Made by a program: the position numbers and the translations under genes. Under the pieces are notes generated by a model. That model was not told where the DNA came from. It saw nothing but the letters and a program-made list of their open reading frames with translations, and searched no databases. From the NCBI GenBank assembly GCA_018268195.1, contig JAFDWZ010000020.1:1-64000 (forward strand): a stretch of DNA of 64,000 nt, in the 5' to 3' direction. This document shows positions 1-64,000 of the stretch, piece after piece (the stretch's first letter is position 1; each line of letters opens with the position of its first letter). Source of the DNA: Bacteroidota bacterium (lineage in GTDB: Bacteria; Bacteroidota; Bacteroidia; AKYH767-A; OLB10).

Positions 1-1
1 T

Positions 2-643
2 TTGTTTGCATTTGTATTGGTGTGCGCTGGTGTGCTTAAATTGCAGATAACACCTGATGCACCCAAAGGAAAATTTAAGACACCGTATATCAATTCCAAA
101 TATATTTTCCCGATTATGTTGGTGCTGACAATCGTTTTGAGTTTTGTGTTTAATAAAGAAAGAGTAGAAGCATTTATGTACAATACTCCTCAGGTTTATG
201 CCGCAACCGACCTCATTCCTCATCTTGGCGAAAAGCGGGTTGCAGAGTTAAAACAACAACTAACGACTACCGATGGCGAAGCTCTTGCAGCACATGATAA
301 TGATGTGGAAGCTTATCTGAGCAGTCTTGAACCGGATGCTTATCAGTCAAAACTTGAATCACTGAATATGAGCAACAATGAAATTTATGAATCAGGTTTC
401 GGGCTATTTAAACATAAAATACCAACATGGATATTTATTATTGCCTGCCTGTACCTGCTCATGTTGAGCTGGAAACACAGCCTTTCACTCATTCCGCTTT
501 TAGGACTCATTTGCTGCCTTTACATGATGAGCGAACTGGGTGTAAGCAACTGGATAGGATTTTCGATATGGCTGGTCATAGGTTTGATTATATATTTTTT
601 ATACAGCTACAAAAACAGTAAACTTAATAAACAAACACATTAA
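2..643 (+). CDS. Amino-acid permease, APC superfamily (3' part only)
   Basis: The gene enters from the left edge, so only the last ~213 residues are visible and the start is missing. The sequence PKGKFKTPYI followed by a membrane helix is typical of the second half of cationic amino-acid/polyamine APC transporters. Four membrane segments are visible, at about residues 37-52, 142-158, 162-177 and 184-201 of the visible part. Between the first and second lies a charged, soluble stretch of about 85 residues, much longer than the usual loop in this family. The protein should sit in the inner membrane and import or exchange amino acids; the substrate cannot be read from this fragment. The downstream SDR gene starts 3 bases after its stop, so the two are probably co-transcribed. 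Confidence 0.8.
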   Translation: MFAFVLVCAGVLKLQITPDAPKGKFKTPYINSKYIFPIMLVLTIVLSFVFNKERVEAFMYNTPQVYAATDLIPHLGEKRVAELKQQLTTTDGEALAAHDNDVEAYLSSLEPDAYQSKLESLNMSNNEIYESGFGLFKHKIPTWIFIIACLYLLMLSWKHSLSLIPLLGLICCLYMMSELGVSNWIGFSIWLVIGLIIYFLYSYKNSKLNKQTH

Positions 644-646
644 CAA

Positions 647-1405
647 ATGCCTTTAATTTTTATCACCGGTGCAACGGCAGGATTCGGCAAAGCTATAGCA
701 CAGAAATTTTCAAAGTCGAAGTGGGATATCATCATCACAGGAAGAAGAAAAGAGCGACTGATGCAACTGGAAGACGAGTTGAAAGCCAACGGAGCAAAAG
801 TACTGAGCCTGCCCTTTGATGTGCGGAATGAAAGTGAAGTAAATCATGCCATTGAAAATCTTCCTCAGGAATGGAAGAAAATAGATGTGCTGATAAACAA
901 TGCAGGCCTCGCTGCAGGCTCCAATCTCATTCAGGATGGCAACACTGACGATTGGAATACGATGATTGATACCAATGTAAAAGGGTTGCTATACGTTACC
1001 AAAAACATTATACCCGGAATGATTGCCGCAAAAAAAGGACATATCATCAACATGAGTTCTATTGCAGGTAAAGAAGCCTACATAAAAGGTAATGTTTACT
1101 GTGCTACCAAACATGCAGTTGATGCGCTTACCAAGAGTATGCGTGTTGATTTGCTTGAGCATGGTATAAAAGTAAGTTCCGTGGATCCGGGTGCTGCCGA
1201 GACAGAATTTTCACTGGTGCGACTGAAAGGCGATGCGGAAAAAGCGAAAGCTGTTTACAAAGGTTTTCAGCCGCTGGTAGCGGAAGATATTGCAGAGATT
1301 GTATATTTTGTAGCTACACGCCCTGCACATGTGTGCATTAATGATTTGATAGTTACTCCAACTGCTCAGGCCAACACCTCTCACCTGCTCCGCAAAACTG
1401 AGTAA
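647..1405 (+). CDS. Short-chain dehydrogenase/reductase (YdfG-like)
   Basis: A complete classical SDR of 252 residues. The cofactor motif TGATAGFG is at residues 7-14, NNAG at 84-87, and the catalytic Ser138, Tyr151 and Lys155 (YCATK) are all present. Overall it resembles E. coli YdfG, an NADP-dependent 3-hydroxy acid dehydrogenase acting on serine, allothreonine or malonic semialdehyde, and this is the best functional guess. The ATG lies 3 bases after the permease stop, suggesting one transcript, which would fit an amino-acid catabolic role. The stop codon ends exactly one base before the stop of the convergent asnB gene, so the two genes meet with no spacer and no visible terminator. Confidence 0.88.
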   Translation: MPLIFITGATAGFGKAIAQKFSKSKWDIIITGRRKERLMQLEDELKANGAKVLSLPFDVRNESEVNHAIENLPQEWKKIDVLINNAGLAAGSNLIQDGNTDDWNTMIDTNVKGLLYVTKNIIPGMIAAKKGHIINMSSIAGKEAYIKGNVYCATKHAVDALTKSMRVDLLEHGIKVSSVDPGAAETEFSLVRLKGDAEKAKAVYKGFQPLVAEDIAEIVYFVATRPAHVCINDLIVTPTAQANTSHLLRKTE

Positions 1406-3115
1406 TCAGAATTTTTCTGCAGCAACTTTTAAAAACACTTCGGTAATATAATTGCGCCACGGATTGTCGGAAAGTGAATAACCTTGCTCCTTTATTCTTC
1501 CATTAGCAGGTGCTGTAAACTTATGCATCCATTTATCCTGAGGAGGTGCAAAGCCCAGCTTATCTTTTCGCAATCGCACTTCGTCAGGTATGATGGACTT
1601 CATGGCATTACGATAAATATACTTGGTAACACTGTTTCTGTAAATCTGCTCCTTGGGCAATGAAAATACATACTCTACCAACTCATGATATAAAAATGGC
1701 AGACGTACTTCAATGCCATGAGCCATAGAATTTCTGTCAGAAAAAGTCAGCAGTAACTGAAAATCATTGATCATATCATCACGCAATACCGCCTTAAAAG
1801 ATTTATACAATGGCGTTTCTTCTTGTCCCGGATAAATAACTTTTGACAGATATAGTTTCAGTTTGGGTATAACACCGGTAGGTAATTTCTGACCGTACAA
1901 TTGCTTATAGCTTTCCTTCTCCTTAAAATACTCTCTTATTTTAAAATTATAAAGCCACTCATTCATATAATGATAACGGTAATGTCCGTATCCGGCTAAC
2001 ATTTCATCAGCGCCCTGCCCGTCAAGAATTACTTTCACTCCACTGTTTTTAATATGCTCCATCAACAGATACTGAGCACATACAGACGTTGAACCTATTG
2101 GCAACTCACAGTGATAAACAATTTTTTCAATCTTCTCTTTTATCTCATCAGGCTCAATCCATTTATTTACTTGCTTAAAATGAATATTATCCGTAATCAG
2201 TTTCATCCACTTACCCTCATCTTTGGCGTTATCATCAAAGCGTGCCGAAAACAAAGTATAATTTAACTCGGGATACATTTTATGCAACATGCAAACAATA
2301 CCTGACGAGTCAAGTCCTCCTGAAAAAGATGTAGCTACCGGAACATCACTTCGCAAACGCCTTTTAATTGACAACTCAAACAATTCCTTGAAATGCTCCG
2401 AGTACTCGTCATCAGTCTTATATCGAATGACGGTATTATAGTTTAAGTCGTAGTAACGGTGGATAGTTAGTTTTCCATCGCTGATTGTAGCATAATGCGA
2501 CCTTGGAAGCTTATGTATGTTTTTGAAAAATGTTTCTGTTTCAAAGTTCGACATGTTTTCATTCAGGTACAAGTTCACACTCTCCCTGTTTACCTCAGTT
2601 TTAAAACCTGATTTTGTAAGTGCTTTTATTTCTGAAGCAAATACAAACTGATCTTTATCGAAATAATAAAACAACGGTTTTTCGCCAAAACGATCGCGGG
2701 CAATAAATAATTTTTCGGTTTTATTATCCCATATTGCAAAAGCAAACATGCCATCAAAATCGGCCAAACACTTTTCTCCCTTGTAATCATAAGCAGCAAG
2801 AATTACCTCCGTGTCTGATTGGGTTCTGAAACGGTAGCCATTTTTCTCCAGCGATGACCTCAACTCAATATAATTATAGATTTCGCCATTAAAAACAATC
2901 GTATAACGATTATTATAATGCATGGGCTGTGCCGCATCTTCCGACAAGTCAATAATAGCAAGTCTGCGATGGGCAAGCCCCACATTCTGACGAGAATTAA
3001 TCCAAAAACCTTCACCATCAGGACCTCTGTGCTTGATGATTTCTGAAATTTTATTTAATTGCTCTGAAGAAACGGGTTTACTTGAAAAACTGATTAAACC
3101 GGCAATGCCACACAT
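1406..3115 (-). CDS. asnB: Asparagine synthetase (glutamine-hydrolysing)
   Basis: A 569-residue class II amidotransferase and ATP-dependent synthetase that converts aspartate and glutamine to asparagine and glutamate. The mature N-terminus begins MCGIAG, giving the nucleophile Cys2 after Met removal. The glutaminase domain spans about residues 2-190 with the NGEIYN and RDRFGEKP signatures. The ATP-pyrophosphatase loop SGGLDSS is at 265-271, followed by the synthetase domain. Length is slightly below the ~600-630 residues of exopolysaccharide-type AsnB proteins. It could be the housekeeping enzyme or a paralogue amidating a surface glycan precursor; the neighbours do not decide this. A perfect -7 box lies 26 nt upstream of the ATG. 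Confidence 0.9.
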   Translation of the reverse strand: MCGIAGLISFSSKPVSSEQLNKISEIIKHRGPDGEGFWINSRQNVGLAHRRLAIIDLSEDAAQPMHYNNRYTIVFNGEIYNYIELRSSLEKNGYRFRTQSDTEVILAAYDYKGEKCLADFDGMFAFAIWDNKTEKLFIARDRFGEKPLFYYFDKDQFVFASEIKALTKSGFKTEVNRESVNLYLNENMSNFETETFFKNIHKLPRSHYATISDGKLTIHRYYDLNYNTVIRYKTDDEYSEHFKELFELSIKRRLRSDVPVATSFSGGLDSSGIVCMLHKMYPELNYTLFSARFDDNAKDEGKWMKLITDNIHFKQVNKWIEPDEIKEKIEKIVYHCELPIGSTSVCAQYLLMEHIKNSGVKVILDGQGADEMLAGYGHYRYHYMNEWLYNFKIREYFKEKESYKQLYGQKLPTGVIPKLKLYLSKVIYPGQEETPLYKSFKAVLRDDMINDFQLLLTFSDRNSMAHGIEVRLPFLYHELVEYVFSLPKEQIYRNSVTKYIYRNAMKSIIPDEVRLRKDKLGFAPPQDKWMHKFTAPANGRIKEQGYSLSDNPWRNYITEVFLKVAAEKF

Positions 3116-3141
3116 ATAAAATGATCAGTTGGGATTGGGTG

Positions 3142-3149
3142 CAAATTTA
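3142..3149 (-). promoter_or_regulatory. -7 promoter box of asnB
   Basis: Reads TAAATTTG on the minus strand, a perfect match to the Bacteroidota TAnnTTTG element, with 26 nt between it and the asnB ATG. No clear TTG -33 element was picked out. Confidence 0.55.
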
Positions 3150-3190
3150 TATTTTATCGGACTGACTTAATATATTTTTGAAAAATATAT

Positions 3191-3658
3191 TTATGTGTGA
3201 TGATAGGGGTGTTTATGGATGATGGTGAATGCCCTATAAAGTTGTTCTGAAAATATTAACCGGGCATGCTGGTGAGTAAGTGTCATCTTTGAAAGTGCTA
3301 TTATTTCATTACTCCTATTGTAAATTTCGTCAGCAAAGCCATAAGCGCCTCCCAATAAAAACACTAAACATTTAAGGTTCATTTCTCTCCATTTTTCAAT
3401 TTTTGCCGCCAACCCGGTTGAACTGTATTCCTTACCCCGTTCATCCAACAAAATCAGGTAATCGGTTTTGGCTATTTCATTTAATATCTGGCTGGCTTCA
3501 GTTTTCAGTGCTGCTGTAAGGTTTTCGCCCATTTTGGCACCTTTGAGTATTTTTACTTCAACTTCATTAAAAGAAGTCAGTCTTTTCAAATAATCAGTTA
3601 TTCCGCTATCTATACAGCTATCCTTATTTTTGCCCAGCATTATCAATTTTACAATCAT
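3191..3658 (-). CDS. rlmH: 23S rRNA (pseudouridine-1915-N3) methyltransferase RlmH
   Basis: A full-length RlmH of 155 residues, a SPOUT-class enzyme that methylates pseudouridine 1915 in helix 69 of 23S rRNA using SAM. Diagnostic stretches are LLDERGKEYSS near residue 72, the glycine-rich FLLGGAYGF SAM-knot segment, and the C-terminal HQHARLIFSEQLYRA segment. The protein is the normal family length. It is read away from the DUF4783-nadC-yihY cluster that follows. A near-match -7 box (CATTTTTG on the minus strand, 3688-3695) lies 29 nt upstream. Confidence 0.95.
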   Translation of the reverse strand: MIVKLIMLGKNKDSCIDSGITDYLKRLTSFNEVEVKILKGAKMGENLTAALKTEASQILNEIAKTDYLILLDERGKEYSSTGLAAKIEKWREMNLKCLVFLLGGAYGFADEIYNRSNEIIALSKMTLTHQHARLIFSEQLYRAFTIIHKHPYHHT

Positions 3659-3869
3659 TTCAGCATTTTGACGTTAATAACAGTGGGCAAAAATGTGAAA
3701 TATTGTTTTGAAAAGCCATACAGAAGCTCTAATATTGTTTCCGGATAAAATGGTAATAAGTACAAAACCGAATGAAAGATTTATACCAATTTTAGTTCAC
3801 AGATGCTTCATTTTAAAATTTTGTTGGCTTGATATTTGCCGAATAACCACCATAATTACATATAATAGA

Positions 3870-4259
3870 ATGAAAAAACCACTGCAGCTTTTGTTATCTC
3901 TGATGATGGTATTCTCAGTGGCTAAGGCCATTGATATATTTGATGATATTGGCTCGGCCATACGTTCCGGAGATGCACGATTAATAGCACGTTACTTCAA
4001 TAACAATGTTGACCTCACTATCTTTAATCAGGAAGAAGTTTACAGTAAAGCTCAGGCTGAAATGGTACTGAAGGATTTTTTCAGTAAAAATTCTCCAAAA
4101 AGTTTCACCATTATCCATAGGGGTGTTTCCAAAGAAGGTGCGCGTTATGCCATCGGAACTTTAACTACTGCTCAAGGACAGAATATCAGAACTTACTTCT
4201 TTTTTAAAGAGTCAGGCGGCAGTGCCTACATTCAGGAGTTGAGGTTTGAAAGAGAATAG
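3870..4259 (+). CDS. DUF4783 secreted protein
   Basis: A 129-residue protein from the ATG at 3870. An in-frame ATG at 3708 would give a longer product, but its extra 54 residues look like translated non-coding sequence, whereas the chosen start gives a clean signal peptide (Lys-Lys, then a hydrophobic run ending VAKA). The mature part (IFDDIGSAIRSGDA, NNNVDLTI) fits the DUF4783 family, an NTF2-like fold of unknown function common in Bacteroidota. Expected location is periplasm or outer membrane. It is followed by a strong terminator at 4284-4310. A 7/8 -7 box (GATATTTG, 3831-3838) lies 31 nt upstream. The gene sits between rlmH and nadC, an order I recall as recurrent in the phylum but have not verified. 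Confidence 0.8.
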   Translation: MKKPLQLLLSLMMVFSVAKAIDIFDDIGSAIRSGDARLIARYFNNNVDLTIFNQEEVYSKAQAEMVLKDFFSKNSPKSFTIIHRGVSKEGARYAIGTLTTAQGQNIRTYFFFKESGGSAYIQELRFERE

Positions 4260-4283
4260 CGTGACTTAAAAACAGAAAAAATC

Positions 4284-4310
4284 AGAGTCGTAATTTTTAC
4301 GGCTCTTTTT
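4284..4310 (+). terminator. Rho-independent terminator after the DUF4783 gene
   Basis: Ten-base stem AGAGTCGTAA / TTACGGCTCT (one G-T pair), a TTT loop, then TTTT. It lies 24 bases after the stop and ends 85 bases before nadC. Confidence 0.8.
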
Positions 4311-4395
4311 CGTTTATTTACTGTTTTACTCCTCCTAAATAATAAAAATGGTGGTTTAAGATAAAAAACGGATTTTTGCATTTTAGTTTTAAAAG

Positions 4396-5229
4396 ATGGA
4401 ATTAACAGAATACATACGTGAATCAATCAAAGAAGATGTAGGACCCGGTGATTACAGTTCGATGAGTTGTATCAGTGAGAGTGCCATAAGTAAAGCTCGA
4501 TTGCTGGTTAAGGATGATGGAATTATTGCCGGAGTAGAATTGGCACTTATGATCATGCATGAAATTGATCCTTCGCTTGAAATTACGATTCTGATTACTG
4601 ATGGCAAACAGGTAAAAAAAGGAGATATCGTTTTTACGGTCAAAGGTCGTGCACTGTCAATCCTGAAAGCTGAACGATTATTGCTGAACTGCATGCAGCG
4701 TATGAGTGGTATTGCCACAACCACTGCAGCCTATGTGGAACGTATAAAACACACCTCTGCCCGAATTCTGGATACACGCAAAACCACACCACTAAACAGA
4801 TACATTGAAAAATGGGCAGTTAGAATCGGAGGTGGTCATAATCACCGCTTCGGGTTGTATGACATGATAATGATAAAAGATAACCATGTTGATTATGCCG
4901 GTGGCATTGAAGCTGCCATTACTGCTGCTAACCGTTTTCTTGCAGAGCGAAAACTCAACATTCCCATAGAAATTGAAACGCGCAGTATTGCTGAAGTGGA
5001 AGAAGTGCTCCATACCGGAAAAGTTCAACGAATAATGCTCGATAACTTCACACCTGAAGTGATGAAAGATGCTGTTCGTTTGATTAATCATCAGTTTGAA
5101 ACAGAAGCTTCAGGAGGTATCATTCTCGACAATGTTGCCCTCTATGCCGAAACGGGTGTGGATTACATTTCAATAGGAGCATTGACGCATTCTGTCCGAA
5201 GCCTGGACCTTAGCTTAAAAGCCTTTTAA
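4396..5229 (+). CDS. nadC: Nicotinate-nucleotide pyrophosphorylase (carboxylating)
   Basis: A 277-residue quinolinate phosphoribosyltransferase, the step that makes nicotinate mononucleotide from quinolinate and PRPP in de novo NAD synthesis. The signature TRKTTPLNRYIEKWAV followed by GGGHNHRFGLYD and IKDNH is complete, giving the Arg, Lys and His residues that bind quinolinate. Length is normal. The stop TAA overlaps the ATG of the next gene by one base (TAATG), so the YihY-type protein is probably translationally coupled. A 7/8 -7 box (GATTTTTG, 4371-4378) lies 17 nt ahead of the ATG. Confidence 0.95.
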   Translation: MELTEYIRESIKEDVGPGDYSSMSCISESAISKARLLVKDDGIIAGVELALMIMHEIDPSLEITILITDGKQVKKGDIVFTVKGRALSILKAERLLLNCMQRMSGIATTTAAYVERIKHTSARILDTRKTTPLNRYIEKWAVRIGGGHNHRFGLYDMIMIKDNHVDYAGGIEAAITAANRFLAERKLNIPIEIETRSIAEVEEVLHTGKVQRIMLDNFTPEVMKDAVRLINHQFETEASGGIILDNVALYAETGVDYISIGALTHSVRSLDLSLKAF

Positions 5230-6155
5230 TGAAAAAAACTCTTTTTACTTTTTTACGTAAAATCATTGCTTTCACACGTCATTTTACGCTTCCGGGATTT
5301 AAAGGAATTCCTATTTATGATGTAGGAGTATTTTTTACCAAAGAAGTTTTTAGAGGTGATATACAGATTCGTGCCCGTGCTATTGCCTTTTCGTTTTTTT
5401 TAGCCCTCTTCCCTACCATCATATTTTTATTTACGCTTATACCTTATGTACCTATAGAGGGGTTTCAAACCAAACTATTGGAACTCATTCGCAGCATTTT
5501 GCCCTATAATACTTATGACGCAGCTTATCAAACTATAGAAGACATAATAGTCAGGCAAAACCGCGGACTGTTGTCTTTCGGCTTTCTACTTGCATTGGTG
5601 GTTTCAACCAATGGAGTGTTTGCATTGATTGGCGGATTTGACAAAACCGTAGAACATAAAAAACGAAAAGGCTACAAACAACGACTTATTGCCCTCTACC
5701 TTACCTTACTTATTGCAATTCTTTTGGTCATTGCCATTGTACTCATTATAATTACTGAAATAACCTTACACTACATCAACAGCCATGTAATTAATCTCAG
5801 TCAAAGCTCTGTATATTTATTGCTGGCAGGGAAATATGTTGTTTTATTGCTTCTGAGTTTTGTTGCTATTTCATCGTTATATTATTTCGGTCCATCAGGC
5901 GGAACTAAAAAATGGCAATTCTTTTCTCCGGGAAGTATTTTAGCTACATTTCTTATTGCCATAACATCTCTTGCCTTCAACTTTTTTATCATGAATTTCG
6001 GGCAGTATAATAAAATTTACGGCTCCATAGGAACACTTATTATCATTTTGATTTATCTAAACTTCAACTGCCTCCAACTGCTCATCGGATTTGAACTGAA
6101 TAACGCGATTGAAAAAGCCAGATTAAAACCCGGGATTAAGACCTTTGATATTTAA
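5229..6155 (+). CDS. YihY/BrkB-type inner-membrane protein
   Basis: A 308-residue multi-pass membrane protein of the YihY/UPF0761 (formerly "ribonuclease BN") family. The N-terminal region RARAIAFSFFLALFPTIIFLF is the family hallmark, and about six membrane segments follow: roughly residues 49-70, 115-135, 150-175, 190-212, 230-255 and 262-285, the last ending in LIGFELNNAIEKAR. Family members have been proposed to be lipid or small-molecule transporters; true function is unsettled and the old RNase assignment is not supported. Start overlaps the nadC stop by one base. Confidence 0.85.
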   Translation: MKKTLFTFLRKIIAFTRHFTLPGFKGIPIYDVGVFFTKEVFRGDIQIRARAIAFSFFLALFPTIIFLFTLIPYVPIEGFQTKLLELIRSILPYNTYDAAYQTIEDIIVRQNRGLLSFGFLLALVVSTNGVFALIGGFDKTVEHKKRKGYKQRLIALYLTLLIAILLVIAIVLIIITEITLHYINSHVINLSQSSVYLLLAGKYVVLLLLSFVAISSLYYFGPSGGTKKWQFFSPGSILATFLIAITSLAFNFFIMNFGQYNKIYGSIGTLIIILIYLNFNCLQLLIGFELNNAIEKARLKPGIKTFDI

Positions 6156-6263
6156 AAACCTACCCTGCCTGAGCCCGAATGTGCTATTACTTTTTACCAT
6201 ATTTATTAAACATTAACCGTTAAAAATTAATTAAAATCCTTCCTGATTCCCATTACTATTTTC

Positions 6264-6271
6264 TATCTTTG
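6264..6271 (+). promoter_or_regulatory. -7 promoter box for the type IX cargo gene at 6295
   Basis: TATCTTTG, a perfect TAnnTTTG match, with 23 nt to the ATG. Confidence 0.5.
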
Positions 6272-6294
6272 GTTTCATCTACTTAACCTAATAT

Positions 6295-9200
6295 ATGAAA
6301 CGCATTGTTGTATCTGTATTATTTTTGGTATCTCTGCTTTTGTTTCAGAAAGTATCCGCACAACTAACATTGGTAGAATGGAATTTTCCAAATAACCCTG
6401 ACGATGCTATTGCTGATGCCGGCATTCCTCTAAATGCAACAAAAACTATTTACACGGTGGGGGGAACAGGAGCAGTTGTCTATACAGTTGCAGGATATAC
6501 TACCCAAAGCGCTTCGGCAACGGGATGGGATAATGGTAGCGGATCAAAATGGTGGGAAATTGAATTCAACACTACAGGATATTATAACCTTGAATTGTCA
6601 TCAAGGCAACGCAGTCATGTAAAAGCTCCACGAGATTTTGTACTTGAGTATAAAATAGGAGCAGCAGGAACATGGACTGCTGTTCCTGCTGCTCCTGCAA
6701 TTACAGTTGCTGATAACTTTACCGTAGCTGTTTTAACCAATATTCCATTACCTGCAGCTTGCGAAAATCAGCCATCTGTTTATTTGCGATGGATTATGTC
6801 GTCAAACACAAGTGTTAACAATAGCATTGTAGATGCCGGCTTCGCTACACGGATTGATGACATCAACGTAAAAGCTAATGACTCACAAAATCACTACAGA
6901 AGTAAAACTACCGGTGATTGGGCAAATATTAACACATGGGAAAAATCTCCTGATTTAATTACCTGGACAAATGCACAAATTGTCCCTAATTATTATTCGA
7001 AAACGATTACAATCAGAGGCCCTCATACAGTAAGTATAACTAAAGACGTAAGGATTGATGAGACCACCATTAATTCAGGTGGGAATGTAAATTATAACTC
7101 CAAATTACTCACCATTAATAATGGCTCGGGAGTTGACTTGCAGGTAAACGGTTCGTTCACTGACGGAAGCGCCACCAGTGCTGCATGGATGCCCGGTGCA
7201 ACATGGGCATTGGGAGCTAATGGCACCTACACTAAAACAGAAAACACCAACGCTGTCAACTGGCAAAACAATTACGATGGAGGTATAAGCACCATCCCCG
7301 CTACTGCCAACTGGGTATTACATAAGGCAGGATCTTCGGCAACAGCACCTTCGCTTACGACCTTAAACATGTATTATCCTAACCTTACGATTATGTCAAC
7401 AAGTGGTGCATGGACTACTGTGTTACCCTCTTTTTTTACCGGAAATACAGGCACTGCAATTATAAAAGGTAATCTGGATATTGGTGGCCCTATTGCTCCA
7501 CTTTTGGGGACTGTAAATTTTCTGAATGATAATACAAATGCATTGCCTGTTCAGGTGTTGGGAAATGTGACCATTAGAGGAGGATGTACTTTGCGTAATT
7601 ACGGAACCGGATTTGATATAAAAGGCGATCTGGTTGTTAACGGTGTTCTTCAATATGGAACTGCTAATGCACGAATGATGAGTTTCAGTGGCAGTGGTGC
7701 TCAAAGCATTTCAGGAAGTGCCCCACTTGCATCGCAGCAGATTTATAATATGGAAATAAATAAACCTTCCGGAATACTGACGTTAAGTAAAACCGTAAAA
7801 GTTGACAACAACCTCAATCTCCTTAACGGCATTATTAACTCGTCTGCTGCCTACCTGATGATTATTGAAAATGGTGCAACAGCTACAGGAGCCAACAACA
7901 CAAGTTTTGTAAACGGACCTGTTCAAAAAAACGGAGCAGATGCATTTACATTTCCTGTTGGCAAAAACAGCAGTTACCGTCCGATAGGCATGGGCGCTGC
8001 TGCATCAGGTGGCACAACCTTCTGGTCCGAAAATTTTTCATCAGGTGCCGGATGGAGTCTTGCAAATGTGACGGGTACTGAAGGTACTGATCCCAACTTT
8101 TTTACCATATCCGATAATGAAGGAGGGGTAACTCCTCCGGGTTGCAGTACTGCAGGTAATGGCAACAATACTTTGCATGTTACCAGTGTGTTTAATCCTA
8201 ATGGAGGTGCTGCCTATGATGCCGGTGGCTTATGCGGAATTCTGTATTGTCCGGAGACCAACAGAAGGGCACAATCACCCGTAATCAATTGTTCAGGCAA
8301 ATCAAATATTTCCCTAAGTTTTAACTATATTGAATACGGTGATGGCACCAATGACAATGCAACTCTTTGGTATTATGATGGAAGTACATGGACGCAGATT
8401 GCAGATATGCCAAAGACCAGCTGTTGTGGTGGAACCTGTAACGGATTCCGTCAGGGAAAATGGACTGCCTACTCCATCACACTTCCCGCAAGTGCAAATA
8501 ATAATGCCAATGTGCAAATAGGATTTAAATGGCAAAACAACGATGATGGTGTAGGCACAGACCCCTCTTTTGCCGTGGACGACATTGCACTTTCTGTTGC
8601 TTCATCAGATGTGTTTACAGCTGAATATTTCAGAGCTAATCCCCGCTCGATTTACGGAAACATCACTGACCCAACACTGAATCATATCAGCCAGTGCGAA
8701 TACTGGACATTACAACACAATTCCGGCACTTCATCACGCAACGTTACCTTGTCATGGGACAATACCAGCTGCGGAGTAACCTTGCTGCCTGACTTACGGA
8801 TTGCGCGTTGGCGCAGTGCAGGAACCATCTGGAACGACTTAGGCAATGGAAGCACCACCGGAAATGTTTCGGCCGGTACCATTACCACTGCAGCACCTGA
8901 TAATATTTTCGGCCCATACACATTGTCGTCCACAAGTACTGAAAACCCACTTCCTGTGGAATTGCTTGACTTTGATGCACAATACGATGGTAAGGCAGTA
9001 AATCTCTCATGGCGAACTGCCAGCGAACATAACAGTGATTATTTTGAAGTAGAAAAATCTGAAAATAGTTTTGATTTTACTTCCATCATCAGAACCAAAG
9101 CTGCCGGTTACAGCAACAGTATTTTGTTTTATCGTGAAACAGATAAAAACATTAATCCGGGTGTTGTATTTTACAGACTGAAAGAGTCCGATTTTGACGG

Positions 9201-9489
9201 AAAATATCAGTGGAGTAATACACGGAAAGTTTATATAGGAAATAACTTGCATCAGCAATTAATTGCTGCTTACTCCAATGGCAATGTATTTTTTCAGTTG
9301 AGTGATAAAACTCAAAACATCACTGCTGAAATATTTAATACGGAAGGCGCCTTAATCATGAGAAAGCAATTGAACAATGAAAATGGAATTTTCAGAATTG
9401 AAAATTTCAGAGCCGTAAACGGACTCTATTTTCTCAGAATTACAGGTGATGGAATAAATGCCTCAGGAAAATTTTCCGTGCGAAATTAA
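6295..9489 (+). CDS. Large secreted protein with type IX sorting domain
   Basis: A 1064-residue protein with a clear signal peptide (MKRIV, a long hydrophobic core, then VSAQ at ~23). The body is rich in Asn, Thr, Gly and Ser and appears beta-structured. A beta-helix-like stretch around residues 200-300 (DWANINTWEKS, then TITIRGPHTVSI) resembles G8/T9SS repeats. A jelly-roll-like domain around 575-770 contains a Cys-rich patch (TSCCGGTCNG). The last ~80 residues (AEIFNTEGALIMRKQL ... NGLYFLRI ... KFSVRN) are a type A Por-secretion sorting domain, so the protein should cross the outer membrane through the type IX system and be anchored or released. No catalytic motif is recognised; adhesion or glycan binding is a guess. 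Confidence 0.85.
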   Translation: MKRIVVSVLFLVSLLLFQKVSAQLTLVEWNFPNNPDDAIADAGIPLNATKTIYTVGGTGAVVYTVAGYTTQSASATGWDNGSGSKWWEIEFNTTGYYNLELSSRQRSHVKAPRDFVLEYKIGAAGTWTAVPAAPAITVADNFTVAVLTNIPLPAACENQPSVYLRWIMSSNTSVNNSIVDAGFATRIDDINVKANDSQNHYRSKTTGDWANINTWEKSPDLITWTNAQIVPNYYSKTITIRGPHTVSITKDVRIDETTINSGGNVNYNSKLLTINNGSGVDLQVNGSFTDGSATSAAWMPGATWALGANGTYTKTENTNAVNWQNNYDGGISTIPATANWVLHKAGSSATAPSLTTLNMYYPNLTIMSTSGAWTTVLPSFFTGNTGTAIIKGNLDIGGPIAPLLGTVNFLNDNTNALPVQVLGNVTIRGGCTLRNYGTGFDIKGDLVVNGVLQYGTANARMMSFSGSGAQSISGSAPLASQQIYNMEINKPSGILTLSKTVKVDNNLNLLNGIINSSAAYLMIIENGATATGANNTSFVNGPVQKNGADAFTFPVGKNSSYRPIGMGAAASGGTTFWSENFSSGAGWSLANVTGTEGTDPNFFTISDNEGGVTPPGCSTAGNGNNTLHVTSVFNPNGGAAYDAGGLCGILYCPETNRRAQSPVINCSGKSNISLSFNYIEYGDGTNDNATLWYYDGSTWTQIADMPKTSCCGGTCNGFRQGKWTAYSITLPASANNNANVQIGFKWQNNDDGVGTDPSFAVDDIALSVASSDVFTAEYFRANPRSIYGNITDPTLNHISQCEYWTLQHNSGTSSRNVTLSWDNTSCGVTLLPDLRIARWRSAGTIWNDLGNGSTTGNVSAGTITTAAPDNIFGPYTLSSTSTENPLPVELLDFDAQYDGKAVNLSWRTASEHNSDYFEVEKSENSFDFTSIIRTKAAGYSNSILFYRETDKNINPGVVFYRLKESDFDGKYQWSNTRKVYIGNNLHQQLIAAYSNGNVFFQLSDKTQNITAEIFNTEGALIMRKQLNNENGIFRIENFRAVNGLYFLRITGDGINASGKFSVRN

Positions 9490-9541
9490 ATTATCTGATT
9501 TCTGAAAGTTGCGAAAAGCTTATCTCTGACGGTTGATGTGC

Positions 9542-10312
9542 TTAAGCTGATTTTGCAAAGAAAGGCGCAAGAATATCTTCAAATTTATAATAGCCATTTT
9601 CTTTATCCAATATATTTTTTGACACAAACACCACACCGTTTCCAAAAGCTTCGCGTGAAATACTCTCGTGACTGATACGAACAACCTGATGAGGGAATCC
9701 AAAAATCACTTCGTGTTTACCAACAATTCCTCCTACCCTAATAGAGTTGATTTGATTATTGTCCAGCTCCAATGCTCCTGCAATTTTCATAGCTGTTCCC
9801 GATATGCCTTCCTTTCCTTTAAAGTGCTCTTCTACAATTTCAATATCCACCCATGGAGCTATTTTTTTAAGATAGCGTGAAGCAAACATCAGGTAATTTA
9901 CACCCAATGTAATATTCGGTGACCAGAAAACCGTGGTTTGTTTAGCCAGCATTTTCAGATAGCGTTTTTCTTTATCAGTATAATGCGAAATTGCTGAAAT
10001 AATTTTTATCCCTCTTTCTGCTGCTGCTTTTCCGTATGCATATACGCCAACTGCGGAAGAAAAATCTATAATAATGTCAACCGGATGTTTATCCAGCAGT
10101 TCATCTATGGGTATTACTTCCGAAGAATAAATGGTGCCTGCATCTGCTGAATCTATCCCTAAAAACTCCGAAGCATTGCGCATATTAAGTGTTTTTTTTC
10201 GTCTCAAAATCCAATCCAACTCAAAATCCTTATTCTGCAACAAAACACCGGCTACAGCTTTCCCTGTTTTCCCGAAACCAATCAATCCAATCTTTATTTT
10301 TCTCTTTGCCAT
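9542..10312 (-). CDS. DapB-like reductase (divergent dihydrodipicolinate reductase family)
   Basis: A 256-residue protein starting at the ATG at 10312; an ATG at 10321 and a TTG at 10330 are alternatives. The N-terminal Rossmann motif GFGKTG is at residues 12-17, and IIDFSS near 82 matches the DapB nucleotide domain. The C-terminal domain has IEIVEEHF then SGTA at 171-174. Standard DapB has a His-His pair and a Lys in xHHxxKxDAPSGTA. Here the position of the first catalytic His is Glu, only one His remains and the Lys is shifted. It is therefore a separate DapB-like subfamily, and its substrate may not be hydroxy-tetrahydrodipicolinate. I see no second dapB in the window for comparison. A perfect -7 box lies 24 nt upstream. 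Confidence 0.72.
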   Translation of the reverse strand: MAKRKIKIGLIGFGKTGKAVAGVLLQNKDFELDWILRRKKTLNMRNASEFLGIDSADAGTIYSSEVIPIDELLDKHPVDIIIDFSSAVGVYAYGKAAAERGIKIISAISHYTDKEKRYLKMLAKQTTVFWSPNITLGVNYLMFASRYLKKIAPWVDIEIVEEHFKGKEGISGTAMKIAGALELDNNQINSIRVGGIVGKHEVIFGFPHQVVRISHESISREAFGNGVVFVSKNILDKENGYYKFEDILAPFFAKSA

Positions 10313-10336
10313 ACCTCTCATTTTTATCAATATTTA

Positions 10337-10344
10337 CAAATATA
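10337..10344 (-). promoter_or_regulatory. -7 promoter box of the DapB-like gene
   Basis: TATATTTG on the minus strand, perfect TAnnTTTG. It is 24 nt from the ATG at 10312 and 15 nt from the ATG at 10321. Confidence 0.5.
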
Positions 10345-10513
10345 AAATTTTCTCAGAATAATACAGATTTTCATTAATATATATTTACTTCTTCACTCAA
10401 TAGCCACATTCAGATTTTATTTAAATAATCATTTCTGTAAATTTAAAATTTATTGTATTCAAATAAACAATATGTGTAATGAATCATCTACAATGTAATT
10501 TTCTTTCACCCAA

Positions 10514-10543
10514 TTGTCGTATTATAAAAAACAGATAACTTTA
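10514..10543 (+). promoter_or_regulatory. Promoter candidate for the methyltransferase at 10564
   Basis: TTG at 10514-10516, 19 nt spacer, then TAACTTTA (7 of 8 match to the -7 box) ending 20 nt before the ATG. Confidence 0.4.
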
Positions 10544-10563
10544 CTTCGATAAATAAACTATAT

Positions 10564-11046
10564 ATGAAAAATGAAAAATCATTATCCAAAGGCCCCGGTG
10601 TTATAATTCCTCCACCCTTATTTTACGTGTTGTTTTATTTTACAGCTGTTTTCATACAAAAACATTTTCCCATTAATAACTCCATGTTTCAATTCAGACT
10701 GATAAAAATTCCGGCTGTTCTTTTTTTTGCAGCAGCAGCTTACTTTATTTTTAGCAGTCTGATTCTGTTTTATAAAACTAAAAACACGGTTGTTCTTATA
10801 AAGAGGGCTACATCATTGCAAACTTCAGGTGTTTATAGGCTAACAAGAAATCCTATGTATCTCGGGCTTGCATTGGTTTATCTGGCTGTTGTATGCCTTG
10901 GTGGCAACTGGTGGCATATTATTTTATTTCCTCTACTGATTTTATTTATTCAGGAATATATCATCAGGAAAGAAGAAAAATATCTTGAATTGGAGTTCGG
11001 AACAGAATATCTTAAATACAAACAACAAGTACGAAGATGGATATAA
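10564..11046 (+). CDS. Isoprenylcysteine carboxyl methyltransferase-like membrane protein
   Basis: A 160-residue integral membrane methyltransferase of the ICMT/PEMT superfamily. Membrane segments lie at about residues 20-40, 56-80 and 100-130. The SAM-binding signature is near residue 93 (GVYRLTRNPMYLG), and the conserved acidic tail (EYIIRKEEKYLELEFG, then YLKYKQQVRRWI) completes the family pattern. Bacterial homologues methylate small hydrophobic substrates, lipids or unknown acceptors; protein prenylation is not expected here. The real substrate cannot be read from sequence. It stands alone between two genes with their own promoters. Confidence 0.82.
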   Translation: MKNEKSLSKGPGVIIPPPLFYVLFYFTAVFIQKHFPINNSMFQFRLIKIPAVLFFAAAAYFIFSSLILFYKTKNTVVLIKRATSLQTSGVYRLTRNPMYLGLALVYLAVVCLGGNWWHIILFPLLILFIQEYIIRKEEKYLELEFGTEYLKYKQQVRRWI

Positions 11047-11168
11047 TGCGCTTATGCTGTTTTTCTTTTAACAATAAACTGTAAATTGTTTATCTTCGTA
11101 TTCTAAATAAATATGTTCTTTTTCAATTAGTGTTTTTTTTAAAGAATAATTATCAAAACCCATATACA

Positions 11169-12227
11169 ATGAAAAATTTATACTTACTCGCAGCAATGAT
11201 GATTGCTTTGTCATCACAGACACTATCACAAATACAGCTTAAACAACACACTGTTAACGAAACTACGTTAACCGGAAACTATCAGGCATCAAAAATCATG
11301 AGTCTGCAACCGGATATTTCATTTAATGAGTCTCCTGTAAACCACAATATGCATATTACTTCCGATGGTGAATATTATTACACCATTAATGGCGGCAGTG
11401 CAAATTCCGGACAAGTAAATAAATTTGACCTTAACGGTAATTTACTTCAAACCTTTCCGATAACGCTAGATGGTCGAGGATTATCCTATAATCCTGCTGA
11501 CAGCTTTTTATATGTTTCAACTTATATGGGTGATATTGTTAAAATCACTAACCTGAATGCCGGAACTTTTACAACTGTTTTTTCCGGTATTATGCAGGAT
11601 AATCAGGCATCATTTGCGCTTTCAACAGATGGAAGTAAATTTTATGATTTCTTTGCAGGCACGTTATATGTAAGAGATATGACAACCGGTGGAATACTGA
11701 ATACCATTGTAGGATTATCGTCAGGTACCGGTAATTATGGTGGAGAAGCCGCAGTAGCTGTGGATTCCACACATATTTACACATGGAACGCTACAAATCA
11801 AACCGTTTACAAGTATGATTTAAGCGGTTCGTTTATTCAGACGATGGTACTTGACTCCGGCAATAATGGAATTTCGCTTTCCGTTGCTAATGGATATTTA
11901 TTTGTAAGTAAAGATGGCAATTACAATATAGGAACATGGTATGGTTATCATCTGGGAGGTACGACAAATGTTGCTGAACATGATAAAAATTTTGAAGCCA
12001 CTTTATTTCCAAATCCTACTGCAGGAAAATTAATGATGAATTCAACTGCTTTAATATCGGAAATAGAAATTTTCGATGCCAAGGGTGCAAAGGTTCACAG
12101 CATCAAACCAAATGCATTTTATTCAGCAATAGACCTTACCAAACAGACTGCCGGATTTTACCTCTATAAAATAACGGATATTGCAGGAAATACCCGCACC
12201 GGAAAATTGATTATCCGTAAGGAGTAA
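11169..12227 (+). CDS. Secreted type IX cargo protein, beta-propeller-like
   Basis: A 352-residue protein from the ATG at 11169; an upstream in-frame start at 11130 adds 13 residues ahead of a perfectly good signal peptide (MKNLYLLAAMMIALSSQ) and is rejected. The central part (about residues 40-270) carries repeated YxFDLNGNLLQT, SYNPADSFLYVST and YKYDLSGSFIQTM stretches, which look like blades of a beta-propeller (NHL or quinoprotein type). The last ~75 residues (LFPNPTAGKLMMNS ... EIFDAKGAKVHSI ... AGFYLYKI ... GKLIIRKE) are a type A sorting domain for the type IX secretion system. Expected location is the cell surface or outside; the ligand is unknown. Confidence 0.82.
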   Translation: MKNLYLLAAMMIALSSQTLSQIQLKQHTVNETTLTGNYQASKIMSLQPDISFNESPVNHNMHITSDGEYYYTINGGSANSGQVNKFDLNGNLLQTFPITLDGRGLSYNPADSFLYVSTYMGDIVKITNLNAGTFTTVFSGIMQDNQASFALSTDGSKFYDFFAGTLYVRDMTTGGILNTIVGLSSGTGNYGGEAAVAVDSTHIYTWNATNQTVYKYDLSGSFIQTMVLDSGNNGISLSVANGYLFVSKDGNYNIGTWYGYHLGGTTNVAEHDKNFEATLFPNPTAGKLMMNSTALISEIEIFDAKGAKVHSIKPNAFYSAIDLTKQTAGFYLYKITDIAGNTRTGKLIIRKE

Positions 12228-12249
12228 AATTAATATGTGTTAGCGAAAA

Positions 12250-14730
12250 TCAGGCTACTTCCTTTTTCTCAATCTGCTTAATGGTGAAATCAATTGGTTT
12301 CTTTACCTTCTCCTTCATCAAAGCAATGTCTATCACTTCCGACATTTGTGATACATAATGGAATCGCAAGCCCTTGAGGTATTCACGCTTGATGTCTTTA
12401 ATGTCTTTCTCATTATCTACACAAAGAACTATATCGGTAATACCTGCACGCTTTGCTGCAAGAATTTTTTCTTTAATGCCGCCCACGGGTAATACTTTTC
12501 CGCGAAGTGTAATCTCACCTGTCATAGCTAATTTCAGTTTCACTTTGCGTTGTGTGAATGCTGATGCCAGCGAAGTGAGCATGGTAATACCTGCTGAAGG
12601 GCCGTCCTTTGGTGTTGCTCCTTCAGGCACGTGAATATGGATGTCCCATTTGTCAAAAACGCGATTGTCAATTCCAAAGTCTTCAGCATGTGCTTTGAGA
12701 TATGCAAGTGCTATCTGCGCTGATTCTTTCATCACATCACCCAGGTTTCCTGTCAGCGAAAGGCTTCCTTTGCCTTTGCTGAGGCTCGATTCAATAAATA
12801 AAATGTCGCCACCGACAGATGTCCAAGCAAGACCGGTAACTACACCAGCCACACTGTTGTCAGCAAATTTATCACGCAAAAAGATGGGAGCTCCTAATGC
12901 TGTTTCCACAGCCTCTTTATCAATTTTTTTCTCGTACTTTTCGTTCAGCGCAACTTTCTTGGCAATACTTCTGATTACTGATGCTAGATTTCTTTCAAGA
13001 TTACGCACTCCGCTTTCGCTGGTATAATACTCAATGATGTATTCAATAATTGCATTGCTGAAACTTACGTGATGTTTTTTCAGTCCGTGAGCTTCCAGTT
13101 GCTTTGGCAGAAGATGTTTAATGGCTATCTGTATTTTTTCTTCAACGGTGTATCCGTTTATCTCAATGATCTCCATACGGTCGCGCAAAGCCGGCTGAAT
13201 AGTGCTCAGGCTGTTGGCAGTGGCAATAAACAATACGTTTGATAAATCGTAATCTATCTCTACATAATTATCATAGAAAGCATTATTCTGCTCCGGGTCC
13301 AATACTTCAAGCAGTGCAGAGCTGGGGTCGCCATGAAAATCATTGGTGAGTTTATCAACTTCGTCAAGTACGAAAACAGGGTTGGACGATTTAGCTTTTT
13401 TAAGATTCTGAATAATACGTCCGGGCATGGCACCGATATAGGTTTTGCGGTGTCCGCGAATTTCGGCTTCATCTCTAAGTCCGCCCAATGAAACACGTAC
13501 ATACTTTCTGCCAAGAGCTTTGGCTACCGATTTACCTAAAGAAGTTTTTCCAACACCCGGAGGGCCAAACAAACACATGATTGGCGACTTCATATCTTTT
13601 TTCAACTTGAGTACGGCAAGGTATTCCAGAATACGTGTTTTTACTTTTTCCAGACCATAATGATCTTTGTCTAACACTTTCTGCGCATGTTTCAGATTGA
13701 AATTATCTTCGGTAAATTCACCCCAAGGTAATTCGAGTAATAAATCGAGATAATTGAGAGTGACTGAATATTCGGCAGCAGCCGGATTAATACGTCCCAT
13801 ACGTTCAATCTCTTTATTAAATACTGCAGCTACTTCTTTACTCCACTTTTTCTTTTTGGCTTTTTCGCGCAGTTCTTCTAACTCCTGATCAGGAGTATTT
13901 CCGCCCAACTCTTCCTGAATGGTTTTTAACTGCTGATTGAGGAAATACTCGCGCTGTTGTTTGTCGAGGTCCACTTTTACTTTGTTCTGAATTTGTGATT
14001 TCAGTTCAAGTAATTGCAATTCCTGAGTAAGATATTCGAGAACCTTAAATGCACGCTGTTTGATATCTGTCATTTCAAGCAAATCCTGTTTCTTGGCAAC
14101 TTCCAGTTGCATATTGCTTGAAATAAAATTGATGAGAAACGTAGGACTTTCAATATTGCGGATGGCAAAACCCGCTTCACTTGGTATATGAGGCGAATGT
14201 TGCACAATCTGCAGGGATATATCTTTCAAGGAATCAACCGTAGCATTAAATTCTTTTTCCTTAACACTATGGTTTAAGTCGTTCAGCGGTTCTACTTTAG
14301 CTTTCAGATAAGGATCACTCTGTACCATTTCCACCAGAGAAAAACGTCTTTTCCCCTGAATGATAATAGTAGTGTTGCCATCAGGAAGTCTGAGCATTTT
14401 AATCACATTGGCAACCGTTCCGATTTTATTAAGGTCTTCAAAACTAGGGTCTTCAATATTGGTGTCTTTCTGTGCAACCACACCGATAGTTTTATTGCCT
14501 TTGTAAGCATCTTTAATGAGCTTAATAGATTTGTCGCGCCCAACCGTTATGGGAATCACCACACCGGGAAATAACACTGTATTGCGAAGCGGCAAAATTG
14601 ACAGTTCCTGCGGAATGCTTTCTTTATTGAGTTGCTCTTCGTCTTCTGCTGAAAGTAAGGGGATTAACTCAGGTTCATCGTCATTGATTCCGGTTAAAAA
14701 GGGGTTTTTATGATCTTCCAATTCAAACAT
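12250..14730 (-). CDS. lon: ATP-dependent endopeptidase Lon
   Basis: A complete 826-residue Lon (LonA type). The N-terminal substrate-binding domain starts near residue 43 ([14 protein letters not shown]). The AAA+ module has Walker [10 protein letters not shown] at 389-397 and Walker [10 protein letters not shown]. The C-terminal serine-lysine protease domain has PKDGPSAG with catalytic Ser712 and GGIKEK with Lys753. It degrades misfolded and regulatory proteins in the cytoplasm. The gene is convergent with the T9SS gene, only 22 bases apart. A near-match -7 box lies upstream, but no CIRCE-like heat-shock operator is visible in the 71-base leader. Confidence 0.97.
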
Positions 14731-14801
14731 ATTTTAAAGTCAAGTTGTCAGCCTTATGGCCAAAATTTATAAAAATACTATATAGTCAATGGTCGTGCCA
14801 T

Positions 14802-15977
14802 TCATTCCGATGGCAGAATTAATTCAAGACCGTTAACATGGTTAAGTATGGATTCTTCTGTTTTGTCAAACGCCAGGTTTCTTCGTTTATACACTTCACG
14901 TGCAAGTTCAATAGCCTTGTCGAGTTGAAACTGTTCATCATTGAAACCGCCCCAGGCAAATGATGGGATATACTTTGGAGGAAAGCCTCCGCCAAAAACA
15001 TTGGCCGCTACACCTACCACCGTGCCTGTGTTGAACATGGTATTGATAGCTGCTTTGCTGTGATCGGCCATCATCAATCCGCAAAACTGCAAACCCGTGC
15101 TGATATAATCCTTCTTTCCATAATTATAACACTTCACTATACCATAATTATTTTTCAGGTTTGAATTATTGGTGTCGGCACCCAGGTTACACCACTCTGC
15201 AACCACAGAATTACCGAGGAAACCATCATGAGCCTTGTTGGAGTATCCGAATATTACGGAATTACTCACCTCTCCTCCCACTTTGCAATGAGGACCAATA
15301 GTAGTTGCGCCATAAACTTTAGCACCCATTTTTAAGGTAGCATGTTCGCACAATGCAAAAGGACCTCTTATTAATGCTCCTTCCATCACTTCGGCATGTG
15401 GACCAATGTAAACAGGGCCTGCCGAAGCATTGATGACTGCACATTGAACTTTTGCAGATTCTTCTATAAATATCTGAGAAGCGTTTATAAGTGTATTGCT
15501 GTCATCGGCTGATGCACTTTTACGGTTTTGGGTAAGGAGGGAGAAATCGTCACTAATAGCTTTGTCGTTAAGTTTAAAAATATCCCATGGATAATTCAGC
15601 ACGTCAACTTCCAAATCGGTTTCAATGGTTTCATCATAATCAAGTTGGCCGAAATTTTTGATGTTGCCGGCAGATGTCATCACCGCTATTACCAAATCAC
15701 CTTTTACCAGAGCCTGACCTTTCTCAAGTGTCATTATTTCTGAAAAAAGTTTTTCGTTGATAAGTACTGCTCCGTTTGCAACAATATTTTCTGAGGATAC
15801 TTTGAGTGCAAATTTTGATGACAGGTATGTTTCGGTGAGAAAAGAACAAGGTTGATTTGAAAGTTTTTCCCACTTTTCGGCAATGGTAAGAATTCCGCAG
15901 CGTATGGCGGCCACAGGTCTCATAAAAGTAAACGGCAACAGATTGGTGCGGTTATAATCAGCAAGGATGATATTCAT
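14802..15977 (-). CDS. GlmU-like sugar nucleotidyltransferase (NTP_transf_4)
   Basis: A 391-residue protein with an N-terminal half matching the NTP_transf_4 family (MNIILADYNRTNLLPFTFMRPVAAIRCG) and a C-terminal left-handed beta-helix of hexapeptide repeats (about residues 165-330: IFIEESAKVQCAVI, GPVYIGPHAEVMEG, GPFALCEHATLKMG). The architecture resembles GlmU, but the canonical GGxGTRL nucleotidyl motif is missing from the N-terminus. It is probably a sugar-1-phosphate nucleotidyl- or acyltransferase serving envelope precursors. The leader contains the near-match -7 box TACATTCG (16024-16031, minus strand). Confidence 0.75.
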   Translation of the reverse strand: MNIILADYNRTNLLPFTFMRPVAAIRCGILTIAEKWEKLSNQPCSFLTETYLSSKFALKVSSENIVANGAVLINEKLFSEIMTLEKGQALVKGDLVIAVMTSAGNIKNFGQLDYDETIETDLEVDVLNYPWDIFKLNDKAISDDFSLLTQNRKSASADDSNTLINASQIFIEESAKVQCAVINASAGPVYIGPHAEVMEGALIRGPFALCEHATLKMGAKVYGATTIGPHCKVGGEVSNSVIFGYSNKAHDGFLGNSVVAEWCNLGADTNNSNLKNNYGIVKCYNYGKKDYISTGLQFCGLMMADHSKAAINTMFNTGTVVGVAANVFGGGFPPKYIPSFAWGGFNDEQFQLDKAIELAREVYKRRNLAFDKTEESILNHVNGLELILPSE

Positions 15978-16064
15978 GTTTTGTAATGGTATTTTACTTG
16001 TTGAAAGAGATGAGTATGTTCTGCGAATGTAAGTTTTAGAAAATGAATTTGGGTAAAGGTGTTG

Positions 16065-16096
16065 AAAAAAATTGCCACCTGATATCAGGTGGCAAT
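16065..16096 (-). terminator. Rho-independent terminator of mdh
   Basis: A 26-base perfect palindrome (16071-16096, centred on GATATC) followed on the minus strand by seven T residues. It lies 25 bases after the mdh stop. Because the stem is perfect it may also act weakly on plus-strand transcription. Confidence 0.85.
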
Positions 16097-16121
16097 AAAA
16101 TTTTAAACGAAAGAAGCAGTA

Positions 16122-17063
16122 TTACTTCACCGGTTGCTGCATGTTATCGAGCACCGACATAACCTCTTTTACAGCTTTGGCGCTGCCATCCAGAAGTTCT
16201 TTTTCTTCTTTATTAAGATTAAGTTCAATAATCTGTTCTATACCGTTCTTACCTAATTTCACAGGAACACCAAGATAAATATCTTTCATTCCATATTCGC
16301 CTTGCAACCAAGCGCAGCAAGGGAAAATGCGTTTCTGATCGCGCACAATGGCTTCTACCATCTGAGCTGCAGCAGCTCCGGGAGCATACCATGCAGAAGT
16401 ACCCATGAGATTTACCAATTCACCGCCACCTACTTTGGTACGTTGAATAATAGCATCTAATTTATCTTTTGCAATAAGTTCAGTTACCGGTATTCCAGAA
16501 ACAGTAGTGTAACGTGGCAACGGCACCATGGTATCGCCATGTCCGCCCATCAGCACTGCCTGTATATCTTTGGGAGAGCAATTGAGCGCTTCAGCTAAGA
16601 ACGCACGGTAGCGTGCAGTGTCAAGAATGCCTGCCATCCCGAAAACTTTTTTGGAATCGAGTCCTGATGTCAGGTAAGCGCAGTAGGTCATTACATCAAG
16701 CGGATTAGAAACCACTATGATGATGGTGTTAGGTGAATATTTTACAATATTCTCAGTTACGGAACGAACAATGCCTGCATTGGTAGCAATCAAATCATCG
16801 CGGCTCATGCCCGGCTTACGTGGCAATCCTGAAGTAATTACAACTACTTCTGAATCTTTTGTTGCTGCATAATCATTGGTTGAACCTTTGATGCGGGTGT
16901 CATAAAGATTGATAGGGGCTGTTTGCCACATATCAAGCGATTTGCCTTCGGCAACACCTTCTTTAATGTCGAGTAATATTACTTCATTAGCTACTTCATT
17001 GTGAGCAATAACATTGGCGCATGTTGCTCCTACATTTCCAGCGCCTACAACAGTTACTTTCAT
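16122..17063 (-). CDS. mdh: Malate dehydrogenase (NAD)
   Basis: A 313-residue LDH-like malate dehydrogenase that interconverts malate and oxaloacetate in the TCA cycle. The NAD-binding motif GAGNVG is at residues 7-12 and Asp32 (LLDIKEG) favours NAD over NADP. Substrate-binding Arg82 and Arg88 (LPRKPGMSRDD) and Arg151, and the catalytic pair Asp148/His175 (GGHGDT), are all present. An Arg at position 82 marks malate rather than lactate specificity. It has its own promoter (17098-17105) and a strong terminator, so it is probably monocistronic. Confidence 0.96.
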   Translation of the reverse strand: MKVTVVGAGNVGATCANVIAHNEVANEVILLDIKEGVAEGKSLDMWQTAPINLYDTRIKGSTNDYAATKDSEVVVITSGLPRKPGMSRDDLIATNAGIVRSVTENIVKYSPNTIIIVVSNPLDVMTYCAYLTSGLDSKKVFGMAGILDTARYRAFLAEALNCSPKDIQAVLMGGHGDTMVPLPRYTTVSGIPVTELIAKDKLDAIIQRTKVGGGELVNLMGTSAWYAPGAAAAQMVEAIVRDQKRIFPCCAWLQGEYGMKDIYLGVPVKLGKNGIEQIIELNLNKEEKELLDGSAKAVKEVMSVLDNMQQPVK

Positions 17064-17097
17064 TTTATTATCCTTTTACTTTTCAAATTTCAAAACG

Positions 17098-17105
17098 CAA
17101 AAATA
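17098..17105 (-). promoter_or_regulatory. -7 promoter box of mdh
   Basis: TATTTTTG on the minus strand, perfect TAnnTTTG, 34 nt before the mdh ATG. Confidence 0.55.
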
Positions 17106-17168
17106 TTTAAATCATCCTAATGAACGCTGAATTTTGTAAAAATCATGTCAACAATTTATTGGCGAATA

Positions 17169-17199
17169 TTTTGATTTTATTGGTGAAAGCGTACATTTG
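17169..17199 (+). promoter_or_regulatory. Promoter directly before the SprB-repeat adhesin
   Basis: TTTTG (17169-17173), an 18-nt spacer, then a perfect -7 box TACATTTG (17192-17199), ending 4 nt before an in-frame GTG at 17204. This is one of the best two-part matches in the window and decides the start codon chosen for the adhesin. Confidence 0.55.
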
Positions 17200-17203
17200 T
17201 GCT

Positions 17204-20200
17204 GTGAACCCCATTGCCAGATTTATACTTTACAGTGTATGCTGTATTTTTTTTAGTACCTCACTATCAGGTCAGGCACCTACCAATCAGGATTGCCCCA
17301 ATGCTATACCCATCTGTAATTTAGTGTACAGCACTACATTATCTTACAGCGGAACGGGGAATATTCCTAATGAAATTAACAGTGGTTCTTCCTGTCTGCT
17401 AAGTGGCGAAAGAAATGATGTATGGTACACCTTTACGACTCCTTTTTTCGGGAACCTTAACTTCACCATTACACCTAACAATCCTTTGGATGATTATGAC
17501 TGGGCTGTTTACAATCTAACTACTGCAACCTGTGCCGACATATATACAAATCCTGGCATAGAGGTGAGTTGCAACTATGCACCTAATCTGGGTTGTGGTG
17601 GTGTGACCGGTCCAAACAACAATACTTCCGGGCCGTGTGGCGGGCAAAACAACCCGAGCATTCCAGTGACACCGGGGCAAACTTATGTGATTAATGTGAG
17701 TAATTATTCTGCAACACAATCAGGATATACCATAGATTTTAGTGCTTCTACGGGAAGTATTTTTGATGTCTATCCTCCTATGTTATTGTCAACCACACCT
17801 ATCACCTGCGGCTCTACTTCCATTACACTCACCTTCAACGAAAATGTTACCTGCAATTCAGTGCAGCCAACAGATTTTGTTCTTACAGGACCGGGAGGAC
17901 CTTATACAATTACTTCTGTTACTTCAGCAGGGTGCGCAAGCGGAGCCGATTACAGTAAGGTTTATACTGTAACCTTTTCGCCTGCAATTTCAGTTTCAGG
18001 CGCCTTTAATTTTGCTATTGTTAGTCCGGTACAGGACTTGTGCGGAAACAATATTGCTGTTCCTACCAATAAAGCCATATTAATAAATGGAGCAACCGTT
18101 TCTGCACAACATACCAACAATAATTGTTTTGGTGATTCGGACGGTACTATCACGCTTACACCCGGAGGTGCAGGCCCTTTCACTTATCAATGGTCGCCCA
18201 ATGTGAGCACAGGAAATACGGCAAATAACCTACCTGCAGGAACTTATACCATTACTGTAACACCTTCTAACGGAGCATGCAATGCTTTAGCAACAATAAA
18301 TATTACAGAACCAACTGCATTGGCTATTCAAAGCCAGCATGTTGACTCAGCATTATGCGGCTCAGCAAGCGGCTCAATTGCCGTAGTAATGACAGGTGGT
18401 ACAACACCATATCAATATCAGTGGACACCAAGTGGAGGTAATTCGGCTACTGCAAGTAATCTTGTACCCGGCAATTATACGCTTGATGTTACCGATGCAA
18501 ATGGTTGTGATTTCAGTCAGACATTTACCGTTTACAATAAAAATAATATCGCTGTTACTGTAAACACCATAAACAATGTGAAATGCAAGAACGGCAGTGA
18601 TGGCGGAATCATACTTAATGCCAATGGACTTTCGGCAGGAGCAACTTATTTATGGTCTAATGGCTCAACAACAAAAGACTTATCTAATGTTCCGGCAGGA
18701 GTATATACTGTTACGGTTACAGATGGTCTTTGTCAGACAGTGATTCCTAACTTGCTTATAACAGAACCTGCTAATGCCATTTCAGTTTCCACAACTGCTA
18801 ATGCAACTACATGCGGATTAAACAACGGCTCTATTGCAGTGACTGCATCAGGTGGCACAGGTTCACTCACTTATCAGTGGTCACCATCAGGTTCAGGCAC
18901 TTCATCGGCTTCGTTAGCATCAGGCATGTATATAATTACCGTAACTGATGTCAACGGATGCACTGCAGTGCGCAATGTGAATGTTGGTGCATCAACAAGC
19001 CCAAGTGCTTCTGTCAATTATATCCGCCAATCGGTATTATGTCATAACGATGCCAATGGCAGTGCAATCATTTCAGTGAGCAGCGGAACTGCACCTTATA
19101 GTTATCAATGGTCAGGAGGAATGGGAACAGGAGCATCAAACTCTACTTTGTCACCGGGAAATTATATTGTTACAGTTATCGATAATGCCGGATGTACCAC
19201 ATCAACCATTGTAACTATCAACAATGCACCGCAATTGGTGCTCACAGCAGGAGCTGTGCAACATGTTAAATGTTTTGGGCAGAACAACGGCAGTGCAACC
19301 TATATTGGTTCAGGAGGCACAGGTGCACTCTCCTATCAGTGGTCGCCATCAGGCGGAACAGGGACAACTGCTTCTAATTTATATGCAGGTACTTATACGG
19401 TAATTCTTACTGATGCCAACTCTTGTACCGTAAGCAGCAGTGTGGTGATTCATCAGCCTGCGGCTGCACTGAGCAATCAGTTTAATACAACAGCTACAAC
19501 TTGCGGGCTGAATAACGGAACTTCAACAGCAACCGTAAATGGAGGAACGGCTCCTTACAATTATTTATGGTCGAATGGTGTTACCAGCAATGCTCCTACA
19601 GCACTTGCAGCAGGAACTTATACCCTTACCATAACTGACGCCAATCAATGTGTGCTCACACAAAGTACAACGATTGCACCTTCTACTTCGCCATCAGTTA
19701 CGAATGTAAACATACAGAATTTAACCTGTTCAGGTTCTGCAAACGGCAGTATTTCTTTGCAGGTATCAGGAGGTGTATCACCTTACACTTACCAATGGAA
19801 TAACAATGTTAGCACAACCGGCAGCGCAACTTCCTTAAATGCCGGCAACTATACCGTTACCATCACCGATCAGGCAGGTTGTACCACATCGGCAACATAC
19901 AGTGTAACTACACCCGCCAACATCACCATTCAACTTTTAAGTCAGCAGAATGTGCTTTGCTTTGGTAATGCAACCGGTGCTTTGCAGATAGCTGCAAGCG
20001 GAGGTACGGGTACTTTAAATTATTTATGGTCGAATGGAAACGCAGGCACTTCTATAAGTGCACTCACTGCCGGAAGTTATTCGGTTACCATTACCGATCA
20101 GAACAATTGTACTGCACAACAAACCTACAATGTTAGTCAGCCGGCAGCAGCGTTATCATCAGTAATTACGTCAGGAAACACTTCATGTGGCTTAAGTAAC

Positions 20201-21841
20201 GGAACAGCACTTGCCACACCGGCAGGAGGAACCACTCCATATAAATACCTGTGGTCAACAGGTTCCAATGCCGCACAAATCAACAATCTTACATCAGGAA
20301 CATATACCGTTACCGTATCTGATTTTCACAACTGCTCACTTACACAGTCTGCCATCGTTCAGCCATCGACAGCAGTGGCCATACAAAACACTTCGCAGAG
20401 CAATGTAACCTGCAATGGAGGAAATGACGGTACAGCATCTGTAATAGCAGCAGGAGGAATCACACCTTACACGTATCAATGGACAGGTGGACAAAACACT
20501 GCATCGGTTCAGAATCTTAATGCAGGAAACTATGTAGTAACCATTACCGATCAGGCAGGATGTACGGAAACAACATCCTTTACCATCACACAACCCAACC
20601 CGATTGTAGTGACATTGCCGGTACCTCAAACTATTTGTTCCGCACAAAACACTACCATCGCACCACAAATTTCGGGAGGAACACTCCCCTATCAGTATTT
20701 GTGGAATGACGGATCAACACAAGATTCCTTACTTGTAAATCCAACCGTAAACAGCAATTACCTGCTAACTGTAACCGATGATCATGGATGTACAGCATCT
20801 GCTACAACTTCGCTTAATATTTACCCTCAACTCTACATTGCACCTTTTAATTCATACTCGATATGCGAAAACACAACGGTAAGTTTAACGGCAAACGTAA
20901 GTGGTGGCAACAATATTTACAATTATAACTGGAACAACGGAGCATCATCATCAAATAGCTTTACAAATACTTACAACACAACATCAGTAGTAAATTTAAC
21001 AGTTACCGATGGCTGTAACTATTCGGCAACGGCAACTATTCCTGTAAACGTTGTACCAAATCCTATAATCTTATTCACTGCTGAAAACACTGCTGGATGT
21101 ATTCCGCTAACTGTAAACTTTACTGATTCATCACAGGCTGTTGCAGGATCGGTTTACAATTGGAATACCGGTGCTGGAAATCCTCCGCAACAAAGCGGAA
21201 ACTTTCAGATTACCTACACACAGTCAGGAATTTATTATCCAGAACTTACCATTACCACTCCTGCTCCTGAAAACTGTACGACAACAAAGAAAATGAACGA
21301 TGGCATTCAGGCTCTTGACTTACCGGTGGCTGATTTTAAGTTTGACCCCGAAGAGCCTACCATTCTTAATCCTTATGTATCTTTCGTAAATCAATCACTC
21401 TTTGCAACAACTTACAACTGGAGTTTTGGTGACGGAGGAAATTCACAGGAAGAAAACCCCTTGCATCGCTACAACCTGATTGGCACTTACGAAGTGTTGC
21501 TCATTGCTTCCAACTCTTACTGCGAAGATTCAACCTTGCGTACTTTGGAAATAACAGAGCAATACTCATTCTATGTTCCTAATTCATTTTCACCTAATGC
21601 TGATGGTAAAAATGATTTGTTTGAAGCCTATGGCACCAACATCAGCTCGGTAAGTATTTCCGTATTCAACCGCTGGGGGATGAAAGTGTTTGAATCATCT
21701 GCACTACCATTTAGCTGGAACGGAAAAAAAATGAACTCAGGTGATGATTTACCACAGGGAATTTATGTTTATACGGTTAGGCTTACTGATAAAACAGGAC
21801 AAAACCATTCCTACAACGGCACCATTGCTCTCATACGTTAA
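17204..21841 (+). CDS. SprB-repeat surface adhesin with gliding-motility C-terminus
   Basis: About 1545 residues from the GTG at 17204; an in-frame ATG at 17120 would add 28 residues. The GTG start gives a compact signal peptide (NPIAR, hydrophobic core, SLSGQ) and sits right behind a promoter, whereas the ATG has none. In order, the mature protein has: a Cys-rich beta domain (DVWYTFTTP); a bacterial Ig-like domain (LTFNENVTC); eleven SprB repeats of ~75 residues, each with a GG-PY-YxW core, an aGxYtVtvtD end and a conserved Cys; a twelfth, divergent repeat; two PKD-like domains; and a CHU_C type B sorting domain (FYVPNSFSPNADGKNDLF). SprB is the mobile adhesin of gliding flavobacteria moved on the surface by the GldKLMNO machinery. 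Role here: adhesion or gliding, secreted by the type IX system. Confidence 0.88.
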   Translation: MNPIARFILYSVCCIFFSTSLSGQAPTNQDCPNAIPICNLVYSTTLSYSGTGNIPNEINSGSSCLLSGERNDVWYTFTTPFFGNLNFTITPNNPLDDYDWAVYNLTTATCADIYTNPGIEVSCNYAPNLGCGGVTGPNNNTSGPCGGQNNPSIPVTPGQTYVINVSNYSATQSGYTIDFSASTGSIFDVYPPMLLSTTPITCGSTSITLTFNENVTCNSVQPTDFVLTGPGGPYTITSVTSAGCASGADYSKVYTVTFSPAISVSGAFNFAIVSPVQDLCGNNIAVPTNKAILINGATVSAQHTNNNCFGDSDGTITLTPGGAGPFTYQWSPNVSTGNTANNLPAGTYTITVTPSNGACNALATINITEPTALAIQSQHVDSALCGSASGSIAVVMTGGTTPYQYQWTPSGGNSATASNLVPGNYTLDVTDANGCDFSQTFTVYNKNNIAVTVNTINNVKCKNGSDGGIILNANGLSAGATYLWSNGSTTKDLSNVPAGVYTVTVTDGLCQTVIPNLLITEPANAISVSTTANATTCGLNNGSIAVTASGGTGSLTYQWSPSGSGTSSASLASGMYIITVTDVNGCTAVRNVNVGASTSPSASVNYIRQSVLCHNDANGSAIISVSSGTAPYSYQWSGGMGTGASNSTLSPGNYIVTVIDNAGCTTSTIVTINNAPQLVLTAGAVQHVKCFGQNNGSATYIGSGGTGALSYQWSPSGGTGTTASNLYAGTYTVILTDANSCTVSSSVVIHQPAAALSNQFNTTATTCGLNNGTSTATVNGGTAPYNYLWSNGVTSNAPTALAAGTYTLTITDANQCVLTQSTTIAPSTSPSVTNVNIQNLTCSGSANGSISLQVSGGVSPYTYQWNNNVSTTGSATSLNAGNYTVTITDQAGCTTSATYSVTTPANITIQLLSQQNVLCFGNATGALQIAASGGTGTLNYLWSNGNAGTSISALTAGSYSVTITDQNNCTAQQTYNVSQPAAALSSVITSGNTSCGLSNGTALATPAGGTTPYKYLWSTGSNAAQINNLTSGTYTVTVSDFHNCSLTQSAIVQPSTAVAIQNTSQSNVTCNGGNDGTASVIAAGGITPYTYQWTGGQNTASVQNLNAGNYVVTITDQAGCTETTSFTITQPNPIVVTLPVPQTICSAQNTTIAPQISGGTLPYQYLWNDGSTQDSLLVNPTVNSNYLLTVTDDHGCTASATTSLNIYPQLYIAPFNSYSICENTTVSLTANVSGGNNIYNYNWNNGASSSNSFTNTYNTTSVVNLTVTDGCNYSATATIPVNVVPNPIILFTAENTAGCIPLTVNFTDSSQAVAGSVYNWNTGAGNPPQQSGNFQITYTQSGIYYPELTITTPAPENCTTTKKMNDGIQALDLPVADFKFDPEEPTILNPYVSFVNQSLFATTYNWSFGDGGNSQEENPLHRYNLIGTYEVLLIASNSYCEDSTLRTLEITEQYSFYVPNSFSPNADGKNDLFEAYGTNISSVSISVFNRWGMKVFESSALPFSWNGKKMNSGDDLPQGIYVYTVRLTDKTGQNHSYNGTIALIR
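18545..20599 (+). repeat. Three-copy super-repeat inside the adhesin gene
   Basis: Units start at 18545, 19232 and 19919 (687, 687 and 681 bases). Each holds three SprB repeats of distinct types, in the same order: type A (Cys before KNGSDG, FGQNNG or FGNATG), type B (CGLNNG or CGLSNG), type C (Cys followed by HNDANG, SGSANG or NGGNDG, usually ending in DQAGCTT). The conserved Cys codons of type A fall at 18584, 19271 and 19958, exactly 687 bases apart. Confidence 0.75.
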
Positions 21842-21894
21842 GCATCCTGAATGATTCCTGTTTTTTTGTTCTACTGAAATTTAATTCAACTGCA

Positions 21895-22443
21895 ATGGAC
21901 TTTAGCATTCAACCTGAATTGGAAAACGACAAAACCAAGCTATTGCCTTTGAAGGAAAACGACTTTGAAGAACTATATCAGGTCGCTTCCGACCCTGAAA
22001 TATGGGAACAACATCCTAACAAAGACCGTTACAAAAGAGAAGTTTTTCTTAATTTTTTTGAAGGTGCCATAAAAAGCAAAGGTGCGTTTAAAATAATAGA
22101 CAAAACCACCGGAAAAATTATTGGCAGCACGCGATATTATGATTACAACGAAGCAGAAAACAGCATACACATAGGCTATACGTTTTATGCCAAATCCTAT
22201 TGGGGAAGAAGTTTCAATCATACTGTCAAAACGCTGATGCTTGACTACATATTCAACTATGTATCGAAGGTAATCTTTCATATTGGAGCAAAAAATATCC
22301 GCTCACAAATTGCTATCAGCCGATTAGGTGTAGAAAAAACCGGAGAGGAGGAAATTGCTTATCATGGTGAGCCATCGAAACTGAATTTTGTATATGAGAT
22401 AACAAAAAATGCATGGCATACACATCAGAGTGACGCCATCTGA
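21895..22443 (+). CDS. GNAT-family N-acetyltransferase (RimJ/RimL type)
   Basis: A 182-residue protein with the Acetyltransf_3 pattern. The N-terminal LLPLKENDFEELYQVASDPEIW is the typical opening, then GSTRYYDYNEAENSIHIGYTF and the segment SYWGRSFNHTVKTLMLDYIF, which forms the acetyl-CoA pyrophosphate-binding region although the usual Q/RxxGxG/A loop is weak. The C-terminal IRSQIAISRLGVEKTG matches the N-S-N-E-like region of the family. It transfers an acetyl group to a protein N-terminus or small molecule that cannot be predicted. It follows the adhesin by 53 bases and no terminator is seen between them. Confidence 0.82.
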   Translation: MDFSIQPELENDKTKLLPLKENDFEELYQVASDPEIWEQHPNKDRYKREVFLNFFEGAIKSKGAFKIIDKTTGKIIGSTRYYDYNEAENSIHIGYTFYAKSYWGRSFNHTVKTLMLDYIFNYVSKVIFHIGAKNIRSQIAISRLGVEKTGEEEIAYHGEPSKLNFVYEITKNAWHTHQSDAI

Positions 22444-22566
22444 ATTTTTAGATTAACCAACCAACAGCAACAATTTCTTTGCTCTAAACTTTTTCAAGAA
22501 ATCATTTGCATTCTGGCTTATTCATAACCTGAAACTCGTGAAGAAGAAATTGTGCTTTGCAAATAA

Positions 22567-23022
22567 TTAAGCACCTCCGCCAAGCAAAGTTTTTACTAAT
22601 TGACTTACTAATTTATTATCAGCTTTTCCCGCCAGTTGTTTGGACGCAACACCCATTACCTTACCCATATCGGAAGGTTGCGATGCCCCTACGGACTTAA
22701 TAATATTTTGAATCTCCGCTTTGATTTCATCTTCACTCATCATAGCCGGAAGAAATTTTTCGATTACTGCAATTTCATCTGCCTCACTTTTTGCAAGGTC
22801 GGCACGATTCTGTTGGGTGTATATGTCGAGTGATTCTTTTCGTTGTTTCACCAGTTTCTGAAGCAATTTCATTTCATCAGCATCGGTAAGTTCCGCATTG
22901 GTTCCGCTCGTTTTTGCAAGCAATATTGCTGATTTAACTGCACGTAATGCACGCAGAGCAGCTTCATCTTTAGCAAGCATTGCTGCTTTTAGCTCCGTCA
23001 TAATTTTTTGTTCAAGACTCAT
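22567..23022 (-). CDS. GatB/YqeY-domain protein
   Basis: A 151-residue YqeY-family protein, normal length. Family markers are MTELKAAMLAKDEAALRALRAVKSAI at the N-terminus, LQKLVKQRKESLDIY in the middle and GKVMGVASKQLAGKADNKLVSQLV at the end. The C-terminal part is the same fold as the tail domain of GatB, which binds tRNA in the Glu/Asp-tRNA amidotransferase. YqeY stands alone here and its job is unproven; a tRNA-related role is an inference. It has a perfect -7 box (23042-23049) that mirrors the one of the divergent gene. Confidence 0.9.
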   Translation of the reverse strand: MSLEQKIMTELKAAMLAKDEAALRALRAVKSAILLAKTSGTNAELTDADEMKLLQKLVKQRKESLDIYTQQNRADLAKSEADEIAVIEKFLPAMMSEDEIKAEIQNIIKSVGASQPSDMGKVMGVASKQLAGKADNKLVSQLVKTLLGGGA

Positions 23023-23041
23023 AACGTTAAATGATTTAATG

Positions 23042-23049
23042 CAAAGATA
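23042..23049 (-). promoter_or_regulatory. -7 promoter box of the YqeY gene
   Basis: TATCTTTG on the minus strand, 19 nt before the ATG. The divergent gene uses the identical octamer on the plus strand at 23073-23080, so the two boxes form an inverted pair separated by 23 bases. Confidence 0.5.
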
Positions 23050-23072
23050 ATACGCTCAAATGAAGTTCAGAC

Positions 23073-23080
23073 TATCTTTG
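23073..23080 (+). promoter_or_regulatory. -7 promoter box four bases before the start codon at 23085
   Basis: TATCTTTG, perfect TAnnTTTG, leaving only TGAA before the ATG. With the usual initiation a few bases after the box, the mRNA would begin at or next to the start codon. Confidence 0.45.
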
Positions 23081-23084
23081 TGAA

Positions 23085-23744
23085 ATGGCAGTAAAATTTT
23101 CTGTATGGCAACGCTTACTGAGCTTCGTAGTTCCTGTTAAAATATACAAAAGCACATCGTCTAAAAATGCTGTTCTTGAAGTAACTCTTGAAAATGGCAA
23201 AGCGGTATTAAATTCTGCAAATGCCAACTACAGTTTTGGCAGTTTGTACCGGGTGTATATCAAAGCACTTGAATCGTTAAATATTCGCATACAGGCGAAA
23301 AAAAATATCCTGATGCTTGGTATGGGTGCCGGGAGTGTTATCAGTTATCTGTTGCAGAAAAACAATCATGCTGCTATTGATGCGGTTGAATGGGACGAAG
23401 AAGTGATTCGTATTGCCGATATCTACTTTGGGATTAAAAAAAACAAACAATTAAACATTTATTGTGATGATGCCGTTCATTTTCTGCAAGTACAAAAAAA
23501 ATCCTATGACCTGATATTAATTGACTTGTTTACGGACAATGAAGTTCCGGAATTCTGTTTTACTTCTGATTTTTTCAGGTTGTTAAAAAACAGAACCCAA
23601 CCTCAGGGCGAAATTGTATTTAATGCCAGCATGAAAGCAGCAAAATCATTATTGAATAACAAAGATTTAGGAGGATTGAATTTAAGCCGAGAAATAAAGG
23701 TAGAACAAAACCAATTATATCTTATAAAAAACGATTGTGTGTAA
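23085..23744 (+). CDS. Spermidine-synthase-like class I methyltransferase fold protein
   Basis: A 219-residue Rossmann-fold protein related to spermidine synthases. MLGMGAGSVI (about 78-87) is the nucleotide-binding loop, AVEWDEEVIRIADIYF the acidic loop, YCDDAVHFL the next strand, and DLILIDLFTDNEVP replaces the catalytic D-x-x-D of true polyamine synthases (usually DSSDP). The N-terminal beta-hairpin domain is short. It is more likely an orphan aminopropyltransferase-like or SAM-dependent enzyme than a working spermidine synthase; the substrate is unknown. The start sits 4 nt behind a perfect promoter box. Confidence 0.72.
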   Translation: MAVKFSVWQRLLSFVVPVKIYKSTSSKNAVLEVTLENGKAVLNSANANYSFGSLYRVYIKALESLNIRIQAKKNILMLGMGAGSVISYLLQKNNHAAIDAVEWDEEVIRIADIYFGIKKNKQLNIYCDDAVHFLQVQKKSYDLILIDLFTDNEVPEFCFTSDFFRLLKNRTQPQGEIVFNASMKAAKSLLNNKDLGGLNLSREIKVEQNQLYLIKNDCV

Positions 23745-23782
23745 GTTGTTTAAATTCCATAAGAAGTTATTACCCATTCGCT

Positions 23783-23790
23783 TATATTTG
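23783..23790 (+). promoter_or_regulatory. -7 promoter box of the PCMD protein/TonB receptor pair
   Basis: TATATTTG, perfect TAnnTTTG, 28 nt before the ATG at 23819. Confidence 0.5.
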
Positions 23791-23818
23791 CCTCGTATAA
23801 TTTTAAACCACTTACAGA

Positions 23819-24700
23819 ATGAAAATTCTCTACACAACCTTAATTTTCCTTGCAACAGCATTAACAGTGAATGCACAGAATGCAACTCCTAATCCGGGAT
23901 TTGAAAACTGGACACAGGTTGGTAACCGAGTTGATCCTGACAACTGGAATACACTTAATCCCACCACTGCTATTTTAGCAACAGTAACCTGCACCAGGGC
24001 TTCTGGCGCTGATGCCCATTCAGGCAACTATGCAATTAAGCTAACCACCAAATCAGTTTTTGGAGTCACTGCCAATGGAATTGCCAGTACAGGCACTTTG
24101 ATTACCACTCCTCCCTATGGTGTTTCCGGTGGAATTCCTTTTACCGGTCGTCCGGATAGTATTTCAGGATGGTATAAATACACACCTCAAAATGCCGATC
24201 AGGGATTTATTGAGTTGTTGCTGACAGGTACATCCATTACTGATACTATCGGTTTTGTAAAAGTAGAAACACCTAATGCAACTGTAAGTTCATTTACTTA
24301 TTTCTCAGCCCCGGTGACTTACTATTCGAGTGCCAACCCAACCAATTCCATCTGGGTATTATCCTCAAGCAAAGCTGTCAACCCTGTTGTGAACAGTTCT
24401 ATTATTATTGATGATATTGCAATGGTGTTTAACCCATCAGGTATAGAGCAGGTTGCTAATTCAAACGAAATAAATCTGATAAACAATCCGGCATCTGAAA
24501 AAATGTATTTCAGAAACAGAGGCAATCACAGCTACCAGGTAGAACTGAAAAGCGTGACCGGTAATACAGTGTTAAAAACAAACACCGGAACTGATAACGC
24601 AGTGAGCATTGGCGCAGTTGCTGACGGAATTTACTTTTACATTATCACTGATTTACACAATAATTTTATCAGCTCCGGAAAAGTTCTTGTAAAGAACTAA
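23819..24700 (+). CDS. Secreted PCMD-like protein with type IX sorting domain
   Basis: A 293-residue protein with a signal peptide (MKILYTTLIFLATALTVNAQ). The middle (about residues 25-205) fits the PCMD pattern, a jelly-roll domain proposed to bind carbohydrate: PGFENWTQ and PDNWNTLNP near the N-terminus, SGNYAIKLTT, TGRPDSISGWYKYTP, and a closing IIIDDIAMVF. The last ~75 residues (INNPASEKMYFRN ... VELKSVTGNTVLKTN ... DGIYFYIITD ... KVLVKN) form a type A type IX sorting domain. It should be exported to the cell surface. The TonB-dependent receptor follows 30 bases after the stop, so the two are probably one operon and may work on the same ligand. Confidence 0.82.
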   Translation: MKILYTTLIFLATALTVNAQNATPNPGFENWTQVGNRVDPDNWNTLNPTTAILATVTCTRASGADAHSGNYAIKLTTKSVFGVTANGIASTGTLITTPPYGVSGGIPFTGRPDSISGWYKYTPQNADQGFIELLLTGTSITDTIGFVKVETPNATVSSFTYFSAPVTYYSSANPTNSIWVLSSSKAVNPVVNSSIIIDDIAMVFNPSGIEQVANSNEINLINNPASEKMYFRNRGNHSYQVELKSVTGNTVLKTNTGTDNAVSIGAVADGIYFYIITDLHNNFISSGKVLVKN

Positions 24701-24730
24701 AAGTTTCCTGAAATTTTACTTCTGAAAAAA

Positions 24731-27109
24731 ATGATTAAAAATTATACGCTCCTCGTAATTTTTATAATCGCCTGCCATATTGCCAATGCACAGAAAGGCA
24801 TATTAAACGGTGTGGTAAGCAGCAAAAAGAACGGTGAATCTATTGTTGGCGCCAGTGTTTTTTCTATGGCCGATAAATCCAATGGCACCTCCACCGATAT
24901 TGCAGGACATTATGAACTGGAACTTTCTGCTGGAGAGCAAATGATTATTTGTGCCATTACAGGAATGAAATCTGATACTTTTAAGGTTACGGTACGTGCC
25001 GGGGAAATTATTACACGCAATATTTATCTTGCTTCCGACACAAGAAATCTTGATGTGGTAGTCGTTTCGGCTTCAAAATATGAGCAACGACTCGAAGATA
25101 TTACTGTTTCAATGGAAGTGCTGAAACCATCGCTGATTGAAGATCGCAACACCGTAAATATTACAAGTGTTTTAGAGCAAACTCCAGGAGTGAATATACT
25201 GGACCAGGAGCCTCAGATTAGAGGTGGCAGTGGTTTTAGTTTTGGCGTAGGCAGCCGTGTAGCAACACTTATTGACGGGTTACCGATACTTACAGGTGAT
25301 GCAGGTCGTACCGATTGGCAATTTATCCCGATTGAAAATATTGAACAAGTAGAAGTTATCAAAGGGGCTTCATCGGTACTGTTTGGCTCTTCAGCCTTGA
25401 GTGGCACCATAAATTTCAGAACTGCATATCCCAAAGAGCGCTATCATACCTATGTGCGAGCCTATGGTGGTTTGTATGACACACCTGCCAACAAAGATGC
25501 CAAATGGTGGAATGGACCTGCTAACTTTTCAGGATTAAATTTTCAACATAGTCAGAAAATAAACAATTTCGATTTCGTAATCGGTGGTAACGGGTTATAT
25601 GATCACGGATATATAGGCCCTCCTGTTAACGTGCCATCATTACCTTTTCAGGATACTACTATCAACTCCAATGATGTAGCTTCACGTTGGGGGCGGATGA
25701 ACTTTAACATGCGCTACCGATTTAAAAATATTGAAGGACTTGCTATTGGTCTGAATGGAAATTTCATGCAATCGCACAGTAATTTTTCATTGGTATGGGG
25801 CAATGATACCTCCGGCATATACAGTGCATTCCCAAAAACCATGACGCTAACTGATTCCAAACAATTTTATCTAGACCCATTCATCACCTATTTATCAAAA
25901 GGCGGAGTATCACATAATCTGCGTGCACGTTCATTTTACTCTGACAATGATAATGGCAACAATCAATCCAATAAAACCAATGTTTATACAGTGGAATACC
26001 GCGTAAATAAAGAGTTTGTAAACTTTGGAAAGCTTAATGTCACAGCAGGAGCCTATTACAATCAGTCCTTCTCAACTGCAACATTATATTCAGGTAGCGG
26101 CAAAGACAAAAACACGTTGGAAAATTATGCTGCCTTTGTGCAACTTGAAAAAAAACTGATAAAGAGACTGACCATGTCAGCCGGATTCAGAGAAGAATAT
26201 TTTGAAATGAACAATGGAGAATCGGCAGTAAAACCTATTCTGCGTGCCGGATTAAATTATAAACTTACAGAAGGTACATTTCTTCGTGCTTCATATGGAC
26301 AAGGTTACCGCTATCCTACCATTGCCGAAAGGTATATTAAAACAAATGCCGGTGGAATAACCATTTTTTCAAATCCTGAAGTGAGACCTGAAAGCAGTTG
26401 GAATGCTGAAGTCGGAGTTAAACAAGGATTTAAGGTTGGTTCTTTCATGGGCTTTGCCGATTTGAGTTTATTTCAACAGCAATACCAGAATACGATAGAA
26501 TATATCTATGCAATCTGGAGTCCTGACTCAGCCGGATTTAAATTTGTAAACACAGGGAATACCAGAGTTAAAGGGCTGGATTTTTCACTCATGGGTGAGG
26601 GCAAACCTATACGCGACCTCAACGTGATGGTGATTGCAGGATACACTTATATTTTACCACAATCGCTCGACCCTGACTATGTTTTTGCTACTGACAATCC
26701 TTCGACAGATTTTACTCCAACACCTCTATCCTACTCCAATACCAGCACTGATACAACCGACAATATTCTGAAATACCGTTTTCAGCATCTTGCCAAGGCA
26801 GATATTGAGATTACCTGGAAATTTATTTCCATAGGTTATAGCATACGCTATTACAGCTATATGAAAAACATTGACAAAACTTTTTACGATTTGGATTATC
26901 CTTATCTATTGCCTACAGGAATAAAATCCTATCGCGAAAAACATGATAATGGATATGTCATTCATGATTTGCGTGCTGCTGTTAAAATTAATAAAACCTT
27001 TAAAGCATCATTTCTCATAAACAACGCTGCTAACACCGAATACTCCCTGCGCCCTCTGAAAATTGAAGCACCCAGAACTTACACTATACAACTGGTTGCT
27101 GATATCTGA
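24731..27109 (+). CDS. TonB-dependent outer-membrane receptor
   Basis: A 792-residue receptor. The signal peptide ends near residue 20 (HIANAQ). A carboxypeptidase-D regulatory-like domain follows (about 22-105, GVVSSKKNGESIVGASVF), then the plug domain (about 115-225, with TPGVNILDQEPQIRGGSGFSF and VEVIKGASSVLFGSSALSGTINF), and a 22-stranded barrel ending in the aromatic-rich strand TYTIQLVADI. It imports a ligand across the outer membrane using TonB-ExbBD energy. There is no SusD partner, so it is not a classic glycan-utilisation pair. Ligand candidates are a siderophore, cobalamin or a product of the surface PCMD protein encoded just upstream. Confidence 0.9.
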   Translation: MIKNYTLLVIFIIACHIANAQKGILNGVVSSKKNGESIVGASVFSMADKSNGTSTDIAGHYELELSAGEQMIICAITGMKSDTFKVTVRAGEIITRNIYLASDTRNLDVVVVSASKYEQRLEDITVSMEVLKPSLIEDRNTVNITSVLEQTPGVNILDQEPQIRGGSGFSFGVGSRVATLIDGLPILTGDAGRTDWQFIPIENIEQVEVIKGASSVLFGSSALSGTINFRTAYPKERYHTYVRAYGGLYDTPANKDAKWWNGPANFSGLNFQHSQKINNFDFVIGGNGLYDHGYIGPPVNVPSLPFQDTTINSNDVASRWGRMNFNMRYRFKNIEGLAIGLNGNFMQSHSNFSLVWGNDTSGIYSAFPKTMTLTDSKQFYLDPFITYLSKGGVSHNLRARSFYSDNDNGNNQSNKTNVYTVEYRVNKEFVNFGKLNVTAGAYYNQSFSTATLYSGSGKDKNTLENYAAFVQLEKKLIKRLTMSAGFREEYFEMNNGESAVKPILRAGLNYKLTEGTFLRASYGQGYRYPTIAERYIKTNAGGITIFSNPEVRPESSWNAEVGVKQGFKVGSFMGFADLSLFQQQYQNTIEYIYAIWSPDSAGFKFVNTGNTRVKGLDFSLMGEGKPIRDLNVMVIAGYTYILPQSLDPDYVFATDNPSTDFTPTPLSYSNTSTDTTDNILKYRFQHLAKADIEITWKFISIGYSIRYYSYMKNIDKTFYDLDYPYLLPTGIKSYREKHDNGYVIHDLRAAVKINKTFKASFLINNAANTEYSLRPLKIEAPRTYTIQLVADI

Positions 27110-27138
27110 TGATTTTTTGTGAGATATTGAAGTTTATT

Positions 27139-28023
27139 CTATTTCAATAAACGATAATTTTTAAACTCACCAATATGCCATCCTGTGCGCTGAAAAATTA
27201 GATTCAGCAGATAATGACGTAAAGAAACTTTTTTCGATTTGGAAGGATCAAAAGAGAATTTCCAATTAAGTCTTTCTAACCTTTCCTTCATCACATTAGG
27301 ATGAGTGCCGTTGAATCTGACAACGGAGTCAATTCCTGAGTAGTCGAACTCATTTACTACAGGGATATTTTTTTTCACCCATTCATCGTCATGCCATAGC
27401 TTATGAAACTCCTCTTGTTTTTTCTGCATTACAGAGGGTGGTTTTACCCAACCATAGTGATAAATGGTTGCATCAATCTTTTTGACATTCAATTTCTGAT
27501 TATTGCCTTTGCGGAAACTCATTGCATCTTTGTAAGAATAAATATCTTTTCTGTTTCTGACAATTCTTATTTCCTTCTTCTGCCATCGTCTGGAGTCTGC
27601 AATAAAATCGTATGAACCATAAAAATTCAGATGGTTGAATAATAGGCCTTCCACACGTTTATCGTCCTTGTATTCTTCCATAGCTTTCTTTATTTCAGGA
27701 AGATATTTTTCGTGAATAACTTCGTCACCCTGAATGTAAAATGCCCAGTCGCTGTCAGGCGATATAGCCTTGAATGCCTTATCCGTTTCCATGGCAAGCA
27801 CTCTTCCTCCCTCTCTCATAGAATCGTCCCAAATGGTTTCTATAATTTTAATTTTAGGTGATGCAATGGATTTAATATAATTTAAAGTGTCATCTTCTGA
27901 ATTGCCAACAGCCACCACAAATTCATCACATATTGGCAGAATAGAATTAATTGCTTCGATAATCGGATAGTCGAACTTCAGAGCATTTCTGATAAAAGAG
28001 AAACCGGAAACTTTCATAGACAT
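27139..28023 (-). CDS. Family 2 glycosyltransferase
   Basis: A 294-residue GT-A glycosyltransferase from the ATG at 28023. An in-frame start at 28089 would overlap the upstream deacetylase gene and add a non-family N-terminus. The opening VSGFSFIRNALKFDYPIIEAI, then DEFVVAVGNSEDDTL and DWAFYIQGDEVI, follow the GT2 pattern of nucleotide-sugar binding and acidic metal site. There are no membrane helices, so it is a cytosolic or membrane-associated enzyme adding a sugar from a nucleotide donor to a lipid-linked or LPS acceptor. It is the second gene of a two-gene unit: the deacetylase stop lies 13 bases upstream. Confidence 0.82.
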   Translation of the reverse strand: MSMKVSGFSFIRNALKFDYPIIEAINSILPICDEFVVAVGNSEDDTLNYIKSIASPKIKIIETIWDDSMREGGRVLAMETDKAFKAISPDSDWAFYIQGDEVIHEKYLPEIKKAMEEYKDDKRVEGLLFNHLNFYGSYDFIADSRRWQKKEIRIVRNRKDIYSYKDAMSFRKGNNQKLNVKKIDATIYHYGWVKPPSVMQKKQEEFHKLWHDDEWVKKNIPVVNEFDYSGIDSVVRFNGTHPNVMKERLERLNWKFSFDPSKSKKVSLRHYLLNLIFQRTGWHIGEFKNYRLLK

Positions 28024-28036
28024 GGTTATGGAGTGC

Positions 28037-28780
28037 TTATTTTCTACGTAAAAGTGATTGAACAAAATTTGGCTGCAAATAAAAGCCACTTACTTTCTTT
28101 TTAAAAACTGACAGGCTGGTTCGCGGCATAATCTCAATTCTTCTGATCTGAAACATATCCTGCCCAAATTGTGTTGGGCCGGTATTGGTAGCAACAGCAA
28201 ATTGAAAACCGGCTTGGGCGGTAACGGCCTTTACCTGTTCATTGATACCTCCAAAAGGATATGCAAAACTTATTGCAGGTTTGTTAAGTAACATTTCAAT
28301 ATCGTTCTTACAGCCATTTATTTCCTGTTCCAATTGCTCTCTATTGCATCTTGACAAATCAGGATGATGTCGGGTATGACCTCCAATTTCAATTCCATAA
28401 TTGCAAAGTTCTTGCAACTGATCGGTATTCATCAATTCCAGTCTGGGTTCATTTTCTTTTACTCCCCATGCATTATGATTAGTACCCGTGACAAGATAAA
28501 TAACAGCTTTGAAACCATATTTTTTTAACACGGGATACATGAGGTGATAGTTGTCGGTGTATCCGTCATCAAAAGTAAGAATGACTTTATTGGTCAGGTC
28601 CAGTTGTTTGTTTTTAAGAATATCCTCAAAGGTAATTGTCTGAATTCCGGAATCATGCAGGTAACGCATTTGTTTTTCAAAATTATGTTTCCAAACATAA
28701 ATTTTATGACGTCCTACGGGCATACCTTTTTCTACTATACGGTGATATAATAAAACAGGAAGCTCAAATCTTTTATTCAT
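28037..28780 (-). CDS. Polysaccharide deacetylase (NodB-type)
   Basis: A 247-residue carbohydrate esterase family 4 protein. The NodB signature LTFDDGYTDN gives the catalytic Asp and the metal-binding Asp, and GGHTRHHPDLS supplies the two metal-binding His. The later motif SFAYPFGG is also present. It removes acetyl groups from N-acetylated sugars in peptidoglycan or surface glycans. No signal peptide is visible, so it may act on an intracellular lipid-linked intermediate or leave by another route. The ATG at 28780 is preferred over an in-frame TTG at 28798, because the TTG lies inside a perfect -7 box. It is followed by a GT2 gene. Confidence 0.85.
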   Translation of the reverse strand: MNKRFELPVLLYHRIVEKGMPVGRHKIYVWKHNFEKQMRYLHDSGIQTITFEDILKNKQLDLTNKVILTFDDGYTDNYHLMYPVLKKYGFKAVIYLVTGTNHNAWGVKENEPRLELMNTDQLQELCNYGIEIGGHTRHHPDLSRCNREQLEQEINGCKNDIEMLLNKPAISFAYPFGGINEQVKAVTAQAGFQFAVATNTGPTQFGQDMFQIRRIEIMPRTSLSVFKKKVSGFYLQPNFVQSLLRRK

Positions 28781-28795
28781 AACAACACGACCATT

Positions 28796-28803
28796 CAAAT
28801 TTA
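28796..28803 (-). promoter_or_regulatory. -7 promoter box of the deacetylase-GT2 pair
   Basis: TAAATTTG on the minus strand, perfect TAnnTTTG, ending 15 nt before the ATG at 28780. Confidence 0.5.
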
Positions 28804-28893
28804 AAAAATAAATTCGACATAGGAATATATATATTAAAGAAATATTTTTTTAATACCTCATTGAAAATATACAGGCTCCCATTTAATTTCATA

Positions 28894-30915
28894 TCAGTTA
28901 GTTTTGCTATTCAGCAATTTCTGCAAATCTATCATTTCGTCACGCAGTTGAGCTGCTCTCATAAAATCCATTTCCTTGGCTGCTAATTCCATTTGTTTTT
29001 TAGTGGCTGCTATGGCGTTGTTAAGCTGCTCTTCCGTCATATACTGCACCACAGGGTCGGCAGCTACGGTAATGTCATCACTCTCTATATAAGCCTGCTC
29101 TGAGCGAACATTGCTTACAGCTGTCTGCTGCATAATCATCTCTTTTGATTTATGCAGTGGCATGGGTACCAGATTATGCTCCGTATTATATGCAATTTGT
29201 TTTTCGCGCCTACGGTTTGTCTCGTCAATAGTTTTACGCATGCTATCAGTAATTTTATCGGCATACATAATTACCCTTCCGTTAATGTTGCGTGCAGCAC
29301 GTCCTGCGGTTTGTGTGAGTGAACGGTTACTTCTTAAAAATCCTTCCTTGTCTGCATCCATAATGGCAACGAGCGAAACTTCGGGAAGATCGAGACCTTC
29401 GCGCAATAAGTTGATGCCAATCAGCACATCAAACACACCAAGCCTGAAATCGCGAAGCAATTCCACGCGATCAAGCGTTTCCACTTCACTGTGAATGTAG
29501 CGACATTTAATGCTTAATTTGGTGAGATACTTGGCTAATTCTTCGGCCATACGTTTAGTAAGAGTAGTTACCAGAATTCTCTCACCTCGTTTCACAACGG
29601 TATCAATTTCATCAAGCAGGTCATCAACTTGATTTCCGCAGGGTCTTACTTCTATCACAGGGTCAAGCAAACCTGTTGGACGAATTACTTGTTCAATAAT
29701 TACACCTTCGCATTTAGCAATTTCGTAATCGGCAGGTGTAGCACTCACATAAATTACCTGTTGCTGTAACGATTCGAATTCATCAAATGTGAGAGGCCTG
29801 TTGTCCATAGCTGCAGGCAGTCTGAATCCATACTCCACCAGATTAACTTTTCGCGAACGGTCGCCACCATACATGGCGCGCAATTGCGGAAGCGTAACAT
29901 GGCTTTCATCAATTACCATCATGTAGTCTTCAGGGAAATAGTCAAGCAAACAAAATGGGCGCGCCCCGGGAAGTCTGCCATCAAAATAACGTGAATAATT
30001 TTCAATGCCTGAACAATATCCGAGTTCACGAATCATTTCCAGGTCGTGAATCACTCTGTCTTCAAGTCTTTTTGCTTCAAGATGTTTACCATTCTCCTTG
30101 AAAAAGTCAACCTGCTTAACCATATCTTCCTGAATTTTCCAGATGGCTTGCAACTGATTTTTGGCATTGGTAACGAAAATGGTAGCAGGATAAATGGCTA
30201 CATGTTCATGTGTTTCCATACTTTTCCCATTCACAGGGTCAATGGTTTCAATCTCTTCAATTTCATCTCCGAAAAAAGTAAAACGCAATACCCTTTCGGC
30301 ATAAGCAAGAAACAAATCTACCGTATCGCCTCGCACACGAAAGGTGCCACGTTTGAAATCAGCTTCTGTTCGTGAATATAAAGCTGTGACCAGCTGATGC
30401 AAAAAAGTATTGCGACTGATTTTATCATGCAAAGCCACACGAATAATCCCATTTAAAAAATCAGCAGGATTACCCAAACCATAAATACAACTTACACTGC
30501 TTACTACTATTACATCTTTTCTTCCGGATAATAATGATGATGTGGTACTGAGCCGTAACTTTTCAATTTCATCATTGATGGCAAGGTCCTTTTCAATATA
30601 GGTATTGGTGGTGGGTATGAATGCCTCGGGCTGATAATAATCGTAGTAAGAGACAAAATACTCTACTGCATTATTCGGAAAAAATTGACGGAACTCTCCG
30701 TAAAGTTGTGCAGCTAAAGTTTTATTGTGACTGAGGATAAGTGTGGGGCGTTGTGTTTGCTCAATTACATTGGCAATGGTAAACGTTTTGCCACTGCCGG
30801 TTACACCTAACAATGTTTGATAACGTTCCTGTTTTTTTAATCCTTCTGTCAGTTGCCGTATTGCTTCGGGCTGATCTCCGGTAGGAACAAAAGGCGATAC
30901 TAACTTAAACTGCAT
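28894..30915 (-). CDS. uvrB: Excinuclease ABC subunit B
   Basis: A complete 673-residue UvrB, the damage-verifying helicase of nucleotide excision repair, which is loaded by UvrA and recruits UvrC. Walker A GVTGSGKT is at residues 37-44, the beta-hairpin region starts YYDYYQPEAFIP, and motif II has DESHV. The C-terminal UVR motif (about residues 633-668, AIAATKKQMELAAKEMDF) is the UvrC contact. Start is the ATG at 30915, only 4 nt after a perfect -7 box (30920-30927), so the mRNA may be leaderless. No LexA-type operator was recognised in front of it. Confidence 0.97.
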   Translation of the reverse strand: MQFKLVSPFVPTGDQPEAIRQLTEGLKKQERYQTLLGVTGSGKTFTIANVIEQTQRPTLILSHNKTLAAQLYGEFRQFFPNNAVEYFVSYYDYYQPEAFIPTTNTYIEKDLAINDEIEKLRLSTTSSLLSGRKDVIVVSSVSCIYGLGNPADFLNGIIRVALHDKISRNTFLHQLVTALYSRTEADFKRGTFRVRGDTVDLFLAYAERVLRFTFFGDEIEEIETIDPVNGKSMETHEHVAIYPATIFVTNAKNQLQAIWKIQEDMVKQVDFFKENGKHLEAKRLEDRVIHDLEMIRELGYCSGIENYSRYFDGRLPGARPFCLLDYFPEDYMMVIDESHVTLPQLRAMYGGDRSRKVNLVEYGFRLPAAMDNRPLTFDEFESLQQQVIYVSATPADYEIAKCEGVIIEQVIRPTGLLDPVIEVRPCGNQVDDLLDEIDTVVKRGERILVTTLTKRMAEELAKYLTKLSIKCRYIHSEVETLDRVELLRDFRLGVFDVLIGINLLREGLDLPEVSLVAIMDADKEGFLRSNRSLTQTAGRAARNINGRVIMYADKITDSMRKTIDETNRRREKQIAYNTEHNLVPMPLHKSKEMIMQQTAVSNVRSEQAYIESDDITVAADPVVQYMTEEQLNNAIAATKKQMELAAKEMDFMRAAQLRDEMIDLQKLLNSKTN

Positions 30916-30919
30916 CTTA

Positions 30920-30927
30920 CAAAAATA
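30920..30927 (-). promoter_or_regulatory. -7 promoter box four bases before the uvrB start
   Basis: TATTTTTG on the minus strand, then TAAG, then the uvrB ATG. A TTTG lies 16 nt upstream of the box as a possible, slightly close, -33 element. Confidence 0.4.
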
Positions 30928-31016
30928 TTCAATGTTTTATAACCAAACTAACACGAGCCGTAATGAATTTGACAATTTATTGCAGAAGAAGTTTGTTTAT
31001 CACAACTTCATCCAAT

Positions 31017-31043
31017 AAAAAAGGCCGCAACAGAGGCAGCCTT
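31017..31043 (-). terminator. Rho-independent terminator of metK
   Basis: Eight-base stem AAGGCTGC / GCGGCCTT (one G-U pair) with a 7-base loop, then six T on the minus strand, 24 bases after the metK stop. Confidence 0.8.
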
Positions 31044-31066
31044 TTTTAAGTAAAAAATGTATTTTA

Positions 31067-32326
31067 TCAGATGCCGAAAGCTTTCTGTGTTTCAGCAACG
31101 CAATTTAATTCTTCCCATGGGAAAAGTTTCACTTTTACACGTTTTTCGTTAACCTTACCTTTATTGAAAACTTTCTCAACAGTTTTACACTCACGCCCCA
31201 TGTGACCATAAGCTGCAGTTTCAAAATAAATAGGTGAACGAAGGTTAAAACGTTTTTCAATAAAATAAGGACGCATATCAAATTCTTTCATTTTCAGAAT
31301 GCGAGCTGCTATTTGTCCATCGGTCATATCTACATTGGCCGTACCATAAGTATTCACGTACAAACCAACAGGCTGAGCTACTCCAATTGCATAAGCAACC
31401 TGCACAAGCACTTCATCACAAACTCCTGCAGCTACCAGATGTTTTGCAATATGACGTGTAGCATAAGCGGCCGAACGGTCAACCTTGCTGGGATCTTTTC
31501 CGCTGAATGCACCGCCACCATGCGCACCTTTACCACCGTAGGTGTCAACAATAATTTTTCGTCCTGTTAATCCTGTATCGCCATGAGGGCCGCCAATCAC
31601 AAACTTTCCTGTCGGGTTGATGTGATATTTAATCTTATCGTTAAATAACACCTGCACACGTTTTGGAAGTTTCTTCAGCATACGAGGAATCAAAATGCTT
31701 ATCACATCACTTTTGATTTGCTTTTGCATCACAGTTTCTTTTGCAAAATCATCGTGTTGTGTTGAAATAACAATGGCATCAATACGCTGAGGCTTGTTAT
31801 CATCACTATACTCAATAGTTACCTGCGATTTAGCATCAGGACGGAGATATTTCATCACCTTACCTTCTCTACGAATGGCTGCAAGCTCACGTAATAAAAG
31901 ATGTGCCAGTTCAATGGCTAACGGCATATACGTATCTGTTTCGCGACAGGCATAACCAAACATCATTCCCTGGTCACCGGCACCCTGCTCCTCAGGCTTT
32001 TTACGCTCTACGCCCTGATTAATATCAGAGCTTTGCTCGTGAATAGCTGAAAACACTCCGCAGGAATGTGCTTCAAACATGTATTCACTTTTGGTATAAC
32101 CAATTTTTCGGATTACATCTCTGGCTATGTCCTGCACATCAAGATATGCAGAAGATTTTACCTCACCGGCAAGTACTACCTGCCCTGTGGTGACAAGGGT
32201 TTCACAAGCCACCTTTGATGATGGGTCGTATGCAAGAAAATTATCAATAAGTGCGTCTGAAATCTGATCGGAAACTTTATCAGGATGTCCCTCTGAAACC
32301 GACTCTGAAGTAAATAAGTATGGCAT
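31067..32326 (-). CDS. metK: S-adenosylmethionine synthetase
   Basis: A 419-residue MetK that makes SAM from methionine and ATP. Signature segments are [11 protein letters not shown] (His14, Asp16), [25 protein letters not shown] and [16 protein letters not shown], all intact. Length matches Bacteroidota MetK, which carries an additional ~30 residues compared with E. coli. The two genes upstream on the same strand encode a monooxygenase-like protein and a DUF62 SAM-hydrolase homologue, so SAM synthesis and a possible SAM-consuming protein are adjacent. metK has its own -7 box 28 nt upstream and a strong terminator. No SAM riboswitch is visible in the 59-base leader. Confidence 0.97.
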
Positions 32327-32354
32327 GATTTTAAAATCTTAAAATTTGAAGGCG

Positions 32355-32362
32355 CAAAATTA
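32355..32362 (-). promoter_or_regulatory. -7 promoter box of metK
   Basis: TAATTTTG on the minus strand, perfect TAnnTTTG, 28 nt before the ATG. It allows metK to be expressed apart from the two upstream genes. Confidence 0.5.
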
Positions 32363-32385
32363 ACAATAAACTGCAATAAAAAAAT

Positions 32386-32670
32386 TCAAACCTTATGAAG
32401 TGACCAAGCTTTTGCACGATTGCGAAAACAAGCTTTGGCCTGCGGCCATATTTCGGCAAAAAAGGCTGAGGACATATAACGCTCAAGGTCTTGCTGGCTG
32501 CGCCAGATGCTATAGGTGAAATAATCACCCGAAAGGCCTGAGTCCTTTAACAAATCAAGATGTAGGCATCCTTCAAATGCAAGAATTTTATTCTTAATAC
32601 TGCTGAAAAGAAGTTCAAACTCAACGGTCTTTTCTACCTGTAGCGGAAGCCACACTATTCGGGTTATCAT
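32386..32670 (-). CDS. Small antibiotic-biosynthesis-monooxygenase-like (ABM) protein
   Basis: A 94-residue single-domain protein of the dimeric alpha/beta ferredoxin-like ABM type. VEFELLFSSIKNKILAFEGCLHLDLLKD is the typical helix-then-strand core, followed by FTYSIWRSQQDLERYMSSAFFAEIW, which matches the end of the fold. Members include heme-degrading and quinol monooxygenases, but many have no known activity, and no catalytic residue can be singled out here. Its ATG overlaps the stop of the DUF62 gene by four bases (ATGA), so the two are translationally coupled. Confidence 0.75.
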   Translation of the reverse strand: MITRIVWLPLQVEKTVEFELLFSSIKNKILAFEGCLHLDLLKDSGLSGDYFTYSIWRSQQDLERYMSSAFFAEIWPQAKACFRNRAKAWSLHKV

Positions 32671-33446
32671 AAAATGTTAATTCTTATCTGAGTGTTAAGA
32701 AAAATCCCGTAAAGACCTGAAGCATCGCCTTGGTTTTGGGCTATCTCCAAAAGCCCGGAGCTATTGAATAAGGCAAGTAACTGACCGTTATCCACATCAT
32801 CATAGCGTTGGCATATTTTTTTCAAAATCACATCACGTCTGGGAAGTTCAATTTCAAACCCACGACTTTGTACATTTTGTTCAAAAAAATCTTTTTCAAT
32901 ATTGGTAATTGCATTGCCATAATCATCAATATGCATCACGGAGCCTTTAATCATGTTGCCATCAATCAAAGGTTTCAATGCTCTAAGAACCTTTATCTCT
33001 GACACAATATCACCAAAGGACTCTACCGGTTTTCCCTCGCAGAGATCGTGAATAATGGTGATCAGGAAACTGCGTTCATCGCTTACACTGAGCTTTTCCG
33101 AACCTGAAATATAAATGGCTTTTTCGGGGTGACGGTCGGTAACGAGATTAAAAAAACCATCATTGCGACACACCAGAAAATTTTCTCTGTCTTCAATCAC
33201 AAGCCACCCTGCTCCCTCATTTCGAGAATCTTTATTTGCCACCGCTACAAGATGAATAGTTCCGGGAGGAAAAAAATAATAAGCATTTTTAAAAATAAAT
33301 GCCGCCTTTTGAACATCATGCCTTTTAATAGAGTGAGTAATATCAATCAACGTTACATCAGGAACCAAACTTACCATCTCGCCTTTAAGCGCAGCCACAT
33401 AATGGTCGTTCGTTCCCCAATCAGAAGTGAATGTGATTACCGGCAT
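32667..33446 (-). CDS. DUF62 SAM hydroxide adenosyltransferase homologue
   Basis: A 259-residue protein of the SAM-dependent fluorinase/hydroxide adenosyltransferase superfamily. The N-terminus matches well: ITFTSDWGTNDHYVAALKG, then LIDITHSIKRHDVQKAAFIF and FPPGTIHLVAV. The C-terminal beta domain (GSVMHIDDYGNAITNI) also fits. The usual VVDPGVG-ER stretch is replaced by VANKDSRNE, and the H-G-R-D stretch by S-D-E-R, so the Asp-Arg-His triad described for archaeal enzymes is not obvious. It may be a Bacteroidota subfamily with other active-site residues or a non-catalytic SAM-binding protein. It heads an operon with the ABM protein, with metK next. Confidence 0.8.
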   Translation of the reverse strand: MPVITFTSDWGTNDHYVAALKGEMVSLVPDVTLIDITHSIKRHDVQKAAFIFKNAYYFFPPGTIHLVAVANKDSRNEGAGWLVIEDRENFLVCRNDGFFNLVTDRHPEKAIYISGSEKLSVSDERSFLITIIHDLCEGKPVESFGDIVSEIKVLRALKPLIDGNMIKGSVMHIDDYGNAITNIEKDFFEQNVQSRGFEIELPRRDVILKKICQRYDDVDNGQLLALFNSSGLLEIAQNQGDASGLYGIFLNTQIRINIL

Positions 33447-33468
33447 TTTAACAAAAGTGAATGAAATA

Positions 33469-33476
33469 CAAAATTA
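33469..33476 (-). promoter_or_regulatory. -7 promoter box of the DUF62-ABM unit
   Basis: TAATTTTG on the minus strand, perfect TAnnTTTG, 22 nt before the ATG at 33446. Confidence 0.45.
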
Positions 33477-33555
33477 TCAGGCTTGTTGCGAGTAATTCCA
33501 CTTTCACACACATTTTATAAACTATTAAGTGTTAGTGAACGTTTGGCACTTAGAA

Positions 33556-33585
33556 TTTGAATTTCATCAAAAAAAAGTAAGTTTG
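33556..33585 (+). promoter_or_regulatory. Promoter of the phoH-GIN-LtaS operon
   Basis: TTTG (33556-33559), 18-nt spacer, then the perfect -7 box TAAGTTTG (33578-33585). It ends 23 nt before the TTG start of phoH. One of the best two-part promoter matches in the window. Confidence 0.6.
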
Positions 33586-33608
33586 TCAGTTATAATAAAC
33601 ATAAAACA

Positions 33609-34559
33609 TTGAGCGAAATTACCATTCCTGTTGACCTCGAAAATCCGGTTGCATTTTTTGGAGTCAATGACAGCAATCTTGATCTATTAAGAAAAAAATT
33701 TCCTGCATTTAAAATCATTGTCAGAGGTAATGAGCTGAAAATTTTAGGTGATGAAAAGCAATTGCATTATGTGGCAAAAAAAATAATTGGCGCATTGGAT
33801 TATTTTCATCATTACGGACGGCTTGATGAGGAAGCGATGGAACAGTTGTTTGACAATGAGAATATTCCTGACATATCGCGACAGGCAGATGGCGCAGGCA
33901 GTGATATACTTGTTTATGGCCCGAATGGAAAAATTGTGAGAGCACGCACGGCTAATCAGCAAAATATGGTGAATAGCTGCAAACGCAACGACATCGTTTT
34001 TGCAATAGGTCCTGCAGGTACAGGAAAAACTTATACTGCCGTAGCGTTGGCAGTGAGCGCATTGAAGAATAAAGAAATAAAACGCATCATTCTTACCCGC
34101 CCTGCTGTGGAAGCAGGTGAAAATCTGGGATTCCTTCCCGGTGACCTCAAAGAGAAAATAGACCCCTATCTCAGACCACTTTATGATGCTCTCTTCGATA
34201 TGATTCCCGGTGAAAAATTACAATCGTTTATTGATAACGGAGTGATTGAGGTTGCACCTCTCGCTTTCATGCGTGGACGCACATTAGATCACGCATTTGT
34301 AATTTTAGATGAAGCACAAAATGCTACCGAAAGTCAGTTGAAAATGTTTCTCACACGCATGGGACCTGCTGCAAAATTTATTGTCACTGGAGATATTACT
34401 CAGATAGACCTTCCGGCAAAACAACCTTCAGGATTGGTTCAAGCAGTGAAATTGTTACGAAATATAAAAGGAATTGACTTTATCACTTTGGATGAAGCAG
34501 ATGTCGTAAGGCATCGCCTGGTAAAAGATATTATTCATGCTTATGCCAAACATTCGTAA
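33609..34559 (+). CDS. phoH: PhoH-family ATPase
   Basis: A 316-residue PhoH-like P-loop ATPase; E. coli PhoH2/YbeZ relatives are thought to act in RNA metabolism with YbeY. The start is TTG at 33609; there is no usable ATG nearby and the N-terminal domain (residues 1-90) is already at family length. Walker A GPAGTGKT is at 134-141 and Walker B VILDEAQNAT at 231-240. The N-terminal part looks like a small KH-type RNA-binding domain. Its last 23 bases overlap the first bases of the GIN-domain lipoprotein gene in another frame. A strong promoter lies 23 nt upstream. Confidence 0.92.
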   Translation: MSEITIPVDLENPVAFFGVNDSNLDLLRKKFPAFKIIVRGNELKILGDEKQLHYVAKKIIGALDYFHHYGRLDEEAMEQLFDNENIPDISRQADGAGSDILVYGPNGKIVRARTANQQNMVNSCKRNDIVFAIGPAGTGKTYTAVALAVSALKNKEIKRIILTRPAVEAGENLGFLPGDLKEKIDPYLRPLYDALFDMIPGEKLQSFIDNGVIEVAPLAFMRGRTLDHAFVILDEAQNATESQLKMFLTRMGPAAKFIVTGDITQIDLPAKQPSGLVQAVKLLRNIKGIDFITLDEADVVRHRLVKDIIHAYAKHS

Positions 34560-35280
34560 ACTTCTTCTTCTCACAAGTATTATTTTTAGCAGTTGCAAAA
34601 AAGACCACCTTTTCGATTGCTTTAAAGGCACGGGCGATAACGTTACCGAATGCCGTTACGAAACGGGGTTTACGAGAGTGACTGCGAATAATAATGTTGA
34701 CGTAGAAATTTACCCCGGTCATGAATACAAAATTGAAATTACAGCAGGTGGTCATCTCATTGACGGCATAACTACTACCGTAAAAGACAGTATGCTTTAC
34801 ATCAGCAATGAAAACAAATGCAACTGGGTAAGAAGTTTCAAAAACAAGTTTAGCGCCAAAGTATGGTTGCCACAACTTACCGAGCTTACAGCCAATGGCT
34901 CCGGTGACATTACCTTACTCGACACCATTCGTTACGATGGTTTTACGTATAACAACTGGGGGGCATCAGGAACCGTAACCTTTTTGTTCAACACGCCAAG
35001 TGCACATATCAACATTCACACCGGACCGGGTGATTTTAAAATGTATGGCTATGTTGCCGTAAACTATCTTTATAACAATGGCGATGGTCGTTTAGATGCA
35101 TCGCAATTAAATACAGATGTTACTTTCACCGAAAACAAAGGAGCCAACTACGAATATGTGAAAGCTAAAAATTATTTAAGTGCCAAGATTTCGTATGTTG
35201 GTAATATTTATTACTACGGCCATCCCGGAGAAGTTGAACGACTTGGAGATGGCTCGGGAAAACTTATACAAGCAGACTGA
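34537..35280 (+). CDS. GIN-domain (DUF2807) lipoprotein
   Basis: A 247-residue (or 245 from the ATG at 34543) secreted protein with a lipobox-like FSSC at the end of its signal peptide, so probably an outer-membrane-directed lipoprotein. The body is the DUF2807 putative auto-transporter adhesin or head-GIN domain, a right-handed beta-helix-like fold: DVEIYPGHEYKIEI, LTANGSGDITLLDTI and SAHINIHTGPGDFKMYGY are its periodic strands. It starts inside phoH, 23 bases before the phoH stop, and ends one base before the ATG of the LtaS-like gene, so all three are co-transcribed. Confidence 0.8.
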   Translation: MLMPNIRKLLLLTSIIFSSCKKDHLFDCFKGTGDNVTECRYETGFTRVTANNNVDVEIYPGHEYKIEITAGGHLIDGITTTVKDSMLYISNENKCNWVRSFKNKFSAKVWLPQLTELTANGSGDITLLDTIRYDGFTYNNWGASGTVTFLFNTPSAHINIHTGPGDFKMYGYVAVNYLYNNGDGRLDASQLNTDVTFTENKGANYEYVKAKNYLSAKISYVGNIYYYGHPGEVERLGDGSGKLIQAD

Positions 35281-35281
35281 T

Positions 35282-37123
35282 ATGTTCCATATATTGAAAA
35301 CAGGACTCCGGTTTATTATTTTTTGGATGATATTTTTTACTCTATTCAGAATTGTTTTTTTTCTTTTTCTGTTAAATGACTCCGGCAATTATTCATGGTC
35401 CGACCTTCCTTCAACTTTGCTCTATGGTTTACGGCTCGATTTCTCCGCGACAGGGTATCTTATGGTCATCCCTGCGTTGCTTTTCGGCCTATACCAGTTT
35501 TTTACAAAACCAGCAATCAAACAAATATTCAGAATATATAATTTGCTGTTGATAGCAATATGCAGTATTCTTTTATCATCAAATTTATTTGTTTATCGCT
35601 CATGGGGCACCTTAATAAATTACCGTGCACTTACTTTTTTAAATGACCCATCAGCAATTACAGCATCTGTCAGTAACATTGAATTGTTTGTAGGTATTGG
35701 CCTTCTTATAATTATTGTTTTTTTATTCTTCCGCCTTTCAGAAAAAATAATAATGCCTGCATTTATTAATTGCCGAATACAAACCCCTGTTATTGCATTT
35801 TCAATAATCGTATGGCTTGGATCATGTATAATCATGATTCGTGGTGGCTTACAAATGTTACCTGTAAATGAAAGTGTGGCTGCTTTCAGCAGTAATCAAC
35901 AGTTAAATCACATTGCTGTAAATCCTGTATGGCATTTGGGACATAACCTAAATCAGGTAAGAAGTGAGAAGGGGAATTTATATCTATTCTACGATAACGC
36001 CTTTGCAGACAAAAGGACAAAAGTGTTGTACGATACTTCAGAAAATCTTATTACAGTAGTTAAACCCGGGCACCCGAATGTAGTCATCATCATGATTGAA
36101 AGTTATACTGCCGACATTATTGCTTCTTTAGGAGGCGAGAAAGGCGTAGCTCCAAATTTTGAAAATCTGATTCATGATGGTCTTCTTTTCAGAAGAATTT
36201 TTTCGAGCGGTGCACGCACCGATCAGGCTTTTGTATCAGTGCTCAGTGGTTTCCCGGCACAGCCGGAAAAATCAGTCATGAGATATCCTGATAAAACTGC
36301 ACATCTTCCTTCGCTGAGTGATGAGCTGAAAAAAAACGGATACTTCACTTCTTTTTATTATGGTGGCGATCTCGATTTTTCGAATCTCAACTCCTATCTT
36401 AACAACTGCGGCTTCCAGAAAATTATTTCCGGTTCAGATTTTAATAAATCACAACTCAGCGCCAAATGGGGTGCACACGATGAGTTTGTTCTCAGTCGCC
36501 AACTGAAAGATTTGAATACCATGTCGCAACCATTTTTTTCTGTGCTGATGACACTAAGCTCACATGAGCCTTATGATGTACCAATACCTACTCCTTTCAA
36601 TGGCAGCAGCCTGAATGAAAAATACAAAGCTTCTGCATGGTACACCGACCGTTGTTTGGGAAATTATTTTAATGAAGCAAAAAAACAACCTTGGTATGCC
36701 AACACGCTTTACATTGTTGTGGCTGACCATGGCTCGCGTGAACCTCGAGGACGTTCATATTATAGTCACCAGATCCGATATATTCCATTGGTAATTACGG
36801 GTGGTGCGCTCAAAGACATTTACAGAGGGACTGTGGTGGACAATACCGGCTCACAACATGACCTTGCCGCTACTTTGTTGCGTCAGCTAAATCTTGATGC
36901 ATCTCCATTTGTGTGGAGCAATAACCTGCTCAATATAAACCGCAATGATTTTGCTTATTTGTGTATGGATGACGCTATCGGATGGGTTACAGATTCCTCC
37001 GCTTTTGTTTATGAATATGAACCACAGAAGTTTATTTACAAAAGACCTGCTTCGGCAATACCAGATACGGTAACAGCTAAAAGTTTTGTTCAACAGCTAT
37101 ATCAACAATTTTTAAAGTTGTAA
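35282..37123 (+). CDS. LtaS-like membrane sulfatase/phosphoglycerol transferase
   Basis: A 613-residue protein from the ATG at 35282; an in-frame upstream start at 35180 would run through the GIN gene and is rejected. The N-terminus has five membrane helices (about 10-35, 55-75, 85-105, 135-155, 175-200). The extracytoplasmic sulfatase-fold domain starts near residue 265 with PNVVIIMIESY (metal-binding Glu), followed by SSGARTDQAF (probable Thr nucleophile), KWGAHDEF and VADHGSR. Gram-positive LtaS makes lipoteichoic acid; in Gram-negatives this fold transfers phosphoglycerol or phosphoethanolamine to glycans or lipids. Which one applies here is unknown. Confidence 0.85.
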   Translation: MFHILKTGLRFIIFWMIFFTLFRIVFFLFLLNDSGNYSWSDLPSTLLYGLRLDFSATGYLMVIPALLFGLYQFFTKPAIKQIFRIYNLLLIAICSILLSSNLFVYRSWGTLINYRALTFLNDPSAITASVSNIELFVGIGLLIIIVFLFFRLSEKIIMPAFINCRIQTPVIAFSIIVWLGSCIIMIRGGLQMLPVNESVAAFSSNQQLNHIAVNPVWHLGHNLNQVRSEKGNLYLFYDNAFADKRTKVLYDTSENLITVVKPGHPNVVIIMIESYTADIIASLGGEKGVAPNFENLIHDGLLFRRIFSSGARTDQAFVSVLSGFPAQPEKSVMRYPDKTAHLPSLSDELKKNGYFTSFYYGGDLDFSNLNSYLNNCGFQKIISGSDFNKSQLSAKWGAHDEFVLSRQLKDLNTMSQPFFSVLMTLSSHEPYDVPIPTPFNGSSLNEKYKASAWYTDRCLGNYFNEAKKQPWYANTLYIVVADHGSREPRGRSYYSHQIRYIPLVITGGALKDIYRGTVVDNTGSQHDLAATLLRQLNLDASPFVWSNNLLNINRNDFAYLCMDDAIGWVTDSSAFVYEYEPQKFIYKRPASAIPDTVTAKSFVQQLYQQFLKL

Positions 37124-37148
37124 TTTCTTTCCTTCTCCAAACATTTTT

Positions 37149-37156
37149 TACTTTTG
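37149..37156 (+). promoter_or_regulatory. -7 promoter box before the TPP riboswitch
   Basis: TACTTTTG, perfect TAnnTTTG, ending 6 nt before the riboswitch begins, so transcription would start right at the 5' edge of the aptamer. Confidence 0.6.
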
Positions 37157-37161
37157 CAACA

Positions 37162-37241
37162 TCAAAGGGGTGCATCCTATAAACAGGATTGCTGAGATTA
37201 CACCCATAACCTGATCAGGGTAATGCCTGCGTAGGGAAAAG
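37162..37241 (+). promoter_or_regulatory. TPP (THI-box) riboswitch
   Basis: All hallmark segments are present in order: GGGGTGC (37167-37173), a short P3 hairpin (ATCCT / AGGAT), GCTGAGAT (37191-37198), CACCC (37201-37205), ACCTGATC (37209-37216), GGGTAATGCC (37218-37227) and GCGTAGGGAA (37229-37238). It binds thiamine pyrophosphate and should lower expression of the receptor gene when thiamine is plentiful. Downstream, CCCC (37267-37270) can pair with the aptamer's GGGG as an alternative structure. Confidence 0.95.
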
Positions 37242-37304
37242 GTAAAACTAGTTTACTGACTGCAAACCCCTTGCTTTCAGATGTTGAACCTTAATAAATA
37301 TAAA

Positions 37305-39755
37305 ATGTTTAAACACTTCATTACTTTCTGCATAATAGTATGTAGCTATTATCATGCCTCGGCACAGATTGATTTAAGCGGCACTGTAAAAAATTCAAAT
37401 GGCCAATTGCTGGAAGGTGCAATCATTTCAATAGACAATACTATAAACCGCACCTACTCTGACAGTAAAGGGCGTTACTTTCTTTTCAACCTAAAACCCG
37501 GAACTTATAATCTAAGAGTATCGCTGTTGGGATATTACGAATTCACACAATCGCTGGAACTAACAGACAGCTATTTCAATGATGTTGTACTTTTTAAAAA
37601 ACCATATCTTACCGATGAAGTGCTGGTAACAGCCACCAAAATAACTTCTGAAACTCCTGTCACACAATCTACGATTTCGAAAATGCAGATTGAAGAAAGC
37701 AACAGAGGCAAAGATGTTCCGTCATTGATGGATGCTTTGCCCGGAGTAGTTACTACCAGTGATGCGGGTACAGGAATTGGTTACACAGGGCTGCGTATAA
37801 GAGGAAGTGATGCTACAAGAGTAAATGTTACCATCAATGGCATTCCTGTTAATGATGCCGAATCGCAAGGTTTATATTGGGTTGACCTTCCGGATATACT
37901 TTCTTCTACCGGACAAATTCAGGTGCAGCGGGGCATAGGAACATCCGTAAATGGTGCAGGTGCTTTTGGAGGAAGTGTAAATATGACTACAGAACAACTT
38001 TCAGAAAATCCTTATGCTGAAAGCAATATTTCATACGGTTCGTTCAACACAAAAAAAGTAAACCTTAAAGCAGGAACAGGGTTGCTGAAGAACAAACTTG
38101 CTTTCGAAACAAGGTTGTCAAAAATTACTTCATCAGGATATATTGACCGTGCTTCATCTGACCTGAATTCCTTCTATATATCCGGAGGATATTATGGGAA
38201 TAAAACACTGGTAAAAGCAATTGTATTTTCAGGAAATGAAACTACTTATCAATCATGGTACGGCACTCCCGAATCACGATACAACAATGATGTTTCAGGT
38301 ATGCTGGATTATATAAGCAGAAATGAACTTGACGAAGAAGATGCAGCGAATCTTCTGAACTCAGGACGCACCTACAATTATTATTTATATTCCAATCAGA
38401 TTGACAAATACCGTCAGGATAATTATCAGCTCCATTTTTCACATCAGTTTTCATCGGTGCTAACCATGAATGCAGCATTACACCTGACAAGAGGAATCGG
38501 GTATTACGAAGAGTATAAGAAAAATCAGAAATTGAGCAGCTACGATATTGCTCCTGTTATAATTGGTGACACCATTATTTCTAAAACTGACTTAATCAGA
38601 AGAAAATGGCTCGACAATTATTTCTACGGAATAGTTTATGGAGCGAAATATGAAAAAGAAAATTTATCGGTCAGTTTCAGTGGAGGATATAATCAGTATG
38701 ATGGCGACCACTATGGAGATATCATCTGGACACGTTATACGGCAGTAAATATCAATCAGCGCTATTACTTTAACAATGGATTCAAACAGGATTGGAACAA
38801 TAGCCTACGTGCACAATACCGCATCGGTCAGCAGTGGATTGTTTATGCTGATATGCAACATCGTTATGTGAGTTATAAATTTGAAGGATTTGATGCTTCC
38901 ATAAATTCAGTTCCGCAAAAAGTAAATTATAATTTCTTCAACCCTAAAGCAGGAATAACCTTTAAGCGTAATTCTAATGAACAAGCTTATCTTTCAGTTG
39001 CCATTGGGAACAAGGAACCCTCACGTGATGACTTTACAGACTCCTCTCCCCTTTCGCGTCCTAAACCTGAACACATGACTGATTTGGAGGCTGGCTATTC
39101 ATGGAAGTTGAAAAACTTTAGAGCAGGCATTAATTATTATGCGATGATGTACGACAATCAGTTGTTGCTTACAGGTAAGGTGAATGATGTAGGAAATTAT
39201 ACGCGCCAAAATGTAAAAAGCAGTTACCGGACAGGTATAGAGTTGCAGGCAGAATATAATCTGAATACTAAAATTTCTATTTCAGGTAATGCAGCCATCA
39301 GCAAAAACAAGATTAAAAATTTTGATTACTACTTAGATGAATATGATGCTGCATTTGATTACACCGGTCAGGTATTACAAACATACTCCAACACCGATAT
39401 TGCATTTTCACCGAATATGGTTGCAGCAGCAGGTATTTCATACAAACCTCTTTCATGGCTGAAGATTGGCTTGAATGAAAAATATGTAGGTCGCCAGTAT
39501 TTGGACAACACTCAATCGGCAAGTAAGCAACTTGATGCTTTTTATTACACCAATGCAGCTGTTGAAGTGAATTTCAACATTAAAAACTATGCTTCGGTAA
39601 ATTCCGGAATCACGATATATAACTTGTTGAATAAAAAATATGTAAACAATGGATATACATATGGGTACATGTATGACGGCAGAACGATTGATGAAACCTA
39701 CTATTATCCACAAGCCCTGATGCACTACATAGGGTATATTCGATTTACATTTTAA
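37305..39755 (+). CDS. TonB-dependent receptor under TPP control (putative thiamine uptake)
   Basis: An 816-residue receptor from the ATG at 37305, which gives a clean signal peptide (MFKHFITFCIIVCSYYHASAQ); an in-frame ATG at 37281 would add eight residues. A carboxypeptidase-like domain spans about 22-100 (GTVKNSNGQLLEGAIIS). The plug is at about 105-225 (DALPGVVTTSDAGTG, GLRIRGSD, QVQRGIGTSVNGAGAFGGSVNM) and the barrel runs to the final LMHYIGYIRFTF. The TPP riboswitch in its leader makes thiamine, or a precursor such as HMP, the most likely ligand; TPP-regulated outer-membrane receptors were predicted for this phylum in comparative genomics of thiamine biosynthesis. The 3' end overlaps the convergent dapF gene by 11 bases. 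Confidence 0.9.
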   Translation: MFKHFITFCIIVCSYYHASAQIDLSGTVKNSNGQLLEGAIISIDNTINRTYSDSKGRYFLFNLKPGTYNLRVSLLGYYEFTQSLELTDSYFNDVVLFKKPYLTDEVLVTATKITSETPVTQSTISKMQIEESNRGKDVPSLMDALPGVVTTSDAGTGIGYTGLRIRGSDATRVNVTINGIPVNDAESQGLYWVDLPDILSSTGQIQVQRGIGTSVNGAGAFGGSVNMTTEQLSENPYAESNISYGSFNTKKVNLKAGTGLLKNKLAFETRLSKITSSGYIDRASSDLNSFYISGGYYGNKTLVKAIVFSGNETTYQSWYGTPESRYNNDVSGMLDYISRNELDEEDAANLLNSGRTYNYYLYSNQIDKYRQDNYQLHFSHQFSSVLTMNAALHLTRGIGYYEEYKKNQKLSSYDIAPVIIGDTIISKTDLIRRKWLDNYFYGIVYGAKYEKENLSVSFSGGYNQYDGDHYGDIIWTRYTAVNINQRYYFNNGFKQDWNNSLRAQYRIGQQWIVYADMQHRYVSYKFEGFDASINSVPQKVNYNFFNPKAGITFKRNSNEQAYLSVAIGNKEPSRDDFTDSSPLSRPKPEHMTDLEAGYSWKLKNFRAGINYYAMMYDNQLLLTGKVNDVGNYTRQNVKSSYRTGIELQAEYNLNTKISISGNAAISKNKIKNFDYYLDEYDAAFDYTGQVLQTYSNTDIAFSPNMVAAAGISYKPLSWLKIGLNEKYVGRQYLDNTQSASKQLDAFYYTNAAVEVNFNIKNYASVNSGITIYNLLNKKYVNNGYTYGYMYDGRTIDETYYYPQALMHYIGYIRFTF

Positions 39756-40533
39756 AATCTCCTGAATACACTTTTGCGGCAGGACCTTTTAGAATCACAT
39801 TCGTGTAATGATTGTTTGCATTAAAGTTTACCGAAAGCTTACCACCATCTGCAACAACTTTCACGGGCGTTTTTTTTATTTTACCTGAATAAAAAGCAGC
39901 AATGGCGGCTGCGGTAATACCTGTACCACATGCCAGCGTGAGGTCTTCCACTCCACGCTCGTAAGTACGGATGTGCAATACATCTTTTCGCACCTCTGCA
40001 AAATTCACATTGATTCCTTCGCGTTTGTAAGGTTTACTATATCTGATTTTCCGACCTTCTGCTACCACATCAATAGACTCTATTTTTTTTACGAAACTAA
40101 TGTAGTGTGGTGACCCTGTGTTCAGCACAAAAGCATTCTTTACCTGTTTAATCTGACTCACATCAGCCATTTCAACAGCAACAATACCTTTATTACCTGC
40201 TGCTGAATGTACGGTAGCTTGGTGAATACCATCGTAAGCCTTAAAAATAAATTGCTTCTTTTTTGCAACGGATTGATAAAAGAAAAGCACTGCACATCTT
40301 GCTCCGTTGCCGCACATACTTCCTATATGCCCATCAGCATTAAAATACTCCATCTCAAAATCAACATGTTTTGCTTTATTGATTTTTATCAGCCCATCCG
40401 CGCCTATACCAAAATGCCTGTTGCAAAGTAGCTCTATCTGTGAGGAATTAAGTTTTTTATATTTGTTATCTCTGTTATCAAGAACGATAAAATCATTTCC
40501 TGCTCCATGATATTTGCTGAATTTTATCTGCAT
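39745..40533 (-). CDS. dapF: Diaminopimelate epimerase
   Basis: A 262-residue DapF that converts LL- to meso-diaminopimelate for lysine and peptidoglycan. Both catalytic cysteines are present: Cys74 in the CGNGARC segment and Cys202 in ACGTGI. The opening FSKYHGAGNDFIVLDN is standard. Length is typical. Its 3' end overlaps the TonB receptor gene by 11 bases, tail to tail. A two-part promoter (TTTTG, 21 nt, TAGATTTG at 40561-40568) lies 27 nt upstream. Confidence 0.96.
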   Translation of the reverse strand: MQIKFSKYHGAGNDFIVLDNRDNKYKKLNSSQIELLCNRHFGIGADGLIKINKAKHVDFEMEYFNADGHIGSMCGNGARCAVLFFYQSVAKKKQFIFKAYDGIHQATVHSAAGNKGIVAVEMADVSQIKQVKNAFVLNTGSPHYISFVKKIESIDVVAEGRKIRYSKPYKREGINVNFAEVRKDVLHIRTYERGVEDLTLACGTGITAAAIAAFYSGKIKKTPVKVVADGGKLSVNFNANNHYTNVILKGPAAKVYSGDFKM

Positions 40534-40560
40534 TTTAATATTGGATAAAACATTAATCTA

Positions 40561-40568
40561 CAAATCTA
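40561..40568 (-). promoter_or_regulatory. -7 promoter box of dapF
   Basis: TAGATTTG on the minus strand, perfect TAnnTTTG, with TTG 21 nt further upstream, and 27 nt to the ATG. Confidence 0.55.
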
Positions 40569-40649
40569 CGTTGTTGATGCTGATAACAGCAAAAAAAATG
40601 TTAAAGACTGTTAATGCATTCCTTCACAGAGGTTTCACAGGTGCAACAA

Positions 40650-40657
40650 TAACTTTG
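40650..40657 (+). promoter_or_regulatory. -7 promoter box of the HtrA protease
   Basis: TAACTTTG, perfect TAnnTTTG, 38 nt before the ATG; divergent from the dapF promoter. Confidence 0.5.
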
Positions 40658-40695
40658 CTGATATAATTAAAACAGATAGTAAAAAAAATAAAACT

Positions 40696-42135
40696 ATGAT
40701 GACACAAATTAAAAAATCACTCGGCATAATGGTAATTGCCGGAATTGGCGGAATGACTTCTCTGATGATTTATAAGTCAACTGAGAAAAAAAGTGCTACA
40801 ACATTTCAGACAATAGCACCCACACAAAAAGTAAGCTTAACAGAAGGAACTGCTATTGCAGATTTTACAGTTGCTGCAGAAAGAACCATACCCACTGTAG
40901 TGCACGTAAAGACCAGTTATACCGCACAACCTACAAACAACTTTATGTTTAACCCTTTCAATTTCTGGGGCAATCCCGGTTATGGTATGCCACAGCAAGA
41001 ACAACAGGCTTCAGGTTCGGGAGTTATTATATCCGATGACGGCTACATTGTAACCAACAATCACGTGGTTGATAATGCTGAAAAAATTGAAGTGGCATTG
41101 GATGATAAACGAACATTTACTGCCAAGCTAATCGGCAAAGACCCTTCCACTGATTTAGCTCTTTTGAAAATTAATGAAACCAATTTGCCTTATACTAAAT
41201 TCAGCAACTCTGACGACTTAAAAGTTGGTCAGTGGGTGCTTGCAGTTGGCAATCCATTTAACCTGAACTCCACTGCAACAGCAGGTATAGTATCAGCTAA
41301 AGGACGAAATATACATATCCTGAATGATCAGCAATTTCCGATAGAATCATTCATACAGACTGATGCAGCAGTAAATCCGGGCAACAGTGGCGGAGCACTT
41401 GTAAATCTGAATGGTGATTTAGTAGGCATTAATGCTGCCATTGCATCAAACACAGGTTCATACACCGGTTATTCTTTTGCAATTCCTGCAAACATTGTAA
41501 GAAAAGTTACCAAAGATTTGCTCGAATATGGAAAAGTGCAAAGAGGTTTTGTCGGAATTACACTAAGAGATATTGACCAGAACTTGGCTAAAGATAAAAA
41601 TCTGAAATCACTTCAAGGAGTATATGTTGACGGAGTGGTTAACGGTGGCGCAGGTCAATCTGCAGGTATTAAACCAGGTGATGTTGTAACACGTGTTGGC
41701 GAAGTAACCGTAAATTCAGCAAGTGAATTACAAGAACAGATTGGTCGTTTCGGCCCCGGTGACAAAGTAAATCTTACTGTTGACCGTAATGGCTCTGAAA
41801 AAAATTATCAGATTACATTACGTGATAATTCAGGAAGTGAAAGCATTGTACGTGAAAATAAAACACTGAATCTGATGGGTGCTGAGTTCGGAGAAGTTTC
41901 AGAAAAAGAAAAGAAACAGTTAGGCATCAGCAATGGCGTAAAAATAACCAATCTGCAAAGTGGTAAATTACGCAGTGCAGGTATCAGAGACGGATTTATT
42001 ATCACAGCTATTGACAATAAAAAAATTAATACTGCTGATGATATTGCTTCGGTGTTTCAGAATAAAAGCGGAGGAATACTGATTGAAGGTATTTACCCCA
42101 ATGGCATGAAAGCATATTACGGATTCGGATTATAA
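40696..42135 (+). CDS. HtrA/DegP-type periplasmic serine protease
   Basis: A 479-residue protease-chaperone. An N-terminal membrane anchor or signal (about residues 7-26) is followed by a trypsin-like domain with the complete catalytic triad His123 (NNHVV), Asp153 (TDLALL) and Ser231 (GNSGGA). Two PDZ domains follow, at about 285-375 (GFVGITLRDI ... GIKPGDVV) and 395-475. It degrades or refolds misfolded envelope proteins. Lack of a clear cleavage site suggests it may stay tethered to the inner membrane, as DegS does, although the two PDZ domains resemble DegP/DegQ. It is monocistronic with a strong terminator after it. Confidence 0.93.
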   Translation: MMTQIKKSLGIMVIAGIGGMTSLMIYKSTEKKSATTFQTIAPTQKVSLTEGTAIADFTVAAERTIPTVVHVKTSYTAQPTNNFMFNPFNFWGNPGYGMPQQEQQASGSGVIISDDGYIVTNNHVVDNAEKIEVALDDKRTFTAKLIGKDPSTDLALLKINETNLPYTKFSNSDDLKVGQWVLAVGNPFNLNSTATAGIVSAKGRNIHILNDQQFPIESFIQTDAAVNPGNSGGALVNLNGDLVGINAAIASNTGSYTGYSFAIPANIVRKVTKDLLEYGKVQRGFVGITLRDIDQNLAKDKNLKSLQGVYVDGVVNGGAGQSAGIKPGDVVTRVGEVTVNSASELQEQIGRFGPGDKVNLTVDRNGSEKNYQITLRDNSGSESIVRENKTLNLMGAEFGEVSEKEKKQLGISNGVKITNLQSGKLRSAGIRDGFIITAIDNKKINTADDIASVFQNKSGGILIEGIYPNGMKAYYGFGL

Positions 42136-42172
42136 CAGATATTTTTCATAGGGTTAGTTTAGGTTACGACTT

Positions 42173-42197
42173 GGGGATTCATCACGAATCCCCTTTC
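42173..42197 (+). terminator. Rho-independent terminator of the HtrA gene
   Basis: Eight-base perfect stem GGGGATTC / GAATCCCC, ATCAC loop, then TTTCG. It lies 37 bases after the stop; the T-run is short. Confidence 0.7.
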
Positions 42198-42275
42198 GTA
42201 TTTTATACAGTTGCATAAACAAAGTTCTCTATTCTCCTCTTCAATAAGATTAACAAAAAAAAATATGCATGAAAC

Positions 42276-42304
42276 AAAAAAGGCTGCCCTGACAGGACAG
42301 CCTT
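42276..42304 (-). terminator. Rho-independent terminator of the GAPDH gene
   Basis: Eleven-base stem AAGGCTGTCCT / AGGGCAGCCTT on the minus strand (one G-U pair), 3-base loop, then six T. It starts 21 bases after the GAPDH stop. Confidence 0.8.
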
Positions 42305-42324
42305 TTCAACAAAATATATTTTAA

Positions 42325-43788
42325 TTAATAGTATGTAAGACGAATTACATCAGCCAGATATTTTGCAAAACGCATTACCTGACGGCTATAACCATATTCA
42401 TTGTCGTACCAAACATAGAGAACCGCAGTTTTACCGTCTTTGCTGACAATAGTTGCAGGACTATCAACAATGCTGGCACAGGAATTACCTACCAAATCAG
42501 TACTTACAAGCTCATTGCTATAGGAATATTGAATCTGTTCAACGAGATTACCCTTCATAGCAGCATCTTTCAGAATTTCATTTACAGCATCTTTATCGGT
42601 AGGCTTGCTCAGAGTAAGATTTAAAATTGCAAGTGACACATCAGGAGTAGGAACACGAACTGCATTACCTGTGATTTTTCCGGACAATTCAGGAAGAGCT
42701 TTTGAAACTGCCTTATCAGCGCCTGTTTCAGTAATTACCATGTTCAAAGCTGCCGAACGACCTCTGCGGTATTTCTTATGATAGTTATCAAGAAGGTTCT
42801 GATCGTTGGTGTAGGAATGTATGGTTTCTAAGTGACCACGTTCAATGCCCAGTGTGTTATTAATAACAGCAAGTACGGGAACTATAGCATTGGTGGTGCA
42901 GGAGGCTGCAGAGAAAATTTTCTCATCTTTATTGTGCTGTGCCTGATTGATTCCATAAACCACATTTGGAATATCACCTTTTCCTGGAGCAGTCAGCAAC
43001 ACTTTATCCACTCCTTTTGCAAGCAGGTGTTTGCTAAGACCTTCACGGTCGCGTGCTACTCCGGTATTGTCAATTACTAATGCATTGTTTATTCCATATT
43101 TGGTATAGTCAATATCCTCAGCATTTTTTGCTGATATCATGTGTACGGTATGTCCGTTGATGATTAATGCTTTATTGGCAAGGTCTTCAATAATTGTTCC
43201 GGGGAAAGGTCCGTGTACACTGTCGGTACGCAGCAAATCTGCACGTTTGATAATATCTTCATCACTCTTATCGCGAGTTACTATAGCTCGCAAACGAAGT
43301 TGCTCTCCTTTTCCGGCCTGAATAATTAATTCGCGGGCAAGGATACGTCCAATACGTCCGAAACCATAAAGAACAATATCCTTAGGCACTAAATTTCTTT
43401 TACCTTTTCCGATAAAATCTTTCAAGGTAGCACCAATAAATTTAGAAACCGTTTCATACTTATCTTTTTCATTGAGCCATTCATGCGCCAATCGGCCTAA
43501 ATCAAGGCGTGAAGGAGCAAGATCAACAGAATTTAATTCTTTGGCGATAGCCAGCGCATCAAAAATGTTGATAGGTTTTTTAACAATTTCTTTGGCATAC
43601 TGAATCAGATTAAGAATCTGGCTGGCACTTCGGTCAACCGTCTGATTTCTGAAAATTACCAGTTCAACTGATTTGTCGAACCATAGCGTACCTATGATAT
43701 GAATCAACTCGATGGCCGCTTTTTCTGCTTTTATCCATTCATGTAAATCCTGTTCATAATTTACATCCGTAACCGATGAATTTTGCAT
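42325..43788 (-). CDS. gap: Glyceraldehyde-3-phosphate dehydrogenase, long form
   Basis: A 487-residue GAPDH, about 150 longer than the classical enzyme. The first ~137 residues form an extra, largely helical domain (EQDLHEWIKAEKAAIELI and onward), seen in some proteobacterial and Bacteroidota GAPDHs. The standard part begins with YGFGRIG (141-147), the catalytic Cys297 is in ASCTTN, and His324 in TIHSYTNDQ. It oxidises glyceraldehyde-3-phosphate with NAD(P) and phosphate, or runs the reverse reaction in gluconeogenesis. Cofactor preference and the role of the extension are not readable. Promoter 36 nt upstream and strong terminator mark it as monocistronic. Confidence 0.92.
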   Translation of the reverse strand: MQNSSVTDVNYEQDLHEWIKAEKAAIELIHIIGTLWFDKSVELVIFRNQTVDRSASQILNLIQYAKEIVKKPINIFDALAIAKELNSVDLAPSRLDLGRLAHEWLNEKDKYETVSKFIGATLKDFIGKGKRNLVPKDIVLYGFGRIGRILARELIIQAGKGEQLRLRAIVTRDKSDEDIIKRADLLRTDSVHGPFPGTIIEDLANKALIINGHTVHMISAKNAEDIDYTKYGINNALVIDNTGVARDREGLSKHLLAKGVDKVLLTAPGKGDIPNVVYGINQAQHNKDEKIFSAASCTTNAIVPVLAVINNTLGIERGHLETIHSYTNDQNLLDNYHKKYRRGRSAALNMVITETGADKAVSKALPELSGKITGNAVRVPTPDVSLAILNLTLSKPTDKDAVNEILKDAAMKGNLVEQIQYSYSNELVSTDLVGNSCASIVDSPATIVSKDGKTAVLYVWYDNEYGYSRQVMRFAKYLADVIRLTYY

Positions 43789-43824
43789 ATTTTATTTAAG
43801 TTTAATTATTATTTTTTTGTGCGG

Positions 43825-43832
43825 CAAATATA
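43825..43832 (-). promoter_or_regulatory. -7 promoter box of the GAPDH gene
   Basis: TATATTTG on the minus strand, perfect TAnnTTTG, 36 nt before the ATG. Confidence 0.5.
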
Positions 43833-43999
43833 CGGCATTAAGGCCATAAAACAGAGATCATTTGCCTTAATCTTACAGTTTTCAAAACATTAATCTATGT
43901 TATTATTCATCTTTTAGGATAATAACACCTTATTGTGTGAAACCTTTTTATATAAATTGCGTTAGAAGGGTTTGCAACTGTTTAATTTGCACGCTAGAT

Positions 44000-44164
44000 A
44001 TGAAGGAGAATTTTTTGTTTTTTATTTCCAACTGGGCTGATAAGATTATAGCATTAACAGGAATTACACTTTATAAAGTGACTAGCTTTATCGGATTGTT
44101 GTTTTTAACCAACAAAAAGAAAACTGAAGAATATAAAGTTACCATAGAAAAAGAAAAGCTGTAA
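44000..44164 (+). CDS. Possible 54-residue membrane peptide
   Basis: From the ATG at 44000 the frame gives a 54-residue peptide: a short N-terminus (MKENFLFFISNWADKI), a hydrophobic segment (ITLYKVTSFIGLLFL) and a very charged, Lys/Glu-rich tail. An upstream in-frame start at 43937 adds 21 non-hydrophobic residues and is less likely. A 7/8 match to the -7 box (TTAATTTG) is at 43982-43989, ending 10 nt before the ATG, with TTG 22 nt further up. The peptide has the shape of many single-pass membrane microproteins. No family is recognised and chance cannot be excluded. Confidence 0.3.
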   Translation: MKENFLFFISNWADKIIALTGITLYKVTSFIGLLFLTNKKKTEEYKVTIEKEKL

Positions 44165-44248
44165 TTTGTGACTTTTTCTGTCAACAATACATTTTTCAGC
44201 TTTGCAAAAAAATCGCTTATTTGATACAGCCTTTTTAATGCTTTTCTT

Positions 44249-44755
44249 TCAGAAGTAATATCCGTCACCTGCCGTTGATTGATCAAAAGTAGCGTTTCCC
44301 TTTTTTTTGTCAGTCGAAAATGTTTTGGCAACGCCTGAAAATGCTGCGTAAATATGTCGTTTATTTTTCATGGCATAGCGCAATGCATATTTGGCAGCTA
44401 AAAATCCTGCCGAGTATAGTGGAGTTGCTGACTTGCCTTTGGCTATCTTACGATAAAGAAACTCTGACCCTATAGCCATCAGACTATTTAAAGAATTAAT
44501 CGAGGTTAAATTATTTTTCGATGCAATGGATTTCCAAGCTGCCTTTACCAGATTTCCTGGAGAAAGTTGCTCCTTTGCTTCATTAAAACTCACCTCCATT
44601 TCTTCTTCCAGTTGGTCACGCCTTTTGATAAGTTGTTCCTTTTGTAACATCAAATCTTCCAAACTATCTACTTGCGGCATTTTCATTTTGATTCGCGTTT
44701 TCCGGAGTTGTTTATTTTTTTCAGTAAGAAATTTATGATCGGAATTTTTATCCAT
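44249..44755 (-). CDS. Third protein of the YtxH-holin operon, unknown function
   Basis: A 168-residue protein that I do not recognise as a family. The first half is charged and probably helical or coiled coil (about residues 35-65, DLMLQKEQLIKRRDQLEEEMEV). The second half is weakly hydrophobic (SLMAIGSEFLYRKIAKG, PLYSAGFLAAKYALRYAM) and could dip into the membrane. Its start lies inside the upstream holin-like gene (73-base overlap, different frame), so the pair is tightly coupled; a shorter start at the Met near residue 23 would reduce the overlap. The setting resembles E. coli yqjD-yqjE-yqjK, in which three small membrane-associated proteins are encoded together. Confidence 0.6.
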   Translation of the reverse strand: MDKNSDHKFLTEKNKQLRKTRIKMKMPQVDSLEDLMLQKEQLIKRRDQLEEEMEVSFNEAKEQLSPGNLVKAAWKSIASKNNLTSINSLNSLMAIGSEFLYRKIAKGKSATPLYSAGFLAAKYALRYAMKNKRHIYAAFSGVAKTFSTDKKKGNATFDQSTAGDGYYF

Positions 44756-45045
44756 TTAGCGGCTTTAAACCATACTAATAGCAGCAGTATTGCATTAAAA
44801 GCTGCCATAACAAAAAATCCTGCAAAATAACTTCCCAGCCATTTACCAATAAGAATTGCTAAGCCAAAGCTTCCAAATACAAACACCAGCGTGGCTAGTA
44901 ATCCAACTATCAGAAAAAGCGCTATTGAAGCAATTATTTCTGTAAGTCTTTCCTGAACGGTAAGCACTATCAGTTTTACCCTGACTTCTGCATATTCAAG
45001 GATATTATCTTTAAGTGTTTCGAAAGGATTTTTGGTTTCAGACAT
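44683..45045 (-). CDS. YqjE/holin-superfamily small membrane protein
   Basis: A 120-residue protein of the Actino_E/YqjE "phage holin family" (PF07332-like). A charged N-terminal helix (EYAEVRVKLIVLTVQERLTEIIAS) is followed by two membrane helices (about residues 33-58 and 66-92) and a basic tail. Despite the database name it is a chromosomal gene and not part of a phage. E. coli YqjE is linked to stationary-phase membrane-bound ribosome factors, which is only a rough guide. It is the second gene of a minus-strand operon: YtxH ends 32 bases upstream and the third gene overlaps its 3' end. Confidence 0.72.
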   Translation of the reverse strand: MSETKNPFETLKDNILEYAEVRVKLIVLTVQERLTEIIASIALFLIVGLLATLVFVFGSFGLAILIGKWLGSYFAGFFVMAAFNAILLLLVWFKAAKWIKIPIINFLLKKINNSGKRESK

Positions 45046-45077
45046 TATAAAAAGATTTCTTTAGGAGGAGATTGTAT

Positions 45078-45290
45078 TTATTGCTCATCTGTCATCTGAC
45101 GGGATAAATTATCCATATCTTCCTTGGCTTCATCAATTTTACGTTTGATGTCATCAAGCAGGTCCTCCCCTTTTTGCTTAATCTTTTTACGGGTTTCATT
45201 TCCTTTATCAGGAGCAAATAAAATACCTAACACAGCACCTGCTGCTGCTCCAAGGAGCAATGCCCCTAAAATTTTTCCTCCATTTGCCAT
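45078..45290 (-). CDS. YtxH-domain small membrane protein
   Basis: A 70-residue protein from the ATG at 45290; an in-frame start at 45344 adds 18 residues that would begin upstream of the promoter box and is rejected. The glycine- and alanine-rich segment LGALLLGAAAGAVLGILFAPDKG is the YtxH signature and serves as a membrane anchor. A charged helix follows, ending EDMDNLSRQMTDEQ. Members are general-stress proteins in Bacillus (YtxH) and related to DUF883 (ElaB/YqjD). A perfect -7 box lies 28 nt upstream. It leads the three-gene operon. Confidence 0.82.
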   Translation of the reverse strand: MANGGKILGALLLGAAAGAVLGILFAPDKGNETRKKIKQKGEDLLDDIKRKIDEAKEDMDNLSRQMTDEQ

Positions 45291-45318
45291 AATATTCTGT
45301 TTTAAAACGATACTACAA

Positions 45319-45326
45319 CAAAAGTA
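45319..45326 (-). promoter_or_regulatory. -7 promoter box of the YtxH operon
   Basis: TACTTTTG on the minus strand, perfect TAnnTTTG, 28 nt before the ATG at 45290; it lies inside the longer rejected reading frame and so helps decide the start. Confidence 0.55.
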
Positions 45327-45386
45327 ATCAATTGTTGTTTGCACATCACTTAACTATTGATGAATACTGTCATTTTTCAGGTGATT

Positions 45387-45704
45387 TTATTCATCCTCCA
45401 ACTGATTAAGTAAAGCTTGAAGTTCCATCTGAGTTTTGGTTTTTCCGCTTTTCTGTGCCAATGCTATTCCCTTACTGCAAAAGTCTATTGCACGGTGTTT
45501 GTTTTCAGGCTGATAAAACAATGCTAATTGATAATAAACAGGAAGATAACAGTCATCTGCATCCAAAACTTTAAGAAAATATTTCTCGGCATCAGCACGC
45601 TCACCGGTTGCAAGATGTTCAAGTGCAATGGCATACAATAAAAAAGTATCTTCGGAAGACTCTTCAAGAAGTGCATATAACTGATTAAGACGCGATGTTG
45701 ACAT
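45387..45704 (-). CDS. Small tetratricopeptide-repeat protein
   Basis: A 105-residue protein composed almost entirely of TPR-like helix pairs: ESSEDTFLLYAIALEHLATGERADAEKYF (about 14-42), DDCYLPVYYQLALFYQPENKHRAIDFC (about 50-76), and a capping helix (TQMELQALLNQL). No signal peptide or catalytic motif is seen, so it is probably a cytosolic protein-interaction module. Partner unknown. It is encoded on the minus strand between the YtxH operon and the divergent etfBA genes. Confidence 0.72.
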   Translation of the reverse strand: MSTSRLNQLYALLEESSEDTFLLYAIALEHLATGERADAEKYFLKVLDADDCYLPVYYQLALFYQPENKHRAIDFCSKGIALAQKSGKTKTQMELQALLNQLEDE

Positions 45705-45743
45705 TTTTACACAAACCTGTTTTTAATAAAAAGCAATATTATC

Positions 45744-45751
45744 TATTTTTG
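45744..45751 (+). promoter_or_regulatory. -7 promoter box of etfB
   Basis: TATTTTTG, perfect TAnnTTTG, 35 nt before the ATG at 45787. Confidence 0.55.
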
Positions 45752-45786
45752 CAGCCCGAATAAATAACTTAACTATTCATTTTATT

Positions 45787-46524
45787 ATGAAAATATTAGT
45801 TTGCATCAGTCACGTACCCGATACTACTTCGAAAATTAATTTTTCAGATGATAAGAAATCATTTGTTACTCAGGGTATCCAGTATATTATAAATCCATCC
45901 GATGAGATTGCACTTGCACGAGCATTAGAGCTTACTGAAAAAGATGGTGGAACCGTAACCGTAATCAATGTAGGTGATAATACTACAGAGCCTACTATTC
46001 GTAAAGCCTTGGCCATTGGAGCCACGGATGCAGTGCGTGTAAATGCAGTTCCAAGAGATGCGTTTTTTGTGGCAACACAAATTGCCGATTACGCAAAGAA
46101 AAACAGTTTCGACCTGATTCTTACAGGCCGTGAGTCTATTGACTATAATGGTTCGCTGGTTTCGTCCATGGTTGCCGAATTGTTGTCGCTGCCATCAGTT
46201 AACAGTGTAAAAGCACTTACCATCGAAGGTAATATTGCAACCCTCGACCGTGAAATTGAAGGCGGAAAAGAAGTAGTATCCTGCGCACTGCCATGTGTGG
46301 TTAGCGCCACCGAAGGAATGGCAGAGCCTCGTATTCCCAATATGCGCGGAATTATGAGTGCACGCACCAAGCCTCTCAGCGTAGCTGAGCCTGTGGCTGC
46401 TGAAAGTATGCAACAAATTGTGTCGTACGACAAACCACTGCCACGCACACAGGTAAAACTTATTGACCCTGCCAATGTAGCAGCATTGGTAGATGCATTA
46501 CACAACGAAGCAAAAGTTATCTGA
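45787..46524 (+). CDS. etfB: Electron transfer flavoprotein, beta subunit
   Basis: A 245-residue ETF-beta, carrying AMP and forming a heterodimer with ETF-alpha to pass electrons from acyl-CoA and other dehydrogenases to the quinone pool. MKILVCISHVPDT is the standard start, DEIALARALEL and ILTGRESIDYNGSLV are family signatures, and LDREIEGGKEVV matches the loop near the flavin. Length is normal. The alpha gene begins 33 bases downstream in the same orientation. Confidence 0.95.
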   Translation: MKILVCISHVPDTTSKINFSDDKKSFVTQGIQYIINPSDEIALARALELTEKDGGTVTVINVGDNTTEPTIRKALAIGATDAVRVNAVPRDAFFVATQIADYAKKNSFDLILTGRESIDYNGSLVSSMVAELLSLPSVNSVKALTIEGNIATLDREIEGGKEVVSCALPCVVSATEGMAEPRIPNMRGIMSARTKPLSVAEPVAAESMQQIVSYDKPLPRTQVKLIDPANVAALVDALHNEAKVI

Positions 46525-46557
46525 TCATTTTTTTTAAATTAAATACTCCCGTAAATA

Positions 46558-47535
46558 ATGAACGTATTAGCATATATAGAAACCGCTGATGGAAAACTTA
46601 AAAAATCAGCACTTGAAATAATCAGTTACAGTGCCGCAATAGCATCGCAAACAGGTGGACAGGTTACAGCCATTGCCTTAGGTGATGTGCAGGCTGACGA
46701 GCTTGCCAAAGCAGGTCGTTATGGTGCTGCCAAAGTGTTGCATGCCAACAATGACAAACTGAAGCAATTCGTAAGTCAGGCTTACGCATCAGTAGTTGCC
46801 GAGGCTGCAAAAACTACGCAGGCAGATGTCGTAATTCTTTCCAATTCATTTTCAGGAAAAGCTATGGCTCCTCGTTTAGCTATAAAATTACAGGCCGGCA
46901 TTGCTGATGGTGCAGTAGCATTACCTGATACTGCCGGTGGCTTTAAAATTAAAAAGACAGCTTTTTCAGGAAAAGCATTTGCTGATGTTGAGCTTACTTC
47001 AAAAGTAAAAATTGTGACACTAGTACCTAATTCGTTTAAAGTAGCTGAAAATGCTGCTACCGGAGCGGTTGAAGTTTTTAACCCACAGATTAGCGATAGT
47101 GATTTTGCTGTTACGGTAAAAGAAGTTGTAAAAGCATCAGATAAAATTTCATTACCTGAGGCTGAAATTGTAGTATCGGGAGGAAGAGGACTTAAAGGAC
47201 CTGAAAATTGGGGAATGGTAGAAGAGCTTGCAGGGTTGCTGGGTGCTGCCACCGCATGCTCCAAGCCGGTGAGTGATGCCAACTGGCGTCCACACAGTGA
47301 GCACGTTGGACAAACAGGACTCGCTATAAGTCCAAATCTCTATATCGCCATTGGAATTTCAGGAGCTATACAGCATTTGGCCGGAGTAAGTTCATCAAAA
47401 ACTATTGTGGTTATTAACAAAGATCCGGAAGCACCATTTTTCAAAGCTGCCGATTACGGTATAGTTGGCGATGCATTTGAAGTTGTTCCAAAACTTATAG
47501 AAGAGGTTAAAAAATTTAAGGCAGCAAATTCCTGA
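46558..47535 (+). CDS. etfA: Electron transfer flavoprotein, alpha subunit
   Basis: A 325-residue ETF-alpha, the FAD-carrying partner of EtfB. The C-terminal FAD-binding domain is well conserved: VSGGRGLKGPENWGMVEEL, then GHTG-like VGQTGLAISPNLYIAIGISGAIQHLAG and IVVINKDPEAPFFKAADYGIVGD. The N-terminal half is the usual Rossmann-like domain. It is part of the etfB-etfA-DUF151 cluster with gaps of 33 and 33 bases and no terminator inside, so co-transcription is likely. Confidence 0.95.
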   Translation: MNVLAYIETADGKLKKSALEIISYSAAIASQTGGQVTAIALGDVQADELAKAGRYGAAKVLHANNDKLKQFVSQAYASVVAEAAKTTQADVVILSNSFSGKAMAPRLAIKLQAGIADGAVALPDTAGGFKIKKTAFSGKAFADVELTSKVKIVTLVPNSFKVAENAATGAVEVFNPQISDSDFAVTVKEVVKASDKISLPEAEIVVSGGRGLKGPENWGMVEELAGLLGAATACSKPVSDANWRPHSEHVGQTGLAISPNLYIAIGISGAIQHLAGVSSSKTIVVINKDPEAPFFKAADYGIVGDAFEVVPKLIEEVKKFKAANS

Positions 47536-47568
47536 TTGTATTCAACTATTCCGTATTTTTAAACCTTG

Positions 47569-48198
47569 ATGAAAAAAATCAGGCTTTTTATTACGCGGCT
47601 TGAACCGAGTTCAATACAAAGTGGTGTTTATACCCTTGTTTTAAATGAACATGAGGGCTCACGCAGATTACCCATAATCATTGGGAACTATGAAGCCCAA
47701 GCCATTGCCGTAGAGATGGAAAACCTTACTCCTAACCGTCCTCTCACGCATGATCTTTTTAAAAGTTTTGCAACCTCTTTTGATATTCACCTCAATGAAG
47801 TAGTGATTTACAATCTCAAAGAAGGTATTTTTTATGCAAAACTGATATGCAATAACTTAGACAAAGAAGTGGAGATTGACTCCAGAACCAGTGATGCCGT
47901 TGCATTGGCTGTTCGTTTCAATTGCCCTATTTATACGTATGATTTTATTCTGGAACAGGCAGGTGTAGAAATTGAAGAGGAGAGTGACGTAGATAATGAA
48001 GATGATGAAAATCCGAAAGACGATATCCCTAAGCCACCACCTCCGCAGGAAAAAAAGAAAACTGCCAATCTTTCCACCAGCGATTACTCTCATCTCTCTA
48101 ACGAAGAGTTGAATGAAGCACTAAAAAATGCCATAGATCATGAAGACTATGAAGCCGCTTCAAAAATGCGTGATGAGCTCAATAGGAGAAAAAAATAG
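47569..48198 (+). CDS. DUF151 bifunctional-nuclease-like protein fused to a UVR motif
   Basis: A 209-residue two-part protein from the ATG at 47569 (a TTG one codon earlier is possible). Residues 1-135 are the bifunctional nuclease (BFN/DUF151) domain, with LPIIIGNYEAQAIAVEME, RPLTHDLF and SRTSDAVALAVRFNCPIY. A long acidic and then proline-rich linker (about 138-170) connects to a C-terminal UVR motif (about 175-208, EELNEALKNAIDHEDYEAASKMRDEL), the same helical hairpin that lets UvrB and UvrC bind each other. BFN-type proteins were reported to degrade DNA and RNA in plants, but the bacterial role is open. It directly follows etfBA. Confidence 0.88.
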   Translation: MKKIRLFITRLEPSSIQSGVYTLVLNEHEGSRRLPIIIGNYEAQAIAVEMENLTPNRPLTHDLFKSFATSFDIHLNEVVIYNLKEGIFYAKLICNNLDKEVEIDSRTSDAVALAVRFNCPIYTYDFILEQAGVEIEEESDVDNEDDENPKDDIPKPPPPQEKKKTANLSTSDYSHLSNEELNEALKNAIDHEDYEAASKMRDELNRRKK

Positions 48199-48250
48199 CT
48201 TTCCTTCTCACTCTGACTCATTGTTTTTATGAAGCATTATTAAGAGAAGC

Positions 48251-48898
48251 CTATCGTACTTTATCTCCCAGCATAGGCACAAAACGGAAGGTATTAAAAT
48301 CGGTTATTTCCATTTCGTTATTTGCATTTTTCAATACTGTTTTCATCACCTGCACATTTTCTCCTACCGGTATCACCATAAGCCCACCGGGCTTAAGTTG
48401 TTCGAATAGTGAAACAGGAATTTCGGGAGCACCGCAGGTAATTATTACCTTGTCAAATGGAGCAAAAACAGGCAGCCCTTTAAATCCATCACCAAAATGT
48501 ATTTTAGGCATATAGCCCATGCCTTGCAACAATGTACGAGCCTTATCGGCCAACACCTTATGCCTTTCAATAGAAAAAACCTTGGCTCCAAGCTCACACA
48601 AAACAGCTGTCTGATACCCTGAGCCGGTACCAATTTCGAGTACCTTCTCCCCTTTGGAAATTCCAAGCAATTGCGACTGAAAAGCCACTGTATAAGGTTG
48701 AGAAATAGTTTGCCCTGCATCAATAGGAAAAGCCTTATCCGCATAAGCAAATTCAATAAATGCATTATCCATAAACGCATGGCGTGGAATTTTCCCAATA
48801 GCAGCCAGCACTGCTTTATCATTGATACCTTTTGCCGCAATCTCATCCACTAACTTTCTGCGGAGGCCCTGATGTTTAAAATTATCAATAATAGTCAT
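48251..48898 (-). CDS. pcm: Protein-L-isoaspartate O-methyltransferase
   Basis: A 215-residue PIMT from the ATG at 48898. In-frame starts at 48940 (ATG) and 48949 (TTG) would add 14-17 residues, but the family normally opens with the segment DNFKHQGLRRKLV, so the inner ATG is preferred. SAM-binding motif I is VLEIGTGSGYQTAVL; the substrate loop AYADKAFPIDAGQTISQPY is also standard. It methylates isoaspartyl residues in aged proteins so that they can revert to aspartate. Encoded alone on the minus strand. Confidence 0.93.
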   Translation of the reverse strand: MTIIDNFKHQGLRRKLVDEIAAKGINDKAVLAAIGKIPRHAFMDNAFIEFAYADKAFPIDAGQTISQPYTVAFQSQLLGISKGEKVLEIGTGSGYQTAVLCELGAKVFSIERHKVLADKARTLLQGMGYMPKIHFGDGFKGLPVFAPFDKVIITCGAPEIPVSLFEQLKPGGLMVIPVGENVQVMKTVLKNANNEMEITDFNTFRFVPMLGDKVR

Positions 48899-48973
48899 AT
48901 CAGTAGCAAAATTAAAAGATTCAGAAAACTGAAAATTCATCTGCTGCAATACTTTTTAACAGTGTGAATTTGC

Positions 48974-48981
48974 TACTTTTG
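48974..48981 (+). promoter_or_regulatory. -7 promoter box of the glycan operon
   Basis: TACTTTTG, perfect TAnnTTTG, 13 nt before the ATG at 48995. Confidence 0.5.
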
Positions 48982-48994
48982 CACAAATTTTTTT

Positions 48995-49978
48995 ATGCTT
49001 AAAATAGGCGTTATAGGCGCAGGCCATCTGGGCAAGATTCACCTCCGGCTTCTTAAAGAAATACCTGCTTTTGAACTTATTGGATTTTATGATTCCAGTA
49101 TAGAAACTGCTGAAAAAGTAAGTACTGATTTAAACGTTCCTTATATCTCCGACATCAGTGAACTTATCAGAAGTGTGGATGTGCTCGACATTGTAACTCC
49201 TACGTTATCACATTTTGAGTATGCCGAAAAAGCATTAAGCAGAGGTAAACATATTTTTATTGAAAAGCCTATTTCGAATACGCTGAGTGAGGCCGAAGAA
49301 ATTATCAGGTTGGCAAATCAGCATCAGTTAAAAGTACAGATAGGACATGTGGAAAGGTTTAATCCTGCATTTGTAGCAGCACGTGACCACATCCATAATC
49401 CCATGTTTATTGAAGCTCACCGCTTGGCCGAATTTAATCCGCGAGGTACGGATGTTCCCGTTGTGCTTGACCTGATGATACATGATATAGATGTTATTTT
49501 AAGTATTGTAAAATCCAAAGTCAGCCATATCAGTACCAGTGGTGTTTCTATCATCAGCGATACGCCTGATATTGCCAATGCACGTATTGAATTTGAAAAT
49601 GGTTGCGTGGTAAATCTTACTGCCAGCCGAATCTCTATGAAAAACATGCGTAAGGCACGCATCTTTCAGAGCGATAGTTATATCTCCGTGGATTTTCTGA
49701 AGAAAAAGGCTGAAGTTATTTCCATGCATGATACTAAAGAAAAGGAAAATCCTTTTGCACTGATAATAGATCCCGGAAACGGAAAACCTCGAAAGACTAT
49801 TGAGTTTAATAATCCTGTGGTGCAGGAAAGCAATGCTATCAAAGAAGAACTCAGCAGTTTTGCTCAATGTATTTTACAAAACTCCAGACCAATAGTTTCG
49901 GCAGAAGACGGATACTATGCATTGAAGATAGCAACTCAGATAATGGATGCCATGAATCATCAAATCGTTATAAAGTAA
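48995..49978 (+). CDS. Gfo/Idh/MocA oxidoreductase (nucleotide-sugar dehydrogenase type)
   Basis: A 327-residue NAD(P)-dependent oxidoreductase. The Rossmann motif GAGHLGKIH is at residues 8-16 and the family motif EKPIS at about 91-95. The pattern IGHVERFNPA followed by PVVLDLMIHDIDVIL resembles dehydrogenases acting on UDP-GlcNAc at C3 (GnnA type), which serve lipid A with amide-linked chains. This is a suggestion from motif resemblance only, and no partner aminotransferase gene is in the window. The lipoprotein gene begins 3 bases after its stop, and the sugar-phosphate transferase follows, so it heads an envelope-related operon. Confidence 0.82.
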   Translation: MLKIGVIGAGHLGKIHLRLLKEIPAFELIGFYDSSIETAEKVSTDLNVPYISDISELIRSVDVLDIVTPTLSHFEYAEKALSRGKHIFIEKPISNTLSEAEEIIRLANQHQLKVQIGHVERFNPAFVAARDHIHNPMFIEAHRLAEFNPRGTDVPVVLDLMIHDIDVILSIVKSKVSHISTSGVSIISDTPDIANARIEFENGCVVNLTASRISMKNMRKARIFQSDSYISVDFLKKKAEVISMHDTKEKENPFALIIDPGNGKPRKTIEFNNPVVQESNAIKEELSSFAQCILQNSRPIVSAEDGYYALKIATQIMDAMNHQIVIK

Positions 49979-49981
49979 AGC

Positions 49982-50836
49982 ATGAAAAAATTATTTGTTA
50001 TTTATCTTTTAATCATTGCATTCGCTTCCTCATGCAACCTGATAAATCCGGCAGAACCAACTCCCTCCTATCTGCAGATTGATACTATTATGTTCACTAC
50101 TGATTATGCCACACAGGGAAGTGCCTCTCATAAAATACGTGATGCATGGATTTATCTCGACAATCAATTAGTAGGTGCTTATGAACTGCCTTGTAAAATT
50201 CCGGTATTAAATTCAGGCGAACACATGGTTTCAGTTCGAGGTGGTGTTTGGCTTAATGGTATCAGTGCTATGCATCTGCAGTATTCATTTTTTAATTTCA
50301 TTGATCGCAATGTAAATCTACAACCCGGACAAGTAGCGTTGCTTTCCAATTTGTCCACCACTTATATATCAGGGTTAACGTTTGCGCTTAACGAAGATTT
50401 TTCAGGTCTTTATTCCTTTGAGAAGAGTGACAACAGCCCTGTAGGTATGACTTCTGAATTTGACCCGTCCAATATGTTCGAAGGCGGTTATGGAGTGGTA
50501 CGTCTTGACACGGGCATGTATAATTTCGAGGTGAAATCAAAAGAAATGACTTTGCCGAATAACGGAACCAATGTATATCTTGAAATGGATTATAAAAATA
50601 CTTATCCGTTTCAAGTGGTGTTACAATCAACAGATATATTTGGCAATGTGATAAACAACAGCGTGATGACCATAAATACTCGCGAAGGTTGGAATAAAAT
50701 TTACATTGAACTAAAACCTACAATGCAACTTACCACAACGGCAACACGCTTCCGGGTATTATTCGGAATGGAAAGAACGGATGCAAGTACCAAAGAAAAT
50801 TTCTTTTTTGACAACGTAAAGGTTATTTACAACTGA
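49982..50836 (+). CDS. Lipoprotein of unknown function
   Basis: A 284-residue protein with a lipoprotein signal (MKKLFVIYLLIIAFASSC; Cys18 follows ASS). The mature part starts with an Asn/Pro stretch and then a mostly beta body. A region near residues 55-85 (DAWIYLDNQLVGAYELPCKIPV) resembles a small carboxypeptidase-like or PEGA-like sheet. The second half (about 120-284) with FYSFEKSD-like and FFFDNVKVIYN segments looks like a carbohydrate-binding jelly roll. No family is confidently recognised. It is placed between a sugar dehydrogenase and a glycan-initiating transferase, so a surface-glycan role is a fair inference. Confidence 0.72.
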   Translation: MKKLFVIYLLIIAFASSCNLINPAEPTPSYLQIDTIMFTTDYATQGSASHKIRDAWIYLDNQLVGAYELPCKIPVLNSGEHMVSVRGGVWLNGISAMHLQYSFFNFIDRNVNLQPGQVALLSNLSTTYISGLTFALNEDFSGLYSFEKSDNSPVGMTSEFDPSNMFEGGYGVVRLDTGMYNFEVKSKEMTLPNNGTNVYLEMDYKNTYPFQVVLQSTDIFGNVINNSVMTINTREGWNKIYIELKPTMQLTTTATRFRVLFGMERTDASTKENFFFDNVKVIYN

Positions 50837-50857
50837 TAGTTGTTCTGTAGATATGCT

Positions 50858-52273
50858 ATGAATAAAAAACTGCAAGTCGTAAAATATTTAATTGCTGATT
50901 TACTTTCAGCAATAATTGCTTGGACTTTGTTTTTTATGTATCGCAAAATCTGGATTGAACCCGGTAGTGGCCCTTTTAACTTTGAGTTTCTGCACGACAA
51001 AAAATATTTACTCGGAGTAAGCATACTTCCATTTTGCTGGATAATTTTCTACACCTTCCTTGGAACGTACAACAACATTTACAGGAAATCGCGTTTGCGC
51101 GATCTGGCACAAACAGCGATAGCCACAATCATAGGAGTGACTATCATCTTCTTTGCATTACTGCTTGACGATGTTATCATTTCCTATAAAAGCTATTACC
51201 AAACTTACTTGACATTACTTGGTTTGCATTATGTTATCACTGTATTTTTCAGACTAATCATCACCTCGGTAACCGGTAATAAAATTAAAAAACGAGTAAT
51301 AGGTTTCAACACTTTACTTGTAGGCAGCAGCAGCAATGCATTAAAAATATTTACAGAGTTGGAATCCCAAAAAATCAGTCAGGGGAATAAATTTATCGGC
51401 TATGTGCATGTGGACGACACCAACGGTAAATACCTGAATGGAAAACTATCTCATTTGGGAGGTGTGGATGACATCAGTGCTGTTATTTCCAGGTATGGTG
51501 TTGAAGAAGTTATCATAGCTATTGAATCATCGGAGCATGAAAATATAGGTCATATTATAAACGGACTGGAAAGCACCAATGCCATTGTAAAAATAATTCC
51601 TGATATGTACGACATCCTTTCCGGTTCGGTAAAAATGAATTCAATCTTTGGTGCAGCACTCATTGAAATATATCCTCAATTGATGCCGGTGTGGCAGCAA
51701 TATGCCAAACGAATTATAGATGTGCTTGCATCACTGGTTGCTATCATCTTGCTATCGCCTATTTATTTGCTCACGGCCATCATGGTAAAACTTACCAGTA
51801 AAGGGCCAGTGATATTTAAACAGGAGCGCATCGGCTTGCATGGTCATCCGTTTTACATTTTTAAATTCCGAAGCATGTATGTAGGTGCGGAGAAAGGCGT
51901 TCCTCAATTATCCTCTAAAGATGACAGCAGAATAACTCCATTGGGGAAATTTATGCGTAAGGTACGATTGGACGAAACGCCACAGTTTGTTAACGTATTA
52001 ATTGGCGACATGTCTTTAGTAGGTCCACGCCCTGAAAGACAATTTTTCATTGATCAGATAATGCAGAAATCACCGCACTACAGGCATTTGCATAAAGTAA
52101 GACCCGGAATTACATCATGGGGGCAGGTAAAATTTGGTTATGCCGAAAATGTAGATCAGATGGTTGAACGATTGAAATATGATATCATCTACATTGAAAA
52201 CATGTCGCTTGCACTCGATTTCAAAATAATGTTTTATACTTTAAAAATTATTGTAGAAGGTCGCGGAAAATAA
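50858..52273 (+). CDS. Polyprenyl glycosylphosphotransferase (exopolysaccharide initiation)
   Basis: A 471-residue WbaP/WcaJ-like protein from the ATG at 50858 (the TTG at 50840 is less likely). Four N-terminal membrane helices (about 5-25, 45-65, 78-100, 108-130) are followed by a CoA-binding-like Rossmann domain (about 140-270). A fifth helix and the bacterial sugar transferase domain come next: KRIIDVLASLVAIILLSPIY, then GPVIFKQERIG, FKFRSMYVGAE, RKVRLDETPQF and GDMSLVGPRPER. It transfers a sugar-1-phosphate to undecaprenyl phosphate and so starts a surface polysaccharide or glycoprotein glycan. The usual glycosyltransferase cluster is not next to it. Confidence 0.92.
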   Translation: MNKKLQVVKYLIADLLSAIIAWTLFFMYRKIWIEPGSGPFNFEFLHDKKYLLGVSILPFCWIIFYTFLGTYNNIYRKSRLRDLAQTAIATIIGVTIIFFALLLDDVIISYKSYYQTYLTLLGLHYVITVFFRLIITSVTGNKIKKRVIGFNTLLVGSSSNALKIFTELESQKISQGNKFIGYVHVDDTNGKYLNGKLSHLGGVDDISAVISRYGVEEVIIAIESSEHENIGHIINGLESTNAIVKIIPDMYDILSGSVKMNSIFGAALIEIYPQLMPVWQQYAKRIIDVLASLVAIILLSPIYLLTAIMVKLTSKGPVIFKQERIGLHGHPFYIFKFRSMYVGAEKGVPQLSSKDDSRITPLGKFMRKVRLDETPQFVNVLIGDMSLVGPRPERQFFIDQIMQKSPHYRHLHKVRPGITSWGQVKFGYAENVDQMVERLKYDIIYIENMSLALDFKIMFYTLKIIVEGRGK

Positions 52274-52310
52274 AATCAGTTAAACATTTTAATTTAATAA
52301 TAAATACATT

Positions 52311-53204
52311 ATGAAAAACATAGCAGTTATAGGATCAGGTACAATGGGAAATGGCATTGCACACGTTTGTGCACAGTCAGGCTACTCGGTATCGTTAATT
52401 GATATTTCTGAAAAAGCTTTAGAAAAAGCTATAGCAACCATCACCGCCAACCTCGATAGAATGATAGCCAAAGGCACTATCAACGCTGAAGTAAAAACAG
52501 CAACTCTTTCAAATATCAAAACCAACACACAACTGAAAGAGGGTGTAAAAGAGGCTGACTTGGTAATTGAAGCTGCTTCAGAAAATGAACAGATAAAACT
52601 TTCAATCTTCAAAGAATTGGATGCTGCCTGCAAAGCTGAATGTATTCTCGCCACCAACACTTCATCCATTTCAATTACCAAAATTGCAGCAGCCACTAAA
52701 AGACCTGAGAAAGTTATAGGAATGCATTTTATGAATCCGGTGCCGGTGATGAAATTGATTGAAGTTATTCGTGGTTATAAAACCAGTGATGAAGTTAACA
52801 ACATCATTTTTGATTTATCTAAAAAACTTAACAAAATACCTGTTGAAGTAAATGATTATCCCGGTTTCATTGCCAACCGCATTTTGATGCCTATGATTAA
52901 CGAAGCTATTTATTCTCTTTACGAAGGGGTTGCCGGTGTTAATGAAATAGACACTGTAATGAAACTGGGTATGGCACATCCGATGGGGCCTTTGCAACTG
53001 GCAGATTTTATCGGGCTTGATGTTTGTCTTGCAATACTCCATGTAATGCATGATGGCTTTGGAAATCCAAAGTATGCACCTTGCCCGTTATTGGTAAATA
53101 TGGTAACAGCAGGTAATCTTGGAAGAAAATCAGGAGTAGGATTTTATGACTACTCCATAACAGGCAGCAAGGAACTTGTTGTTGCAGCATCGTTCAGGAA
53201 ATGA
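52311..53204 (+). CDS. 3-hydroxybutyryl-CoA (3-hydroxyacyl-CoA) dehydrogenase
   Basis: A 297-residue single-function hydroxyacyl-CoA dehydrogenase. The NAD motif GSGTMGNGIAHV is at residues 8-19, the catalytic His lies in GMHFMNPVPVMKLIEV (about 137-152), and NDYPGFIANRI starts the helical C-terminal domain. It oxidises 3-hydroxyacyl-CoA in beta-oxidation or reduces acetoacetyl-CoA in the reverse sense. The ETF genes 5.8 kb away would take electrons from the matching acyl-CoA dehydrogenase, but none is in the window. The stop overlaps the next start by four bases (ATGA). Confidence 0.93.
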   Translation: MKNIAVIGSGTMGNGIAHVCAQSGYSVSLIDISEKALEKAIATITANLDRMIAKGTINAEVKTATLSNIKTNTQLKEGVKEADLVIEAASENEQIKLSIFKELDAACKAECILATNTSSISITKIAAATKRPEKVIGMHFMNPVPVMKLIEVIRGYKTSDEVNNIIFDLSKKLNKIPVEVNDYPGFIANRILMPMINEAIYSLYEGVAGVNEIDTVMKLGMAHPMGPLQLADFIGLDVCLAILHVMHDGFGNPKYAPCPLLVNMVTAGNLGRKSGVGFYDYSITGSKELVVAASFRK

Positions 53205-54367
53205 CACAAACCTATGCATCGGTAATTCTTAAGAAAGGAAAAGAAAAAAGTCTTGAGAATTTTCATCCTTGGATTTTTTCCGGTGCAATAGCTCAGAAAC
53301 CGGAAAATCTTCAAGATGGCGATCCGGTATATGTTTTATCCTCAACCAAAGAAATTTTAGCAACAGGCATATTTCATTACTCAAGCATTGCAATAAGAGT
53401 TCTTGCTTTTAAGAAGGTGTGCTTTGATGCCGACTTCTGGAAATTAAAAATTGAAGAAGCTTTACAGCTAAGACGGGACTTAAACTTAGTCAACAGCACA
53501 CATACCAACGCTTATCGTCTGATTCATGGAGAAGGTGACGGACTTTCAGGATTAATTATTGATGTTTATGATAAGCACATCGTGATGCAGGCACATGTGC
53601 AGGGAATGTTCAATTTCAGAAATAAAATTGCTAAGGCGTTGCATTCAGTTCTTCAACCTGAAGTAATTTACGATAAAAGCGAAGAAACATTTTTTAAAAA
53701 TAATGAAAGTCGTCTGTTGCATGGTAATGCTCTTGATGGTGTGGTAAAGGAAAACGACCTACAGTTTTATGTCAACTGGGGTGAAGGCCAAAAGACAGGA
53801 TTTTTTAATGACCAGCGTGACAATAGGAAGTTGTTGCAGTCATACTGTCAAGGAAAATCTGTTGTAAATCTGTTTGCCTATTCGGGGGGATTTTCTGTTT
53901 ATGCTCTTGCTGCAGGAGCTGCAAAAGTTGATTCTGTTGACAGTTCGTCAAAAGCAAAACTGTGGGCTGAAAAAAATGTGGAGCTCAACAACCTGAAAAA
54001 TCATCGGTTTTTTTGCGAAGATGTTTTTCAATTTATTAAAAACTTCGAAGCCGAATATGACGTATGGATTGTTGACCCGCCTGCATTTGCCAAAAGAATT
54101 GACACGATAAAAAATGCCATGATAGGCTACCGTAACCTGAACACTTCCGTGCTGAAAAAAGCTAAACGTGGAAGTATTATTTTCACTTTTTCATGTTCTC
54201 AGGCAATTGATAAGGAGTTGTTCAGGAAATTGATTTTTCAGAGTGCAAAACAAGCAATGAGACAAGTTAAAATATTGCATCAACTTTCTCAACCTGCCGA
54301 CCATCCTGTTTCTGTATATCACCCCGAAGGCGAATATTTAAAAGGATTAGTTTTGTATGTTTCATGA
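53201..54367 (+). CDS. RlmI-like 23S rRNA cytosine methyltransferase
   Basis: A 388-residue class I SAM-dependent methyltransferase of the RlmI/RlmK family. A PUA-like RNA-binding domain forms the first ~80 residues (HPWIFSGAIAQ, DGDPVYVLSS). The catalytic domain has NLFAYSGGFSVYALAAGA, KAKLWAEKNVELN and the cytosine-type motif VDPPAFAK, and FTFSCSQAI contains the second Cys of the family. E. coli RlmI methylates C1962 of 23S rRNA; the same target is assumed. Start overlaps the dehydrogenase stop. Confidence 0.92.
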   Translation: MTQTYASVILKKGKEKSLENFHPWIFSGAIAQKPENLQDGDPVYVLSSTKEILATGIFHYSSIAIRVLAFKKVCFDADFWKLKIEEALQLRRDLNLVNSTHTNAYRLIHGEGDGLSGLIIDVYDKHIVMQAHVQGMFNFRNKIAKALHSVLQPEVIYDKSEETFFKNNESRLLHGNALDGVVKENDLQFYVNWGEGQKTGFFNDQRDNRKLLQSYCQGKSVVNLFAYSGGFSVYALAAGAAKVDSVDSSSKAKLWAEKNVELNNLKNHRFFCEDVFQFIKNFEAEYDVWIVDPPAFAKRIDTIKNAMIGYRNLNTSVLKKAKRGSIIFTFSCSQAIDKELFRKLIFQSAKQAMRQVKILHQLSQPADHPVSVYHPEGEYLKGLVLYVS

Positions 54368-54394
54368 AAAGAAATAATTTAATTTAACAATAAA

Positions 54395-55213
54395 ATGAAT
54401 GTACTAAGTAAAATACCAGACATCCGACATCTTTCATCCGGAAATTTTTTCCTCATGGCAGGACCCTGTGTTGTTGAATCAGAAGAATTATGTATGTCTG
54501 TAGCTGAAAAAATTATCTCCATAACAGATAAATTACAGATACCTTATATTTTTAAAGCAAGTTTTAAAAAAGCTAATCGTTCAAGGTTAGATTCATTTAC
54601 CGGTATTGGTGATGAAGCCTCATTAGAGATACTAAAAAAAGTACGTGACAGATTTCGCATTCCGGTGGTTACTGACATTCACGAAAGTCATGATGCTGCA
54701 TTGGCAGCTGCTTATGTAGATGTTTTACAGATTCCCGCATTTCTTTGCAGACAAACAGATTTATTAGTAGCCGCAGCCAAAACAGGGAAAGTGGTGAATG
54801 TAAAAAAAGGTCAGTTTCTCTCTCCTGAATCTATGAAATTTGCTGTAGATAAAATCAAGCAAAGTGGTAATGACCTTGTAATACTTACCGAGCGAGGAAC
54901 TATGTTAGGCTATACAGATTTGGTGGTGGATATGCGCGGCATTCCGGAGATGAAAAAAAATAATGTACCTGTAGTAATGGACGTAACTCATTCACTGCAG
55001 CAGCCTAATCAATCATCAGGAGTTACCGGTGGTAAACCTGAATTAATTACAACTATTGCACGAGCAGCCATTGCTTCAGGGGCCGATGGTATATTTATTG
55101 AAACCCATCCCGAGCCTGCGAAGGCTCTGAGTGATGGGGCCAATATGCTTAGATTGGATTTGTTGGAAGAACTACTTCACTCATTGCTCAAAGTTTATAA
55201 AGCAGTTCACTAA
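54395..55213 (+). CDS. kdsA: 3-deoxy-8-phosphooctulonate synthase
   Basis: A 272-residue KdsA that condenses arabinose-5-phosphate with PEP to Kdo-8-phosphate, the first committed step of the LPS inner-core sugar Kdo. The segments LMAGPCVVES, FKASFKKANRS and VTDIHES are conserved, as are LTERGTMLGY and DVTHSLQQP. Cys at the CVVES position hints at the metal-dependent subclass, though Asn is expected at the metal-independent position of other members, so this needs alignment to settle. It is 27 bases downstream of the rRNA methyltransferase. Confidence 0.95.
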   Translation: MNVLSKIPDIRHLSSGNFFLMAGPCVVESEELCMSVAEKIISITDKLQIPYIFKASFKKANRSRLDSFTGIGDEASLEILKKVRDRFRIPVVTDIHESHDAALAAAYVDVLQIPAFLCRQTDLLVAAAKTGKVVNVKKGQFLSPESMKFAVDKIKQSGNDLVILTERGTMLGYTDLVVDMRGIPEMKKNNVPVVMDVTHSLQQPNQSSGVTGGKPELITTIARAAIASGADGIFIETHPEPAKALSDGANMLRLDLLEELLHSLLKVYKAVH

Positions 55214-55228
55214 TTAGATGAAATATTA

Positions 55229-55236
55229 TACCTTTG
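55229..55236 (+). promoter_or_regulatory. -7 promoter box before the YhhN-family gene
   Basis: TACCTTTG, perfect TAnnTTTG, 43 nt before the ATG at 55280. Confidence 0.45.
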
Positions 55237-55279
55237 AACTAATAAATAAACTGCAACCGCTAAAGCTCCACCCCTAGTC

Positions 55280-55954
55280 ATGAAGCAAAAACCCCTGTTG
55301 TTTGTTGTTATCTCCATAATCCATCTGATTGGGCAACTGGTGGCTAATGATTGGATAGTCTGGTTCACTCGTCCATTGTTAATGCCGGCACTGTTGTGGT
55401 GGTTTATTTCGCAGATAAACAAACCCTATACCTTTGTTCAGAAACGCATAATATCGGCACTGGTACTTGCAACAGCAGGAGATACCACTGCCATGCTGGC
55501 ATCATTCAGCGAATGGTTTTTTTTGGCTGACCTGATTTTTTACTTCTTCATGAATGCGATGTATGTTATGATATTTCTTTCCATCATCAATTTCCAAAAA
55601 GTTTCGAGGTATTATTTGATTTCAGCAATAATATTTTTTATCCTTTATGGAATTATTCTCCTGAATTATCTGGGACCTCATTTAGGGTGGTTAACAATTC
55701 CTGTTCTCTTATATGCTTCTATAGTCACACTATCCATTATTACCAGTGCGCTTACTATGTCGAAGTTGGCCATACCGGCATTTCTTACATTAATCACCGG
55801 CACCCTATTATATTTGACCTCTGACACCCTCATTGCAACAAATAAATTTGTTTCACCAATTCCATTTTCAGGATTCTGGGGGTTACTGACCTATATCCTT
55901 GCACAATATTTAATTGTAAAAGTTATGAGCGAATATAGAGAGGAAGCTGAGTAA
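55280..55954 (+). CDS. YhhN/TMEM86-family lysoplasmalogenase-like membrane protein
   Basis: A 224-residue integral membrane protein with about eight hydrophobic segments and the YhhN/TMEM86 pattern: FTRPLLMPALLWWFI near residue 35, the AGDTTAML segment near 73 (conserved Asp) and FLTLITGTLLYLTSDTLIATNKF near 175 (conserved Asp). Human TMEM86B and some bacterial members hydrolyse the vinyl-ether bond of lysoplasmalogens. Plasmalogens are not expected in every Bacteroidota, so substrate is uncertain. The gene has its own promoter and ends 10 bases before the convergent PagL-like gene. Confidence 0.82.
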   Translation: MKQKPLLFVVISIIHLIGQLVANDWIVWFTRPLLMPALLWWFISQINKPYTFVQKRIISALVLATAGDTTAMLASFSEWFFLADLIFYFFMNAMYVMIFLSIINFQKVSRYYLISAIIFFILYGIILLNYLGPHLGWLTIPVLLYASIVTLSIITSALTMSKLAIPAFLTLITGTLLYLTSDTLIATNKFVSPIPFSGFWGLLTYILAQYLIVKVMSEYREEAE

Positions 55955-55964
55955 ACTTTAGTTC

Positions 55965-57131
55965 TCAGAAACAATATCCCAATCCTGTTTCAAGGAAATC
56001 AGCCTGACCTAAATTAGTTTTAATATAAACACCGGCATAAAAATTTGACCCGGTATGAATCACAGCATCTTTGAGATAATACTGAAATCCCAGTCGTGCC
56101 GTTATCCAGCCTTTAAGCTCCGTTTTAAAGCCTTCGTTCTTCTCAACTTTTATTCTTTTGTGATAAGTCGGATTGTAAACATACACTCCACCATTTACAA
56201 GCATACTGAAATGACCAAACAAAAACTCATTGCCAATAACCGTTTGAATGGCAACAGAGCGCCAATGCTCACTTTTATCATATAATTTCTGACTGGTGAT
56301 ATAATCATAAACTCCTGCATTATACCAGCCTTCAATGCCTGCATGAAACTTATTTACTGGAGACCAATAATGTGTGGCATACATTGCTGCCAGATAAATC
56401 GGATACCGTGGCCCGTTTACAGGAAAGGTGCTTGCGCCCTGCTCATTTTGTCCTATTGCTAATCGCAGCTGATAGTGAATGCGCCTATCGCGTTCGAGAT
56501 TTTTTCCTCCTAACAGAAATGATGCAGGTTGAATATGATATCTTACACCTGCTGAAATAACAGGCAAATTAATTCCGAGGTTGGGAAGCTGATAATGCGA
56601 ATTGGAGCAATGATATACTCCTCCATTCAACTGAACAGACCAAAATGGAGAAATATAATATCGGAGAAGAATTCTTGCAGAAGCATTAAATGTAAAAGTT
56701 GACCCTATGAGAGTGTTTTCTGGATTATCATTTAAGTCATAGTGTTTGGTAAATCCGGCTACTCCAAACCCTGCTACTGTTTCGGCATACCATTTATCAT
56801 TCAACCTGAATGGAAATTCAAGGCGATAAAGCCCTCCTATCATATTTCCTAAGACAGATGTGTTACCTAATCTGCCGTAGTTCAACTCAAAAGATGCCAC
56901 CGGAAAACGGTAATAAGGATGCCATGCTTTGGTGCCATTCAATCTGCTTCCAATAATCAGGCTTTGTACTATTGCCGCATTACGTTCAGGAAATACAGGG
57001 TAATTTTTTACAATCTTTCCGATACTGAGGTTATACTCCACAAATGCAGGACTACGCAAAGACTGCGAAAATGCCTTAGCCGCTATCAGAATAAAAATCA
57101 AAGACCAAATGTATCTCAACTGCAAAGTCAA
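55965..57131 (-). CDS. PagL-like acyloxyacyl hydrolase outer-membrane protein
   Basis: A 388-residue beta-barrel-type protein with a signal peptide (RYIWSLIFILIAAKAFSQ). The centre contains YHCSNSHYQLPNLGIN (about 173-188), close to the His-Ser active-site region of PagL lipid A 3-O-deacylases (HxSNA...PNxG), with His174 and Ser176 as likely catalytic residues. It is about twice the length of PagL, so it is a larger family relative. It may trim ester-linked acyl chains from lipid A. No ATG exists near the signal peptide; a TTG at 57131 overlaps the tpiA stop (TTGA) and is the best start. Confidence 0.75.
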   Translation of the reverse strand: MTLQLRYIWSLIFILIAAKAFSQSLRSPAFVEYNLSIGKIVKNYPVFPERNAAIVQSLIIGSRLNGTKAWHPYYRFPVASFELNYGRLGNTSVLGNMIGGLYRLEFPFRLNDKWYAETVAGFGVAGFTKHYDLNDNPENTLIGSTFTFNASARILLRYYISPFWSVQLNGGVYHCSNSHYQLPNLGINLPVISAGVRYHIQPASFLLGGKNLERDRRIHYQLRLAIGQNEQGASTFPVNGPRYPIYLAAMYATHYWSPVNKFHAGIEGWYNAGVYDYITSQKLYDKSEHWRSVAIQTVIGNEFLFGHFSMLVNGGVYVYNPTYHKRIKVEKNEGFKTELKGWITARLGFQYYLKDAVIHTGSNFYAGVYIKTNLGQADFLETGLGYCF

Positions 57132-57895
57132 TCTTTCATTGATTTAATAATATTCACAAAGCTTCTCGATTTAAGCGAAGCTCCTCCTATGAGTCCGCCA
57201 TCAATATCTTCCAGTGCAAAGAGTTCGGCAGCATTACTTTCATTACAACTTCCTCCGTATAATAGGCTGCATTGCTCAGCCACCTGAGGGGTGAATGATT
57301 TTGCAATACATCCTCGGATATAATGATGCATTTCCTGAGCCTGAGCAGGTGTGGCTGTCAGCCCTGTACCAATGGCCCAAACGGGTTCATAGGCAATAAT
57401 ACATTTAGAAAATTCATCGGCTGAAAGTTTAAAAATACTGTTGTTTAATTGTTCTTCTGCCACTTTGAAATGTATTGCCTGCTCTCTTTGTTCCTTTGTT
57501 TCGCCAATGCAAAAAATAACAGAAAGATTATTGGCTAATGCCATTTGCACTTTTTTAAGTAACAAATCGTCCTGCTCTTTAAATATTGTTCTGCGCTCAC
57601 TGTGACCAATGATTACATAAGCTGCACCGCATGAAGCAATCATTGCTGCTGAAACCTCCCCTGTAAACGCTCCTGAATTTTCTGAAGAACAATTTTGTGC
57701 TGAAATTTTAATATTGGTTTGCTCAGTAAGTTTATTTACCGTAGGGATAAAAGGAAATGGCGGTGCGAGAATAACTACCGTATTGCCATTCAGCTCATCT
57801 TTTGCCATTGCCACAATTTCAGAGGTAAGCTTGCAGGCATCATCATAGGTTCCATTCATTTTCCAGTTGCCTGCTACAATTTTTTTTCGTTTCAT
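57128..57895 (-). CDS. tpiA: Triosephosphate isomerase
   Basis: A 255-residue TIM barrel enzyme that interconverts dihydroxyacetone phosphate and glyceraldehyde-3-phosphate. NWKMN gives Lys12, IIGHSERR gives the electrophile His98, and AYEPVWAIGTG gives the catalytic base Glu170; GGSCNESNA and GGLIGGASL bind phosphate. Everything expected is present. It lies 35 bases downstream of the PBP1A stop codon... the penicillin-binding protein itself is read on the same strand but upstream in coordinates below it, so transcription order is tpiA first, then the PagL-like gene. No -7 box was found in its short leader. Confidence 0.96.
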   Translation of the reverse strand: MKRKKIVAGNWKMNGTYDDACKLTSEIVAMAKDELNGNTVVILAPPFPFIPTVNKLTEQTNIKISAQNCSSENSGAFTGEVSAAMIASCGAAYVIIGHSERRTIFKEQDDLLLKKVQMALANNLSVIFCIGETKEQREQAIHFKVAEEQLNNSIFKLSADEFSKCIIAYEPVWAIGTGLTATPAQAQEMHHYIRGCIAKSFTPQVAEQCSLLYGGSCNESNAAELFALEDIDGGLIGGASLKSRSFVNIIKSMKD

Positions 57896-57930
57896 ATCTG
57901 TATGTTTGTTTACTAAAATATTCAGTCATT

Positions 57931-60312
57931 TTAATCTCCTGAAACAGGAATTGTATCACGAAGAGAATCTGCTTCAAATAGATGATAGTTTCTAATTCGG
58001 AGTGAGTCTGCCACTAGTGAGTCCATAGCCAGTGAATCAGTCATTGACAAATCATAATCTTCCATATCGCAATAATATTCCTTCTTAATACGTGTGTTTG
58101 GCTTCACAAATTTGCCCGGTACTACTCCACTTTCCGAATCTTTGTATGCTTTCTCCATCATTTTTGCAAAAATAGGCAAAGCCAGTCTCGAACCTTGTCC
58201 TGAAGCGCCTCTGAAATGCACACTTCGATAAGGAGCACCTACCCACACTCCAGTAACCAAATCATGGGTGATGCCCATATACCATGCATCGGAATAGTTA
58301 GAAGTGGTTCCTGTTTTACCTGCTATTTCATTTCCTTTTGGAAATACATTGTAACCCCATAATGCTTGTGACGTTCCTCCCGGTTCCTGCAGTGTACCCT
58401 GAAGCATATACAACATCAACCATGCATTCTCTTCACTTATTACTTGAGTAAATGTTGGTTTAAATTCCTGAATAAGGCTTCCGTCATTGCTGTAAATGGA
58501 TTTCACAAGTATGGGGTCCGTTTTTTTACCTCCATTGGCAAATGCAGCATAGGCACATACCATTTCATACACGTTCACATCGCTGGAGCCAAGGCAAATA
58601 GATGGCACCGTATCTAATGCACTTCGTATGCCCAAAAGATGCGCATATTCCACTACCGTTTCCCAACCAACATCTTCCGTAATTTGTGCCGTAATGGAAT
58701 TAACAGACTGTGCCAGTGCGCGCCTTAATGTTTTGCTGGTATAGGTAAAACCTCCGGTGCTGTTTTTAGGTTCCCATACCTGATTACCTTCATATATAAT
58801 TCGCACAGGAACATCATTCATTCTGGTGCATGGCGAAAAAGTATCTTCAATGGCGGCAAGATATGCAAATGGTTTAAAGGTGGAACCAGCCTGACGCTTA
58901 GATTGCCAAACATGATCGAACTTGAAATAATTATAATCTATTCCACCAACATAGGCTTTTATTTCACCGTTAACCGGATTTAGAGACATCATTCCTGTAT
59001 TCAGAATTTTTGCATAATATTTTAGCGAATCCAGATATGAAAACATAGTGTCTTTACTTCCTGTATATGTAAAAACTTTCATCGGTCGCTTGATATTCAG
59101 TGCAACAGTTATAGAATCTTTGTTACCATCATACAATTTAGACAGTCGTTCGTAAACCGGAGTATAAACAATGGCTGATTCTGCGAAATTTTTAATTTCA
59201 TTACCCTTGTCATCACGCCAGGGTGATTGCTGCCGCCACTGTTCATCAAATTGTTTCTGATTTTTTTTCATTTGTTCTGCAACTGCTTGTTGTGCGTATA
59301 ATTGCAGATGTGAGTTTATAGTTGTATAAATTTTCAGCCCGTCTTCAAAAATATTCAATCCTTTGGATTCGCACTCTGACTTGACTATGCGATAAACTAA
59401 TTGTTTCAGGTAAGAATCACTGGTTCCGGGATTATTTTTAGCTCTGTTTAATTTCAGTGGTAGCTGCATGACAGAATCAGCTACTTGCTGTGAAATAAAT
59501 CCATACTTTTTCATCTGCGACAGCACCACATTTCTTCTGTCTCTGGAACGCTTTTTATTGGTAAGCGGATTATACGAACTCGTAGCCTTCAGCAATCCGA
59601 TTAAAGTGGCACTTTCTTCAAGGTTCAATTGTGAAGGCTGCTTACTGAAATAATTCTGAGCAGCTACTTTTATCCCATACCAGTTATTCCCGAAATCTAC
59701 AGTATTGAAATACATTTCGAGAATTTCATCCTTCGAATAAAAAACCTCGAGCTTCAATGATGTAATCCATTCTTTGGTTTTACTGATGATGGTATTTAAG
59801 AAAGGCACATGCTGAAGTAGTCCCTGATTTTTACGCTTGCGGATATTATACATATTCTTGGCCAACTGCTGAGTAATGGTACTGGCACCACGTTCGTCAC
59901 CACGAGTTGTAGAGTAAATGCCTCCGGCAAGTGCAAACAAATCCAAACCATGATGCTGATAAAATCTGACGTCTTCAGTTGCTACCAATGCATCAACAGC
60001 ATTCTTGGAAATTGCTGAAAACTGCACCGGTGTACGGTTTTCATTATAAAATTTACCTAAAAGAACACTGTCTTCCGTATAAATCTCTGTTGCAATAGCC
60101 ACCTGTGGGTTTCTTACATCACTCAGTTTAGGCATGTATCCGAATAACCAAAGAAAATTGATATGAAGAGCAATTACATAATAAACAACAAGCATCAGCA
60201 GCTTAGCAAGCCATCTTAAATATCTATTCTTTACAGAATTAAGATAAGAGAAGGTAAAAACGGATTTCAACAATAAAATCGTCTTATGCAAAAAATACCG
60301 GATGTTGTTCAT
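57931..60312 (-). CDS. Class A penicillin-binding protein 1A
   Basis: A 793-residue bifunctional peptidoglycan synthase. One N-terminal membrane helix (about 37-57) is followed by the GT51 glycosyltransferase domain with ATEDVRFYQHHG (catalytic Glu113) and RGASTITQQLAKN. The transpeptidase domain has the S-T-F-K tetrad with Ser477/Lys480, the S-V-N-S motif and K-T-G-T-T. It polymerises lipid II and crosslinks the chains on the periplasmic side. Its stop lies 35 bases before the start of tpiA on the same strand, so both may share a transcript. The promoter at 60331-60338 is divergent from that of the HerA-like gene. Confidence 0.95.
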   Translation of the reverse strand: MNNIRYFLHKTILLLKSVFTFSYLNSVKNRYLRWLAKLLMLVVYYVIALHINFLWLFGYMPKLSDVRNPQVAIATEIYTEDSVLLGKFYNENRTPVQFSAISKNAVDALVATEDVRFYQHHGLDLFALAGGIYSTTRGDERGASTITQQLAKNMYNIRKRKNQGLLQHVPFLNTIISKTKEWITSLKLEVFYSKDEILEMYFNTVDFGNNWYGIKVAAQNYFSKQPSQLNLEESATLIGLLKATSSYNPLTNKKRSRDRRNVVLSQMKKYGFISQQVADSVMQLPLKLNRAKNNPGTSDSYLKQLVYRIVKSECESKGLNIFEDGLKIYTTINSHLQLYAQQAVAEQMKKNQKQFDEQWRQQSPWRDDKGNEIKNFAESAIVYTPVYERLSKLYDGNKDSITVALNIKRPMKVFTYTGSKDTMFSYLDSLKYYAKILNTGMMSLNPVNGEIKAYVGGIDYNYFKFDHVWQSKRQAGSTFKPFAYLAAIEDTFSPCTRMNDVPVRIIYEGNQVWEPKNSTGGFTYTSKTLRRALAQSVNSITAQITEDVGWETVVEYAHLLGIRSALDTVPSICLGSSDVNVYEMVCAYAAFANGGKKTDPILVKSIYSNDGSLIQEFKPTFTQVISEENAWLMLYMLQGTLQEPGGTSQALWGYNVFPKGNEIAGKTGTTSNYSDAWYMGITHDLVTGVWVGAPYRSVHFRGASGQGSRLALPIFAKMMEKAYKDSESGVVPGKFVKPNTRIKKEYYCDMEDYDLSMTDSLAMDSLVADSLRIRNYHLFEADSLRDTIPVSGD

Positions 60313-60330
60313 TCAATAATATTCAGTTGC

Positions 60331-60338
60331 CAAAAATA
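60331..60338 (-). promoter_or_regulatory. -7 promoter box of PBP1A
   Basis: TATTTTTG on the minus strand, perfect TAnnTTTG, 18 nt before the ATG at 60312. Confidence 0.55.
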
Positions 60339-60390
60339 AGAGTTCACACATTATTTACTTAGTAAATGTGAAATGCAAATAAATTCATTT

Positions 60391-60398
60391 TATTTTTG
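60391..60398 (+). promoter_or_regulatory. -7 promoter box of the HerA-like gene
   Basis: TATTTTTG, perfect TAnnTTTG, 20 nt before the ATG at 60419. The PBP1A promoter uses the identical octamer in the opposite direction 52 bases away. Confidence 0.55.
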
Positions 60399-60418
60399 CA
60401 ACTTAACATCTATAAGAA

Positions 60419-61960
60419 ATGGCTGATCGCAATGCTTTTATTGAAGTGATGAATGCCGGATACACCTTTAAAGGTGACAGCATTATTCTTGGTGCCCCAA
60501 TACTGGACAAAGAACCCATAACAGGAAGTTTTATCAAAGCTCCGCTGAGAATGTTTAACCGTCATGGATTGATTGCAGGAGCCACCGGAACGGGAAAAAC
60601 AAAAACAATGCAAGGCATTGCTGAGTCTCTGTCGCAAAAAGGTGTTTCCTGCTTACTTATGGATGTCAAAGGCGATTTGAGTGGGCTTGCTGCTGCCGCC
60701 TCACCAAACCCTAAAATAGATGAGCGCTATCAAAAATTAGGACTTACCTGGAAATCACAAAAATTTCCGGTAGAATTTTTATCGCTTTCCGATGAAAAAG
60801 GAGTTCGATTAAGAGCTACAGTTTCGGAATTCGGCCCCGTTTTGTTTTCCAAAATTCTTGAGTTGAACGACACACAACAAGGTGTAGTTTCGCTGGTTTT
60901 CAAATATTGCGATGACAATAAACTTCCTCTTCTCGATTTACAGGATTTTAAAAAGACACTGCAATATCTGACCAATGAAGGGAAAGATGAAATTAAAAAT
61001 GAATACGGAGCTATCAGCACCGCATCCGTATCCACAATCATTCGAAAAGTAATAGAAATAGAGCAACAGGGAGCTACCAAATTCTTTGGTGAAAAATCGT
61101 TCGAGGTAGAAGATCTCATGGGTCTTGACGAAAACGGTTTAGGAAAACTCAATATCATCAGGCTTGTTGACATTCAGGATAAACCTAAGTTATTTTCGAC
61201 CTTTATGCTGAGCCTGCTTGCCGAAGTGTACAGCACCTTTCCTGAAGTAGGCGACCCTGATGCACCACGACTTGTAATTTTTATTGATGAAGCACATCTC
61301 GTTTTTAATAATGCTTCCAAAGTTTTACTTAATCAGATTGAAACTATAATAAAACTTATCCGATCCAAGGGTGTTGGAGTGTTTTTTGTTACTCAGTCAC
61401 CTGAAGATGTTCCTTCCTCAGTGCTTGCTCAGTTAGGCATGAAAGTTCAGCATGCATTTCGTGTGTTTACAGCCAATGACAGAAAAGCATTGAAGCTTGT
61501 TGCTGAAAATTATCCGTTATCTGCATATTACAAAACTGATGAAATGCTCACTCAACTTGGAATTGGTGAAGCAGCCATTACCGTCCTCAACGAAAAAGGT
61601 GTGCCTACGCCCCTTGCCCATACCTTACTCATATCGCCAGCCTCGCGCATGGACATACTCACACCTTCTGAAATTGATGGTGTGATATCCGAATCGAAAT
61701 TAGTTATAAAGTACAACGAGAATATTGACCGTGAAAGCGCTTTCGAGATATTATCAAAAAAAATTGAAACACATACCACTGAAGTTGCTGCTGAAAAAAC
61801 AACCAAACAAGACAAAGAAGAGCCCGGAATGCTGGAGCAGGCAGTAAACAGTACTACAGGAAGGCAGATTATGAGAACCGTATCACGAGAGCTTACCAGA
61901 GGATTGCTTGGTGTTTTGGGCATAGGCGCTACGCGAAGAAAAAAATCGGGATGGTTTTAA
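60419..61960 (+). CDS. HerA-like (DUF853) P-loop ATPase
   Basis: A 513-residue ATPase of the HerA/FtsK superfamily, DUF853 branch (E. coli YjgR type). Walker A GATGTGKT is at residues 54-61, Walker B is LVIFIDEAHLVF near 285, and the later segment GVFFVTQSPEDVP then HAFRVFTANDRKALK supplies sensor and arginine-finger features. The C-terminal ~70 residues (after about 440) are charged, then GRQIMRTVSRELTRGLLGVLG. No NurA or SIR2 partner is nearby, so a HerA-NurA repair or a HerA-SIR2 defence module is not supported. Function of the YjgR branch is unknown. Confidence 0.88.
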   Translation: MADRNAFIEVMNAGYTFKGDSIILGAPILDKEPITGSFIKAPLRMFNRHGLIAGATGTGKTKTMQGIAESLSQKGVSCLLMDVKGDLSGLAAAASPNPKIDERYQKLGLTWKSQKFPVEFLSLSDEKGVRLRATVSEFGPVLFSKILELNDTQQGVVSLVFKYCDDNKLPLLDLQDFKKTLQYLTNEGKDEIKNEYGAISTASVSTIIRKVIEIEQQGATKFFGEKSFEVEDLMGLDENGLGKLNIIRLVDIQDKPKLFSTFMLSLLAEVYSTFPEVGDPDAPRLVIFIDEAHLVFNNASKVLLNQIETIIKLIRSKGVGVFFVTQSPEDVPSSVLAQLGMKVQHAFRVFTANDRKALKLVAENYPLSAYYKTDEMLTQLGIGEAAITVLNEKGVPTPLAHTLLISPASRMDILTPSEIDGVISESKLVIKYNENIDRESAFEILSKKIETHTTEVAAEKTTKQDKEEPGMLEQAVNSTTGRQIMRTVSRELTRGLLGVLGIGATRRKKSGWF

Positions 61961-61975
61961 AGAGTTCTGCTAACT

Positions 61976-62797
61976 ATGATTAACAATACACCCAATCGTT
62001 ACTCTTTCATTTCAACAATTCAAATTTCAGAATTTTTAAAAAGAGAAGTACGCGTTGATTTTTATTTCCCTTCCAAATACCCGAGAAACTGCCGCCTCCT
62101 AATACTTAATGATGGGCAGGATGCCGAACAGTTGTTACTGAGGCCTACACTCGACCAATTAATTTCTGCACATAAAATTCAGCCTGTTATAGTAGTGGCT
62201 GTGCATGCCGCAGATAAAAGAATGCTGGAGTATGGAATTGCATCAAAAGCTGATTATCTTAAACGTGGCAGACTGGCAAAATTTTACACAAGGTTTATAA
62301 TTGAAGAATTGATTCCACTAACAGAGCAACTCCTTCAGTTGCGGATATCACCTGCCAAAACAGCAATAGCAGGCTGTTCATTAGGAGGTCTTACCGCTTT
62401 TGATATTGCATGGCATCATCCTGAAAAATTTGGTATCACCGGAGTGTTCAGCGGATCGTTCTGGTGGCGCAAAAAAGATTATGCTGACGGATATACGGAT
62501 AATGACAGAATCATGCATGACATTGTTCGCAAAACAAAGGTTAAACCGGATATCCGTTGCTGGATTCAAACCGGCACGGATGATGAAACTGCCGACAGGA
62601 ATCATAATGGAGTCATTGACTCTATTGACGACTCATTAGACCTTATTTCAGAGATGAAAAAGAAAGGTTTCCTTGCCAAAGATATTCAGTATGTTGAAAT
62701 TGAAAATGGAAAACATGATCAGCAAACATGGGCAAAGGCACTCCCCCAGTTTCTGCAATGGGCATTCGGCAACAGAAAAAAAGTGGATATTTACTAA
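61976..62797 (+). CDS. Esterase-like alpha/beta hydrolase (PF00756 type)
   Basis: A 273-residue esterase D/Fes-like hydrolase. The nucleophile elbow G-C-S-L-G-G gives Ser135, ILNDGQDA near residue 43 is the oxyanion region, and the closing GKHDQQTW provides His247 of the triad. The acid is probably Asp216 or a neighbour in the D-D-E-T-A-D-R-N stretch, which also resembles a calcium-binding-like loop. No signal peptide is visible. Relatives include enterochelin esterases and S-formylglutathione hydrolases; the substrate is not readable. It starts 15 bases after the HerA-like stop, so the two may be co-transcribed. Confidence 0.82.
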   Translation: MINNTPNRYSFISTIQISEFLKREVRVDFYFPSKYPRNCRLLILNDGQDAEQLLLRPTLDQLISAHKIQPVIVVAVHAADKRMLEYGIASKADYLKRGRLAKFYTRFIIEELIPLTEQLLQLRISPAKTAIAGCSLGGLTAFDIAWHHPEKFGITGVFSGSFWWRKKDYADGYTDNDRIMHDIVRKTKVKPDIRCWIQTGTDDETADRNHNGVIDSIDDSLDLISEMKKKGFLAKDIQYVEIENGKHDQQTWAKALPQFLQWAFGNRKKVDIY

Positions 62798-62813
62798 GTA
62801 ACGTTATGCAATG

Positions 62814-64000
62814 TTAAATTGCAGTTACTTCCAGAGCCAGCTTTTTCAAATCAATACCGTCAAAAGTTCCTGAGCTCATCATCAACAAAACAGACTTCGC
62901 ATATTCCCTACCCGTCAGATATTTCTTTAATTCAGCAGAGTCGGTAAATATTTTTAAATCTTCTCTTTGAAATGCTGCTTTTGCCATTTCCTCAGTAATT
63001 GGCTTTAGCCTTTTGTGCTCTATGGTTTTAGGATTGAAATAAACGATTGCTTCATCAGCCTCATCCATGGAATGAGCATATTCATTCAAAAAATTCTCAT
63101 TCAAACTGCTGAACGTATGCAACTCCATGCATGCTACAATCTCATGTTCAGGGTACTGTCTGCATACCGCTTCTACAGTAGCTTTTAACTTGGATGGTGA
63201 ATGCGCAAAATCTTTATACACCGCCCTGTCATCAGTACGGGCCATCAGTTCCAAACGCTTTGCAGCACCTTTGAATGATGCGATAGCTGCATAAAAATCA
63301 TCAGACTTTACTCCTATTGCCTCACAAACCAACCTGGCACCTTCTAAGTTCATAAGATTATGTTCGCCAAAAACATGTAGTTCTGTTTCTTCATTCACTG
63401 TCTCTTTGGTTTTCAGCAATGTTTTACCATTCCTTATTTCATGTGGCGGAATAGTATATCCCTGCTTTTCTACTTTAACGGAAGGTTCTTCACACAATGC
63501 TTTAAGTACAGCATCATTGAGGCAATAAATAAGTTTGCCATCAGGTTCAATTTGATTAATAAATATCCTGAACTGCTCCACATAATTTTCGAAAGTAGGA
63601 AACACGTTTATGTGATCCCAGGCTATGCCACTCAGCAATGCAACATGTGGTTTGTACCAATGAAACTTAGGTCTTCGGTCAATTGGCGAGGTGAGATATT
63701 CATCGCCTTCAAGTATTATTACAGGCGCTTCCGCAGTAAGTTTAACCATTGTATCAAAACCTTCAAGTTGTGCTCCTACCATGTAGTCAAAACTTTTTCC
63801 TGTGTTTTTCAAAACATGTAAAATCATGGATGTAATGGTAGTTTTTCCGTGACTCCCGCCAATCACAACTCTAGTTTTGTTTTTAGATTGTTCGTATAAA
63901 TACTCAGGATAAGAGTAAACTTTAATGCCCTGTTCTATTGCAGCCAGCAATTCAGGATTGTCGGCACGTGCATGCATTCCGAGAATTACAGCATCGGTAT
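62814..64000 (-). CDS. mpl: UDP-N-acetylmuramate:tripeptide ligase Mpl (5' end outside the window)
   Basis: Mur-ligase family protein whose first residues lie beyond the right edge; about 394 residues are visible, continuing in frame from position 63998. The visible part opens with DAVILGMHARADNPELL, typical of Mpl, then the P-loop GGSHGKTTITS, the EGDEY motif, a central region with HNLMNLEGA, and the ligase C-domain from about residue 245 (YKDFAHSPSKLKATV). Mpl joins recycled murein tripeptide to UDP-MurNAc, so it salvages peptidoglycan. Confusion with MurC is possible, but the ARADNPEL and DFAHSPSK features favour Mpl. The 3' end is convergent with the esterase, 16 bases apart. Confidence 0.9.
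   Translation of the reverse strand, partial: TDAVILGMHARADNPELLAAIEQGIKVYSYPEYLYEQSKNKTRVVIGGSHGKTTITSMILHVLKNTGKSFDYMVGAQLEGFDTMVKLTAEAPVIILEGDEYLTSPIDRRPKFHWYKPHVALLSGIAWDHINVFPTFENYVEQFRIFINQIEPDGKLIYCLNDAVLKALCEEPSVKVEKQGYTIPPHEIRNGKTLLKTKETVNEETELHVFGEHNLMNLEGARLVCEAIGVKSDDFYAAIASFKGAAKRLELMARTDDRAVYKDFAHSPSKLKATVEAVCRQYPEHEIVACMELHTFSSLNENFLNEYAHSMDEADEAIVYFNPKTIEHKRLKPITEEMAKAAFQREDLKIFTDSAELKKYLTGREYAKSVLLMMSSGTFDGIDLKKLALEVTAI

Follow-up and report, generated by a model that had tools for sequence, protein, structure and literature searches.

The repeats of a SprB-repeat protein encoded in the window (the whole 64,000-nucleotide stretch of Bacteroidota DNA analysed here) recur by type at every third position, and this rhythm is carried mainly by the ends of the repeats. 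Two kinds can be told apart: L repeats, with C-x5-G before a fixed glycine and a [QE]P linker, and s repeats, which have C-x4-G, a loop shortened by one residue, and lack the [QE]P linker. Since the core is common to L and s, and the differences lie at the ends facing the neighbours, s repeats most likely set different joints. The reading that we hold to be rather probable is a surface stalk with an LLs rhythm and s-set joints, in which an old triplet duplication occurred and the order of types has been kept since.

Gene and repeat array

Bacteroidota have few surface proteins larger than those with SprB repeats, and SprB powers gliding. The open reading frame at 17120-21841 contains 13 stretches matching Pfam SprB (PF13573; 292.7 bits, over the cut-off), and its CHU_C (E=1.1e-18 to 1.7e-19) and TIGR04131 matches (44.7 bits for a cut-off of 35, 1.1e-11) indicate a type B sorting domain of the type IX secretion system (T9SS). 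Judged by these matches, the product is a SprB-repeat surface protein, not a demonstrated gliding adhesin. We cut the array by hand into 11 canonical SprB repeats (R1 from 18098, R11 to 20605) and two degenerate ones; A, B and C below are the types named by the initial annotation.

16122 to 17063, reverse strand: malate dehydrogenase (mdh, TIGR01763), divergent neighbour and synteny anchor
17120 to 21841, forward strand: SprB-repeat protein with type B T9SS tail, 1573 aa (Pfam SprB, CHU_C and PKD_4; TIGR04131)
17270 to 18097, forward strand: N-terminal non-repeat head, with weak GBD-like and Big_5-like Ig matches, both below cut-off
18098 to 18322, forward strand: R1, type L, 75 aa
18323 to 18547, forward strand: R2, type s (by its Cys loop), 75 aa
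18548 to 18778, forward strand: R3, type L (A), 77 aa
18779 to 19003, forward strand: R4, type s (B), 75 aa, CGLNNG
19004 to 19237, forward strand: R5, type L (C), 78 aa, DNAGCT
19238 to 19468, forward strand: R6, type L (A), 77 aa
19469 to 19693, forward strand: R7, type s (B), 75 aa, CGLNNG
19694 to 19924, forward strand: R8, type L (C), 77 aa, DQAGCT
19925 to 20152, forward strand: R9, type L (A), 76 aa
20153 to 20377, forward strand: R10, type s (B), 75 aa, CGLSNG
20378 to 20605, forward strand: R11, type L (C), 76 aa, DQAGCT
20606 to 21058, forward strand: R12 and R13, hand-cut degenerate repeats that close the array and fit neither type
21401 to 21526, forward strand: PKD domain, best stretch (PF18911, 6.4e-19)
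21575 to 21829, forward strand: CHU_C type B T9SS sorting domain (PF13585, 1.7e-19; TIGR04131, 1.1e-11)

The type string of the window is LsLsLLsLLsL followed by two unclassified repeats, and all 13 repeats contain exactly two cysteines, 49-51 residues apart. Many arrays of the same taxonomic order also end in two degenerate repeats that fit neither type, which suggests a conserved capping pair before the tail.

The host genome (3.0 Mb, 71 contigs) contains the T9SS translocon, with SprA (TIGR04189) at 2498.8 bits; its GldJ match is barely above the cut-off. PorP/SprF genes are found at seven places in this genome and at none on the contig of the window gene (C12), leaving it no adjacent carrier gene. 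In this it differs from SprB of Flavobacterium johnsoniae, with which it shares SprB repeats and the CHU_C/TIGR04131 tail: sprF adjoins sprB in the excerpted text of PMC9143113, and the excerpt of PMC9870892 gives SprB 6497 aa, against 1573 aa here. Another locus of the same genome (L064; G000:C23:86000-101000) has 43 repeats, nearly all L and none s, and adjoins the best PorP/SprF match (C23:86941-87768); it is a better candidate than the window gene for the gliding adhesin of this organism.

Of 42 genomes of the order, 14 have the same head domain. A 704-aa protein (L163; G000:C25:24000-33000) carries it at 51% identity, and no SprB array of at least six units was found there, so that one head goes with different stalks. 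Downstream of the array gene, at 21895-22443, lies a GNAT protein whose best match is the acetyltransferase part of NCBIfam ileS_w_GNAT (3.1e-37), with a score far below the whole-protein cut-off of that model. The named near relatives of the host are metagenome assemblies, such as Bacteroidetes bacterium OLB10 (unclassified Bacteroidota in NCBI).

Types recur at every third repeat

The initial annotation had seen in repeats 3-5, 6-8 and 9-11 the same succession of types three times over. The array is indeed uneven in this way: protein identity among R1-R11 is 32.9, 33.4, 41.5, 32.2, 35.7 and 35.8% at lags 1 to 6, so that repeat n is clearly more like n+3 than n+1, and the opposite outcome, neighbours equally alike, did not occur. 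Shuffling the order of the repeats gave p=0.00005 for lag 3 over R1-R11 and p=0.00045 over R3-R11. Codon-aligned DNA follows the same pattern more weakly (44.1, 44.5 and 48.4% at lags 1 to 3; p=0.00135). The landmarks given for the blocks were also recovered. The first Cys codons of R3, R6 and R9 lie at 18584, 19271 and 19958, a spacing of exactly 687 bases twice; the repeats themselves begin at 18548, 19238 and 19925, within a few bases of the proposed 18545, 19232 and 19919; R4, R7 and R10 have the B motif as CGLNNG, CGLNNG and CGLSNG, and R5, R8 and R11 the C motif as DNAGCT, DQAGCT and DQAGCT.

A blind test of periods 2-8 on all 13 units gave p=0.054 in the window array and 0.07-0.08 in its three congeners, as might be expected if the order of these diverged repeats were due to chance in a short array. 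Yet the lag-3 test, stated beforehand, gave p of about 5e-5, and the same type string is found in four species and, with a triplet missing, in three orthologs (L055 and L056 among these being nearly identical), which makes chance hardly credible. The period signal is real for the lag named in advance, though modest.

Averaged over the four congeners, identity is 34.1% at lag 1, 34.6% at lag 4 and 32.9% at lag 7, with lag 3 as the peak: a comb of period three. The lag-3 excess persists when the s and L labels are fixed in place (p=0.0005, four congeners averaged). The low value at lag 1 could also arise if selection against misfolding kept adjacent domains unlike, so that n+3 seems alike by comparison, and this fits the excerpted text of PMC8201768, where repetition is disfavoured in multidomain proteins. 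We find this very improbable, as identity falls as low at lags 4 and 7 as at lag 1 and peaks at lag 3, neighbours are the most alike repeats in two other arrays (L085 and L086), and lags 2-8 are not level in 23 of 96 arrays.

Two kinds of repeat, distinct at their ends

The three types proposed were not equally sharp. Among the four congeners, B repeats average 43.6% identity with one another, against 32.5% with A and 34.6% with C, and C repeats 44.3% with one another; A is not a coherent type, because A repeats are no closer to each other (37.0%) than to C (38.8%). Three equal types were rejected on this ground: B stands out sharply, C weakly and A not at all. The distinctness of B lies at its ends. 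In end columns (1-18 and 70-76) identity is 58.7% within B, 16.6% between A and B and 22.7% between B and C (four congeners), whereas in core columns B is not distinct (BB 37.4%, AB 39.1%, BC 39.1%); type C is distinct in the core (47.9%). Type B bears its marks at both ends, a shortened Cys loop and a lost [QE]P linker, and in the window the B repeats belong to the s kind as defined above. The period-3 signal is strongest in the end columns by which type B is defined and smaller in the core, where lag 3 reaches 43.7% against 39.5 and 39.9 (p=0.007).

Divergence of the blocks and repeat number in relatives

The period had been taken as a possible sign of recent change in adhesin length. Synonymous sites argue otherwise: at lag 3, fourfold sites are saturated, 31.3% being the same for 31.3% expected from composition, and all four members of the genus have 13 repeats in identical type order. 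Repeats in the same position agree with those of the congeners at 44.8% (L051), 46.0% (L052) and 36.6% (L053) of fourfold sites, above the chance level seen at lag 3, and hence the repeats most likely diverged before the genus. A recent tandem duplication was rejected by the synonymous sites and the congeners.

An array shaped by recent slippage or recombination of a 687-base unit, as in a periscope-like protein, would account for the Cys spacing being exact twice. It would not account for blocks that are 47-50% identical in DNA, with fourfold sites at chance, nor for a repeat number equal in 4 of 4 congeners, nor for Tandem Repeats Finder reporting no tandem repeat for the window array, and we give this explanation very little credence. 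Periscope proteins do resemble the window protein in that a head is borne on a stalk of tandem domains, one that varies in length, as excerpted in PMC8201768. Their DNA repeats are highly similar and vary in number between strains. Such similarity is absent from the window array, whose blocks are 47-50% identical with fourfold sites near chance; its 13 repeats are common to 4 of 4 species of the genus.

Growth by duplication of a 229-residue block, the other part of the original proposal, is plausible once recency is dropped. Of 15 loci tested, 7 keep the divergent adjacency to mdh, among them L054, L055 and L056 from two sister genera (L055 and L056 being nearly identical copies from one genus). 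The mdh-syntenic orthologs (G006, G012 and G016) have ten repeats, L?LsLLsL plus two, which is one triplet fewer. In a tree of blocks, R6-8 groups with R9-11 (80/87) and R3-5 with the first block of the orthologs (75/79), neither branch being starred; a tree that instead unites R3-5 and R6-8 is not firmly rejected (p-AU 0.069), and identity barely places the extra triplet, the best gap position being ahead by about one point. From these comparisons, it is likely that a triplet was duplicated once in the stem of the genus. Other steps occur as well: L057, which shares the head domain, has only eight repeats (LLsLsL plus two), so steps other than three take place and the three-block is a local habit. 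A repeat number fixed modulo 3 in all relatives was rejected, as head-domain relatives have 8, 10 or 13 repeats, and also 28 or 35.

s repeats are spaced along the arrays of the order

A 76-column profile applied to 101 loci gave 90 arrays with at least six repeats and 2084 repeats in total (1260 L, 306 s and 518 unclassified). Near copies (L051, L052, L053, L056, L116, L118 and L119) were excluded from the pooled type counts and kept in the per-array lag identities and in the period test of 96 arrays described below. The contrast between s and L is greatest at columns 9-17 and 71-75; at column 73, for instance, proline is found in 90% of L and 9% of s repeats. We compared same-type with different-type pairs in the 26 arrays with at least four repeats of each kind, leaving out the columns that define s and L. 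At the ends, same-type pairs were 12.5 points more identical (positive in 24/26), and in the core 2.4 points (positive in 21/26).

The s repeats are spaced. In 42 arrays, s repeats were adjacent in 14 cases for 59.8 expected, and two apart in 121 for 41.8 expected. Within the order of the window, adjacent pairs number 8 against 53.9 expected, and a later held-out sample of the order (20 loci, 21 arrays) gave 3 against 18.0; this sample includes likely orthologs of the first set (L197 of L066, for example) and so is not fully independent. Outside the order there was no difference from chance (6 adjacent pairs for 7.9 expected). A universal rule that s is never adjacent to s was rejected, given the 14 adjacent pairs in 42 arrays and the lack of depletion outside the order. 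In the order, 8 of 11 adjacent s pairs have an L-like [QE]P linker between them, and since most keep it, such pairs may be hybrids. Joint length, from the second Cys of one repeat to the first Cys of the next, also depends on type: it is 25 residues in 230/253 L-s joints and 26 in 232/260 s-L joints, while L-L joints scatter over 25-27.

Arrays of the order have an s at every 2, 3 or 4 repeats. The B type described in the window is one case of a putative joint-type repeat that SprB arrays of the order carry in a rhythm. As other arrays have the same s type at periods of 2, 3 and 4, three is not a fixed structural number; the structural period once suggested survives in altered form, the rhythm lying mainly in the end columns. 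We found no earlier description of SprB-repeat types or higher-order periods in open-access titles and the starts of abstracts, a coverage outside which the original 2008 SprB paper falls.

Periods of other SprB arrays

Among 96 arrays with at least ten units, 23 were periodic at p<=0.01, the window not being one of them: period 4 in 11, 7 in 8, 3 in 2, and 2 and 6 in one each. These counts ignore kinship among arrays, and the any-lag statistic, which sets each lag against the lags on either side, may prefer 4 to 2 where arrays alternate. No single period holds in general, since periods 2, 3, 4, 6 and 7 all occur. The strongest periods belong to L149 (G246:C1:2582001-2602000) and L157 (G262:C19:176001-196000), with open frames of 7027 and 7001 aa, each with PorP/SprF genes immediately after it. 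In these giants identity at lag 7 is 51-53%, all other lags from 1 to 13 giving 26-30%, and a seven-repeat super-unit may be the architecture of gliding SprB itself. At lag 7, 66.0% of fourfold sites in L149 are the same for 41.9% expected, and its blocks therefore look much younger than those of the window. Four Saprospiraceae loci (L114, L116, L118 and L119) also have a seven-repeat period, at p<=0.01 in three and p=0.032 in L119. Repeats in L148 and L153 are 76-84% identical in DNA, with 60-73% of fourfold sites the same; unlike those of the window, they are young.

Plain block copies such as those of L149 and L157 raise the question of whether the type order in the window could be a mere relic of block duplication, structurally meaningless. 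A relic would agree with the lag-3 excess in the core as well as the ends, and with syntenic orthologs that differ by exactly three repeats. We nevertheless doubt it. In L065, L081 and L082 (period 2), alternation is strong in the end columns out to lag 8 and absent or faint in the core, although the core is the better-conserved part; this argues that end types are maintained for their own sake. In addition, s repeats avoid adjacency across many arrays of the order, the later sample included. In L076 and L077, alternation is present in both end columns and core.

Predicted fold and a proposed model of the stalk

A model of the L+s pair R6-R7, built from 25 aligned pairs, had a pLDDT of 93.5 and a pTM of 0.74, with two beta domains and a linker that was confident too; a six-repeat model from a four-row alignment had a pLDDT of 40. 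Each repeat is predicted by the pair model to be an Ig-like domain, and the two conserved cysteines suggest one disulfide per repeat. The nearest solved structures to this pair are cryo-EM fragments of GhpA, the Aureispira grappling hook (9flw, 9flp, 9fls, 9flx, 9g8b and others; 5898 residues in the PDB sequence file). GhpA fragments take ranks 1 and 2 in Foldseek and the top six rows of VIA-align (Z 8.5-9.3 over 138-142 residues, 18-22% identity), with Z values barely above those of unrelated Ig and fibronectin pairs, and the sequence match to GhpA is weak (E=0.0088).

In the surface stalk that we favour, 11 disulfide-bearing Ig-like domains and two closing ones would carry the N-terminal head, and the protein would be exported through the T9SS by its type B tail. 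Each s repeat would alter the joints on both of its sides, and with s regularly spaced the stalk could take on a regular geometry, keeping the head off the cell. The array was probably once shorter and gained at least one block of three by duplication (R6-8 with R9-11) among the ancestors of the genus; the type order has been kept since, as seen in four species.

A bolder extension, which we offer tentatively and with more doubt than belief, is a two-letter joint code: s would be placed at regular intervals (Ls, LLs, LLLs), rarely adjacent, and the order of letters would encode the bend, twist or stiffness of the fibre, selected independently of the copying history of the core. If so, stiffness or curvature could be read from sequence and tested by swapping the ends of individual repeats. 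The window array also suggests that an even-looking domain array may hide an old higher-order unit, and that repeat counts are worth comparing in blocks. A likeness exists in the E-G5 arrays of SasG/Aap, where, in the excerpt of PMC4458895, two domain kinds likewise follow a fixed rhythm and their interfaces govern the shape of the stalk. The E and G5 domains are unlike in length (50 and 78 residues) and in stability, whereas the two kinds in the window are both about 76 aa and differ mainly at their ends.
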